A stretch of DNA of 64,000 bases from Lamellibrachia columna (taxonomy: Eukaryota > Annelida > Polychaeta > Sabellida > Siboglinidae): positions 7,612,338 through 7,676,337 of the forward strand of contig OY759265.1 in NCBI GenBank assembly GCA_963662155.1, given 5' to 3'. Position numbers and translations under genes: made by a program. Below are positions 1 to 64,000 of the stretch, one piece after another. The stretch's first letter is position 1. Every line of letters begins with the position of its first letter. The notes below the pieces were generated by a model, which was given only the letters and a program-made list of their open reading frames with translations, made no database searches and was not told the DNA's origin.

Positions 1-1138
1 CGACAGTCTCCCAATGCAGCCGGCGCGCCGTAGCCCGAGTCCACGCCGGGTTTGAAGTGAGTTCGCGTGTGCTCGCGTGCTCAGCTGTCGGAATATTGGA
101 ATAACACCGCTGGCGCTCAGCGGCCGCCGTGGAAGCGTCCACTAGTCTAATGCGTCGTCAGCGGAGCGGTGACGTGTTACCAGCGGTGATGAAAAGGATA
201 GCCGGTAAAAGTCTAAGCCGAAGGTTAACCCTCGAGGCAGGTTCCGCCTATTACGTCTGCTATCGTTTGTTCCGCTATATTTCCACATGGATTGCTGACG
301 ACGGATTATTTCGTAACAGTTAATTCGCCCGCGCATATGCCACCGCCAGGTCAACGGATAAATAAGCAGATCTCGGTAAAGATTAAACGGGATTACGAGA
401 ACCAGCGCTGCCGTTTATGTCGGCGACCCAACCATCTGGACAGGGGCCATGACGGCGCCCAGCGTCTATTTTGGCGCGTTTCCGCTTCGTGCTTGTTTTC
501 AAAGCTTCTCCGGACGCTGCTGCCTAGAAATGTGCAGCTCCTATCAAGTGAACACTATCACGTATTCGCATAGCCAGAACTGCTTCCTACACTCTATATC
601 GTTGTATGTCCTAGTGTTTAAGCCTTCGGAAGCTATGTGTGAAATCCAGTTGTTTTTTTACCTGGGAATTGTTGCTATCTTGTATGTTTAGTGGTTTGAT
701 ACAACCAGTGTCATTGGCAAAGTTTGAAAGTATGGACGGGGGAAGGGATATATAGTACTCCATTTTATCAACACAAATCTGCGGACCATAGCAAATGAGG
801 TATAAATGGAAAGCTGTTTGAACACACTTATCAGTGTTGCTACACTTAACATGTAATTATGCATGAATGACATCATTATGACATCATACATGAACTATCT
901 TATATACTTTACTTGAAATGTTGTTTCAGGCTTGATGTACTCAACGTATTCTGTCCATAATGTTTTTGTTTTACTTGTTGCCAGTGTTCTCTGTAACTGT
1001 TAACATGTGTGCATGCACATAATTGTGGGAATATAGCAAAGTAATTTCGGATGCGGCAACAAATCCCAATTTTAGGATGACGCTGATATGCCGTGTGAAT
1101 GAAACATTGAAATGAAGGCCTTTCGTGAAGCTAATGCA
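1..1138. other. Left flank, no recognisable gene
   Basis: The first 500 or so bases are GC- and CpG-rich compared with the AT-rich sequence that follows. This could be a CpG-rich promoter or 5' exon of a host gene running off the left edge, but the short open frames on either strand (60-95 codons) resemble no family I know. From about 560 onward the sequence is AT-rich with scattered stops. I see no splice-bounded exon, RNA gene or transposon end here. Confidence 0.3.
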
Positions 1139-1510
1139 AGATGTGACAAACAGTGCCCAATCTCAACGTCTTCACGAAATGTACTGTCAGTACAAGGACA
1201 AGATGTGACAACCAGTGACCAATGTCAACGTCTTCACGAAATGTACTGTGAGTACAAGGACAAGATGTGACAACCAGTGACCAATGTCAACGTCTTCACG
1301 AAATGTACTGTGAGTACAAGGACAAGATGTGACAACCAGTGACCAATGTCAACGTCTTCACGAAATGTACTGTGAGTACAAGGACAAGATGTGACAACCA
1401 GTGACCAATGTCAACGTCTTCACGAAATGTACTGTGAGTACAAGGACAAGGTGTGACAACCAGTGACCAATCTCAACGTCTTCACGAAATGTACTGTGAG
1501 TACAAGGACA
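1139..1510 (+). repeat. 62-bp tandem repeat, six copies
   Basis: The unit beginning AGATGTGACAACCAGTGACC recurs at 1139, 1201, 1263, 1325, 1387 and 1449, each exactly 62 bp apart, and a further partial copy starts at 1511. Copies are nearly identical; the first is the most diverged. 62 is not a multiple of three, so no reading frame is kept through the array. One frame of the last copy reads RLHEMYCEYKDKVR and runs straight into the pseudogene that follows, so the unit appears to be an amplified piece of that gene's coding sequence. Confidence 0.95.
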
Positions 1511-3153
1511 AGGTGCGAAATTGTGAACTGGGACGAACTGCACAGTCTTGGATCCAGTATATGGACATGATCTGGTTGGTGCTGAGATTCCTTCGAGCTA
1601 CGAAAGAACAACTTCGATCTGCACCTGGCCTGTGTTCAAGAATTATGGTCTTTGCTGTTCAGTGTAGACCACCACAACTATGCTCGGTACCTGTCCATCT
1701 ACTTTCTAACACTCCTGAACCTGTCACGTCCTCACACAGGGGCTGAAATTTGCTAAGAAACTGCGGGTTCAGTGTGTCCAGATCAGATGCGCCAGCATCA
1801 AGAAATCCGGTTGACTTTACTATTGGACAGACGATCAAACCCCTACCAGGGTTGGGATCACCGGGTTCAGCAGAAACTATCCAGCCTACTACTGATGGTG
1901 TATGACCAAAAATTCCAGAGCAGGCTACGTAGAGACCACATTGGAAATGTCAAATATGACACGCTCCGAAGACACAGCACACAAAGACCTTCGGCCATCA
2001 GAGATCATACATGGCAAGAAAGATCTTCAGACACTGATAACTGCTTTCCACAATTTCATAAATCCATTTGACGTTGAGGTCAATGAAGACCTGTTTTGCA
2101 TTTTTTCTGGCGCACGAGCCCGAAATGAAGTTGCGAATGATATCTTGAATGCTGAAGCAGTTGGCAAAGCAGCATTCAAAACCTGTATCCAAAAGAGGCT
2201 TGTTACCAAAACTCTCAAATTCCACGAACCTCTTCCAAGGCAGTCCTTAAAGACGTTTGGTTCTCTTGAGAAGACCAAGAAGCTAAAGTCCTCGAAGATG
2301 AAGATAATCCAAATATCCGCACAACTGAATCTCTTTGGACAGCTGCTAATTCTCTCTGAAGACAACAACCTTAGTCTACAGAAAGTACTGCAATATCCAC
2401 TTGGTTCGGTCCGATGGGCTTTAGCTACACCGGATGGGTTTCCAGTAAAGACAGACAACGCCAAACTGATGCACCAGCTTGAAGATGATGCTGCGCTGGT
2501 TCACCATCCTTGCCTTGACGACTTGGGTGCATACGTAGTTGATGGGAACGTTCTACTGCAGCACTCACTGCTTTGTCTCAGACATTGGGAGAGTTGTCTA
2601 ATAAACTGCTCAGCGTGCTGCCCAAGGTGAAGAGGGTGGACTTTGTGACCGACACCTACAAGGACAACTCAATCAACTCAACTGAAAGAAGACGATGTGG
2701 AACGGATGCATTCCTCGTTAAACGCCAAAAGAAGGGAAATCATTTCTGTCAAGCATTGACAACAAAACAAATTTGATCAGGCTTCTGCTGTCAGAGTGAC
2801 AAAAGGCAAAGTATGCTGCACAACTCCAGGGTCGTCAGATCTCCTTTGTCTGCGGGAACAGCTGTATCTCATTGACACAAGCTGATGGCATCACTGTAGA
2901 AAGTTCTCCCGTTGCAGCAATCTCCTCGTCACAGGAAGCAGCTGACACACGAATCATGTTACACTGTTTCCATGTAGTTACATCATGTACATCTGACCTC
3001 ATCGTCCGATCGCCCGAAACCGATGTGTTCATATTGCTTCTGTATTATGGTAACCGAATAGAGCAGAACGTGTTTATGGATGTTTTAGGGGCACTTGGCG
3101 AGAGAGACGGCGTTCCTGAAGGTAGTCAGACCGAGCTGGAGTTGTTTGTTTGA
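1453..3153 (+). pseudogene. Decayed member of a repeated invertebrate gene family (EADTR / SPETDVF signature)
   Basis: Open segments in several frames at 1453-1746, about 1600-1900, 1902-2630, 2573-2776 and 2872-3153 together follow, in order, a large uncharacterised family present in many copies in cnidarian, mollusc and arthropod genomes. Recognisable blocks: ELGRTAQSWIQYMDMIWLVL, NNFDLHLACVQELW, NYARYL, GFSVSRSDAPASRNPVDFTI, HKDLRPSEI, INPFDVE, a YPLGSVRWALATPDG block near 2400, RVDFVTDTYKDNSI near 2635, SSQEAADTRIMLHC near 2930 and IVRSPETDVFILLL near 3010. Frameshifts and stops break it at least five times and the C-terminal third is missing. The EADTR and SPDTDV blocks resemble the acidic motifs of PIN/FEN-like nucleases; that is my inference, and no function is established from this sequence. 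A + strand CR1 LINE starts just downstream. Confidence 0.75.
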
Positions 3154-3410
3154 TTTATGTATGGTAAACCATCATATACAGATGACCAGGCAGAAATTTC
3201 ACCAAGAATATCACGTTTGTTTGAGACTGCGTTGGTTCTGTGTATACCGGCCTCACTGAACACGTTACGCGTAGTCTAGGTTACCCGATTTTCATAGAAC
3301 TGCGCATGCGTTTATTGGTCGCGCTGGTTGTCAACCAGAGGAATTATCGGAATCTATCACTTTTAGAACACTTTCTGAGTGAGCCACTGGCGTCATGTTC
3401 TTGATTTTAG

Positions 3411-4152
3411 TTGCACATGGTTAGTTTTTGTTATCTCATAGTCGGGGGGAAGGAGACGATAGTTAAAGCGATGGGAGTGAGGGAGACGGGAGGGAAGGCG
3501 ATGGGAGCACAAGTTAGCCAGGAGATGGGAGGGAAAGGTGAAATGTTGATGCGTGAGAGAGATCCTGATAACAGTCTGCCACCAAGTGACAAGGCTGCAG
3601 GACAGACTGTGATGGAGGGGATCCATCGGAAGAGCTCAATAGTTAGGAAGACCGACAGAGTCTTAAACAATGGAGAGGACGTTGTAGTTTACTTGCCTGG
3701 GGCCAAAATAGAGGCAATAACTGAGAGGGTAGAAAACATTGTGGGTTTGGGCAAGGGTGGATCTGTTTTAGTACACGTAGGGACAAATAACGTAGAGAGG
3801 AAGGGTACAACTGCCATAGTTAGGAAATACAGGAATTTGGTCAGAACACTAAAGCAGACGCGGGTTGAGCAGGTAATACTGTCAGGGATTCTACCAGTTA
3901 TAGGAAGGAGGGGTCATAGATATAGAAATTGCCGGGGGATGGCAATTAAAATGCTAGTCGAGAAGCTATGTAGAGAAGAGGAAGTGGGTTTTGTGGGGAA
4001 GTTTTGTTGGAAGGGCTGATATGTACATGAAGGATGGGCTGCATCTAAGTGGAAAGGGGGCAGCAGTATTTGCGGAAGGGCTAGCAGCAGCAGTAGACAG
4101 TGGCATGGGTAGCATAACGAATATTTTTGGTAGTCAACACTATTTAAACTAG
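3411..4152 (+). pseudogene. CR1 ORF1, SGNH/GDSL-like esterase domain (frameshifted)
   Basis: The open frame runs from 3411 to 4019 (202 codons); the homologous C-terminus, ending in the FGSQHYLN motif before TAG at 4150-4152, continues in another frame after an 8-nt deletion near 3993 relative to copy B. Visible SGNH-hydrolase blocks are the LPGAKIEAIT stretch, the block-III segment VLVHVGTNNVE and the C-terminal Asp-His block seen as MYMKDGLHLSGKG. The block-I GDS nucleophile motif is not obvious: this region reads NNGEDVVVYLPG. ORF1 proteins of CR1 LINEs commonly carry such an esterase domain; its role in transposition is unresolved. The first roughly 75 codons are Met/Gly/Arg-rich and may be leader rather than protein, so the true start is uncertain. 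Confidence 0.85.
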
Positions 4153-4174
4153 AAGCGCAGGGGGTTACTTAGAG

Positions 4175-7011
4175 ATGCCTCAAGCAGGACAAGAGGCCGC
4201 TAGTACAGATAAGCCAATAACAAAATGTCCGAAAAACATGTCTGAAGCAGGTTATAGATGCGTGAGTTTAAATGCTAGGAGTATAATAAATAAGAAAAAC
4301 GAATTAAACATTATGGTAGAAGATATTGACCCTCACATAATTGGTATAACCGAATCATGGGCCAACACAGACATTACAGATGCTGAATTAGGATTGACAG
4401 GATACGTAATGTTTAGGAGAGATCGAATAGGAAGAAGGGGAGGGGGAGTTATTTTATATGTTAAAGAATCTATTCAGGCTTATGAAATAAAATTAGAAAG
4501 CGAAGTAGATTACGATGAAGCTGTTTGGTGCAAAATAGTTTCAGGAAATTCAAAATTAACTATTGGATTAGTTTACCGAAGTCCAAACATAAACGAAGCG
4601 GATAACACAAAAATACAAAATGCTATAAAGGAAGTTAGTAAAGGGGAATGTATCATAATGGGAGATTTTAACCATGGACACATACAATGGAAATATCAAG
4701 AGAGTACAGGGGGTGATGACCAACAATTTTTAATTCAGGAGAGCTTCCTTACTCAGCACGTGCTAGAACCAACCAGGGGAGAAAATGTATTAGATATAGT
4801 TTTATCATCACAAAAAGAATTTGTCGATAATGTAAAAATACATGAACCACATGAATCATTGGGTAACAGTGACCACAATCAAATACATTTTGACATCAAC
4901 GTAAAATCAGAAAGTAAAATAAAAAACGTATAGGAGAAACTTCCACAAAGGTAACTATAAAGATATGAGAAAATACTTAGCAAAGCTAGATAGGAATAAC
5001 ATGCTGATGAATAAGACCGCAATTGAATGTTGGAATATTCTAAAATATAAAATTGAGAGTATCATCGATAAATTTGTTCCCTTGAAAAAACAAGGAAAAC
5101 GGTCTAGAAAGAAACACTTGTCAAAAGAAGCTATTAGAAAAATAGTGTTTAAGCAAACTATGTGAAGGGTTTATATGCGTACCAGAAAGGATGAAGACTA
5201 TGCAAATTACAAAGAGGCACTTAACCTAGCTACAACTGAAATTAGAAAATCTAAAAGAACCTTTGAAAAAAAATTGGCAGGTAATATAAAAAATGACAGC
5301 AAGAGTTTCTATGCTTATGTAAGGAGTAAACAGAACGTTCGAGATAAGGTCGGCCCACTGGAAAACAACAGGGGAAACATAATTTCAGAGGGGTTTCAAA
5401 TGGCAGAGGTCCTGAATGAGTATTTCAGCTCAGTATTAACCACAGAAGATATCAGCTCACTTCCAGTTCCATTTACTAAATTTGAGGGAAATAAATCAGA
5501 ACATTTAGGGCAGTTATATGTAACTCCTGTAATGATAGCAAAAAAAATTAAGAAGATGAAAGATAATAAATCACCTGGAGTTGATGGGATACCACCAAAA
5601 CTGCTTAAAGAAATTGTTGAGCAAATTAGTACACCACTTGCAAAATTGTTTAACTTGTCACTAGACGAAGGAATAGTTCCATCAGAATGGAAAGAAGCAA
5701 ACATTACGCCACTATTTAAGAAGGGATCGAGGAACAAGCCAGAAAATTACAGACCAGTGAGTTTAACATCAGTTATATGTAAATTACTCGAAACATTAAT
5801 TAGAGACCACATGGTGGAATTCCTTGTAAAACATAATTTAATAAATACATCTCAACATGGGTTCCTAAAAGCAAGATCATGTCTAACCAATCTCTTGTGT
5901 TTTTTTGAAGAAATTACAAAGTGGGTAGATGACGGGTCACCAGTGGATGTTGTCTACTTAGATTTTCAGAAAGCTTTCGATAAAGTGCCACACCAAAGAT
6001 TGATACTTAAACTAAAAGCCCATGGTATAGGTAATGATGTAATCAACTGGATAGAAAAGTGGCTTACACACAGAAGACAGAGAGTAATAGTAGACGGTGA
6101 GATTTCAAACTGGAAATCGGTTTTGAGTGGGGTACCACAGGGATCAGTATTAGGCCCTATACTGTTTTTACTATATATAAATGATCTAGAAGATGACATA
6201 TCTAGCAAAGTAATCAAATTTGCAGATGACACAAAAGTATTCAGAAAGGTTACAAATTATATAGATAAACAAAGTTTACAGGATGATCTAGATAAATTAG
6301 TTAAATGGTCAGAAAAATGGCAAATGTTATTCAATTTTTGGAAGTGCAAATGTATACACATAGGGCATGGAAACATGGACGAAGAATATAAAATGGGGGG
6401 TGCTGTACTAGGTAGAACCACACAAGAAAAGGACTTAGGAGTAACATTAGTGCTGACATGAAAGTTTCAGAGCAATGTGGGATTGCTGCTTCAAAAGGAA
6501 ATCAAATTCTAGGAGAACTATCATGTATAAGGAGAAACAGCTAATTGTACCCCTGTATAAAGCAATAGTTAGACCACATTTGGAATATTGTATTCAAGCA
6601 TGGAGGCCGTATCGTAAAAAGGACAAGCTAGAAAGAATACAACGAAGAGCAACCAAAATGATTCCAGAATTGAGAGACCTTAGTTATGAAAGTCGCTTAT
6701 TACAATGTGGTTTGACAACACTAGAGACAAGGAGATTAAGAGGAGACCAAATAGGAGTATTTAAAATAGTGAACGGTTATGAGGATGTTGATAGTAATAT
6801 GTTCTTCAAACTTAAATAAGGCAGTAGAACCAGAGGACACAAAGCAGCATTAGTTAAGGAGCAGTGTAGGTTGGACATGAGAAAGTACTCTTTCTCACAG
6901 AGGGTGATAAATGAATGGAACAAACTGCCAAATGATTGTGTTAATTCTAGTAGTGTGAATATGTTTAAAAATAGAACTGACAGATATTTGATAAGGGCGG
7001 GCTACACATAG
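4175..7011 (+). pseudogene. CR1 ORF2, endonuclease plus reverse transcriptase (broken)
   Basis: ORF2 follows ORF1 by about 20 nt. The first segment (4175-4933) is an apurinic-type endonuclease: SLNARSIINKKNEL, GITESWANTD, GGGVILYVKE, GLVYRSPN, IIMGDFNHGHIQW and the catalytic SDHNQIHFDI block. The RT segment (5175-6461) contains [66 protein letters not shown] and the catalytic FADD at 6219-6230. The thumb and C-terminal part lies at 6475-6819 and continues to TAG at 7009-7011. Breaks: frameshift near 4930, TGA at 5163-5165 where copy B has Trp, a 1-nt deletion near 6450, a 10-nt deletion near 6515, and a TAA near 6817. Intact CR1 ORF2 is about 900 residues, so the coding length is essentially complete. 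Confidence 0.93.
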
Positions 7012-7116
7012 ATGAGAAAAGTGTTGGACTCTCGATAAGCCAATGGTTTCCTTGTCCACTTTGCCATCTGGAACTTGTTGTTTGGGATGGCAATCTTGTT
7101 AAATCTTGTTAAATCT

Positions 7117-7379
7117 ATATGCATAACCCCAAACTATGACGTTTGTTTCTCTTTAAATAACGATATTGAAAATGAATTAGCTATTTTGAGTGCACGTCCA
7201 GCTGCAATGGGAATCAAAAGTGACAAAAAACTGTCACTGTACGACGACCATCATTCTATTGGTTTCCCTTTGTTGACTAACTTCTTAGTTTTTCGATAGA
7301 TTATATTACTCCACTTTTACATTATTTTATTTATCTGCTATGTTATAATAATATCCTTGACATTGCTTCCGGCTGCTAT
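7117..7379. other. Unassigned spacer
   Basis: AT-rich sequence between the CR1 3' end and the CAAGTC-rich repeat. An open frame at 7075-7299 begins inside the CR1 tail and resembles nothing I recognise. Confidence 0.3.
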
Positions 7380-7725
7380 GATCAGACTTGTTGGCAAGTC
7401 ACAAACTGACAAGTCAAGTCTCAATTCATTGAGCTGTAAGTCAAGTCAAGTCGCAAGTCGATGACCCCCAAATCAAGTCTCGAGTCGAGATTGTTGTGGT
7501 TTGTCTTGCTGTCCCGCCACAACATTAGTCAATCATATCAAGTACTTCCTAATTATTGTATTTGATGCGACCTATCACAACAACATGGTCTCGTGTTGCG
7601 TATATTTCCACCCACCAGAGACAAGTCAAGTCAAGTCTCGAGTCATCTCTATAAATCCAAAGTCAAGTCGCAAATCATGAAGATGGGTATTCGAGTACGA
7701 CTCGAGTCAACAAGTCTACCTTTGA
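7380..7725 (+). repeat. CAAGTC-rich interspersed repeat (two clusters)
   Basis: Two clusters of irregular (A)AGTC / CAAGTCAAGTC motifs, at about 7385-7500 and 7615-7715, lie in the same orientation either side of a unique segment of about 115 bp. Both contain TCGAGTC variants. Dense short subterminal motifs of this sort are common in non-autonomous DNA transposons, but I cannot define terminal inverted repeats or a target duplication, so classification remains open. Confidence 0.6.
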
Positions 7726-8009
7726 GTTGTTGCAATTGAGAAAAAAACTTTTCTGAGACTGCATGTTCTATTTCGTTTGCTTGAACATGCTCGATAAACC
7801 TTGGATGTATATTGGCATTCTGTCTGGTGAATGCACGCGGTATTAACTCCCTCGTTAATAGTCCAAACACTGATGTGTTATTCGTTGCTACGGCATCATC
7901 GCTGCACATCCAGGCTCATATGTGCTTCCGTGCAGGCAAAGCAGACAATACACGGCTGATTGGTCTGCAGGCAGCGCAGCGCATAACTGCCATAATATGT
8001 GGTGATTCA

Positions 8010-9409
8010 GTGAATGCCTTTTACTAAAAGATAACGTGAAAACCTCCAGATAGATCCAGACTATAATAATATATTTATTTATTCGTACTACAATGTGTAC
8101 AATTAAGTTAAAACAATGTTTGCTGGGTACATAAAACATAAAACAAAAGGCAACGAGAGCAACTCGTCTTTGGTTAAAAAAGTGCTACACACATTCTCTA
8201 TATTGTACAGCACATCCTTTGTAAATGTTTAGTAGTTTCTTACCCAGCCCTTCTTAATGGTGGTTTTGAATGAGATCATAAAATAATTTGTGTTCATAAT
8301 ACAGAAGGTTGTGGCATCATGTTTGAATTGTGATAATATGTAATTGAAACTTTTAGACAAGAGAACCACATCTGTGAAAAGCTAGATGAGAGAGCATATT
8401 CAAACTGGTGTTATTGCATTTTAAGCAACTCTGCATAAAACGCACCATTTGATTCATAATCTGAATTTGAATTGGGAGACATTCTGCTAAAGTGGCACCA
8501 TATTACAATCGGTGCAACCAGGTAGATAAAAAAGTTTCCTGATACCCTTGCGTCATGTAGTATAAAACTCATCTACACATTTGTCTTGCAAGTTCCAGAG
8601 ACATAGACCATAGAAAGAGGTACAGTACGACATAAATAACTGACGTTTTGTACTTATATTACAAACCCCAAAGTTAGGAGATAATGAATGTAAATGCCAT
8701 ATGGAATCACGACATGTCTTTAACCATAGCCTGATGCATGCCATGACCAATAGTGTGGCCGAAATGCAACCCTTTTTAAATATATCACAACTGCATTATT
8801 TAATAAGTTGACATTTTGACGGGTTAAATTTAAAATCATATTCGGATACAAAGTCTACACAGATGTCACACATTTTGTTCAATGTATATATCGATGGAAC
8901 TATTAAAGATATATCATCAGCATAGCCGGTAGCACCATAATACTTATGACCTATCATACAACCGAATCCAGACATGCTGAGTTTTGTTAACAGTACATGT
9001 GTGCGTGTGCGTGTGCGTGTGCGTGTGCGTGTGTGTGTACTATACTAGCGGATAACACCCCACCCTGCTTCACTCCATTGGTAGTGGAGAAATAATCTGA
9101 CATGGAATTGTTTCACGACACGTTCAAGTGTTGATTAGTGTTCATATAAAGTAAACATCTGATTAGCAAGGAATTAATTCCTCTATCCATCAGTAAATTA
9201 AAACGTTTACCATAATTTACTTTATCAAATGCTTTCGTGGCATCTGATAATAGCACATACACATCATATTTATTATGTTGGAAATAGTTCACAATCTCCA
9301 TTAGCGCAAATGTACATTTAGCTGTAGAGCTCTGAGGTTTAAAGCCAGAATGTACATCACTTGTACACCGCGTTGTTAAAACGTACGGACAACCGTAGAC
9401 AGCGGACAC
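8010..9409 (-). pseudogene. Non-LTR retrotransposon reverse transcriptase fragment
   Basis: Reading right to left, 9409-9113 encodes SGFKPQSSTAKCTFAL, YVLLSDATKAFDKVNYGKRF (an RT block with the first catalytic Asp) and INSLLIRCLLYMN; it continues after 9113 with SDYFSTTNGVKQGGVLSAS. A (GTGTGC)n tract at 8999-9038 replaces the residues expected before LLTKLSMSGFGCMIGHKYYG. The catalytic YADD is at about 8913-8924 (GATGYADDIS). A thumb-like region follows at 8553-8750 and degraded similarity continues to about 8010. Stops and frameshifts are frequent. It belongs to a different LINE lineage from the CR1 copies in this window; I cannot place it by eye. Confidence 0.8.
8999..9038 (+). repeat. (GTGTGC)n microsatellite inside LINE RT
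   Basis: About 40 bp of GTGCGT/GTGT repeats occupy the codons between the GGVLSAS block and the LLTKLSMSG block of the minus-strand RT fragment. Confidence 0.9.
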
Positions 9410-9431
9410 GAATTAGTATCGCTTCTGTGAA

Positions 9432-9640
9432 CTAACGATGACGGGTTACAGTCAACACGGCTGTGCCATTTGGTAATTTACGAACGTCGCACATTTGCCT
9501 GCATGACACGTGCCATATAACGTGCATGACCTGTGACATACAAAGAGCACGACATGTGGTATTGACATGTGACATGTAACGTGCATGACTTGTGATATAT
9601 AACTGTGACGTCCGTGACATATTCCAACAGGCAACAAGAA
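9432..9640. other. Degenerate GACATGTGACAT-rich segment
   Basis: Irregular repetition of TGCATGACnTGTGACATA-like words produces short overlapping open frames. The periodicity is not regular enough to define a unit. No protein similarity is seen. Confidence 0.35.
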
Positions 9641-9764
9641 ATAACTGTCGCTGCGCTGATATATGGTTAGCTACGTGGAATAATTTGTTATTTAGGGATA
9701 TTAATATCTTTTAATCTGGTTTGTCGTTTGATTAATTGCGGTTTGTGGATATTGTTAGTGGGAT

Positions 9765-9945
9765 TGATTGAAGAGAGGGGATGCGTTCCGGATGGAGGGT
9801 AGAAGGAGAAGAGGAAGACACAGACTGAGATTGGGAGGACTGCGTGAAGAGAGATTTGGCGGCAGTGGGAGGAGCGTGGAGAACGAGAGAGAGGGGTGGG
9901 GGTGGGGAGTGGAGACAGGTGTTGGAGACAACAGTGAAACGGGAT
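9765..9945 (+). repeat. Purine-rich tract
   Basis: About 180 bp of mainly G and A on the + strand, including GGGGTGGGGGTGGGGAG near 9893. It could form triplex or quadruplex structures; no coding role is evident. Confidence 0.6.
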
Positions 9946-11011
9946 GAGTTAGGTCTACAACGCTGACAGCCATGTGAACATATGCTGAGTTTCGCTAGGT
10001 TTTCAACACATTTGGGCTAGTAAAAAATTTTCAAATTGTAATAAAAATACTCCAGGAGTAAGCGAAGTGTCACCAATCAGAACCGAAATCCTAAAAATAC
10101 TCCTGTGTTACAAGGCGCATATTTAGATGGTTTGTTTCATTAATTATTATTTTAAGGCGAAGTAAGCTTTTTTACTGTCAACATGTGCTTACTTTGTCGA
10201 CGAGATAGTCACGACGTTAGGTGCTACATTATTCATCGTGTGTAGACTATTTGTACGCAACACAAGGCACAGGTTTTAATATGGAAAACTAACAAGAGAG
10301 TGGCCATGCTATTAGTATTCCATGCGACGGGCTAGGCTTAATTATTGTTGTCTGCAGTTGTCCTTGCACGATTTGGTTGTAATTATGTTCGAGTATTGAC
10401 AACATCCACCTGTCGTTATATCAATAATGCCGTATGATATACAAAACGTTGTTCGTTTGTCACCTTTCTAAAGCGGCAAGCTAGTGTCAAATATTAAATC
10501 AGTAATATGCTACCACAGTACAGAAAGTTGTCTCTGCGAGCTCTGCCAGGTGGGGTAACTGGTTTGATTCGCCGAGAAACTCCCTGTAACTATTTCGGCA
10601 CGGCAAATAGGAGAGCAGAGAGAATTGTTTTGTGTAGGCCGAGTATCTGTGATAGTGGTGATTTCAAGTTGTATTTTAAACCGTTTTCAGTTCGGCGCAC
10701 TTTATCGAGACCTGCATGGTTAGGCTACTCAATCCCCTAGCAAATATCAAATAAAAATAATTCCTACGCTAATAGCAAATTTCTACATACATAGTGTAAG
10801 GGTTCACAAATATCGGCTTGTTGTAGAGAAATACAATGCAATCACGAAATAGTTATAAAAAATAAGTTAGATTTCGCCTAGGCGTAGTCAAACGCCCCAG
10901 TAACAGGCATTTTTGGAAAACATATTTAAACAAGATTTCCATCTGTTGTGTCTCGTTGTCTAAAATGATTGTATTTTATCGTAACAGATTAAGATAGACA
11001 TGAATGCGAAC
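9946..11011. other. Unassigned AT-rich spacer
   Basis: No transposon domain, RNA gene or convincing exon is visible. An open frame at 10507-10740 (77 codons) shows no motif I recognise and is probably chance. Confidence 0.3.
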
Positions 11012-11423
11012 ATCAGAAAAATGGCAAATGTTATTAAATTTTGGGAAGTGCAAATGTATACACATAGGGCATGGAAACATGGACGAAGAATATAAAATGG
11101 GGGATGCTGTACTATGTAGAACCACACAAGAAAAGGACTTAGGAGTAACATTTAGTGCTGACATGAAAGTTTCAGAGCAATGTAGGATTGCTGCTTCAAA
11201 AGGAAATCAAATTCTAGGGCTAATTAGGAGAACTATCATGTATAAGGAGAAACAGCTAATTGTACCCCTGTACAAAGCAATAGTTAGATCACATTTGGAA
11301 TATTGTATTCAAGCATGGAGGCCGTATCGTAAAAAGGACATAGACAAGCTAGAAAGAATACAACGAAGAGCAACCAAAATGATTCCAGAATTGAGAGACC
11401 TTAGTTATGAAACCATTAGCCTG
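11012..11423 (+). pseudogene. CR1 LINE fragment (RT thumb region), copy D
   Basis: The segment encodes SEKWQMLLNFGKCKCIHIGH, KDLGVTFSADMKVSEQC, LIVPLYKAIVRSHLEYCIQA and RIQRRATKMIPELRDLSYE, equivalent to ORF2 positions from about 6310 to 6690 of copy A and very close to it. It retains the bases deleted in copy A (ATTTAGTG and GGGCTAATTAGG), so it is not simply a duplicate of that damaged copy. It is truncated at both ends and fuses directly at 11423/11424 to inverted Gypsy integrase sequence. Confidence 0.9.
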
Positions 11424-11880
11424 TGGCCAAATTGGACTTATCTTTCTGTGGTGGAATCAAAGATGATGAGAGAATTTCTCGAATTCTGTACCATTGAACG
11501 GACTGCCGTTGTCATAGTTTGCCAATTCCTGATTTCCCTGTCGTGCGAAGATGTTACGCAACTTTGGAAGGACGGCTGCTACAGCTGCAGACGTGACTAT
11601 TTCCACTTCTGCAAATTTGCTGTAGTCGTCCATAACAACGAGAAGGTATTTGGCAGTGGGAATTGGGCCTAAAAAGTCAAGCGAGGCAATCTTCCACGGC
11701 GCGGAAGGAAGTGGTGTTGCTATTGTTGGTTCTGGGTTGATTGGACCGCTAGTAGTTGCTTGGCACGCTAAACAGCTCTACGTATTTCTCTGCCGTGTAG
11801 TTAATCCAAGGGACCACACTATTTCACGCAGTAATTTCTTTCACGATTCCTCGTTGGCTTACGTGCGCGAGTTATACGGT
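11424..11880 (-). pseudogene. Ty3/Gypsy integrase fragment, separated 3' part of the minus-strand element
   Basis: On the minus strand this reads SCLACQATTSGPINPEP, then PWKIASLDFLGPIPTAKYLL, VVMDDYSKFAEVEIVTSAA (first catalytic Asp, about 11621-11640), IFARQGNQE and YDNGSPFNGTEFEKF (second catalytic region, about 11507-11518), ending at HRKISPIWPQANG. The third catalytic residue (Glu, normally just after the ANG) is lost at the junction with the CR1 fragment. The type matches the integrase expected downstream of the minus-strand RT/RNase H at 15545-16380, from which it is separated by the plus-strand Gypsy element. Confidence 0.85.
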
Positions 11881-11883
11881 TTT

Positions 11884-12587
11884 AGCTTGAAGTGCAGCTG
11901 GCAGAACGATACGTGTTCCTCTTAGCACAATGCCATTGCAGGTTGTCAGCAGGCACGTGCGATTTCGGGAACATTGACAGCTCGCTGAGGGACCGGTTTG
12001 TTTGCGGCATCAACGAAGACGCTATACAACGCAGGTTGTTAGCGGAGAAACCTCTCGACCACAACAAAGCACTTGCGTTAGCTCTAATCATGGAACTGGC
12101 AGTTCGCAATGTGCCATGAAACAACAGTCATGTCAACACACCTAATGTGTCGTCAGCTTCTCCTCAAGGACAGATCAACAAACTCTGTACACATCAATGT
12201 GGTCAGAATGTGAGACCATGTGACCGTTGTGATGGTCTGAACCACACCTCTCCAAACTGTCGGTATAAAGATGTGACATGCGGAAAGTGTGGTAAAGTCG
12301 GTCACATTGAACGTGTGTATCGTAGTGCTCCGACTCAAGGACAGACACAGCGGGGCAGGGGATTTCCATTCCGATTACGTTCATTTCATCCTGGTTATGG
12401 AGGAAGGGGCCGTGGGCGCGGGTTCAGAGACCGAAATGCAACGAACCAAATTGTCTTTGATGCACCTGCACATGGCAGCACAGATTATAACATCTACAAG
12501 GTAAATACAAGCAGATGTACAGAGAAGAGAGAGGCAGCCCCCAATTTTGGTAAATGTGCTGCTAAATGGACAACCTTTGACCCTTGA
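11884..12587 (+). pseudogene. Gypsy gag C-terminus and nucleocapsid
   Basis: Frame 11892-12119 carries CDFGNIDSSLRDRFVCGIN and DAIQRRLLAEKPL, characteristic of the C-terminal capsid region of Gypsy gag. Frame 12147-12587 carries two zinc knuckles: CDRCDGLNHTSPNC is a perfect CX2CX4HX4C; the second, CGKCGKVGHIERVY, has Tyr in place of the last Cys. A Gly/Arg-rich segment (GRGRGRGFRDR) follows, as is usual for RNA-binding gag tails. The N-terminal matrix and most of capsid are absent. Confidence 0.85.
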
Positions 12588-12780
12588 AGTTGACACAAGA
12601 GCTGCAACTTCTCTCATTAACGAAGAGACATAGAACATTATGGGAAGAACCTTCACCTCTTGAACCAGCTCACGAAAGGTTGCAATAATACTTAGGTGAG
12701 AAGATACCCCTCCGGGGATCCGCCAGAGTGAACGTCAGATATGGAGTTTAGTCAGCTGATGTCCAAGTGCTCATTGTCCA
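12535..12780 (+). pseudogene. Gypsy aspartic protease (active site altered)
   Basis: In a shifted frame the segment reads VLLNGQPLTLEVDTRAATSL and then NIMGRTFTS. The catalytic D-T/S-G triad of retroviral-type proteases is DTR here (codons 12592-12600), a substitution of the essential Gly. Stops lie close downstream. It precedes RT in the usual position. Confidence 0.75.
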
Positions 12781-14000
12781 AGGGAAACATTTCTACAAAC
12801 ACAGAAATATCGCCTATGCTCTCCGCGAACGGGTAGAATCTGAACTTGAACTCTTTGAGAAACAAGGTGTTATCGAACCGGTCAAGTACTCTGAACGGGC
12901 AGCACCAATGGTAACCGTGCTTAAATCTGATCAGTCATCAGTACGTATTTGTGGAGACAACAAGATGACAGTTAACCAAGTAGCGAAGCCTGACTGTTAC
13001 CCCATTCCCAGAATTAAGGACTTGTTTGCACCTCTCTCCAGGGGGAGACTTTCACCAAGCTTGACATGAGTAACGCCCACCAACAACTGGTTCTTGATGA
13101 GGAATCAAGGAAACTGACTACAATCAACACACACAAGGGGTTGTACCAGTACAGACGTTTACAATCGGTGTATCAGTTGCTCCAACAATCTTTCAGCGTA
13201 CCATGGAGTGTATGCTGCGCGACATTCCTCTTGTTTGCGTATACTTGGATGACATCTTGATCACTGGTGTTGATGATGCAGAACATAATGACAATCTGTC
13301 CAAAGTCTTGGATAGACTTAACAAGCTTGACTGAGACTGAATGCTGGAAAGTGCTACTTCACGAGAGAATCGGTGAAGTGTCTGGGATACCGCATCCATG
13401 CACAAGGATTGCATCCACTCGAGGAAAAAGTGCAAGCTCTGGTGTCAGCACCAGCGCCACAGAATGTGACGGAACTGAAATCATTCCTTGGAATAGTACA
13501 GTATTACCAAAAATTCTTACCAAATCTCGCAACGACACTAGCGCCACTATATCGGCTGCTACAGAAACTGTTTCCTTGGGCATGGATGAAGAAGACAGAT
13601 CATGCTTTCCAAAAGGTCAAGTCCCACTTGGCCTCCTGTCAACTACTGGCACACTACGATCCCAACCTTCCGGTCCACCTGGCCTGTGATGCCTCGCCAT
13701 ACGGAGTAGGCGCTGTCCTGTCGCACATCATGCCAGATGGCTCAGAGAAGCCTGTAGCTTATGCTTCTCGTTCCTTGCTACAGCGGAGAAGAACTACTCC
13801 AAGCTTGACAAAGAAGCATTAGCCATTATCTTCGGAATAAAACGATTCCACCAATACATCTATGGAAGGAAGTTTCAATTGGTATCAGACCACAAATCTT
13901 TGATGAGTATACTGGACACACAGAAAGGCATTCCCGTAACGGCTTCTGCGAGACTGCAGCGATGGGCACTTATGCTACCGATGCCGCAGAGTGGGCCTAC
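12767..14000 (+). pseudogene. Gypsy reverse transcriptase and RNase H
   Basis: RT: ELELFEKQGVIEPVKYSERA, VRICGDNKMTVNQV and [11 protein letters not shown] at 12840-13030; [19 protein letters not shown] across a frameshift near 13060; then [16 protein letters not shown] near 13240, which holds the catalytic YLDD. The connection LGYRIHAQGLHPLEEKVQAL and LKSFLGIVQYYQKFLPNLA lies at 13380-13530. RNase H: VHLACDASPYGVGAVLSH near 13675, KPVAYASRSL, KLDKEALAIIFGIKRFHQYI and LVSDHKSLMSIL near 13885. Frameshifts near 13060, 13180, 13370 and 13790 and stops break the frame. Confidence 0.88.
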
Positions 14001-15259
14001 ACCAGTTCCCGGTGATACAATCATGCTACTAGTGAAGATGGAGGAATTCCCAGCGAATGTGTCCCGTATTCGGACATGGACAAACAAAGATCCGTTGTCG
14101 TCGCGTGTGAGGAAACTTATACAATGCGGTTTTCCTGAACATCTGAAGTCGTACAAGGATTTGAAACCATACATGCAGCGGAAATTTGAACTCGGTTTTC
14201 AAGATCAGGTGCTCCTTTGGGGAAATAGAGCACACACAGTTATCGTACGAATGAAGGCCCTAGCTAGAGGTCTGGTCTGGTGGCCAGGTATCGTGCAGCT
14301 CCTGCTGAAGCAAGATTGCATCCATGGGATTGGCCAGAGAAACCATGGTCTCGACTCCGTCTAGACTATGCTGGTCCTCTACAAGGGAAGATGTTCCTGG
14401 TCCTCATCGACGCGCATTCCAAATGAATGGATGTATTTCTGGTGCATAGTGTAACAACAAGTGCTACACTGGAATGTTTGAGACGAACATTTGCTATCCA
14501 TGGCATCGCTGAAACCGTTGTGACCGATAATGGTACTTGTTTTATAAGTGAGGAGTTTGCGAGTTGTATGTCGAACAATGGTATTCAACATATCTGTGTG
14601 GCACCTTATCATCCTGCTTCCAATGGTAAGGCTGAGAGAGCAGTTCAGACCTTCAAACAAGGTTTTGCGAGAAGGTGGGAGGAACAGTCGAAACCAGAGT
14701 GTCCAGGTTCTTATTCCGTTACCGGAATACCCCGCAAAGCACAACAGGGTTGTCTCCGGCAGAGATGTTACTGAGGCGACGTCCGCGTTCGCATCTTGAC
14801 TTGATGCACCCATACATTGGCCAGCGTGTCCACCAACGACAACAGAAACAAGTGGAGTCTCACGACGTGCATGCTAAGGATCGCACACTCGGAGTTGGCG
14901 ACACAGTGTATGTGATGAACTTCACTGGCAAGACAAAATGGCGTTATGGAACAGACTGGTCCAGTGTCATTCGGGGTCCGCCTTGGTGATGGGAGAGTAG
15001 TGCGCAGACACGTCGACCAGTGAGAAGTCGTCGTGTAAATGATGAAAAGGAGAAGATTTCGGCGTCTGAGAATAAACTGCCTCCTGGACTGTTTTCCGAA
15101 CTGCCTTCTGAAACGTAAGAACCTGTTCAGGCAGATCCACCTGAAGTAACTCAACCAGAGATAGAATCACCCCACACACCTGGACAGAACTGTACACTCA
15201 GTGCAAATCTTCGTAGACCCAGAAGAATCCGAAGAGCACCTGAGAAACTGAAACACTGA
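14001..15259 (+). pseudogene. Gypsy integrase and pol C-terminus
   Basis: A zinc-binding region precedes VRMKALARGLVWWPGI (14250-14290). The catalytic core has D at 14409-14411 (LIDAHSK), D at 14526-14528 (VTDNGTCF) and E at 14634-14636 (NGKAERAVQTFK), a perfect D...DX35E arrangement. A TGA at 14424-14426 interrupts the SK(W)MDV block. After a frameshift near 14680, FRYRNTPQSTTGLSPAEMLL and a basic C-terminal region (LRRPRRIRRAPEKLKH) follow, ending at TGA 15257-15259. Confidence 0.87.
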
Positions 15260-15386
15260 GTTATATAATCTTAGCATCATAGAGTTCCATAATCAATATA
15301 CCTAGAACTTGAGACTCTCAGTAGTTTTACGCACTGAAGTTTAGTGCATACAATTATCATACATTTATTCAATTATCATGCATCTA

Positions 15387-15518
15387 AAGGGGTGTGTGAT
15401 ATCCTGCTATCAGATTATGCACGCTCCCCGTATATGTGATTAAAGTAGTAGTTGTTTCCGAACAACGTGTATTACTTATTCGTGCGGAGGCTGGACGTTT
15501 GCTTGCTCCATACAAATA
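15387..15518 (+). repeat. Possible partial 3' LTR of the plus-strand Gypsy element
   Basis: A purine run directly before TGTGTGATATCC sits where polypurine tract and LTR start are expected, about 130 bp after the pol stop. The right boundary is inferred from where inverted RNase H sequence begins (15545). No second LTR exists in the window for comparison. Confidence 0.4.
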
Positions 15519-15544
15519 GATATGGAAATGTTCTGCGCTCCAGA

Positions 15545-16400
15545 CTACTGCGAGCATTTCCCAAGAGGACTGGCATCAGCAAACACTTCCAAGAGCGTGT
15601 TTCGGTCGAAGTATGTCATCGTGCTGGTGTTCGTCAACGCATTTGTTAGAGCTTGAAAGGATTGTTCCTGATGCTGTTCACAAATCCATGGTTCATCTTG
15701 CCTGGTTAGTTCACGTAGTGGAGCAACGATGGTAGCAAAGTTAGCTATGAACCTGAACACATACTGAGCCATGCCAAGAAGTGATCGAACTTCTGAAGCA
15801 TTGGTTGGTCGAGGTGCGTTCTTGATCGATTCGATTGCTTTGGATCTGCTCGGAATGCATGTGCACACAAAACGTGACCACAGAATGTAATAGCTGGGAG
15901 AACTTGCACTTCACTTTGTTCAAAGGTGCGTTGTTCTCTCGTAGCCGATTCACGCCCACTTTCAATTTGCATCGTGTTCTGCGACCGTCTTGCCGTAAAC
16001 GATGATATTCCAGATGTTGCGACATCCATTTTAGCCATGTAGTAACTCTGCGACTGTGTTTTGGAAGATTTATGAGGCAGCATTTATGCCAAACATTAGT
16101 CACTTGCACCTGTATAGCGCTACATGTGTGCTAAACGTTGTGATGTGACGACTAGCAGGATCAAGTTCAAGTTGATGATAGCCTGCCTTCAAGACCAATG
16201 TGCTGAACGTTGTCGCGCCGTTCAGGTCTATGATCAAGTCGTCAATCGTGGGCATAAGATATTTATCCCATTGCACTGCCTTGTTTGCTTCACGCATATC
16301 CACGCAAATGCGGACTTCTCCTGATTTCTTCTTAGGAACAACCACAAATGGGGAAACCCAAGACGTTTGACTTTCTGTCTTCTCAATGACGTTTTCAGCC
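15545..16400 (-). pseudogene. Gypsy RT and start of RNase H (minus strand)
   Basis: RT begins with FPHLWLFLRRNQEK-type sequence, then KKSGEVRICVDMREANKAV, PTIDDLIIDLNGATTFSTL and GYHQLELDPASRHITTFSTH (16345-16100). The fingers-palm segment with the YxDD catalytic motif is deleted between about 16100 and 15960; KVKCKFSQLLHSVVTFCGHV resumes at about 15930. Next come ASEVRSLLGMAQYVFRFIAN and the RNase H block LLEVFADASPLG, where the sequence stops at 15545 at the border with the opposite element. Confidence 0.85.
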
Positions 16401-16588
16401 TCAAGACGGACTAATTCCTATTCAACATCTTTGCGGATTTGGAAAGGAATGCGTCGACGTAGCTGCTGTTTTGGTGCCACCGATTCGTCGATTTGAAGCG
16501 ATACCATTCTGTTGTGAAATGCACCATTGTATTGAATATCAAGGTTGGTGATTCCTATGACAGGCATAGGTGTGTCTGAGCCATGCGG

Positions 16589-16855
16589 TTAAACGCGAGT
16601 TGGTGATAACTGCAACAGTGGTTTATTTCGTAGTCTCTGGAATGTGGACGATTCGAGGATGTTCACAGATGCGCCCGAATCCACAATCATCTGAACAGAC
16701 TGACCTTGAACCTTGACCTGACACTTCGGGATACAACTGCTGGAGCACTGTGTGATATACACACGCTCGCTCTGTGGCGTGTCTTTGATAACACTGTTTG
16801 CAGCAAAACCATAGTCATGTTCATTTGAAAGAGACTGTACAAAGTCTGTTGTCAC
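16589..16855 (-). pseudogene. Gypsy aspartic protease (minus strand)
   Basis: The 88-codon frame carries CQVKVQGQSVQMIVDSGASV, with an intact DSGA active-site motif, followed by NILESSTFQRL. This is the expected size and location for a Gypsy protease between gag and RT. It is one of the few blocks here with its catalytic signature intact. Confidence 0.85.
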
Positions 16856-16869
16856 AACGTGGCAGCGTC

Positions 16870-17070
16870 ATGTCGAGATTTGTTCCACGTTGAACGACAG
16901 ACGGTGGAGAATGTTTTCACACGAATTGCACCTTTTTACACTTGCAGGACATCCAGAATGTTGTGGTAGTCGATTTCCACAGTAGTTACAAATGTTACGC
17001 TTGTCTGATATAGCACGTTTGCTGTTTTCAGCGTTATATCGATGATATGAACTGCGTCGAGGTTGCTGAC
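16870..17070 (-). pseudogene. Gypsy nucleocapsid zinc-knuckle region (minus strand)
   Basis: Read on the minus strand, the region encodes KRNICNYCGNRLPQHSGCPA followed by a second cluster CNSCENILHRL. The first cluster is CX2CX6HX2C, a spacing variant of the retroelement knuckle; the second is incomplete. It lies between gag capsid and protease as expected. Confidence 0.65.
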
Positions 17071-17108
17071 CTCGTTTGTAGTCGGGACTGCTGGCTCGGT
17101 GGCTCCCT

Positions 17109-17685
17109 CTAGCGATTGGAGTGTGGTGAAATTGATTCCGCGAGCAGTCTTTGTGTGTCCTTCGACTTCAGCATCTTGTTTTTGCTCACTTCGACTGCTC
17201 GAGCAGCTGCTATCAGCTGATCAAGGGTGAAATAAATGCACGGCGGTGGGCAGATTGAGAACGACACGCAATTATTACCTGATGTGCAATTTATTTGTCT
17301 GTGTTCACAAAATCGCATGATTTTGCCAATTTCCATTTCTCCCTGTGTAGCCAGACGAAAATTATATATTTCGTAAGCAGTGCTTGTCTTCGGACTAAAG
17401 TATGCCGTCAGTGGTTTTGAAGCTGTTTGGCAAACACTGACGTCGTTTGTGGCTTCTTGTACAGTCAGTGTGTCGAATATATCGTCTATTTCGTGTCTAG
17501 CGTGGTTGAGTAATAATGCACGCATAAGCACTGGGTCTGAAATAGCCATGGCTGTTGTCAAACGGTCATCTCGGGATAACTATTTTTTTCAACGTGGTCC
17601 GATTTCTATATGTTCGTAAATCGAACTGTTGGAAGTATGGTAGAGCCATAATACTTGCGTCATCGGGATTGTCGTGGACTGTTGA

Positions 17686-17688
<3 letters not shown>
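17109..17688 (-). pseudogene. Gypsy gag, left palindrome arm
   Basis: The 150-codon frame 17561-17109 reads MRALLLNHARHEIDDIFDTL, then SKPLTAYFSPKTSTAYEIYN and LDQLIAAARAVEVSK, typical of Gypsy capsid. Upstream on the same strand another frame holds the gag N-terminus (MALPYFQQFD) and a TGA/frameshift lies between. Positions 17142-17688 are repeated in inverted orientation at 18417-18965 with only a few differences (for example Lys/Glu in GEMEIGK/EIMRF). The N-terminal end is cut by a (TA)n tract at 17690. Confidence 0.85.

Positions 17689-17689
<1 letters not shown>

Positions 17690-17772
<83 letters not shown>
17690..17772. repeat. (TA)n tract 1
   Basis: Uninterrupted TA dinucleotides separate inverted gag (left) from a CR1 RT scrap starting with the YINDLDD codons (right). 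Confidence 0.97.
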
Positions 17773-18401
<629 letters not shown>

Positions 18402-18416
<15 letters not shown>

Positions 18417-18965
18417 TCTTCAACAGTCCACGACAATCCCGATGACGCAAGTATTATGGCTCTACCATACTTCCAACAGTTCGATTTACGAACATATAGA
18501 AATCGGACCACGTTGAAAAAAATAGTTATCCCGAGATGACCGTTTGACAACAGCCATGGCTATTTCAGACCCAGTGCTTATGCGTGCATTATTACTCAAC
18601 CACGCTAGACACGAAATAGACGATATATTCGACACACTGACTGTACAAGAAGCCACAAACGACGTCAGTGTTTGCCAAACAGCTTCAAAACCACTGACGG
18701 CATACTTTAGTCCGAAGACAAGCACTGCTTACGAAATATATAATTTTCGTCTGGCTACACAGGGAGAAATGGAAATTGGCGAAATCATGCGATTTTGTGA
18801 ACACAGACAAATAAATTGCACATCAGGTAATAATTGCGTGTCGTTCTCAATCTGCCCACCGCCGTGCATTTATTTCACCCTTGATCAGCTGATAGCAGCT
18901 GCTCGAGCAGTCGAAGTGAGCAAAAAAACAAGCTGCTGAAGTCGAAGGACACACAAAGACTGCTC
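18402..18965 (+). pseudogene. Gypsy gag, right palindrome arm
   Basis: An ATG at 18402 opens a frame reading [20 protein letters not shown] and then LPYFQQFDLRTYRNR, stopped by TGA near 18537; after a frameshift the capsid frame 18544-18939 continues as in the left arm. Similarity to the left arm ends at 18965 (GACTGCTC), after which the sequence switches to an inverted copy of the gag-leader/CR1 junction. An extra A in an A-run near 18925 shifts the frame relative to the left arm. Confidence 0.85.
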
Positions 18966-19490
<525 letters not shown>

Positions 19491-19624
19491 AGCCCTGCAA
19501 TAGCATCCAAAAAACTTTACACTACTGACTGCTGTCACCTAGCGAATGGCATTACAACTACGAAAGTTAGGAAGACGCTAGTTCATCCTCACTAGGTGGC
19601 GCTCCTGTACACAGCTGGGCAGGT

Positions 19625-19790
19625 AATCGGCTGCGAGTTTTTTTTTTGAGCATGTAGGTTGAGCACCATGGGCATATGTGAACCAATGTGGTGCCCAGAT
19701 TTCTTCACGTGATGCATACATTATGGAGAATCTTTACACGTGGTTTGGTACGGCAGCTTGCGCCAACACGTGCACGTGTTCACTAACAGA
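19625..19790 (+). repeat. Dispersed repeat family, + copy
   Basis: Begins near CGGCTGCGAGTTTTTT and continues through GAGCATGTAGGTTGAGCACC to TGCGCCAACACGTGCACGTG. The reverse complement of 21075-21225 matches it over its length (about 80 percent by eye), and a shorter copy is inverted at 22040-22140. Confidence 0.75.
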
Positions 19791-20059
19791 GGCCCGACCA
19801 CAGTTGACCTTACTGTTTATTGCTTCACAGAATGTAGGGCGTATTCTCAAGTCTCAAGTGGTTATACTCCAAACAGCCCAAACTTGGGCTAACGCAGGAG
19901 TTTGTGGTGGACTGTGCGCATGCGCTGTGGGTGGTACATTCGACTAAAAGACTAGTATCTTTAATGTTGCTGAAATGGTTTTATCTGATAGTTTTATTCA
20001 TTTTATGTATAGGATGTTAAACGAAAATTTTGAATAGGTTGTTTATATGTATGGATACT

Positions 20060-20470
20060 GTTGCTGTCTTGCCACATGCACATATAGACAGTCTCCATAC
20101 CCACACCATGGATACGTTTACGCTGAGCACTGTGTTTTAAAGGCAGTTTAGGTGAGGAGGTGTGGTGAAAGGGAGTTCCATAATAGCTTCTTGAAATGAT
20201 TTTGGGTTTTTTATGTTGGTAATTTTTGGTGGAATCATATTCCATATGCGAATGGCTCGGGGATAAAATGAAAAGACCATTGCATGTATACGACACCTGG
20301 GGGTTATGTATTGTCCACGGGTTCGAGAGCGGGTTAGTAGGCCTGGGGGGGGGTGATCTCAATAATGTTATTTCAAATTTTGTAAAAGGTTGTGGCTTGT
20401 TTAATGATGCGTTTTCGTTCGAGATGTGATATGCGAATTTAAACAATTCATATGATGTGACATAAGTGCA
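20060..20470 (-). pseudogene. Non-LTR retrotransposon RT C-terminus
   Basis: On the minus strand, across two frames: RISHLERKRIIKQATTFYKI, NNIIEITPPQAY, and WSFHFIPEPFAYGI followed by QKLPT. This matches the conserved LINE ORF2 tail pattern RR...L..FYKI.NN...I followed by Y..SFFPR.I..WN.LP. Stops replace two Trp/Gln-like positions. It sits between the inverted copies of the dispersed repeat, so it may be their internal sequence or an independent insertion. Confidence 0.6.
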
Positions 20471-21074
20471 ACTGAGCAGGCATATTCATAGGTTTGTTTG
20501 TAGAAGCTATTGACATTTCTGTGATGAAAGTTTAACAGGCGGAGGGATTTACGGAAATGTTTCTGCTATGGGCCACGTGGGCGCATGAATATATGGCTAT
20601 TTTTTTTAAACAATTGACGGGCATCGCACGTCAGGACGCTTTAAAAGAGCTGGATGCATGTGATTTTTACAAAACTTGGTCAGCATATCAATCAGATGAT
20701 GGCATTTGCTGTGAACAATGTTCAGAGTTTTTAGTGGTCACGTTTTCTTATAAACAGACAAAACATTAACATGGCCACCAATGCAATTTTGCACTGTGGT
20801 CTGACCTCAACAAGTTTTATGGAAAAGACGGCGTTTCGTTGGCGTTGTTGGGGCGATTAATGACCAATATAAACGTGATAATTATTTGTTTAAAATAAAT
20901 AACAGTAGTGACAATTTTCGCATCATTGTTTTTTATTAATAAAGTTTGCCGCTAAATGTCAACTGCCGTAACTTCGGCGAATAATACAGTAGAATAACGT
21001 TAAGTTTTTTACACAATGTGATCTGTAGATTATAGCAACCTTCACAGGATAACTTCACATAATATGTAAGCACA
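20471..21074. other. Unassigned segment between inverted repeat copies
   Basis: No domain is recognised. A segment at about 20812-20870 (TATGGAAAAGACGGCGTTTC and on) is repeated directly at about 21310-21353, suggesting both belong to the same repeat family. Confidence 0.4.
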
Positions 21075-21225
21075 CGCACGTGTTGGCACAAGCTGCAGTA
21101 CCAAACTACGTGTAAAGATTCGCCATAATGTATGCATGACGAAATGAAGTGCGAGCACCGCACTGGTTCACATCCGCCCATAGTGCTCAACCTTCCTGCT
21201 CAAAAACACTCTAACCGGCTACCCT
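21075..21225 (-). repeat. Dispersed repeat family, inverted copy
   Basis: Reverse complement matches 19625-19790, including TTTTTGAGCAGGAAGGTTGA and ATGCATACATTATGGCGAAT. Confidence 0.75.
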
Positions 21226-21398
21226 CGATTATCCGAAGTCGCCGGCTTGCGTGTTTGTTGGTTTTTTAGATGGCCGCTTGCGCCACACGTGCATGTGTTT
21301 ACTAAACATGTTATGGAAAAGATGGCGTTCGCTTGGCGTTGTTGACCAATATCAGATACCCGTTTTGTGCAAGGTATGCAAACACCCGTTGGCGTGCG

Positions 21399-21421
21399 TG
21401 CGTGCGTGCGTGCGTGCGCAA
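21399..21421 (+). repeat. (GCGT)n microsatellite
   Basis: Six units of GTGC/GCGT. Confidence 0.85.
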
Positions 21422-22005
21422 CATGCTAGCTCGTTTGTGAAACTTTTGTATGTAGTTTTTTTAGAAATCATCAGACAGATTATTAAATTAGTTAATGCTT
21501 GTTCAAGCATTAACTGAAGTGAAAGTCAAAATACTAAATAATCACAATTTTCTTCCTTGGTGAATTTTTTTAACTTCGTCATGTAATCGGCGAGAGGATG
21601 GAGGTCGCGCCCATGATCAGCATTGACCCACACGGTGTTTGCCATTTTGGATATCCAATATTTTGACCCTTACCAGATCTAACGACTAAGTCAATTCTGT
21701 CGATTATTTTAACAACAATAGGGATTTTTATTAAACAAACTGCGCACATTACTTCAGCTAGTCACACACTACACATCTGGACATAAGTGTAATTAAGTGT
21801 AATTAAGTGAACCGGATTCTCGATGGGTTGAACCATTTGAGGAAGCAGCTTTAAACAGGGCACAACTAGACATTTACATGTAAACTATAAACTTATGCAA
21901 TGATATCTTTGGAATTAAGTTCTAAAAACGAGCAATGATATCTGGGTCAGATTCCAGATTAAGCTACGAGTACTTGTAAAAGGTTGATTATATGTGGTAG
22001 TTATG
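21422..22005. other. Unassigned spacer
   Basis: AT-rich, no open frame of interest and no recognised repeat. Confidence 0.3.
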
Positions 22006-22031
22006 TTGTTGTTGTTGTTGTTGTTGTTGTG
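22006..22031 (+). repeat. (GTT)n microsatellite
   Basis: About eight GTT units directly before the third copy of the dispersed repeat. Confidence 0.85.
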
Positions 22032-22039
22032 GCAAAATT

Positions 22040-22140
22040 CTCCATAATGTATGCATCACGTGATGAAATCTAAGTACCCGATTTGTTCACATACGCCCAT
22101 GTTGCTCAACCTACCTGCTCAAAAAACTCGCCGCCGGTTT
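22040..22140 (-). repeat. Dispersed repeat family, third copy
   Basis: Reverse complement starts CCGGCGGCGAGTTTTTTGAG and continues AGGTTGAGCAACATGGGCGT, matching the terminal parts of the 19.6 and 21.2 kb copies. Confidence 0.7.
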
Positions 22141-22189
22141 TGTTTTTCGTATAATAGTCAAAAGAAAGAACAAGGGCTGAAGCTTCGAC

Positions 22190-22266
22190 TAGTTACCGTA
22201 GGCTACTTGGACACTTTTGATCACGAGTTATCGTAGGCCTACTTGGACACTTTTGATCACGAGTCC
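22190..22266 (+). repeat. Direct repeat, two copies of about 36 bp
   Basis: CTACTTGGACACTTTTGATC ACGAGT occurs twice in tandem with small differences (TAGGCTAC versus TAGGCCTAC). Confidence 0.85.
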
Positions 22267-22547
22267 TAATCTCGTATGCCTACATTTGAAGAGCAGAATT
22301 TGAAAACGGCTTAGGCCTAAATCCATTTTTACCAAAAATGTGTTTGAAACGCTAATGCGTAGTGATGGACCATATCTTGCACGTAAAATAGCTTAGTTGA
22401 CATGCAAAAAGAATTAGATCCTTTGGCCAATAAGACACATAGTCGTCATATTATGGGCTGTTATGATGTCACCGGTCATTGATGTCATTATCGCACATAC
22501 CCAGGCACGACTCAACTTTGGCGGGCTTTATTAAATAAAGAGCAGAT

Positions 22548-22655
22548 TTGCAAAAGGGCATACAAAAGGGCATACAAAAGGGCATACAAAAGGGCATACA
22601 AAAGGGCATACAAAAGTGCATACAAAAGGGCATACAAAAGGGCATACAAAAGCGC
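22548..22655 (+). repeat. 12-bp tandem repeat, about nine copies
   Basis: Unit GGGCATACAAAA, with one GTGC and one GCGC variant. The minus strand reads as repeating CMPF, an artefact of a 12-bp period. Confidence 0.93.
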
Positions 22656-22659
22656 ACAA

Positions 22660-23963
22660 AGCGGAAGGACTGTGATTAATCTTTACTTTTTGGGATTACA
22701 AGATAGGAGTATGGTACGTTAATTATAAAAAAACGTGCTTTTTACTTTTTTTTTTATTAATAACAATTATCATCCACATTTCAAATGTTATTAATTAATT
22801 AAAATAATTAGAAAAACAAGTCAGTGATTTGTAAAAAACATGTTTAATAATTAGCACACCATGGACCTATCATGTAATCCATAAAACGAAAAGAAAAGAT
22901 TAATGACTGTGAGTCTTACAGTTTTTTGCTTTTGTCTGAATCAGTCAAAGGGAGAGTAAGCCCTTTTACAAATCTGGTCTACATTTTTATGGTACGTGTT
23001 TGTTTTGTATAAAGATATGTTAACATTAATAACGTACATCCGTTATCCAAAATACACGCATAATTAATATTAATTATACAAAACAATATGGCGGTGACAT
23101 TAATTAAAGTGGTCAGTGGTTCCCTCTGACGGTAACAGTAAAACTAAGCGTTTTCGGCTAAACTTTAACTTGAGACAAGCCGATGCCGTGAGTTTATAAT
23201 ATCACCAAATTTACAATAGACACTGCCTGCGCCAATATTGGGACTTCGCCCAGCACAGCGAAATAGAAAAGGAAACGATTTATCACTGTCTGCGTAAATT
23301 CAAGTAATTGATTGTGTATATACATGATACTAAATATAACTATTATTTATAATATTCGTGGATGTGGATATAGGGATATGTTATCCTGTTGTTTTATTTA
23401 CACTGGCTAGGCACGTGTGACAGCGACTACAAAAACAAAAATTAGGGTAATTTGTTGACCCAGAAGTTTTATTGCCATATAAACATTCACGCATAAACTA
23501 GCCTCGAATCGATAGTTATTTTGTGCATCTCATGCACATTCATGAATATCCGCCAATGTGCTTCAAGTGCCTCGAAGCACGCAAGAAAAACAGACACCAC
23601 ATGAATGAAAAACCACAAGCACGGTAATATTTATATTTGTGCAACCACATTCCACAATATAGGGCAGCGCGGCCTTTTGTGGTCAGACAATCCCTCATCA
23701 TATGCTCAAAATAAACATTTTGAATGTAAATCCGGTGCAAAATCATGCTGGCATCTATAGGATAGCAACACGATACAGACGCAGTTACATCTAAGTGATT
23801 TTTATATTTTAGAGGCAAGGCGGTTTTTTGGGACTGTTATTATTTTTCTAATGTAGATCATGTAATGTAGATCATCTAGGTTGTATGTTTGCTGAAAATA
23901 AGTCTCGTCTATGAAACACATAAATCTTACTGCAATATGAATACACTGAAGACAGGTTATCGC

Positions 23964-23965
<2 letters not shown>
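22660..23965. other. Unassigned AT-rich spacer
   Basis: No domain, exon or RNA gene is recognised. Homopolymer and AATTAATT runs are frequent. Confidence 0.3.

Positions 23966-23966
<1 letters not shown>

Positions 23967-24038
<72 letters not shown>
23967..24038. repeat. (TA)n tract
   Basis: About 36 TA units with a GGTATATATGGTATAT tail. Confidence 0.97.
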
Positions 24039-24040
<2 letters not shown>

Positions 24041-24779
24041 TATATATGGTATATAATTTGCACGTTTTCATCAGGGTCCGCTTTGCCCCAGGTTACTCTA
24101 CTCTGTGACATATATTTAACGTTTTAATATTCCGTATTTCTAAGAAAGAAACAAATGACGCTGAGGAAATGACATCTAATAAAGGACATTGGCAGTCCGA
24201 GCAGAAAGAACAGCGACCACATAAGCGATAACGTTCATATGTCCATATTAATTCATCTCGATAATGATGTTATCTCAGAACGCTTGGGCAATCAGTGTTA
24301 TTAGCGCAGCACGGCTGGCATCATAGCGTTAACATAAATCCATGTTGTGTCAGTCTCATACATTGGCTGCAAACACAGAACAGCAAGAATGGCTTTGCTT
24401 CTTGAAATCAATCATATGGTTTGATTTATGACAACAATCAAATACTGGACTTTACTCGTGTAATTTTTATCACTGCTGCCAATTCTGCATCTGCGACAAT
24501 AGTGATGAATTATGTAATTGTAGGCACAATTGGTCATAACTGTTTTGCACAAATTACTAACATATAGTCTTGCTCACCAAAGTGAGACCACCGCAAATAA
24601 ACAATGTTTGTGTCCAACGATGAATTGTGTACAATCTGCTTGCGTTTTCATTCAAAACATAGGGCTAGTTGATGCACCAACAACATAGCTAGTTTGTGCT
24701 TGCAAGCTGTTGCGATGAGTAGCTTACTCATTATAAATAGCCCTCTCGTCATTTGTCTGAGAAACCCGGCCACTATTAG
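24039..24779. other. Unassigned spacer
   Basis: No recognisable gene; the sequence leads into the degraded LINE RT that begins near 24780. Confidence 0.3.
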
Positions 24780-25132
24780 TCGTATTTTAACAATTCTCTC
24801 ACCTGTTTCTGAGGATGAGGTCAGAAACATCAGTATAGCATCTCCTCCCCAATCCCGCGCTCTCGGTCGTCTTCCAACAAGGTTGATGCCAGTTTGTTTA
24901 AGTGCACTTGTCCCATGTCATTACCAGGATTGCGAACACCCCACTAGCCACAGGAGACATGTCAGCCAACTTGACAGCAGTACTTGTGACTCCGCTCCTC
25001 AGGAAGTCCCTGGATGTAGACTGTATCACACATTTACTAACCGATTTGAAATCTGAGTGTCCTCTCCAAAGTCACCGAGAAGATGGTGTCCTCAGGTTTG
25101 TCATGTCGTATGACTGAACACAACCACGACCT
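24780..25132 (+). pseudogene. Non-LTR RT, N-terminal part (split by tandem array)
   Basis: Frames at 24694-25056 and 24902-25117 carry FxPVSEDEVRNI, LGRLPTRLM, LVP.ITRIANTPLATGDMSA, LTAVLVTPLLRKSLDVD and, in the third frame, SKVTEKMVSSGLSCRMTEHN. This is the RT fingers region of an L2/CR1-like LINE (pattern DPLPTxLxK...P.IT.IVN.SL..G..P...K.A.V.PLLKK...D, then KV.EK.V...L...L..HNL). The next codons expected in such elements, (E)VxQSAYxxxHSTETAL, are the first unit of the 54-bp array at 25133. Frameshifts and a deletion of the NYRPVSNL block are evident. Confidence 0.8.
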
Positions 25133-27444
25133 GAAGTGGTCCAGTCAGCATACAAGCATGGTCATAGTACAGAGACAGCACAACCTGAAGTGATCCAGTC
25201 AGCACACAAACATGATCATAGTACAGAGGCAGCACAACCTGAAGTGATCCAGTCAGCATACAAGCATGGTCATAGTACAGAGACAGCACAACCTGAAGTG
25301 GTCCAGTCAGCATACAAGCATGGTCATAGTACAGAGACAGCACAACCTGACGTGAACCAGTCAGCATACAAGCATGGTCATAGTACAGAGACAGCACAAC
25401 CTGAAGTGATCCAGTCAGCACACAAACATGGTCATAATACAGAGACAGCACAACCTGACGTGAACCAGTCAGCATACAAGCATGGTCATAGTACAGAGAC
25501 AGCACAACCTGAAGTGATCCAGTCAGCACACAACCATGGTCATAATACAGAGACAGCACAACCTGAGGTGATCCAGTCAGCACACAAACATGATCATAGT
25601 ACAGAGACAGCACAACCTGGAATGATCCAGTCAGTACACAAACATGGTCATAGTACAGAGACAGCACAACCTGAAGTGATCCAGTCAGCACACAAAAATG
25701 ATCATAGTACAGAGACAGCACAACCTGGAATGATCCAGTCAGCACACAAACATGATCATAGTACAGAGACAACACAACCTGACGTGAACCAGTCAGCACA
25801 CAAACATGGTCATAGTACAGAGACAGCACAACCTGACGTGATCCAGTCAGCACACAGACATGGTCATAGTACAGAGACAGCACAACCTGACGTGATCCAG
25901 TCAGCACACAGACATGGTCATAGTACAGAGACAGCACAACCTGAGGTGATCCAGTCAGCACACAAACATGGTCATAGTACAGAGACAGCACAACCTGACG
26001 TGAACCAATCATCACACAAACATGGTCATAGTACAGAGACAGCACAACCTGACGTGATCCAGTCAGCACACACACACATGGTCATAGTACAGAGACAGCA
26101 CAACCTGACGTGATCCAGTCAGCACACAAACATGATCATAGTAAATAGACAGCACAACCTGACGTGATCCAGTCAGCACACACACATGGTCATAGTACAG
26201 AGACAGCACAACCTGAGGTGATCCAGTCAGCACGCAAACATGGTCATAGTACAGAGACAGCACAACCTGACGCGATCCAGTCAGCACGCAAACATGATCA
26301 TAGTGCAGAGACAGCTTAACCTGACGTGATCCAATCAGCACGCAAACATGGTCATACTACAGAGACAGCACAACCTGACGTGATCCAGCCAGCACACAAA
26401 CATGGTCATAGTACAGAGACTGCACAACCTGACGTGATCCAGTCAGCACGCAAACATGATTATAGTACAGAGACAGCACAACCTGACGTGATCCAGTCAG
26501 CACACAAACATGATCATAGTACAGAGACAGCACAACCTGAAGTGATCCAGTCAGCACACAAACATGGTCATAGTAAAGAGACAGCACAACGTGAGGTGAT
26601 CCAGTAAGCACGCAAACATGATCATATGACAGAGACAGCACAACCTGACGTGATCCACTCAGCACACACACATGGTCATAGTACAGAGACAGCACAACCT
26701 GACGTGATCCAGTCAGCACGCAAACATGATCATAGTGCAGAGACAGCTTAACCTGACGTGATCCAATCAGCACGCAAACATGGTCATACTACAGAGACAG
26801 CACAACCTGACGTGATCCAGTCAGCACACAAACATGGTCATAGTACAGAGACTGCACAACCTGACGTGATCCAGTCAGCACGCAAACATGATTATAGTAC
26901 AGAGACAGCACAACCTGACGTGATCCAGTCAGCACACAAACATGATCATAGCACAGAGACAGCACAACCTGAAGTGATCCAGTCAGCACACAAACATGGT
27001 CATAGTAAAGAGACAGCACAACGTGAGGTGATCCAGTAAGCACGCAAACATGATCATAGGACAGAGACAGCACAACCTGACGTGATCCAGTCAGCACGCA
27101 AACATGGTCATAGTACAGAGACAGCACAACCTGACGTGATCCAGTCAGCACACAAACATGGTCATAGTACAGAGACAGCACAATCTGAGGTGATCCAGTC
27201 AGCACACAAACATGATCATAGTACAGAGACAGCACAACCTGACGTGAACCAGTCAGCACACAAACATGATCATAGTACAGAGACAGCACAACCTGACGTG
27301 AACCAGTCAGCACACAAACATGGTCATAGTACAGAGACAGCACAATCTGAGGTGATCCAGTCAGCACACAAACATGATCATAGTACGGAAACAGCACAAC
27401 CTGACGTGAACCAGTCAGCACACAAACATGGTCATAGTACAGAG
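25133..27444 (+). repeat. 54-bp tandem repeat, about 43 copies, derived from LINE RT codons
   Basis: The unit is 18 codons, encoding EVIQSAHKHGHSTETAQP on the + strand; the minus strand also stays open (LTGSRQVVLSLYYDHVCV). Variants include QSAYKHGH, QSARKHDY, NQSAHKH and HSKETAQR. Units 26326-26607 recur almost exactly 432 bp later at 26758-27039, a higher-order duplication of eight units. The translated unit matches the RT motif VxQSAYxxxHSTETAL expected at exactly this point of the flanking LINE. I see no reason to regard the open frames as expressed protein: frame interruptions occur at about 26080, 26150, 26320, 26607 and 27039. Confidence 0.97.
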
Positions 27445-27489
27445 TACATACTATCATGACTTTAGTACAGAGACAGCACCGATGAGGAT

Positions 27490-27960
27490 CCGGAATGAAT
27501 GACTCTTGTCTGTGGATAATCGTTGCCTTTCCTGTCTGGTCCTGCTGTGCCACGATTGACACAAAATTCCTGTATCACGTCTGTCAAACAGGAACGCTCT
27601 TTCAGGGACAGCGTTGGAGTGGTTCACATGTCTGGGATCATCTGTCAGCTTGAGAAATGCATTGCGGATACAGGCCGTTGGGTGACAACAAACACTTCAA
27701 CTAAATGATAACAATATTGAGGTACTTGTTCGCGGATATATATATATATATATATTGTTCTGGTCTGGTCTGCAGATCCGAAATGTTGAAGAAGAATCAC
27801 ATTCAAGATACTTGTCACCAAGGTTATTACCTCCAAACTAGATGGTTGTAACTCTCTGCTATATGACATTAGTACGTGTCAACCACAGAAAGAATCACAG
27901 TCAAGATACTTCTCATCAGATTCAAAGCACTCTTCTTCTTCTTCCTCTTGAGCTCATAAC
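27490..27960 (+). pseudogene. Non-LTR RT, C-terminal parts beyond the tandem array
   Basis: After the array the LINE resumes in degraded form: CLVLL, SRLSNRNALSGTALEWFTCL (RT palm flank, pattern GTxLxWFxSYL) near 27575-27640, a large internal deletion, then TKVITSKLDGCNSLLYDI at about 27825-27870 (C-terminal pattern VTSRLDYCNSLLYGLP) and KESQSRYFSSDSKHSS (pattern RI.FKILLL.FKALH). A short (TA)n lies at 27737-27755. Order and content show the array sits inside one element. Confidence 0.7.
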
Positions 27961-28509
27961 TCTTTGTTAGCCACATATAAATGTGGCTAGAGTCTGACAA
28001 CATTTAACCTATCAAAACTTCTGCGCGACAATCATCCTAATCACTCATTACAATTAATTTACGCGTATATGTTTACTGTGTCCATAAACCATTGCCGACT
28101 CCTATGGTTGCCTGCGTTTGCCATCTGGTGTCGAGTGTTTAAAATGACCTCTGAATTGACCATTAACATTGTGACGTCATCGTGCCTCTTTACGGAATAA
28201 TCTTCATCATCTTCTTTCGACCATTTGTTCCCTATAATGACCGCTCGGATCCTCCGCCGCTACGATGTCCTGTCCACTGCACAACACAGACAAAACATTG
28301 CTGGCCCCTTAGTAAGCCAAGTGTTCCTTATACCCTTACTAGCTGGAGTATGTTGGTTTGAATAACAATCGTGTTGCATCTTGTTAAATCTACATTGTTT
28401 CCTAACTTGGTGGACCAGTTTTTTGTGCCCATAAGTCATCCAGCACACAGTCATACAATTATATAGGCATAATTATGTGGTCGAACAAACTCAAACCTTT
28501 GGGTTACTC
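27961..28509. other. Unassigned spacer
   Basis: No gene seen. A CRE-like TGACGTCA is present at 28172-28179, and CATCTTGTTAAATCT near 28377 resembles the CR1 3' terminal repeat but lacks other CR1 sequence. Confidence 0.3.
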
Positions 28510-28785
28510 GAGATATGGGCGCAGAATGTCAGATTAACATCTGGATCAGAGCTAAAGTAGGGGTTGAGGAAGAAGAAAGTCTGCTATGTTCCATCCAGAG
28601 AATTAAACTGGCTAAGTTTGGCCACTGGAAAAGAAGATATGAGAGCCTGGTACTGAACAGCTCAGAAGGAGAACTACCGGGGGAAAGAGGTAGAAACAAA
28701 ATGGAACAACCATTGAACAGATGGTGGACTTGAAGTGGCTGAAGAGATTTCAAGGAGAGGCCAACGGCCTATTTGAGGCCATGAC
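28510..28785 (+). pseudogene. LINE ORF2 C-terminus
   Basis: The 72-codon frame 28515-28733 includes LAKFGHWKRRYESLVLNSSE, GELPGERGRNK and LNRWWT, continued in another frame by LEVAE. It matches the LINE tail pattern L.WFGHV.R...SL....L.G...G.R.RGR....W.DNI..WTG. The segment near 28700-28780 is also similar to the reverse complement of the 76-bp repeat unit at 52.1 kb, so both belong to the same element family. Confidence 0.65.
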
Positions 28786-28786
28786 A

Positions 28787-28882
28787 ATCCATCATCATAC
28801 TCATCCTCCTCCTTGTCATCATCATCCTCCCCCTCATCATCCTCATCCTCATCATCATCATCATCATTCATCATCATTCTTT
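28787..28882 (-). repeat. (CAT/CCT)n microsatellite
   Basis: Imperfect TCATCATCC repeats; the minus strand reads as an Asp/Glu-rich run. Confidence 0.9.
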
Positions 28883-30019
28883 CTTCATAAAGAATGAAGA
28901 CCTTGCCGACGAAACAAAACTGGAGTGCTTTTGAGGACGTTGAACAGAACCAATGCGTGGTGAAAACAGCCACCGTAGAAATCATGCAGATTTATTGAAA
29001 AGGAATTGGCATAGGGAACAATTTAAGATTTCGTTACGACCGCGATTTGCTAATATCCGGCTTCCTGTGTGTAACTCGATATTGGCAAGGACGAACATAG
29101 AATGGATCCATTCCTGTAGGGGACAACAGTCGAACTTACCGACTGCATCCGAGATCGGTGAAGCATTGAACCATTGCTGACCTTTTCACGGCAACTGTAA
29201 CTCTCTGTGACATACCGTCAGACGGGGGATATTGGTGATTTCAAATGTGTGATAGCTCTATCAAAATGTTCTACATCTGACCGCTGACTGGTATAACAAC
29301 TAAACATGTGGAACGACTGGAAGAAATCGTGTTGCCAACAGACCGCGCGACATGTAGACGTGTACGGGTCGGCTTAATATACTGAAATTCGTTACAACCG
29401 GTGAGAACACTTTCTAATTAGTGTTATTCAAATAGTGTCTAATTGGCGTAAACGATGACATTTATCTCCGTTTTAATGTTTCCCATATGCACTACATGCA
29501 AACAACACATTTTTCAGCGTACGTATTTAGTATTTAAAGGCAAACATGTGTGCATTATATATCAATATAGGTTTTTCGATGAAGGTCATAATTCATCTCC
29601 GCGGTAATTGCACATATGGAATATCAATTACGGAATATTCCCCTGAGCATGAAAGCTAAATTCAGTTGGCGGAAAGGCAGAACATGACAGGCATGTGTAC
29701 CCGGTGGCTGGAGGTAACCACGGTCATGTTTAGAAAAGCTATGGCGTATATTTTACAAACACTTTCTTCAAGGCAGAGAATGACGATGATTGTTTCTAAC
29801 AGAGTCAAAAGCACAGATGGTGTTTTAGATTAATCACCTCGTCATCACGACCGCCACCACTCTGAAGTGTGTAACTAACGTAGTTCTTACTAATAACATT
29901 ATTATTATAAATATACTAGCCGAGTTGCCTGGTGTTGCACGGGAGAAAAGGCAGCCCCTGCAAGAACCTAAGACTGCTCGATCCAGTCAAGTTTTGTACG
30001 GCTGTGCCAATGGTAATGG
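28883..30019. other. Unassigned spacer
   Basis: No gene or domain is recognised. The stretch before 30020 (CTAGCCGAGTTGCCTGGTGT and on) looks like an interspersed repeat but I cannot name it. Confidence 0.3.
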
Positions 30020-30308
30020 CAACTTCGTGCCCCACAAACCATGCACAACTTCGTGCCCCACAAACCATGCACAACTTCGTGCCCCACAAACCATGCACAA
30101 CTTCGTGCCCCACAAACCATGCACAACTTCGTGCCCCACAAACCATGCACAACTTCGTGCCCCACAAACCATGCACATCTTCGTGCCCCACAAACCATGC
30201 ACAACTTCGTGCCCCACAAACCATGCACAACTTCGTGCCCCACAAACCATGCACAACTTCGTGCCCCACAAACCATGCACAACTTCGTGCCCCACAAACC
30301 ATGCACAA
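30020..30308 (+). repeat. 26-bp tandem repeat, about 11 copies
   Basis: Unit AACTTCGTGCCCCACAAACC ATGCAC, nearly invariant; one copy near 30171 has ATCTTC. Because 26 is not a multiple of three and the unit lacks stops in any phase, five reading frames are open across the array. Confidence 0.97.
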
Positions 30309-30566
30309 CTGTCGGTTTCACGAAGCATTCGTACCGTACGAATATATTATTGAATCTTTATTTTAAACAACAATAATAGACAACAACAATAATATAACAA
30401 CATTTCATAACTATGAAATTGTCGAAAAAAGGACAAGAAGAAGTGTAATATTTATGTCACTTGCCCTATTACAAATATAAATAAACAGTACTGAATAAAA
30501 TACAGTATGCAATTGTACGCATGTGACAGATTGTTTTGTTTTTTGTTTATTTACATTACTATCACA

Positions 30567-30750
30567 CTAATACAAGTTTGTGTCATCAGCAAATAAAATG
30601 AACTTAACTACCTTTAAAACATTACAAATGTCATTCATGTAGATGATAAATAGCTTTCGTCCTAAAATGGAATTTTGAGGAACACCACAACATACATTTA
30701 GTATGTCTGAATCATAATTTTTATACTGAACAAATTGTTTTGCAGTAGCC
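30567..30750 (-). pseudogene. Non-LTR RT palm fragment (FADDT)
   Basis: Minus strand reads KQFVQYKNYDSDILNVCCGV, PQNSILGRKLFIIYMNDICN and VVKFILFADDTNLY: an RT block with PQxSxLGxxLF and the catalytic FADD. The 30-bp array at 30755-31060 begins exactly where the residues preceding KQFV should be. The sequence downstream on the minus strand is not clearly RT. Confidence 0.85.
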
Positions 30751-30754
30751 GCCG

Positions 30755-31060
30755 TGTCTCTAGCCCCTGTCACAGTAGCCCCCGTGTCTCTAGCCCCTGT
30801 CCCAGTAGCCACCGTGTCTCTAGCCGCTGTCCCAGTAGCCGCCGTGTCTCTAACCCCTGTCACAGTAGCCCCCGTGTCTGTAACCCCTGTCCTAGTAGCC
30901 CCGTGTCTCTAGCCCCTGTCACAGTAGCCCCCGTGTCTCTAGCCGCTATCCCAGTAGCCGCCGTGTCTCTAACCCCTGTCACAGTAGCCCCGTGTCTGTA
31001 ACCCCTGTCCTAGTAGCCCCGTGTCTCTAGCCCCTGTCACAGTAGCCCCCCCTCCCCCCG
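30755..31060 (+). repeat. 30-bp tandem repeat, about 10 copies
   Basis: Unit GTAGCCCCCGTGTCTCTAGC CCCTGTCACA with point and single-base length variants (CCCC versus CCCCC). It abuts the minus-strand RT fragment. Confidence 0.93.
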
Positions 31061-31495
31061 AGGTGTGAGAATTGAGTGCCAGTAGCCCCCAGGTCAGTAT
31101 GCTGTTGGTCTAACACACACCCTCTAGTTTCATCAAATGACTGTTGTCTAGATATTTCTTCTGAAAGGTAATTGTAGGTGGAATTTATTATTTGAAGCCC
31201 CATATAACTTTCACACATCAATTGTGTGTTGTGGAAAACACCCTGCCCTAAGATTTAAATTAAATCCTCTACATAAAGCTCGTTTGCAATGAGTAAAACC
31301 CAATTTAACTCACACATGAAGGCTAATTGCCTTCATCCAGGTATAACCTATTGCGAGTTAATCAGTAGAAAGCCAATTGCCCTCACTGATCAAATCAATG
31401 TGGTGTTCCACGCATGTCAGCTCACACATTTCTAGCCAATAAGGAAAGGACATTTTGAGCTACTCTAATCTGCATGTTGAAATTTATAGTCGAGT
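31061..31495. other. Unassigned spacer
   Basis: No domain seen. Contains short self-complementary words such as GAAGGCTAATTGCCTTC near 31318. Confidence 0.3.
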
Positions 31496-31499
31496 TCGG

Positions 31500-31891
31500 A
31501 ATGACGCATGAAGCATGGCTGCTAGCGTTGAGTTCATCGAAGGCGCTGGGGACACCCTGTTTCCATTTTGAATAGTTCTACATATCACAAATCTAAAGAG
31601 TTCACAAATGGCATGAAGTTGACATGTAGTACGAGGAAAAGCGTGTAGTGTAAGGAATTTCTGGTGGTCAGCGATGACGGAACTGTGGTGAAAGCTGAAG
31701 ATAGCCACAATCACCAACCCAACCCTGGTGATGTACAAGCGAGACAGTTGAGAGGAAACATGAGGAAGCGAGCCAGGGATGAAACGACATCAATGCAGGC
31801 GATTTACGATCAGGAAGAGGTGAAACGGCTTCAACAAAGTTCTACCGATAAATACAAAACTACTAATAAATACAAAACTGCAATATATTAA
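31500..31891 (+). pseudogene. FLYWCH-type zinc-finger fragment
   Basis: Across two frames: ASVEFIEGAGDTLFPF, then ITNLKSSQMA, then KLTCSTRKSV, a stop, and CKEFLVVSDDGTVVKAEDSH followed by NHQPNPGDVQARQLRG and MRKRARDETTSM. This follows the FLYWCH layout (F....G...L...GY.Y......W.C......C.A......G.......HNH.P) with zinc ligands represented by the two Cys and the HNH. FLYWCH domains occur in Mutator-like transposases and in expanded gene families. In-frame stops (TGA/TAG near 31556 and 31645) mark it as non-functional. Confidence 0.7.
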
Positions 31892-33179
31892 TTAATTTAT
31901 TTATTGATTTTTTTTAGTTTGTTGCTAAAACATTATTTGTAATACATCATTCGTTTTACTGCAAAACTGCATTGTTGTGCTGCTTATACATTATTTTACA
32001 GCAATTTTACAGCTAAAACTGCTGCGTTTGACTGGGTGGCTAATACATTTGCCATACCGACTACATAGTATTGACTGCCGAAAGAGCGATAATTGGCATA
32101 ATATGTGTCATGGTTGTTTTCAATAAGGCGAAATACCACATTTGAGCTAATAATGAATTCGTCTCTTATATTTTTATGCGTACAGCTAACGCCTATGCAA
32201 GAGCGTATTGCTTTGTTATTTTATTTATTATTTTTCTTTTTTAAACTTATTTTCAATGTTTCTATCACATATGTTGCACTTGCTTGGACAGCTGTAGAAC
32301 AATCGGATTGCACTATGTGTATACCTATTTTAAAACTGGCACTTCCACCGTACACGTTGCAACATTCCTCACATGTGTACAATGGTTCCACTCGTTACTT
32401 CCACCACAAAAAAACACTAAATTATGCTCTGATTTTACACCGAGCATTCTGCAACATTGATACATGCACAGGATATAAACACGCACAAACACACTCATAT
32501 ACGAAATACCTCACATGTGTATAGTGATTTGGCTGCCTTAATTTTATGTCCGATTTTGTTAAAACATTATTGTACAATAAAATATATTATTGTCAACCAA
32601 ATTAAAAATGCAAATAAATGATAACTGACGAAACCTTTCTCTTGTTTACAGGTGGTATTGAAAAACAAATTTCAATAATATTTTAGATATCAATAATAAT
32701 GATGAAAATAATGAACTGCCTATAATACGCCGATTTTCATATTATGATTTTGAAATTTTTTATTCAGTAGCCAAAAACAATAATAAACATTTCAGTATTC
32801 TAACATACAAACAAGTAATACAAAGCTTATTGAACTCGAGGCATTTATAATCTTCCTTAAATTTCAAATTTAATATAATATGTCTCCAACAGAGCTGGTT
32901 ATCTGATATGGATGACTTACCATTAATACAATTAAGTTGATATGACTGTATACCCCAAAGAAAAAGCTGCAGCAATAAATGTGGTCTCCTGCCCAACAAA
33001 GAGAGGAACACCTACATTCGTTTCCTCAGCCTCGTGAAGGAAAAGTCTGCATCACCCGGATTCACCGTCATTCATCAACGCATCATACAGGACTTTCAAA
33101 AAGCTCATGAATGCCAACACATGTTTCCAGGCGTGATTCTCAAGGGCTGCTAATTCCACTATGCTCAGTGTCTGTGGAG
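31892..33179. other. Unassigned AT-rich spacer
   Basis: Open frames at 32105-32524 (+) and 32760-33011 (-) show no recognisable domain. The minus-strand frame lies between two RT fragments in the same orientation and might be decayed LINE. Confidence 0.3.
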
Positions 33180-34110
33180 GAGACTTCAAAGTATGGGGCT
33201 CTGTAATTTGTAAACAAACTCTTTAACCAGACTTAAATAGTGGAACAACTTTGGCAATTTTCATTTTGTTAGGAAATACTCCAGTTTGAAAGGATACATT
33301 GCAAATGTAACTAAATGGTTTTTTTTACAATTTGAGAAATAATAATTTGTTCTCATATTTACGGTAATGCCACCACAATCTGTTGACATTTTATTTTTTA
33401 AATGTTGAACAGTTCTAATAATGTCTTGGTCCCCAACAGGACTTAGAAACATACTAATTTCCAGTCCTTTTCCCAAGTAGTCATAAATAGATACATACTT
33501 GTCCAGGTAATGAAATATGTTTTGTTAGATTTGGGCCAAAAATGTTTTTTTAATGTATTAAATCCATTAATTTGTTATCTCTTTCTTGTCTGAAATTGGT
33601 TTGTTATTCTTCATAGAGAAATCAGAATATATTGGTGTGTTGAATAATTGTTTGTTGATTACATAGTTTAATATTTTCCAAGTCTCCTTAATATTATTTC
33701 TCTGTTTCTCTGACAATGTGCTGTAGTGTTGTTTTTCAGTAAGTCTTAATAATAATTTGTTTTTCTAAGCTTTGTATTTGTGCTCAGCTTAAGTAGATCT
33801 AGAATTAATAAATGCTTTATAAAACCTCTTTTTTTTGGCACAAGCACGGTTTTAACCTATGGTAAACCAAGGTTTCTTGTTTGTGTTACGGTTTCTCGAA
33901 ACTATTTTAAAGGGCAATGTTTGTTAAAGATATTTATAAATATGTGTAAATAAATTTATTGTAAGCATGATTAAAATTTTTGGTGTTTAGAACATTTTCC
34001 CAGGATTGTAAAATTCATTAATTTGTAAGTGAAGCTAAGGTGTCATCATTCTAATATGTTGAACTTCTTTTTTTGCATTTCTATTTATATGATACTCACA
34101 TACATAGTGC
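33180..34110 (-). pseudogene. Non-LTR retrotransposon, linker and RT N-terminus
   Basis: Right to left, through several frames: NRNTNKKPWF (linker pattern HKHKKPWFTKGI), KNKLLLRLTEKQHYS, KETWKILNYVINKQ, KPISDKKEITN, EISMFLSPVGDQDIIRTVQH and LKNKMSTDCGGIT, ending near MYPFKLEYFLTK. This is the region between endonuclease and RT palm of a Jockey/CR1-group LINE (pattern SxFLxPxxxxEIxxIIxxLKxxKSxGxDGIxxxxLK). The RT FADDT scrap at 30567-30750 is in the same orientation and could belong to it, with about 2.4 kb of other sequence between. Confidence 0.75.
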
Positions 34111-34198
34111 AAATACTTGTAAATGATAACTAATGTCGTTGAACATAATACCCCAAATTAGGTTATGTCGCAGTTCATTAGTGAACATATTGTCAGTT

Positions 34199-34343
34199 AG
34201 GAACGTATGTGGACGTTTGACGTAGATCACGTAATTAGAACAATCGTAGAAAACACGCATAGCGTTGCTAAGAAATGTACATAGTTACGAACTCCTATTG
34301 TTCCGAGTTACGTAATATACGTCAAACGTTCACACTGGTTCCT
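34199..34343. repeat. Fold-back element with imperfect 46-bp arms
   Basis: Arms 34199-34244 and 34297-34343 are inverted and about 80 percent identical, sharing GACGTTTGACGTA, CACGTAA-like and GAACAAT words. The spacer is about 52 bp. The size and structure suit a small MITE; no target duplication was identified. Confidence 0.7.
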
Positions 34344-34349
34344 TCGTAA

Positions 34350-36198
34350 TATCCCCACCCCCGGGGATTTTGTACGCATACACAATTTTAGCCCCAGACA
34401 TGCGAACTTAACGGAGATATGAGTGAACAGAGAGTCACAGACCACTTAATTGTTTAGACGGGTACTGATAACACCGACAAAGACGCTTAGATAGATTGAC
34501 TGTCCCCTGTGGCTCAAAACGATATTTTGTCACAAGCCGTGCAGCACATGTTCTGATAATCGACGAAAAATTACCTTAAACAAGCGTCGCTTTCAGTCGG
34601 TGCGCGCTATGGGACTGGGATTTGTGTGCAACATGCGCCACGATGCACATTTATGAAGCCAGGAGGTATTAGGACTACATTTGTCAACTGGTTCTTTTTC
34701 ATTTAATATGGTCTGACTGCAAGCGTCCCGTATAAACTATCCGTAAAGCCATTTGAAGTCTAATAACTCCTGGATATGCAATAAACTATTAACGAACAAA
34801 ATAGCATTGGTATCTCCATGGTAACACATCACCAATAAAGCCAGCAGTGTTCTGCATCTAGTGACGCCGTCGAGTGGTCGTTGTGTCGTCGTCGTGTCGG
34901 TGTCGTGTGAACTACTTGTCTTGTGCGACGTGAATCAGTATGTGTAACACTTATTGATACACACAAGACCATCCATCGTTATTGGCATGGGTTATACTCC
35001 TGAACTACGAGGACGGCTGTGATCATACAGCCCCGAACACAGACAGATCCTGACAACCAACGTGTTCGCTAACACCTACCGACAAGTCTGTTTACGTGTA
35101 CGCCTCCTGGTCAACTATAACTGTTACAGTTGCGATTTCTACGATAAATCGTAACGAGTAATTGGTGACACAAAATCACACACGAGACGGTCTTTCAAAA
35201 GTCCATCCTGAACTGATTTAGCCCATCGGGAATCAGGTTCCTTGATGTTCAAATATGTAGTGTGTGAGTAGTTTACCGGTACGAAATATGCGCAGTTGGC
35301 GTATAAAATAAAACAGTACGTAGGCTTTTGCTAGGAGCATCCAAAACATTTAGTTTTCTCAGCCGTGTTTACACGAAGCGACATGACGCCGCGATGTCGT
35401 GATTTTTACGTAAATAGACTCATGTCACGTGGGTTGTGATTTACACGTGGGTTGTGATTTACACGTGGGTTGTGATTTAAGTTACACAGAATGACGTTAT
35501 CGCGGCGACGCATTGCGTCGTATACAATTACAGCAGCATAAGCACTTTTATTAACGCATGACTGTGATGGTTGACTTATTCACGGAAATTTCCGTATAAA
35601 CCCAAGAGACATAGTAAACCTAACACCCAAGCAAACCCGTTATTAAAGATATGATAAAATATATTTTTGCTTTCAATCTGAACAATAAATATTGCAAAAC
35701 GAGCAGTTAGATTCTCTTTAAAACTACGGCTGGTAATTTGCGAAAAAAGAAGCGCAGTAACGTATGATGCAAAATAAACAAACCACGTTTGTTGGTGTCT
35801 GCAACTCGCGTATGTTTTGTAAATATTCGGGACCCGCCATGTGTATACCGACTCATGAATCGAGACAAGGGGATACCCACTCAGCCACGTATGGGACAGC
35901 CTGCTTACGTTGCCAACTGGCGAGCAGAAGAATAACTAGTCGTCCCAGAATTCAGTTCCCAGTGAAGGCCACCGAAGCGTTGAGTAGGAAAATCTCAATA
36001 GTTGTAATTAGAAAGAAAATCGTTATTATATTATTTAAAATATCACGTATATGGGAATCGACGCTTTTCTGCCACCCAAGTTTCAGTTTGATAGTTTTAT
36101 TATTTATCTTTGGCTCCAGGAAGGACCACAAGATAGATATACACATTATGTGACTCGACACTCGGTACGTGTGGCAGCAGTGCAGAACAATGGTCGTC

Positions 36199-36203
<5 letters not shown>
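34350..36203. other. Mostly unassigned sequence with a small inverted repeat
   Basis: Contains an imperfect inverted pair, about 35367-35405 and 35490-35535 (GCGACATGACGCCGCGATGT versus the reverse complement of GTTATCGCGGCGACGCATTG), flanking three tandem copies of an 18-mer at 35428-35480. An open frame at 35764-36153 has no recognised domain. No other gene evidence. Confidence 0.35.
35428..35480 (+). repeat. 18-bp tandem repeat, three copies
   Basis: Unit ACGTGGGTTGTGATTTAC repeated three times. Confidence 0.92.

Positions 36204-36262
<59 letters not shown>
36198..36262. repeat. (GT)n(TA)n microsatellite
   Basis: GTGTGTGTG followed by about 28 TA units and a TTTA run. Confidence 0.95.
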
Positions 36263-36266
<4 letters not shown>

Positions 36267-37054
36267 TTATTTATTTATCTCTGTAAGTCCACATCAATCC
36301 TAGGCGACATGTGTCGTTCCGACTTAACGCTTTTACTAATGGTTTGATATGATCTACCCTCAAAGGTCTATCGCCTGATGCACAACACACATCTTGCTCA
36401 ATCAAGCAGCTGTACAGTTACACATGAAAGTGGCCGAGTCGCTGCGAGTCGTACAGTGGGGAGTCGACGTCATCCGGCTAGTACATATTTCTTGCCGACC
36501 AACGTCATACGAGTAATCCATAAGCCACACAAGACTTAGTCTCAAATGGGGGAATAGTATTCCCACTATAATTTTCAATTACACCATTACGTGAAGTGTA
36601 TGAAAATGAGTGATGGCCAGACGTAGCCATTTTGGATGACATCTTTAAAAATGGCTGCCCTTTCTGGCATAATTCGTGCAATTCCAAGCAAATGCTCTAT
36701 GGAAAAAAATATATTTGCTGGATCGTAATGTTGTACTAATAAAAGTTTTAATCATAGAATTCTGATTAGGTCAATACTCATATAAGCTATGTGTGTGTAT
36801 ATTTTTCAAACACATAGGAGGACATTTCATTTGTTTACTTTCCTGTGAAAATGTACGTAGCATTCTACCTATATACATATACTTCCAGGTTTCATCAGTA
36901 CTGCTGCCGAAGGTAGGCGATAGATCTAACAAAATATAACCTCATCTGGCGTGAAAACAGAAACATTGACAAAATGTTTCTCTTAACGCAAAATGGCTTG
37001 TCCGATCTGCATGACATGTTATGAAACTAAGCCAACTATATGTCAGCATGTTTC
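36263..37054. other. Unassigned spacer
   Basis: No coding or repeat signal recognised. Confidence 0.3.
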
Positions 37055-37910
37055 GTCTGTAAATGTGTGGACATTTTCATTTTCGACTTTAGTCATCATT
37101 ACAGTCCCAATCATTGGAATCCTGTTCGACTTCAGCATCCGCCTGAGCCATGTTCGACAAAGTAGAGCAGTTCATGCCACTGAGTATACACAAACAGTCA
37201 GACTGGCGGCAACTCCATGCACACTTGCAAGAGACGGGACTCAGCACGACATTTGGAGCAGGCAGGCCCGTCATCCATAGAATCGCTAGGTCTTCTTTGC
37301 AGTTCAATTCCCTGTTGTGGTCTGCTGATTGTTACGGAATGAGCGGGGAGCTCTCTAGGTAGCGCCCCCTGGATGTCAGATGGTAATTTGCTGCATTGGC
37401 GTGTCCTCGAATGTTGAGAGCTGTCTGAATTCGATGACGCCCTTCTTTGCACATAAGTTCTGATTGTGCAGACCATTGACACCAGCTGTCTAGCGTTCTT
37501 CGAGTAGAGTGGAAATGTGAACTGTTGGATTTGTTTGAACACTTCATGAGGCAAGGTCTACGATGCCGCAATGCAGATTAACCCTTCTCGGCATTTCTTA
37601 TTTCTCTGCACACTTTTCAGAGCATTGATCTTTCCTTGGCTGGTTAAGACACTTACGGAGTTGCGTCCGGACTGTGAGTGAAGCCAAGGCAGTACAGAAC
37701 ACGCTTCACTCCCCAATGTTGCAACCACGTTTGGGATGTCAATCATCCTTACGCCAGACTTTGTCCCACACCTGAAGAAAATGTTTGTGTTGGTGGAGTC
37801 ATTTATACAGAGACAGATGACGAAGACATCTGCCACAAAAACAAGTGCCCGATAACTCTGCAGCATGCTGGTGTCAGGAGTATTCAAATGCGTACCGTGC
37901 ATGCGCACGC
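37055..37910 (-). pseudogene. Decayed member of a repeated invertebrate gene family (second copy type)
   Basis: Minus strand, right to left: ADVFVICLCIND, FFRCGTKSGVRMIDIPNVVA, LHSQSGRNSVSVL (pattern LHAFTGCDTVSAF), QGKINALK, then EVFKQIQQFTFPLYS and, in alternate frames, RGHANAANYHLTS (pattern RANYQA), LNCKEDLAILWMTGLPAPNV and a Cys-rich tail SCKCAWSCRQSDCLCILSGM followed by NCSTL. This is the C-terminal half of the multi-copy family related to the pseudogene at 1453-3153; the TDVF block is shared. At least three frameshifts. The Cys-rich tail suggests metal binding; function unknown. Confidence 0.75.
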
Positions 37911-38198
37911 AAGTGCAATGAACAACTTGACCTGCCGTGACCCCATTAATTGTGCTGCCGTGCCAGAAGTAGTCGACTTAGTTTATGTTTTTCCTTGCAA
38001 ATAATTGAACAAACTATTAAATTTATGTTTGCGCAATGTAATCTAATTAGTATAATATTGAACTCAAATACATTATTAGCGCTAACTACCTTAGTATCAA
38101 CGGTCCGAGTAGATATCTTCTCCCTTTGTTATTCCTTTCTCCACGACTACGCCATAATCTGTCGGCTCTCGCACTCAGCAGATTTTATCGACTGATCC

Positions 38199-38558
38199 CT
38201 ACAGACATTGAAGATCCATAAACGCGATCGCTTTCTTAATGAGCAAGGATTCACACGTTGCATTGAAATGGTGTTTATTCAACTTTTCGACATAGTTCAA
38301 AACATTACAATATACATACAACAACACACGTACAATGAAATGCTGAATTGGAAATGCAAGAAATGCAAAAAACCTATACATTAGCATGTAACCAGATAGC
38401 TCTTCAAAAGTTCGATTTTCCCCGTGCAGTTTCAAAAGAACCAAAGTAGAGCGTGGCTCAGGAATATCAAACGATGGGTCCACCATAACTTTCATGTGCA
38501 TGAGATGCTTTGTTACTTTTCTTAATAGTTCATTAATAGAACTAGTGACCTCGTTCAA
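38199..38558 (-). CDS. Unrecognised open frame, 119 codons
   Basis: The frame has an ATG start, includes MNEVTSSINELLRKVTKHLM and a hydrophobic stretch (YRFFAFLAFPIQHFIVRVLL) that could be a membrane segment. I recognise no family. No promoter, splice site or poly(A) evidence supports it, and an overlapping + frame is of similar length. It may be chance or a fragment of an unknown repeat. Confidence 0.15.
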   Translation of the reverse strand: MNEVTSSINELLRKVTKHLMHMKVMVDPSFDIPEPRSTLVLLKLHGENRTFEELSGYMLMYRFFAFLAFPIQHFIVRVLLYVYCNVLNYVEKLNKHHFNATCESLLIKKAIAFMDLQCL

Positions 38559-38559
38559 T

Positions 38560-39130
38560 TTCAGTCATAAACAAGAACCCGATTGGGTGTTCGGTGTCCA
38601 CAAACTGATAACGATTTGGTTTAACCATCCACACAGACGCGCATGCCTGTCATTTTACATAGCCGATGCCACGGTTCGGCAACACGCTGACGGGTTGATC
38701 AAGAGCGTCAAGTGCACGACCACTTTTCAAAGGACTAGAAATAGTTGTACGCACCATTCGTGCAGAAGCATGCGGTGTGTGTGGAAAGTGGTGCCTTTCA
38801 AGATTGGATCTAATATGTTGTCCAAATGTAGGCCACAAATACAAAAGTCATGATCAATTTTGTTGAATGTGCTTTCATACCCGATGTGTTAACTAACATA
38901 TTGTCGCCTGGTCAAAACGGGCGCTGCACCTAAATATTTCCGTATGAGCATTAAATCGACGACAAATAATACGATTAATGACAGTATTAATGCAACAAGG
39001 AAAGATCGAGGCATGGAGTTTAAGCTGTATCCAGGATGTGCATGTGATATTGCACAAAAATGATTATTGCCACATGTCCTCGACATCAGCAGGCATGATG
39101 ATATAACATGATGACATAATACATGTTGAC
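38560..39130. other. Unassigned spacer
   Basis: Short uninformative frames only. Confidence 0.3.
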
Positions 39131-39133
39131 ATC

Positions 39134-39475
39134 TTGCAAATAGCTCATTCTTGTAGTATAGAAACTCGAATAATAAGGAACCAGCATCCGTGGGTGGGCC
39201 ATCTTAAAAGCATGTCAGATACCAGAGCACCCAAACAACTGTTATGGTGCGAAAGAGCTGACGGAAAGCGTACTTTCGCAAAACCTCGTAAGAGCTACAA
39301 AGACTTGATTAAATAATATTTCAAGAGATCTGGCATAGAGCCGACGTGGGAATGTGTGTCCGAAAACCGTGCAAACTGGAGATCGGTCTGCCACGAGGGG
39401 GTTAAACATTAAGAAGAAACCCGTATACGTGTTGAAACCGAGAAGAGGCGCCGCTTGAAGGAATGCGAACGTCTT
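39134..39475 (+). pseudogene. LINE ORF2 C-terminus (different family)
   Basis: Reads HPWVGHLKSMSDTRAPKQLL, WCERADGKRTFAKPRKSYKD, then after a stop PTWECVSENRANWRSVCHEG and ETEKRRRLKE. It matches the pattern LRW.GHV.RM.D.R.PK..LYGEL..GKR..G....RYKD..K..L.......WE..A.DR..WR of RTE/L1-like endonuclease-RT tails. The rest of the element is absent. Confidence 0.75.
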
Positions 39476-39479
39476 GGCA

Positions 39480-42194
39480 CAACATTGATAAAGTAAACAA
39501 ATAGTTTTCCCACAAGAAGAACAAGAAGTTTAAGAACATGAACAAGAAACACACTTTTACCCCAAAAAATATACATGTATAATAATATAAGTGTGCATAC
39601 ATCTTTATTTAAAACCAGTATAAAAAACAATAATTAATTAAAACAAAAACCTGTTAATTTTAAAAACAAATAGGGTCAGTGGCTCCCATTGAGACATACT
39701 GTCGCTATCACAGGAGCCACCACCACGTCTCGAATATAATAGCCACTTTTGTCCCCATATCTTCGTTCCGTTCATGTGAATCGTTATTGCTTCTTATAAT
39801 ATACAAAACTATCGACAGTGAAATATTTTTGACTCAGCCTTATACATTTCGTGAGCACGATGTCGTCGACTAGTTGTTGAATATTCATTAGTCTGGTTGG
39901 CTGTATGCGATGCATCAAGCAACTTTAACTGTGCATCATAATATGACCCCTCAGCTGTTTGACAATGGGTACAATTTGTGACATTGTTGTTCATTTAAGG
40001 CCGCGTTGGTGTGAAGTGTGAACAACGATCGACCGTTGCAATTATAAAAATTAGCGCCCCAGTTACACTATCGCTCCAAATTTGCATCGGTCGGCCCCAA
40101 AATAGCACATGCTATGTATGCCCAGCCTTTCAGTCGCAAATGGAAAATCGATGCAACCGTATAACCGATGCATAATCGAAATAACGATGTAAGAATGAAT
40201 CTCACTGTTGATTGCGAAGGTGCTAATTACTCTGACGACATCGTTCGACCGTGGTGTGAACAAAACCGCATATGTGACGAGTTGCCATGACGTTCGCTTG
40301 TTGTTGTCGTTGTTGTCAACACAGTTTCACCGTAATGTTTGTATCAACTGTAATTTGGTAAACAGGTGTGAAGCATACGCGTGTGGGAACTGAATCACAG
40401 AGTGGATGCGACTTCGTTCCTGCCATTTGTGAGCTACAACAATCTGCTGAAAATGGTTTACGTTTGTGAACAATGACAGACGCAACTGAAAAAACAGGTC
40501 GTGCGTTTATTTATGGAGCGAACACGAGCTTGTGATGTTGTCAGTTCGACTAATTTTGCACAAAACGTATATGACATCGATTTATCGCGAACCCTACAAA
40601 CAACATCTGACAGCTGGCCTGGTTGCATTGAATGCGCTGTGTATGTATATCTTCAAATAACCGTATCGTTAGCTGGCATAATGGGGTCGTAATAGTGTGT
40701 GAACAAAATAATCTACCAGGTCGATTTTTAACATTCATTCACATATTTTTCAATAGACACCTTAGGAGTCCGTATAACTATGAAATGAACAATATCGGCA
40801 ACCCTCGTCTGTAGTTTATTTGTGCATTTGTGGCGACGTTTATGTTTTTTTATTGAAAACGAAATTAGTGCATATATTATAAAAGTGGATTTAACTGTCA
40901 TCATGTTACTGACATGCCAAACAAATATAGGGCCTAGTTCAAACCACAGCTCTTGCAATCCTACTGTAAACCCACTTATTGTCAACACTGGCAATTGTTC
41001 CACGTCTCCGTCTACAATTCCTTTCTATCGTCCACTGCAGATGTGCCATTTGTTACGCTGCGCATGCGGAAGTTCTCTTGATTAAAACAAAGTCACCTCT
41101 CCTACTGATCTCAGGAATTATTATATCACGACCACAACACAAACCAGCTGCCTAGAATTAATTGTCATATGTAAAGGTATGCGGTAACCTTTTTTTAATA
41201 ATAATTATTGAAAAGCAAACTACATGTATCATACTTCCACATCCAAAGATGCAGCTTAGAATTCAAGGTGTCCCCCAGGACTACCGGTGCAGTCGTTTAC
41301 AAAATAATAATAATGCCCTAGTCAGGTCTAATGAGGGCGATTTCCCACGTTTAGTTACTTCTGTGGTGGCACCTCTGCCACTGTCGTAACATAATTGCAA
41401 AATTGCAAAGTGATAAGAATAAATGAAATCATTTTATATAATAGGTTATATTATAATATAGTTAACGGCAGGCGCATTATGGTTCTTGTAGCGTAATAGC
41501 GTGCGCATGGCAATATGAATTTGATCACACTAGACCTGGCAGTTAGCACGGTCTTGCAATGCCATGGATCTTATTATTTGCCTGATTAACGAGAATTTAT
41601 ATGCAATTAAACAGTATTTTTGGCTCCTTAGCATTTCTATAAATCAAACGCGTACATGGACGTAATATGTCGTTAAAAGCGGCTTGTCAGATCGCTGTGC
41701 AGCCTAAAGAGATTCGATACCACAACAGTGAGCAAATAATATCATTATCAATGACGCTCATCCATCAAACCAACGCCTGCTTTCGGTCCCAGGCGCATGA
41801 GACATGTGGATAACATAGATAACATATGATATGGCGAAAAAACAGTCGTTGCTCATGGCGCCATGCAGAATGTTCCGACAAAGACGTGGGTCTTCAGATG
41901 TTTTTTAAATGCAACATCGGATATTAGAAATGAACGAGATCGAGATATTAATAAAATTTGAAGAAAACAAATGCTCACGTTCCTACAATTATCTAAGAAA
42001 TTGGATTCAAAATATAAACTAATAACACCTGTATTTCCATTTCTAACACTGCTCGCAGATAACTGTCAACGGCCAGCCGCTGTGAGGCGCCATCCATATT
42101 ATATGCGTGACTGATTACGCAACGGAAGTGAGCTCGACAAAGTCATTGGGCGATATTAATATTATTTCGGTGAAATTATGTTGGTTATTAGAGC
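39480..42194. other. Unassigned AT-rich region
   Basis: Many frames of 60-90 codons, none with recognised domains or convincing splice context. No RNA gene identified. Some segments (for example 39995-40250 and 40440-40710) contain partly similar GTGTGAACAA / CGATACGGTT words and may be old MITEs, but I could not define termini. Confidence 0.3.
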
Positions 42195-42498
<304 letters not shown>

Positions 42499-42554
42499 GT
42501 ACTGACATTACCCCTTCACACCCTTGAAGGGGTGTGAAGGGGTAATGTCAGTAC
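42499..42554. repeat. Perfect 25-bp inverted repeat (hairpin)
   Basis: Left arm 42499-42523 (GTACTGACATTACCCCTTCA then CACCC) is exactly complementary to right arm 42530-42554, with a 6-nt loop TTGAAG. It starts directly at the end of the (TA)n tract. Confidence 0.95.
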
Positions 42555-42619
42555 CAAAAACATAAATCTGGGTTATTGTTTCAATGGGCGGTAATACTTG
42601 TGTGACAGCACTGTAGCGA

Positions 42620-42700
42620 TCAATCACGCACGCGCGCACACATGCACACGCACAAACGCACGCACGCACGCACGCACGCACTCGCACGCACGCACACACG

Positions 42701-42750
<50 letters not shown>
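42620..42750 (+). repeat. (CGCA)n / (CA)n microsatellite
   Basis: Mixed CACGCA units turning into a pure (CA)n run of about 40 bp. Confidence 0.95.
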
Positions 42751-43759
42751 GATTTCTCTGCCATTCAGAGTAATCAAGTAATGGTATCGCAGCCAGCTCG
42801 CTAAAGTTTAATGATATGACTGTGAATGAGCCGAGTTTGCAATCAGCCGACTCTATTTTTGCGCAGAGTCTCGGATATCGTGTGGTGCTGATTGTTCTAA
42901 CAGCGTGCTTTCCGGTACACGTCATTGCTAGTGGATGCTTAAACGGCAGAGCTGGCGACATATCAACATAAAACTTCATTATTCTTGGGTTCTAACTAAA
43001 CGCTAGAGCAACTCGGACCATCATGTCGTAATAACTTCCAGTGTGGCTTATATAACCAGCAGAACAAAACAAGGCGTGCATGTTCGAGTAAAGTGGCTCT
43101 ATAATGTAAAGGAATTAACAAGATAATTGAAAACTAGTGGCGAAATGTTTATGTTAAAATAACATAACTGGATTGGCGTGTAGTGTAGTGACGCCGGTGT
43201 TGATTGTTCACGTCATCAAAATATTGATAAGTCAGATTGAACAGATTACCTGCAATATGCCTCCCAGGTATCGGATTCACGCAGCATATTGTTGTTGATC
43301 ATCCACCAACGCTGGATGATCAACAACAAAGTCAAGATGACGCAACATCTTTGAGAGGACTCGATATGTCGGTCATCAATCAATGATTAATCATCATGTT
43401 CTTTGGTTCTTCAGCTAAAGGTTCTAAAAAAAATTGGCGACAGATTTGGAATTTTCTTTTTATAGAGAAAACGTACCAAAACATTATCTGAGGTTTCACT
43501 TGTTTACTGATTTGTAGGTGTTTTTCATAAGTATCCTGGTGTAATACATTCTTTCGTAAAATACGCATGCCTTTAAATTGCATTTAATTTATAGCGTAAA
43601 GTGTTAATTATTGGGAGATTTTATTTTTCACATTTACAGTAATCAAATCTTTGTTAAAGCTTAATTGATTCGCAATGTGAAGAACGGCGAAGACCTGCTC
43701 TCGTGATCTATGACGCTGCCTAACAGGCAGTGAGGACATATAACATATACGTTCTACGA
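42751..43759. other. Unassigned spacer with a small hairpin
   Basis: No gene recognised. A perfect 17-bp inverted repeat is at 43289-43329. Confidence 0.35.
43289..43329. repeat. Perfect 17-bp inverted repeat
   Basis: Arms TTGTTGTTGATCATCCA (43289-43305) and its exact complement (43313-43329), loop of 7 nt. No following U-run on either strand and no known structural RNA match. Confidence 0.93.
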
Positions 43760-43966
43760 CTAGTTCTTGTACTGCATCACTGTTTCGGCTGTTCGCCTCT
43801 GCTCTCCCTGGTAGTCGCCCTCCGCCACCCTCACCAAGTGACCCGCCCACATCATACGCCTTATTTGTATTGTTCCCGTTCTGCTTAACTGCATTCCAAT
43901 CTCTTCCCCCAGGTCGTAAAGGTAAAGGTTATTCACCCTCCTTCCATCGATCCGCCCCCTATTCAT
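43760..43966 (-). pseudogene. Internally deleted LINE RT remnant
   Basis: The frame contains GRIDGRRVNNLYLYDLGEEI, resembling the block that leads into FADDI in some LINE RTs (pattern INGERINNLRFADDI), immediately followed by RRMMWAGHLVRVAEGDYQGE, the conserved LINE ORF2 tail (pattern MRWAGHV.RM.E). The catalytic region between is deleted. Confidence 0.55.
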
Positions 43967-44719
43967 ATCTTACCATATGCGTTGGAAATTGTTACTGGTA
44001 AGTACGCATTGCAAGGTGTGTTTAAATGTATGGACTGCCCTAGGCTGTCAATAACTGATGTGCAGTTTTCATTAATCAAGTATGACAACCACGGCCATTA
44101 CCGGCCACAGTATCATGTATTGTGCCCTTATTAAGCGAAGGCTCGACTTACATATGATCGGAAATTGCGTTGCTATTTTCTTGAACTACGATTCAGGTGA
44201 TGGTGTCATAGGAACTACATTAATGCACGTCATTAAATGTGGTTGGTTGTGTCAGAAATGGCGGTACTACGAAGAACATGGCTATCCTCATTTCATAATA
44301 TGTCCCTGGTGAGAATATATGCTAAAGTAATGGAGTAACATACTTAAAGGAAACAAAAGTCATGGTTTTGGGCCTATGGACCTATAAGAGTTACTAAAAC
44401 ATAGCAATTTGCAACTACAACCGCGCAAGTAGTTTACAAGGAAAGCCTTGATAAACACACAGCACAGCACAGCACAGGGCCGCGCCATACTACAGATAAC
44501 CCTATGTCACGAGTGCTGGTAGCAATATTGGCTCAGCAAATGAATATATATTTGTAAACGCGAAGTCCTATACTTGCCAATAGGTTATGGCCATGCTGTT
44601 TGCGTCTAAACTCAACTAATGCAACGTATTTCGGTTTTTGTCTACTAAACGTATCATGTTTTGACATAGCAGCCCATTTGATCGAGAATTTGCGTTGCTT
44701 GTGCATATACCCGCCGGAC

Positions 44720-44870
44720 CTGAAGGCGTCACGGCAGTAGTCTAGGTTAACCGAAGCGCTTATCGGTCGCGCTGGTTAACATGTTAACCCCCAGTTAAAT
44801 TGATATTTGAACAGAATCTCTAGCTTTCAGAACACATTACGAAAAAACCCTAACGTGATATTCTTGATTA
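44720..44870 (+). repeat. Segment homologous to the CR1 copy A leader
   Basis: Shares ordered blocks with 3260-3405: TAGTCTAGGTTA, ATCGGTCGCGCTGGTT, GAATCTCTAGCTTTCAGAAC and TTCTTGATT. No CR1 ORF follows, so it is either a truncated leader or an independent repeat that also precedes copy A. Confidence 0.6.
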
Positions 44871-44935
44871 ATTTGTATTAACTCTCTTGGATGCGTTGCC
44901 CAAAACCACGAACCTTAGTTTCGCTTTAAGAAAAT

Positions 44936-45556
<621 letters not shown>

Positions 45557-45644
45557 TGTTTAAACTATTATCCAAGTGACATATAGCACTATGTGATTAC
45601 GGTGCCATATAAATATCGTATTCTATTATTCTATATCTTATTAT

Positions 45645-45832
45645 CAACGGTGTTGTCGCCTACACTACTGGAAACAATACTCACTGGTGACAACGTTGTT
45701 GCCAACAATACTGAAAACAATGCGCATTGGGGACAACGTTTTTTGCCAACAATACTCGAAACAATGTTAATCGTTGACAATTTTGTTGCCAACGATGCTG
45801 AAAACAATAGTCAACGGTGACAAAGTTGCCTA
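45645..45832 (+). repeat. Diverged 43-bp tandem repeat, about four copies
   Basis: Units of the form GGTGACAACGTTGTTGCCAA CAATACTGAAAACAATGCGCATT recur with several substitutions each. It lies just downstream (in minus-strand sense) of the candidate exon, inside what would be its intron. Confidence 0.75.
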
Positions 45833-45891
45833 TAGCTTTCTAACCTTAATACTAAACACGACAAAATCCTCCGTGTAGTTGTACAACTTAC

Positions 45892-46590
45892 CGGCTGCAC
45901 GTTGACGGCCACGAATGAAACACTGTCCTCAATTTGAGTCGGCGATTGTGACACTTGGACAGCTGTAAAGAATGTTGTGTTCCGATGGGCTCCTTCGACT
46001 GACCCGATGAGGCAGTCTTAAGGTGTGTCGCATCCTCCGTCAGGTTATTCCCGCTTGACTCCGTGCACGTATCGTTGGACGAATCGGTGACATCGCCACC
46101 ATTACCAACACCACCAACGACAACATCGCCGCCGCCGCCGCCACTTTCCGCCAGCGACTTTGGGGTGTCGGACACCGTATCATCGCTGGCGTGCTTCGTA
46201 CACAATGCCGCTGCACCGTGACGGGTAGTGTCATTATACCTGCCAAACTGATCTGAGTATCTCTCGATGTTGTAGATGTCACCCGCCTGAATCGCCACAC
46301 GAGGCGTGTCGTTCTTAGATGACTTGTCACCCCCGGTGCAATTCCTTGCTGCTGCCGCCGCCCGCTTCGAGTATGTCAGTCTGCCGTTACTTTGTAGTAC
46401 CGGCGGTGACTCGGGGAGCACTGACAGGGAACGTGAGAGGGGTTCCCGTCGGTCGGGCGGCGTCTCACGGCCGCCGTGCGCCCACAGATGCTGTTGCCCG
46501 TCGACCGGCTCCATCACCTCATATGCCGTCTCGCCCGCTGCATGCGCGGCTGCTGCTAGAAGCAGTTCACTCCGTCGGAAGCAGTTCATA

Positions 46591-46622
<32 letters not shown>

Positions 46623-46691
46623 GCCTACCACATCGCCGACGGAGCTCATTAGCAGAGCCGACCGTGGCGGCCATGGCTGTGTCAGTGACAT
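45892..46691 (-). CDS. Candidate first coding exon of a host gene, product unknown
   Basis: From the first ATG at 46691 (A at -3) the minus strand is open for about 266 codons to 45892, where a consensus donor CCG|GTAAGT begins; the in-frame TAA is part of that donor. Composition is unlike the surrounding AT-rich DNA: GC-rich, with Gly12 at residues 23-34, Ala runs (LLLAAAAHAA, KRAAAAARN), a basic/Ser segment (RREPLSRSLSVLPESPP) and a GGGGG-rich acidic Ser/Thr/Asn-rich half. No folded domain is visible, so it would be a disordered N-terminal region of a regulatory or signalling protein; the family is not recognised. Near the donor another frame is also open (QIEDSVSFVAVNVQP), so the frame across the last 100 bases, and hence intron phase, is uncertain. 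Downstream exons were not identified. Confidence 0.5.
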
Positions 46692-46715
46692 TCTGTAGTG
46701 AGCCCGATAGCTCAA

Positions 46716-47407
46716 TCACTGTCGCTCCTACATCAACTTTTTAGAATGTACTTAGTATGGTCGTTTCATGTCATATAGCATAAACTATATTTGTTCTAAT
46801 GTATTGATCGTCCAATTGACTAAGAAACCAAATGTTTTTTATAATTTCATAATTTGACCGTTAGCCGTTTCATGTCAATGTATCGACTCGAATATCATGT
46901 TTATATTGCATTCTGATCGACAATGTCGATATTTATTAATATATAGCTATCAGATTATATTAAATAAATTGGTTAATTTAAATACATTTGGGCGGTTACG
47001 ATAACCGATTAGAACGTGTATCTTTAGCAGTGTTACACACGGCTAGTCAGGAAGTATGAGATTTTTGGGTGAATTACAAAAGGTGCATATTGAGATCATA
47101 CCGCTAAATCCGACGACCCCCGGGGTGATTGAACCTGTCACAGATAGCGACCAGGTTCGGTTGAATAACCTGAACGCAGGTATACAGTCACACTGGCCGG
47201 CCCAATGTCCAATTAGACAAATGTCTGCACCTGCCAGCGGCAGACTAATTGCTAAAACATTAGAACATAATGGCTGTGGAGAATTTATTTATAGCAGAGT
47301 GATTCGCACATAAACACATTTAGTTGTTTACATTTCCACTCGATTACATACGTTGGTATGTGGCTATGTTGAACATGTCGGTAAAACGATTACAATGCGC
47401 CGTGATC
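46716..47407. other. Sequence upstream of the candidate exon
   Basis: AT-rich with no TATA-like element that can be assigned. An open frame at 47056-47313 (85 codons) has no recognised domain. Confidence 0.3.
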
Positions 47408-47456
47408 AATATATAATATATAATATATAATATATAATATATAATATATAATACTT
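47408..47456. repeat. 7-bp AT tandem repeat
   Basis: Repeated AATATAT units, about six copies. Confidence 0.85.
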
Positions 47457-47518
47457 GTGCTGTGCTTTGTACACCGAATAATACGAAAGACATATCCAAA
47501 TATTGTGGTCTGACTGCG

Positions 47519-47701
<183 letters not shown>

Positions 47702-49335
47702 TCGAGAGGGAGAGAGAGTTTCTCGGAAATATGTTACGATTCTTACCTGATAAACATCATTGGAACACAGTTTCAGGTGTGTTCGTTAGGACCGTTCAAA
47801 GAGTTTTGCCCTACACCTCCTGGTAGATTTTTTTCATTCCAACGCCAACTCAACTTCTCTGGGAATAATTCAGCCATGCTGCAATTACTGCGCGAAGACT
47901 ATTCGTTCACTTACCAACCACTGTCTATAGCCAGGTACTCATTAATAGAGTTGACTGAACTGAGAGAACGTCGAGTGAACAAAATTGATCAAACTTCGAA
48001 ACGGCAGCAAATTTTCAAATGTTTGAGAACGGGTCACTGAAATCGTCACTAAGATTATCATCGTTTTTGTTGTAACAATATATGCTTGTATTTAAATAGG
48101 CCTACTTGTTTGAAAGTGGTTTATAAAATTGTGACTCACAACAGTTGCGTCTTTAAGTCGAGTGACGGCATGATCCAGCAACAATCAATCCAAGTCGAAG
48201 CAGACGACACTGGCACTGTTCCGCCACGCGGTTTGCCGCCAAATGACAGCAGTAACCGCGGGTGGTAATAACGCGGCCACTGCGTCTGACATGTCGGCGT
48301 AAATTAGGCTAATTGCGCTGGCGCGTGAGTTGACAGTTCGAGTATTACGAGTGCAATATAGTTATGTCGTCTGCTTTTTCCATCCTAGTCCTAATCACGG
48401 GATGATGCACTACACAACAACCAAAAACGCACAGTCCATAGCAACAATACCAGGCATGCAGTGCGCACAACTGGCACTGTTCACGCATGACGGGTGTTTG
48501 ACTATCGCAATGTATTCCTGACGATACATATACTATTATTATAGTTATATTAATTGTGGACGGACACATTATATAGAATTGCACGTGTCGACTGCCGACT
48601 GGAAGGTGCCACTCACAGATGACCCACGAATGCACTCGCCTAAATGTAACTTAAATGGGCAACCTGGGCTGTGGCTGAGCCTAAAAAAAGTGACACGTTA
48701 ATTATAGCGTTTTACATAGAATGAACGCCTACGTATTGTATAGAACGAATACCTACGCATGACAGCTTACGTTATGGCATACATGAATGAAAGGTTGCAT
48801 TTCAACCCCTTTTGTTTTTTTGGTAAAATGACACTATTTGGGACCGTATTGTTGAAATAAGTTAATAATGAATGATTTGGTTACATTTGTCACAATTATT
48901 TAACCTGCTTCTAATGACCCAAACCATTCGTTCATTGTCAAACTTCAAATGTCGAGGGATCCTGCTATGGCAAATCTTCACAATGATGACGTATCTATCA
49001 AGAGCTGTTTACACGAAGTAGCACGCCAGCTGTTTCATTGCTCTGCCATTGCGAGTTGCCACAAAAAACGCGAAAGACGTGGGTGGCGCTAAATGTTGCT
49101 CATTGCTAGAAGGAACGATAAATAGCGCTCCCTAAACTGTGTTTACACAACGCTATGAGTCAACGTGGTTATGCCTCAAGGTTAGCGATTGTCTAATAAC
49201 GTAAATATCACGTCATCGTGGCGAAGAATCGCCACGAATAGATTCTACAAGATTGGACAAGCTAGCCATCTTAAGCTACAAGCTCCAAACCAGTGATGAC
49301 ATGTGGACAAGGAAACAACTGGATTATTGATAACA
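47702..49335. other. Unassigned region
   Basis: The frame continuing from the (TGCG)n tract to 48040 has no recognisable domain. Other short frames are uninformative. A small perfect 8-bp stem (CGTGGCGA/TCGCCACG) is at about 49217-49236. Confidence 0.3.
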
Positions 49336-49390
49336 CGCACGGACGCACGCACGCACGCACACACGCACGCACGCACGCACGCACGCACGA
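49336..49390 (+). repeat. (CGCA)n microsatellite
   Basis: About 13 units with one CACA interruption. Confidence 0.95.
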
Positions 49391-50029
49391 ATCAGATTCA
49401 TTGTTTAGAAAACTGTGGGTTCCGCAAATTTTATTCGATTCGATGTTTTGCGTCGCAAATGCAGGGCACCCCGGTACTTTGAAAACAGACTTACTCACAC
49501 ACAGCAGAAAACCAACAGTAATTATTTACGTAATTATATTTTTGTGTAGGTGTTAGGGAATTATGTTTAACACTTAAATTTATAATCAGCTCCTTTGAGT
49601 TAAGTATAGATGCAATGGGATCATTGGCTATGAAAACATACATCATACGGTGTAGGAGAATCTTCATAGACGTCCAATCCAGGAATTATCTTTGAAAAAC
49701 CACGAATACGCTTATTCGAGGAAGACATTATGGATATTAGTGGTAGCACTGAGTCATTGGAGGCCACGTTCACGTCTTCGTGTGATGTGTGCAGAATTCC
49801 ACATGGAGCTGTCGTGTAAAGACGGGTATTAATACTTATCCTAATGGATAAGCATCATTATTGAGCACGCTCACAATCCGTTCCCATCAAACATTAGTAA
49901 CGAGATTTTGCATTTCCCTTGAGCAACCCTCCGTCGTGATCACGTGCGAACAACGGGTCACTTGTGCTGGTGTTCTCGCGGCTGATGATATTTGAAATGG
50001 AGCTTCCTTTATTATGAAGAATGGCGCTA
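49391..50029. other. Unassigned spacer
   Basis: No recognised element. Confidence 0.3.
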
Positions 50030-50255
50030 ACTCATTTCTCACAGACAACGATCAATGAATGGAACAAGAGATCTACTGATTGTGTAAATGCCGACAGTAG
50101 CTATAATGGTCAAAAACACGATGTGTCGAGAGCAGGCCATATATAGCTGGGAGATACAGCTGTTTGTTGGACTCTCAATAAGCCAATGACCTCCTCGCAT
50201 ACTTGCCACGTGGAGTTGCTTTGGATGGTAATCTTGTTATATCTTGCTAAACAAT
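50030..50255 (+). mobile_element. CR1 LINE 3' end fragment, copy F
   Basis: Includes the codons for INEWNKRSTDCVN-like sequence near 50050 and the non-coding tail GTTGGACTCTCAATAAGCCA ATGACCTCCT, ending in AATCTTGTTATATCTTGCTA, the decayed terminal 10-mer repeat. It corresponds to about 6890-7110 of copy A and is more diverged than copies A and B. Confidence 0.8.
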
Positions 50256-51620
50256 GAATACAAGTAAAGCAGAGATCTGACCCCGCGCTGTACGACAACC
50301 TCCACATATGTTAATACCAATAAAATGTTTCGTTGTTTCCAAGCCTTACCATGATTTGTGTTCAGCTTCGACAGCCAATATAATATGGTGCAATTCAGAA
50401 TCAGTTATATAAACGGGTTATTAAAAACGTAATATTAATTACCCGCAGAAACCCCCGCATTGTGCATGCGTTGTGCCACATCTCGAAGATGACATTCCTT
50501 ACAATCCACGGTTTTTGCATCGCTGTTGCGATGGATGTTGACAATAGTGTGTGTGCTTACAAACTTCGAATACATGAAACATACATAATATTATATTTCA
50601 GGTTACTTGGGATAGTTTGAGTTTTCGGGATTCCAACTAAAGTGCTAAAGGAATCAATAGAGAAAGAAGGTTTAACTTGCCAGTGAAATTTACTTAAGAC
50701 CAACGGTTAGTGCTTATGTGAGTATTCCATATCATCAGTTTTGGGGTGCGGCTTCAAAAGGTATTCATGGTCAAGGACTGGCAGGAGATTTATAACTTAT
50801 TGAAAAATAGTAGGGTTTATTAGTAAAACGGTAAACGATTAAACACGAATGAGAGTATAGCACCGGAGCTCATATGTGTCATACCGAATACATAACAACC
50901 AGTCTGTCAAGGACGAGAGCGATGTCTTCTAATTGGACATCCGCCCGCTTGAGTTGTCCAACAGTCGGATCCATACCATCGATTCGTGCACAACGGGGGA
51001 TATATTCTGCACGTGTATATGACAATTACTCGTCAACCGTTCACCAGGTGATTAGCGCAGGAAATGCCTTGTTTGCAAGCAGTAAGCCACGAATAGCCAC
51101 TGAATGAACAATAGCGTCTCATCGGGACATCTATCTATTGCCAACGGACGAATCAATAATAATGTTTCAAACATGCTCCTCGAATTCCGGTTTCGCATAA
51201 TCTTCGTTTATAATAATTTCCTCTACTTGGCTCAATCATGGAAATTGTTATTCACGACATGACATGTTGTACAGTTTATCGTATTATAGTACAATGCAGT
51301 TGTTTCTAAATGGAAGCAGATGGTCAGTGTTACATGGCGGCATGTCGTGTAGTCCAAAGAATGGCATTTAAACGTAGTCCTACCTATTAATTAATGCACA
51401 ATACACACAATGACGCCACATGTGTTGTGTTGGAATATCGTAATTTAAGAAAACGAAAAACAAACAAACAAAACACTTATATTAATGTACACAAGGTAGC
51501 AGTTTAGCTGATTAAAACGGTCCTATTTGTAATGTTCTTCTCTATGACTGCAGGCGTAGCCGTTGAAAGAACACAATATTGCATTTGTGTAATTACAGAC
51601 AGACAGGCCAGCCATATATT
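50256..51620. other. Unassigned region
   Basis: No gene recognised; an open frame at 50874-51107 has no known domain. Confidence 0.3.
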
Positions 51621-51753
<133 letters not shown>

Positions 51754-52100
51754 TGTCTGAACAGCTGTAGGAGCAGTTCGTTGATCGAACGCTGCAAGAT
51801 TAAACAAGAAGAACGGAAAAACCTTCGAGAGTCAACCGACAACTTAGTAAAAAGCTACAACAAACTGTACGTTCTCCGATATCGAACCAACCTGTCATAA
51901 GTAAACGTGTTAAATTATGCGTACTGTTGTGAGCTATATAAAGCTGTACATTTCCCCTTGTGTACGGATAGTGTGCTTAGTGTACGTGTTTTGTGTATGA
52001 AGTACACTTGTAATTAATTAAAGTCCACTTTCCCATATCACTTCACAAATCTCATCAACAGTTCAAAATGTCAAATATTCTTCTTGTGTAGCCGTAGCTT
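51754..52100. other. Unassigned spacer
   Basis: No recognised feature. Confidence 0.3.
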
Positions 52101-52480
52101 CATTTAGACCGTTGGCGTCTCCTTGCAGTCTCTCCAGCCACTTCGAGTCTACCATCTGTCCAACGCTTGATGTTGTCATTTAGACCGTTGGCGTCTCCTT
52201 GCAGTCTCTCCAGCCACTTCGAGTCTACCATCTGTCCAACGCTTGATGTTGTCATTTAGACCGTTGGCGTCTCCTTGCAGTCTCTCCAGCCACTTCGAGT
52301 CTACCATCTGTCCAACGCTTGATGTTGTCATTTAGACCGTTGGCGTCTCCTTGCAGTCTCTCCAGCCACTTCGAGTCTACCGTCTGTCCAACGCTTGATG
52401 TTGTCATTTAGACCGTTGGCGTCTCCTTGCAGTCTCTCCAGCCACTTCGAGTCTACCATCTGTCCAACGCTTGATGTTGT
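52101..52480 (-). repeat. 76-bp tandem repeat, five copies, from a LINE C-terminus
   Basis: Copies start at 52101, 52177, 52253, 52329 and 52405, exactly 76 bp apart and nearly identical (one CGTC/CATC variant). On the minus strand the unit encodes NIKRWTDGRLEVAGETARRR, which is the direct continuation of the LINE ORF2 tail in the adjoining 52480-52671 frame. The same sequence in single copy lies at about 28710-28780. Confidence 0.95.
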
Positions 52481-52680
52481 CAATCCAACCCATTTTCTCT
52501 GCCTCTTCGATTTTGTCTTGGTAGTTCTCCTTCTATGCTGGTAAGGACCAGACTCTCTGGTCTTCCTTTCCAATGGCCTACTAATCTAGACGCACCAAAT
52601 GTGAACAACACGATACGTAGTGTGGATGCTGTATCGCCTCGGGGGCAGAAACCTTTAAAAAATGAATCCATAGATAGGAT
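52480..52680 (-). pseudogene. LINE ORF2 C-terminus feeding the 76-bp array
   Basis: The minus frame includes SRLVGHWKGRPESLVLTSIE, GELPRQNRRGRENGLD and then the first array unit. It matches the same LINE tail pattern as 28510-28785 (GH..R..SLV....EGELP...GR). The element is otherwise absent. Confidence 0.65.
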
Positions 52681-53140
52681 ATGAAATATTTCAAATTTGA
52701 TTTCAATTAAAACTTAGATCTATATTTGCGATTTAATTAATCGATTTAGGTATTTCATTAAAATTCACAGAACAGTTCATCAGAGCGTGAAACTCATTTT
52801 TCATTTTATTGGCACGATTATAATGTGTGTAGCGTATCCCTGCAGTATTTGTGCCAGTACACATAACCGATCATCCGATCTCCAGTAGCAAGACGCAAAA
52901 CCTACTATTGTTAGCGCAGCGACATGGAAGATAAACAGTTATCGATGTAAATAAAAACATATTCGTGCAGCTTGAATACGCTCATTTTAATCAGAAAACG
53001 GCAACTTAGTCGCCTATTGCAACGGAAATGAAGCTAAGCATTGTACGCTCTAACAAAATCAATACTAAATAATTGTTGGCTCGGTTCGTTATATGTGAAG
53101 GGAAAATGCAATTCATGACGGAAGAATCGTCGCGGAACTC
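52681..53140. other. Unassigned spacer
   Basis: No recognised feature. Confidence 0.3.
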
Positions 53141-53176
53141 GTCCTATAAGCGCTGTTAGAAGTTTGTGCATGAACG

Positions 53177-53502
53177 TGACGTCAAAACACATTGTGACGT
53201 AAAACACACCAACAAAACACCCTTACTACGACATATTTGCCGATGCTATATTTACGTAGTTACACAAGGTATCAATCCAATGCAATTTCCGTTGCTGCAA
53301 CAAGCATATTGACACGAGACGTATTAAAGCACAATATCACGTTTTCAAGATGTCATGTCTTCATAGATGACACGTAAGTTATTCCTGATTGGACAAACTG
53401 ATCATGACGTCAACATCCCCACCCCCGTCTTCTTGGTGACGGGGTGGGTTTGGTTGATGGTGAAATGAAACGTATCATAGCATATGCATGGACGTGACGT
53501 CA
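53177..53502. promoter_or_regulatory. Cluster of three perfect CRE palindromes (TGACGTCA)
   Basis: TGACGTCA, the CREB/ATF consensus site, occurs at 53177-53184, 53405-53412 and 53495-53502. Two of them share a longer context (CATG.ACGTGACGTCAAA), so part of the enrichment may come from a small duplication. No adjacent gene start is identified. Confidence 0.3.
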
Positions 53503-56226
53503 AAGTACTCCAGTCTTCTTAAGGTTCATGGATGGAATTGTTTGTCCCGATTGATTGTCGATGCACATCGGTCTTCTTAAGGTTGATGGTTAAATCTGCG
53601 TGTTCCGAAATCTAAGCGTTCCGCGGTTCTTGCACAGGATCAATGGAGTGAATGTCGTTGATGTCATCAGCTAGAAAACTGGCAAAATATAATGCTCCAA
53701 CACGTTTTTTTATCAACGTCTTCTTCTTCTGGAGAAATACCATTGTCACTGTTCTTGCCCTGTCCACTCGCCAGCAGTAACATATAAGATCTTAGCCAGT
53801 ATTTTGTCCAGACCGGAAACTTTTTTACTTATTATGTGACCCTTTTTAGTTGTAGTGTAAGGATTTGGGGTATCACGACGATGCCAATTTCAATGGCGGA
53901 TCTTGAGTGTTGGATGTTCGTTGCCCCTATCTCGGTCGAATCACCTATTTCCGAACCGCTTAAGCTATTTGCATCCGACCTGATTGTGCTTGTCAGAAAG
54001 CTTGAGTAGTCGTGCAGCATCTGAAAGCAAATGACGTCTTTTGTGACTCCCTCCGGTTCAACCCTGGATCAGTTCATGGACTGCGTGTTGCGATATGTCA
54101 GATGATCGGCTCAATGCACCCCTGAAGCGTTTAATTCGGCAACCCGGGAAGGCTTTCGAACTGTGAAAAATGGCATTCCGCTTCACATTGTCCGCTCGAA
54201 AATCGATGGTGAATCGACGCCGACTGTGCACGAACAGCTGCGTGGAAGAATCCGCCATAATTGTTCGAGAGATCATGATCTGTGCTTCCCGTGCACACCC
54301 TGCGAGAGGATACGAATGGTAGTACTTTTGAACCTATCTTTAAGGTTATGTCACTGGTTTCATATACTAGCGACTAGTTCATATCAAAGATCAGCGTCAA
54401 ATGGATTGTCCAATCGCATGTTCGCCTCTTATTCCGTCTTTCCGGTGATTACGATGATCAGTAATATGCAGCTGTTATTCTGAGCATTGAATCAACAGGA
54501 GAATTTTCATCATCTTCGAAGAAGCAGTTCTTCTCTAAAATGTTGTGGTATAACTGCTGGTACCTGAATGTCCAGCAGATAGCGGCATGCGTACTGGCGT
54601 CTCCTTCGCCTACTAGGCAAGGAAAACTCTCGAATTTTCGCGCAATGAACGAATGTATCGCAAAGCAAAATTTTTTATTTGCTCCTTTGCGCAGTCATAA
54701 TTAAATTGTTATCATGGACGCACTGCATTCGTATGTTATTTTTTCCACTTTGAGTACAATCATGTCAAATACACCACCGCAGCCATAAACACACCTGAGG
54801 TATTTGAATTTCATGTGTACAAGAGGATTTTGTGCCAGGTTTATTATGCCCTAAACTTTGCTTAGCTGTCACTTACTTCAATATCAATGAAATTAACACT
54901 ACTAATGGAGAATACGCCAACCGTCTGCACGGGGAACGTAAAATGGTGGTTAGCAATTTTGGGAATATAATCCAATACTGGCTAAAGTGCAAATTTAAAA
55001 CGAAGAAAACTTTTTTGTGAGAATCACTAAGCGAGTAAGCAGACGCATCTAGGACCAACGCCTGCTCCGATTCGAAGATATTCGCAAATTGATTTTCCTT
55101 GTGCCTTTTAGCGGCAGACGCGATTTGGTTGCATTCTGGCGACAAAGAGCCGAATGTCTCGGATGATGGTGCACCCATTACAGAATGAAGGTTTCGCCGG
55201 AGCATAATAGCGCGCTGATGTTATTACATTTTGCTGAAACAGTCGGGTTAATGTGTCGAAACGTCAACCGCCAAGATGACGCTGCGCCATAAGCAGTAAT
55301 ATCCATTAGTACCGCCGACGCTGCTCGAGTTGCTTTTGTCGAAACTCAGTTCTTGACGTGTAGAGCATTGTAAAGGTCTGAGTCATAATAGGCGTAGGCG
55401 CCAACTGTAACTATATAACGGTGTACCCGAAAGTCTTGCAGCTGTTCCTAAATGTGATAGTTTGGGGGCCTATTTTTGTGGTACGGGATACGGCCCGCGT
55501 TTGTCAAATGTCATGCGACTAACAGGTCTCATCAATTCAAAATATGCACGAAGGACGACTCTTGCGAATAGCTTTGCTGTGAGCAGTCAGCTGCACCAAA
55601 GTCTCGCAACATCCAATCAATATATCCCAGTTTGTACGGCTCAACGAGGAAAAGCAGCAGACGTAGACAATCATACGGGTTCGTTTGCAATCTTACGGAT
55701 TTGTATTACCAGTCGTACGGGAGTGCACATTTAATGGTTGGCACCTATGTAGATGGTGGCATGCCATCTTATGACATGTGCACAATATTATGTTTGCTAC
55801 AAAGTACATGTCAACTGTACACGTACATTAATTTCAATTCCATACGTCGGTATTTAAACATGTTGGTAAATGTGTGCTAAAATTAAGTTTTGCTGATGAT
55901 CTGCTACGTTCTGTTTCCGGGTCACGCATTTCAGTCCCAATCGCAAATCATCAAGTTATGAATAAAAGTAAATTTGAGTTATTGTATTGTTTTGAATACG
56001 AAAATGTGACAGGGAACTACATGAAATAAGCTGTTGTAAAAAAACCTAATACCATCTTTGATAGGAATCGAACTTGTATCATGAAATGTGGATTGCGTAT
56101 TAAGTACGTATCTCAATTGTACCGGAACCTCCTCCCAGCGCGCAAAGCATCATGGTCAAAACGAACAATCGCATCAACCGTTTCCAGTTGATGTACAGAC
56201 ATTGAGCCGCTCCGAGATTTATCAAT
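53503..56226. other. Unassigned region
   Basis: Several frames of 60-110 codons (for example 54163-54483 + and 54873-55205 -) lack recognisable domains. No transposon ends are defined. Confidence 0.3.
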
Positions 56227-56326
56227 TAACAAGATTTAACAAGATTTGCCATCCAAGCCAAAGGCCCAGATGGCAAGTGGACAAGGAAGCCATTGGCTTA
56301 TCGAGAGTCCAACAATGTTCATTTAC

Positions 56327-59187
56327 TTATAACTCGCCCTCCTGAGATATGTGTCAACCTTGTTTTTAAACATATTCACGCTGCTAGCAGTTACACAATC
56401 TGTAGACAATTTGTTCCATTCATTTATTGTCCTCTGTGAGAACGAGTGCTTCCTGATGTCCAATCTACATTGATCCTTTACTAATTTTACCTCATGTCCT
56501 CTAGTTCTGCTATCCTTCTTGAGTGAGAAAAACATATTTCTATCAATATTTTCATACCCATTCAATATCTTAAAAACTTCAATCTTATCTCCTCTTAACC
56601 TCCTTGTCTCTAGAGTTGTTAAACCACATTCTTTCAGGCGTTCTTCATAACTAAGGTCTCTCAGTTCTGGAATCATTTTAGTTGCTCTCCTTTGTATGCG
56701 TTCAAGCGTATCTATATCCTTCTTACGATAAGGTCTCCATGCTTGTATACAGTATTCTAAATGAGGTCTAACTATTGCTTTATAAAGAGGTATAATTAAC
56801 TTTTTTCCCTTGTATGTTATGTTTCTTCTAATCAATCCAAGAATTTGATTACCCTTTGAAGCTGCAATACCACACTGCTCTGAAACTTTCATATCAGCGC
56901 TTATTGTAACTCCTAATCCTTTTCTTTTACAGTAGTGCCCAGAACAGTATCTCCCATTTTATAGTTTACATTAAAGTTCCTATGTCCTGTATGTAGGCAT
57001 TTACATTTCCCAAAATTGAACAACATCTGCCATTTCTCAGACCATTTCACTAATCTGTCTAGATCGTTTTGTAAATGTTGTTTATCACCATCAGTATTAA
57101 CCTTTCTAAACAGTTTTGTGTCATCCGCAAATTTCAGTACGTTACTTGTTATACTGTCGTCCAAGTCATTGATATAAATTAAGAATAATATAGGTCCTAA
57201 TACTGATCCTTGAGGTACCCCACTCAAAACCGATTTCCAATTTGAAACTTCTCCATCTAATACAACTCGTTGTCTTCTGTCAGTCAGCCATTGTTCTATC
57301 CAGTCAGTTATGCTATCCCCGATACCATGGGCTTTTAATTTAAGTAGTAATCTTTGATGTGGCACTTTGTCAAAAGCTTTCTGAAAATCTAAGTAGATAA
57401 TATCTACTGGCGATCCCACGTCTATCCACTTAGTGATTTCTTCCAAAAAACATAACATATTTGTTAAGCATGACCTCGCTTTAAGGAATCCATGTTGAGA
57501 TTAATTTTATAATTTATGCTTAACGAGGAATTCCACCATATGGTCTTTAATTAACCTTTCTAATAATTTACAAATCACTGACGTTAAACTCACTGATTCT
57601 CTGACTTATTTCTCGAACCCTTTTTAAATAATGGTATGATGTTTGCTTCTTTCCATTCAAACGGAACAACTCCCTCTTTTAATGACAAGTTGAATACTCT
57701 TGCAAGTGGTATACTAATTTGTTCTACTGTTTCCATTAGTAATTTTGGAGGAATCCCATCCACTCCCGGTGATTTGTTATCCTTCATTGCCTTTATTTTC
57801 TTAGCTACCAATTCTGGAGTTACAACTAACGGACCTAAATAGTCAGATTTAGCCCCCTGAAATTTAGCATCAGCAACTGGTAATGAACTAATATCTTCTT
57901 TGGTAAACACTGAACTGAAGTAACCATTTAGGTCTTCCGCCATTAAAAACCCCTGTGATATTATATTTCCAGCACTGTCTTCTAGAGGTCCAACCTTGTC
58001 TTGTACGTTTTGTTTACTCCTGACATATGCATAAAAACTCTTGCTGTCATTTTTTATGTTACATGCTAGTTTTTGCTCATAGCTTCTTTTAGATTGTCTG
58101 ATTTCAGTTGTAGCTGCATTAAGTGCCTCTTTGTATTTTGCATAGTCTTCGTCCTTTCTGGTACGCCTATAAACCCTCCACATAGTTTGTTTTAGCATTA
58201 TTTTTCTAATAGCCTCTTTTGACAAGTGTTTCTTTCTACACCGTTTTCCTTGTTTTTGGAAGGGAACAAATTTATCGACGATACTCTCAATTTCATATTT
58301 TAGAATATTCCAACATTCAATTGCGGTCTTATTCATCAGCATGTTATTCCAATCTAGCTTTGCTAAGTATTTTCTCATATCTTTGTAGTTACCTTTGTGG
58401 AAGTTTCTCTTGTACGTTTTCTTATTTTTACTTTCTGATTTTACATTGATGTCAACATGTATTTGATTATGGTCACTATTACCCAATGGTTCAAATATGT
58501 TTACATTGTCCACTAATTCTTTTTGTGATGACAAAACTATATCTAATACATTTTCTCCCCTGGTTGGTTCTAGTACGTGCTGAGTAAGAAAGCTATCCTG
58601 GATTAAAAATAGAAATTGTTGGTCCTCAATCCCTGTGCTCTCTAGAGAATTCCATTGTATGTGTCCATGGTTAAAATCTCCCATTATGATACATTTCCCT
58701 TTACTAACTTCCTTTATAGCGTTTTTATTTTTGTGTTGTCCTCTTCGTTTATGTTTGGACTCCGGTAAACTAATCCAATAGTTAATTTTGAATTACCTGA
58801 AACAATTTTGCACCAAACAGCTTCATCGCAATCTGCTTCCCTTTCAAGTTTTATTTCATAAGCCTGAATAGATTCTTTAACATATAAAATAACTCCCCCG
58901 CCCCTTCTTCCTATTCGATCTTTCCTAAACATTACATATCCTGTCAGTCCTAATTCAGCATCTGTTATATCTATGTTGGCCCATGATTCAGTTATACCAA
59001 TTATGTGAGGGTCAATATCTTCTACCATAATGTTTAATTCGTTTTTCTTATTTACTATGCTCCTTGCATTTAAACATACGCATCTATAACCTTTTTCAGA
59101 GATGTTTTTCGGATGATTTGATATTGGTTTATCTGTGCTAGTGGCCTCTTGTTCTGCTTGAGACACCTCTAGGTAACCCCCCTGCAC
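56327..59187 (-). pseudogene. CR1 ORF2, endonuclease plus reverse transcriptase (copy B)
   Basis: Endonuclease: CLNARSIVNKKNELNIMVED, ITESWANIDITDAELGL and GLVYRSPN at 59187-58714, then after a frameshift IIMGDFNHGHIQWNSLE and LGNSDHNQIHVDI (58684 onward). RT: SPGVDGIPPKLLMETVEQIS, a roughly 10-nt deletion near 57590 removing part of NYRPVS, a second break near 57500, then [40 protein letters not shown] and the catalytic FADD at 57120-57131. A 1-nt deletion near 56905 shifts into the last frame (56892-56323), which carries YCIQAWRPYRKKD and RIQRRATKMIPELRDLSYEE to the end. Nearly complete, but inactive. Confidence 0.93.
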
Positions 59188-59189
59188 TT

Positions 59190-59687
59190 CTAGTTTAAAG
59201 AATGTTTACTTCCAAAAATATTTGTCATTGTACCCAAGTTTGTCCGCGAATACTGCCGCCCCTTTCCACTTAAATGAAGCCCATCCTTCATGTACATATC
59301 AGCCCTCCCAACAAAACTTCCCCATAAATCCACAAATCCAACTTCCTCTTCCCTACATAACTTCTGGACTAACATGTTAATTGCCATCCCCCGACAATTT
59401 CGATATGTGTGACCCCTCCTGCCCATTACAGGTAAAATCCCTGACAATATTACCTGCTCAACCCGCGTCTGTTTTAGTGTTCTGACCAACTGCCTATATT
59501 TCCTAACTATGGCAGTTGTACCCTCCCTCTCTACGTTATTTGTCCCTACGTGTACTAAAACAGATCCACCCTTACCCGAGCCTACGATGTTTTTTACCCT
59601 CTCAGTTATCGCCTCTATTTTGGCTCCAGGCAAGCAGACCACCACATCATCTCCCTTGTTTAAGACTCTGTCGGTCTTCCTAACTAT
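59190..59687 (-). pseudogene. CR1 ORF1 C-terminal part, SGNH/GDSL-like domain (copy B)
   Basis: Encodes VVCLPGAKIEAITERVKNIV, SVLVHVGTNNVERE, VILSGILPVMGRRGH, VGFVDLWGSFVGRADM and MKDGLHLSGKG, ending FGSKHSLN at 59190. It keeps the DLWGSF segment lost from copy A. After LSGKG the residues differ from copy A (RQYSRTNLG versus AAVFAEGLA), which indicates a small rearrangement or frameshift. The N-terminus is missing through truncation. Confidence 0.85.
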
Positions 59688-60969
59688 CGATTATTTTGTA
59701 TCATATCCGAATTTGTTATGTGACATTTCGTTCTAGATATAAACTGACTACCGGGCTCAACGTTGTTTATTCTTATCAAACTATGCCGAGCCATTGTCAT
59801 TAATCAACTGTTTCGGGATCAATACTACTACACGAACCGGCCGTTGGAATCGTTTCCCGGTATTTCACGAGGAAGAACAAAATCGCCGAGTGACAAGTTA
59901 GATTGCACAAAAAGCGGTAGATCTACTAGTTTTCATGATGTAAAGGGCAATAAGAGAAGATATGGTGGCGCGGGCCTCGGGTCGCGAGTGGGGGTGTGGA
60001 GGGGGGGGGAATTTTGTCTCTCGGCGGAAATTTTTTTCAATTTGAGGGTTACTTTTTATTTCTGTTGCATGTTGTAGTGGCTTTGAAATGGGTACATTTA
60101 TTTGTCTAACGTTGAAATTGTGGTTTTGTGGTAGATTTCGGCTCGAAAGCGGTCACAATTTCGGTATCACTAATGTGTGTAGCACGCATGGAGAAGGCAA
60201 GAAGAGACGCATTTAACGGAGCGGAAATATGAGGAGGGATCCGACCTGAGAATCGTGCGGAAAAGAAGGTCGTTTCTTGATGGAGTACACGCAGTGTCAC
60301 TGAATCCATCTATGTCCGAAATAACACAGTGTGTAGAAACAGCCGCCACAAACAAACGTCACATGTTAAAATCCAATTGCGGCAATTTTCCCGAAAACTA
60401 AACGGTCGGCGATACGGATTGCTACCTGTAGTGAAATTGGGTGTGCATCGTCCAAGTGATGCCTTTCTGTATATTGTCACTCTTACTCGTATGATGTATG
60501 AATTCTGGAAAGTTGTCCCAGTTTGTTTCCTAAATGATATGGCCAGCCTAAATGAGCTGCATCACGTGCACTGACCAGCACTGGTGAACTTTACCACCAA
60601 AACCGAGTTGAATTATTAACATTTTAAAGCATTGTGAACGTTGTTACTTGACGTCGATGAGTGGTGTCGGCGTTCGTACTGATGTGTCTATGCACGCTAT
60701 ATATTTGTATATTTATATTAGATGCACCCAGTGTGGTGTCTATCACTTACACCGCAATAGCTCGCCATGCACGAGAATGAACATACACTGTCACGTTTGC
60801 AGCGTTAGACAGCTTGACACGTCCTCTACAGAATCAACAGCGGTCTAGTAAACATCAACTGGTCAAACGTTTGCCATCATTTTGACCCAAGAACAAGAGG
60901 CACTTCTACCCGAAACCGCCACTGTGAAATGAGGTTACGGGCATCAAACCGCTTGGGAACTTATAGGAA
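59688..60969. other. Unassigned region between two CR1 copies
   Basis: CpG-richer around 59860-60000 with a G9 run at 60001. Open frames at 59763-60077 and 60329-60574 show no known domain. Confidence 0.3.
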
Positions 60970-61885
60970 GATGAAAAGCGGCGAATGCTGTTTAAAATAT
61001 GAGACTGAGGGCATTACTGATTTATTTGTTCCGTTAAGAAAACAAGGGAAAAGGTCCTGGATAAAAAACACCTGTCAAAAGAGGCTATTAGAAAATAATA
61101 ACATAATATTATATAATGTATTTGGATGAAGACATATCTAGCAAAGTACTGAAATGTGCAAATGGCACAAAAGTATCAAGAAAAGTTAAAATGATACAGA
61201 TAAACACAGTTTACATGATGATCTAGGTAAATTGGTTAAATAATCAGAAAAATGGCAAATGTTATTAAATTTTGAGAATGATAAATGCATACACATATGA
61301 TATGGAAACATGAACGAGGAATATAAAATGGGGGATGCTAGAACCACAAAAGAAAATTACTTAGGAGTAACATTTAGTGTTGACATGACAGTTTCAGAGC
61401 AATGCGAGATTGCTGCTTCAAAATGTAATTAAATTCTAGGGTGAATTAGGAGAACTATCACATATAAGGAGAAACAGCTAATTGTACCCCTGTGCAAAAG
61501 TATAGTTAGGCCGTATTTGGAATAGTGTATACATGGAGGCCATATCGTAAGAAGGACATATATAAGCTAGATAGAATACAAGGAAGAGTAACTAAAATGA
61601 TTCCAGAATTGAGAGACCTTAGTTATAATAAAATTATTAATAGAACGTGGTTTAACAACACTAGATACCAGGAGAATAAGAGGGAACCAAATAAAAGTGT
61701 TTAAAATAGTGAATGGTTATGAGGAAATTTATAGCAATATGTTTTTCAAACTTAAAGAAGGCGGTAGAACCTGAGGACACAAAAGCAGCATTAGTTAAGG
61801 AACAGTGTAGGTTGGACATGGGAAAATACTTATTCTCACAGAGGGTGATAAATGAATCAAACAAACTGTCAAATGATTGTGTTAA

Positions 61886-62831
61886 AGTGAAACCAAAGTC
61901 ATTTTGGGAACTTTGCACCTATAACAGTACTTGAAAACAAACCATTTGCAACAATAATCAAGAATATCAAGAGCAGGGCCACATTAAAAAAATCCTACGT
62001 CAAGAGTGCTGACCAAGTTTCCCACAACTCCAACTTTAAACGCCTGATCGTAGACATAGATGATTTTAGTCACATACTTGCCAATAAGTTTGGACTTAAA
62101 TCAACTTATTTGGCTAGTCCATTCATTCATTCATTGTTTAATAACCGCCTCGCGTTGCGATTTGACAGTTCTCCTAATCGAGTGTTTGCGTTGTGTCGAA
62201 GCCTTCGGCTGAGGTACGTGCTGGAAGATTGTCGGTACCGCTCCAGGCTTTACCGTTCTCCGTCGCCGACGTTTTGAAGGATCTTGACCCATTAGTTGAT
62301 GAAAATATTATCAACTTCAAAACACGACTCTTCAAAATGGGCCGAACAAAGTCTAGCATATCGCGTGGGCTTCCAACCAGCCCGCCCGCGATTGTGAATT
62401 AATTATTTCACTACTGTCTATTTTTTCCAGAGGAAATCGAAAAAAGACAACTCTATACCTCGCTGAATAATATCTACATCCGAATGCTGCACAGTGCAGC
62501 ACTGTAGGAGTTTTTGCTGCGTGTAAATCCAATATAAAAGCAAATAAATGTGCAACTGCACATCTCAACCACGTTAAAAACACACACGTTATGCACAGCC
62601 TACGTCACAGGCGCGTTGGGAGTTAAGGGTCTGTTCGCCGTTGATTGGTAAAAAATTGCAAACACTGATGAATATGTCCTCCGCCAAGAAAAATTACATT
62701 GGACCAGAATTTCGCACATTTAGAACAGATTCCCAGTAAATATAGGGATATTCTTGATTATAATTGCAAATGGTTAGTTTCTAGGAATTCGTATAGGTGC
62801 AAAGGCCCAAAACAATGCATTTGCTTTCACT
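61886..62831 (-). mobile_element. TTAA-flanked DNA transposon with THAP remnant, Kolobok-like
   Basis: The insertion splits CR1 copy C and is flanked by TTAA at 61882-61885 and 62832-62835; the CR1 consensus (copy A, around 6940) has a single TTAA there. Termini are inverted: AGTGAAACCAAA at the left and the complement of AGTGAAAGCAAA at the right (11 of 12 identical), with further imperfect similarity (CATTTTGGG / CATTGTTTTGGG). The minus strand carries THAP-domain remains. TTAA duplication plus THAP points to the Kolobok superfamily, an inference from known features of that group. At 946 bp with broken coding it is a non-autonomous derivative. Confidence 0.82.
62170..62520 (-). pseudogene. 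THAP zinc-finger fragment inside the TTAA element
   Basis: Minus strand, right to left: VLHCAAFGCRYYSARYRVVF followed by FRFPLEK, which holds the CX4C start and the FxFP block of the THAP DNA-binding domain, then a degraded middle with AIC near 62353, EESCFEVDNIFIN, and after a frameshift MGQDPSKRRRRRTVKPGAVP TIFQ. The PGAVPTIF block typically follows THAP domains. The CxxH part of the C2CH signature is not clearly intact. Several stops and frame changes make it non-functional. Confidence 0.75.
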
Positions 62832-63003
62832 TTAATGTTAGTAGTGTGAATATGTTTAAACATAAAATTGACAAATATCTGATAATGGCGGACTATACTT
62901 AGATGATAAAATTGTTGGACTCTGGATAAGCCAATGGCTTCCTTGTCCACTTGTCATCTGAAACGTGTAGTTTTGACTGGCAATCTTGTTAAATCTTGAA
63001 AGC

Positions 63004-63596
63004 CAGCTGAGAAGAAACTGGCACACCACCTAGAGGACATGCCACGAAGCACACTCACTAGGTAGCCTACACAAGTTACCACGATCACCATCAACGGGTG
63101 GGTTGAAAAGGACTAACCGCGAAACTTTTTTTGGTCTTAGATAACTCACGTATTGCACATACTGGTGAATTCATTAATGGCGTCCGCTCATTAATGCACA
63201 AGAAAAAAAAACACCCATTTATAGGTCTCCTATTGTACTTCATGCATTCTTTTGTGGTAGCTGGACATATTTCTCATACGGCCACCGCAGAGTTTTCTCA
63301 TTTCGTTTGTTTATAGCCTTTTCGTATGCATGTTAAACCTCAGTCATTCCCGCAACCTCCATCTCGCGATTTATGATTCCCATTGCTGCAGCAGAGGTTA
63401 CAGCTAGCGGTAAATATTGAAGCTCATAATATGTAGTCCCGACTGGTGCTACTCTACGAGGGTGATAGGGTTAATTGGATTAAACAAACCTTCGAGCAAA
63501 TGAGGGTTAAATGCCAAAACATCGATCTTTCAAAACATGGAATTATTTTCTAAGTTTTAACAACTAACAAACGCTCGTACGTAAACGAGCCCCGAT
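63004..63596. other. Unassigned spacer
   Basis: No recognised gene; an open frame at 63131-63316 has no known domain. Confidence 0.3.
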
Positions 63597-63740
<144 letters not shown>

Positions 63741-63871
63741 ACAAACTCAGACAAACTGTCGGGGTTCGCGCACAAACATTATTTTTTTTTTAAATTATGA
63801 ATTTCAAACTCCCCAATAGAGTCGTGCTATCGGCCAGTATGTTGCTTGTTATCTGGCCCGACAAATCTGAC

Positions 63872-64000
63872 AATGATGAAAGATCTGCAGACCCTCGACG
63901 AAAAATCGGCTAGTGTGCTGCTGGCTTTAGATATCGGAACGATGCTGGGAGCGCCCGACGTGTTGGCACAGCGTGGTAGAAGCGTCCGTGTAACATCCAA
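63872..64000 (+). CDS. Open stretch at the right edge, possible exon start
   Basis: An ATG near 63872 opens a frame that runs to the window edge (begins MMKDLQTLDEKSASVLLALD), in DNA richer in GC than the preceding sequence. The minus strand is also open over the same stretch, so coding strand and reality are unclear. Nothing is recognised. Confidence 0.15.

Follow-up and report, generated by a model that had tools for sequence, protein, structure and literature searches.

A 54-bp minisatellite inside a decayed LINE reverse transcriptase of Lamellibrachia columna, most likely founded in place by a reverse transcriptase motif

We analysed a 64-kb stretch of DNA from Lamellibrachia columna (hereafter the window; C5:7612338-7676337), which lies on a 63-Mb contig of a genome of 879.7 Mb in 30 contigs. 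Within the reverse transcriptase (RT) sequence of a LINE, the window holds a tandem array whose unit is tens of bases long, that is, a minisatellite (Table 1). Tandem Repeats Finder (TRF) gave a period of 54, 42.9 copies and 91% matches (score 3824), and decomposition of the array yielded 43 units, 42 of them 54 bp long, in agreement with the roughly 43 copies that a preliminary description had claimed from the letters alone. That description had given 24780-27960 as the minisatellite; the array does lie inside this interval, but the array proper runs from 25125 to about 27478, and the two outer positions are flank coordinates. A period of exactly 18 codons had also been claimed, which holds for 42 of the 43 units and fails at unit 18, where a 2-bp insertion (56 bp in all) leaves the frame discontinuous. 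The unit encodes the local RT segment EV(I/V/N)QSA(Y/H)KHGHSTETA, and mean pairwise identity among units 1-42 is 91.5%. The final six bases of unit 43 are already the right junction, and the last regular unit is followed, at about 27445-27478, by an incomplete copy of the motif.

Table 1. Features of the array and its flanks, and other tandem arrays in the window (positions are those of the window).
Feature	Position	Strand	Evidence
Left flank, decayed LINE RT, three frames	24769..25124	+	tblastn of P0002-P0008 and others; phmmer; blastn to L022, L023, L024, L026
54-bp minisatellite array, ~43 units	25125..27444	+	TRF and unit list
CAC, left edge of array	25125..25127	+	sequence; right edge of unit likewise CAC
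Unit 1, RPEVVQSAYKHGHSTETA	25127..25180	+	contiguous with left flank; relatives' matches end one base beyond (25181)
Unit 18, 56 bp, reading frame shifted	26045..26100	+	unit list
Block duplication, units 22-28 recurring as units 30-36 at 432-bp (8-unit) spacing	26263..27072	+	unit comparison, shuffles
Terminal divergent motif copy, VQSTYYHDFSTETA, shorter, leading straight into right flank	27437..27478	+	tblastn with P0024
Right flank, downstream part of same LINE RT, with stops and missing stretches	27479..27918	+	tblastn with P0024; blastn to relatives
Tandem array, period 62	1137-1512		TRF
Tandem array, period 12	22551-22656		TRF
Tandem array, period 26	30020-30310		TRF
Tandem array, period 30	30743-31049		TRF
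Tandem array, period 18	35426-35479		TRF
Tandem array, period 43	45652-45828		TRF
Tandem array, period 76	52100-52482		TRF

The sequence on both sides of the array has RT homology on one strand. When the left flank and unit 1, which are contiguous DNA, were read across frame changes and compared with a protein database numbering 5.77 billion, 34 of 71 candidates matched at E up to 1 (phmmer), ten of them below 1e-3 and the best at E 1.5e-10 (40% identity over 98% of the query). These 34 RT proteins, mapped back onto the window by tblastn, fall at 24769-25180 on the + strand in three frames. On the right side, RT protein P0024 aligned at 27437-27631 (+; 45% identity; E 3.8e-10 in a search of the window). 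The remaining tblastn matches, counting those between 24000 and 29000 that start outside the array, were weak, and several cross frame changes or enter unit 2. A PDB search with the left flank and unit 1 gave zero matches at E up to 1. Because Pfam likewise returned zero families at E up to 1 for either flank taken without the array, we regard this LINE copy as heavily worn. The flanks are thus one + strand LINE RT, as had been proposed, although not one that reads intact: the left side needs its three frames and the right side has stops. We take the left flank to be the fingers region of the RT and the element to be L2/CR1-like, a clade name suggested to us by its QSAYxxxHSTETAL motif. Given an E of 1.5e-10 in a database of this size, and 38 genomic matches to the unit pattern (described below) against 0 for the same pattern read backwards, the RT match of unit and flank is beyond chance.

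The order of the units preserves a block duplication. Two 432-bp segments, one starting at 26263 and the other at 26695, differ by 7 mismatches, and a lag of 8 units gave the highest mean identity among lags 1-21, with three identical pairs. When the order of units 1-42 was shuffled 2000 times, no shuffle reached the lag-8 value; lags 2 and 3 were also raised (values reached by 2 and 5 of 2000 shuffles), lag 1 weakly so (77 of 2000), and the best of lags 1-20 was matched by 8 of 2000. Near-identical blocks at 432-bp spacing can in general mislead an assembler, and the copy number could in that case be an artefact of an array collapsed or inflated during assembly. However, most units are unlike their neighbours, both edges of the array are unique sequence, and the assembly has the contiguity given above, so that we consider such an artefact very improbable.

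We then weighed whether the array could be a coding repeat under selection, encoding a histidine-rich repeat protein. It contains open stretches of 331 codons on the + strand (25118-26110) and 326 codons on the - strand (25104-26081), and, as had been remarked, few units carry stops: 5 of 43 (units 19, 23, 28, 31 and 36) have one in their own frame, from 3 distinct stop variants. Since the unit derives from an RT reading frame and its length of 54 bp is a multiple of three, this openness is inherited from the RT and is no sign of coding. Minor variants occupy 23, 55 and 37 cells at codon positions 1, 2 and 3 (13, 12 and 8 variable columns; counted without the last six columns of unit 43 and the two extra bases of unit 18). 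Among 40 distinct variants, 30 change an amino acid, 7 are silent and 3 create a stop, against 28.7, 9.8 and 1.5 expected from neutral proportions of 0.718, 0.245 and 0.037 (transitions weighted twofold); silent variants are thus not in excess over amino-acid-changing ones. The pattern is as expected without coding constraint, and nothing in it suggests selection on a protein. Moreover, the frame is broken at unit 18, and the array protein found zero homologues at E up to 1 among 7,996 candidates scored. Selection on a coding repeat is accordingly a reading to which we give very little credence, and we think it just as doubtful that some tissue would transcribe the open stretch and translate it into a histidine-rich protein of 18-residue repeats, newly born from the RT motif.

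The open reading frame at 25118-26110 scored 27.2 bits against the Pfam family RAG2_PHD, for which the cut-off is 27. No single stretch of it passes alone. We took the match as a probable repeat artefact; the score is a possible source of false annotation.

Related LINE copies elsewhere in the genome show the site in its unexpanded state. A 211-bp query that combined units 1-3 with 47 bp of the left flank returned 24 matches at E up to 10, of which 20 were in the array and 4 elsewhere: three on contig C15 within 75 kb (L022, L023 and L024) and one on contig C6 (L026). There are therefore at least four related copies besides that of the window (5 candidate places, 5 scored; very common words were skipped by the search). 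The outside matches span bases 2-102 of the query on C15 and 11-102 on C6, ending one base after unit 1. On the other side of the array, the right flank matches the relatives in pieces (window positions), which lie between 27463 and 27918 for L022 and L023 and extend up to 27854 for L024 and up to 27615 for L026, and some stretches present in the relatives are missing from the window's copy. In all four relatives the matches to the two flanks overlap, by 17, 17, 17 and 13 bp, whereas 2281 bp separate the same anchors in the window. Each 3-kb relative locus holds one copy of the motif by approximate pattern, TRF found no 54-bp array in any of them, and the CAC-CAC distance bounding the unit is 54 bp in three relatives and 56 in the fourth. 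Over the main left piece the relatives are 73-79% identical to the window and over the main right piece 70-78%; three of them reach 85% over a smaller left piece. At this distance they do not count as close kin, and an intermediate copy of 2-3 units may have escaped detection.

The three C15 copies resemble one another more closely: over about 1.6 kb, L022 shares 91% identity with L023 and 94% with L024 (blastn). Their proximity may reflect local segmental duplication.

These relatives bear on the idea that expansion took place while the LINE was active, with retrotransposition carrying the array along as the internal repeat of a subfamily. A period that is a multiple of three and a first run of 17 open units would suit such a history. 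Against it, we found no other array-bearing copy among copy counts that are lower bounds, and an RT with about 770 codons added in its interior should no longer work as an enzyme; we hold this history to be most unlikely.

We searched the host genome with a 44-bp pattern of the unit, allowing up to 3 mismatches. All 38 matches on the + strand lie inside the array, and the opposite strand gave 0. Beyond this locus, the searches found the motif only singly, in the four related LINE copies; arrays at many loci, as a satellite family would show, were absent at up to 3 mismatches. At this sensitivity there is no spread of the unit through the genome. Exact parts of the unit also had 0 matches in viral_contigs and genome_contigs, which hold viral, bacterial and archaeal records where the host may be absent, so this result carries little weight. 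Arrays and LINEs do frequently co-occur, yet an independent satellite that exists elsewhere and was inserted into the LINE, or that resembles it by chance, is the least credible reading of all and is refuted at a sensitivity of up to 3 mismatches in 44 bp, with all genomic unit matches in this one array and unit 1 being RT sequence in register with the left flank and the four relatives. Because all four relatives are single-motif copies with abutting flanks and all 38 unit matches fall in the array, the array most likely arose in place. The preliminary claim that a LINE coding motif founded it there is supported, and neither outcome that would have told against it was seen: both flanks match a single RT, in the same orientation, and no unit match outside the array appeared at up to 3 mismatches.

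The relatives also allow the direction of growth to be read, as a tendency. Units 3 and 4 are 2 and 1 bases from unit 1, the other later units 4 to 11. All four relatives have an A at unit column 9; of the 11 units that share it, 9 belong to units 1-12. TAC at columns 25-27, seen in two of the four relatives, is confined to 5 units (1, 3, 4, 5 and 7). As the units nearest to unit 1 and both of these states are concentrated on the left, the left end of the array tends to look oldest. All four relatives also have AAC at columns 13-15, which within the array is scattered over units 5, 7, 13, 17, 40, 41 and 43.

The founding junction can be read in two ways. The first duplication may have taken place between shared CACs (3 bp), which lie at 54-bp spacing, with one later G-to-A change. 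Alternatively, it may have used a shared AGCAC (5 bp), with 6 bp lost afterwards; in L022-L024 the two copies of AGCAC are separated by 57 bp, and in the window the left edge of the array reads AACAC. In either case, the short identity at the junction would be where the array began.

We propose that the array began in a LINE copy, decayed today, whose RT we presume to be L2/CR1-like. In it, a small tandem duplication would first have doubled a 54-bp stretch, which by chance encodes the QSAYxxGHSTETA motif. Slippage or unequal exchange would then have carried two copies to about 43 in place, probably after the death of the element, and at least one block duplication, at 432-bp spacing, came later. 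We are highly confident in this explanation as a whole, by which the array is a non-coding minisatellite of a single locus. Most likely it does nothing and is a by-product of repeat instability.

TA microsatellites elsewhere in the window lie in similar surroundings. A TA microsatellite at 18098-18346 is within LINE RT sequence beside a YINDL stretch, and a 124-bp piece is present there twice, each time with its TA run; another at 19057-19521 (-) directly follows a GVPQ stretch, again within LINE RT sequence. The RT sequence around both is presumably that of a CR1-like LINE, and these microsatellites may be another instance of repeats growing within an RT. TRF found seven other tandem arrays in the 64 kb with a period of 12 or more and at least 3 copies (Table 1). 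The LINEs at 5166-6458 and 56326-59690 have long open stretches on both strands and look younger; Pfam RVT_1 matches lie at 5166-6458 and 56916-57500, and the frame at 5166 has a 96%-identical relative, P0038, which represents 96 member sequences.

The founding sequence can be seen here together with both of its flanks, the unexpanded state in related copies and a subsequent block duplication, so that the array could serve as a worked example of minisatellite birth inside a transposable element (TE). Its birth is an ordinary, local route to tandem repeats. It also carries a warning, in that an open reading frame can be long in a tandem array, and can even pass a Pfam cut-off, without being a gene. 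The weight implied for the array in the preliminary description should be lowered, since the open frame is not evidence of coding, a dispersed satellite was not found, and TE-derived minisatellites, including arrays derived from LINE ORF2, are already known.

Models of minisatellite origin provide a first comparison. As described in PMC6947457, minisatellites may be founded by slippage or unequal crossing-over between short flanking repeats; the slipped mispairing model has an incomplete terminal unit, and that of Haber and Louis a duplication between flanking repeats of 5-10 bp (PMC3389668, PMC6947457). The array resembles these models in its incomplete terminal copy and in the short identities at its unit edges (PMC3389668, PMC6947457). 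It differs in that only the 3-bp CAC stands at 54-bp spacing, whereas the 5-bp AGCAC, 57 bp apart, needs the later 6-bp loss.

Several documented arrays are of the same kind. According to a survey of human minisatellites, 7,276 of 31,472 were TE-derived, and 601 were linked to L1, not counting the L1PA and LTR12 groups, which have built-in repeats (PMC3389668). These, like the array described here, are tandem arrays made from a piece of a TE and located in that TE, although the survey required at least 95% unit identity, above the mean of units 1-42 (PMC3389668). Among satellites, PROsat of Phodopus roborovskii and Pvc 20 of Phoca vitulina concolor are reported to derive from LINE-1 ORF2, and the chicken HinfI satellite from the 3' UTR and part of ORF2 of CR1 (PMC9659126). 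They share with the array a monomer related to LINE ORF2 sequence, but they are listed as satellite DNAs, whereas the array occupies a single locus and is still inside its founder (PMC9659126). With a unit homologous to the flanking TE and an unexpanded site in all four copies found, the array is a clean new example of the documented TE-derived minisatellites, some of which come from LINE ORF2.
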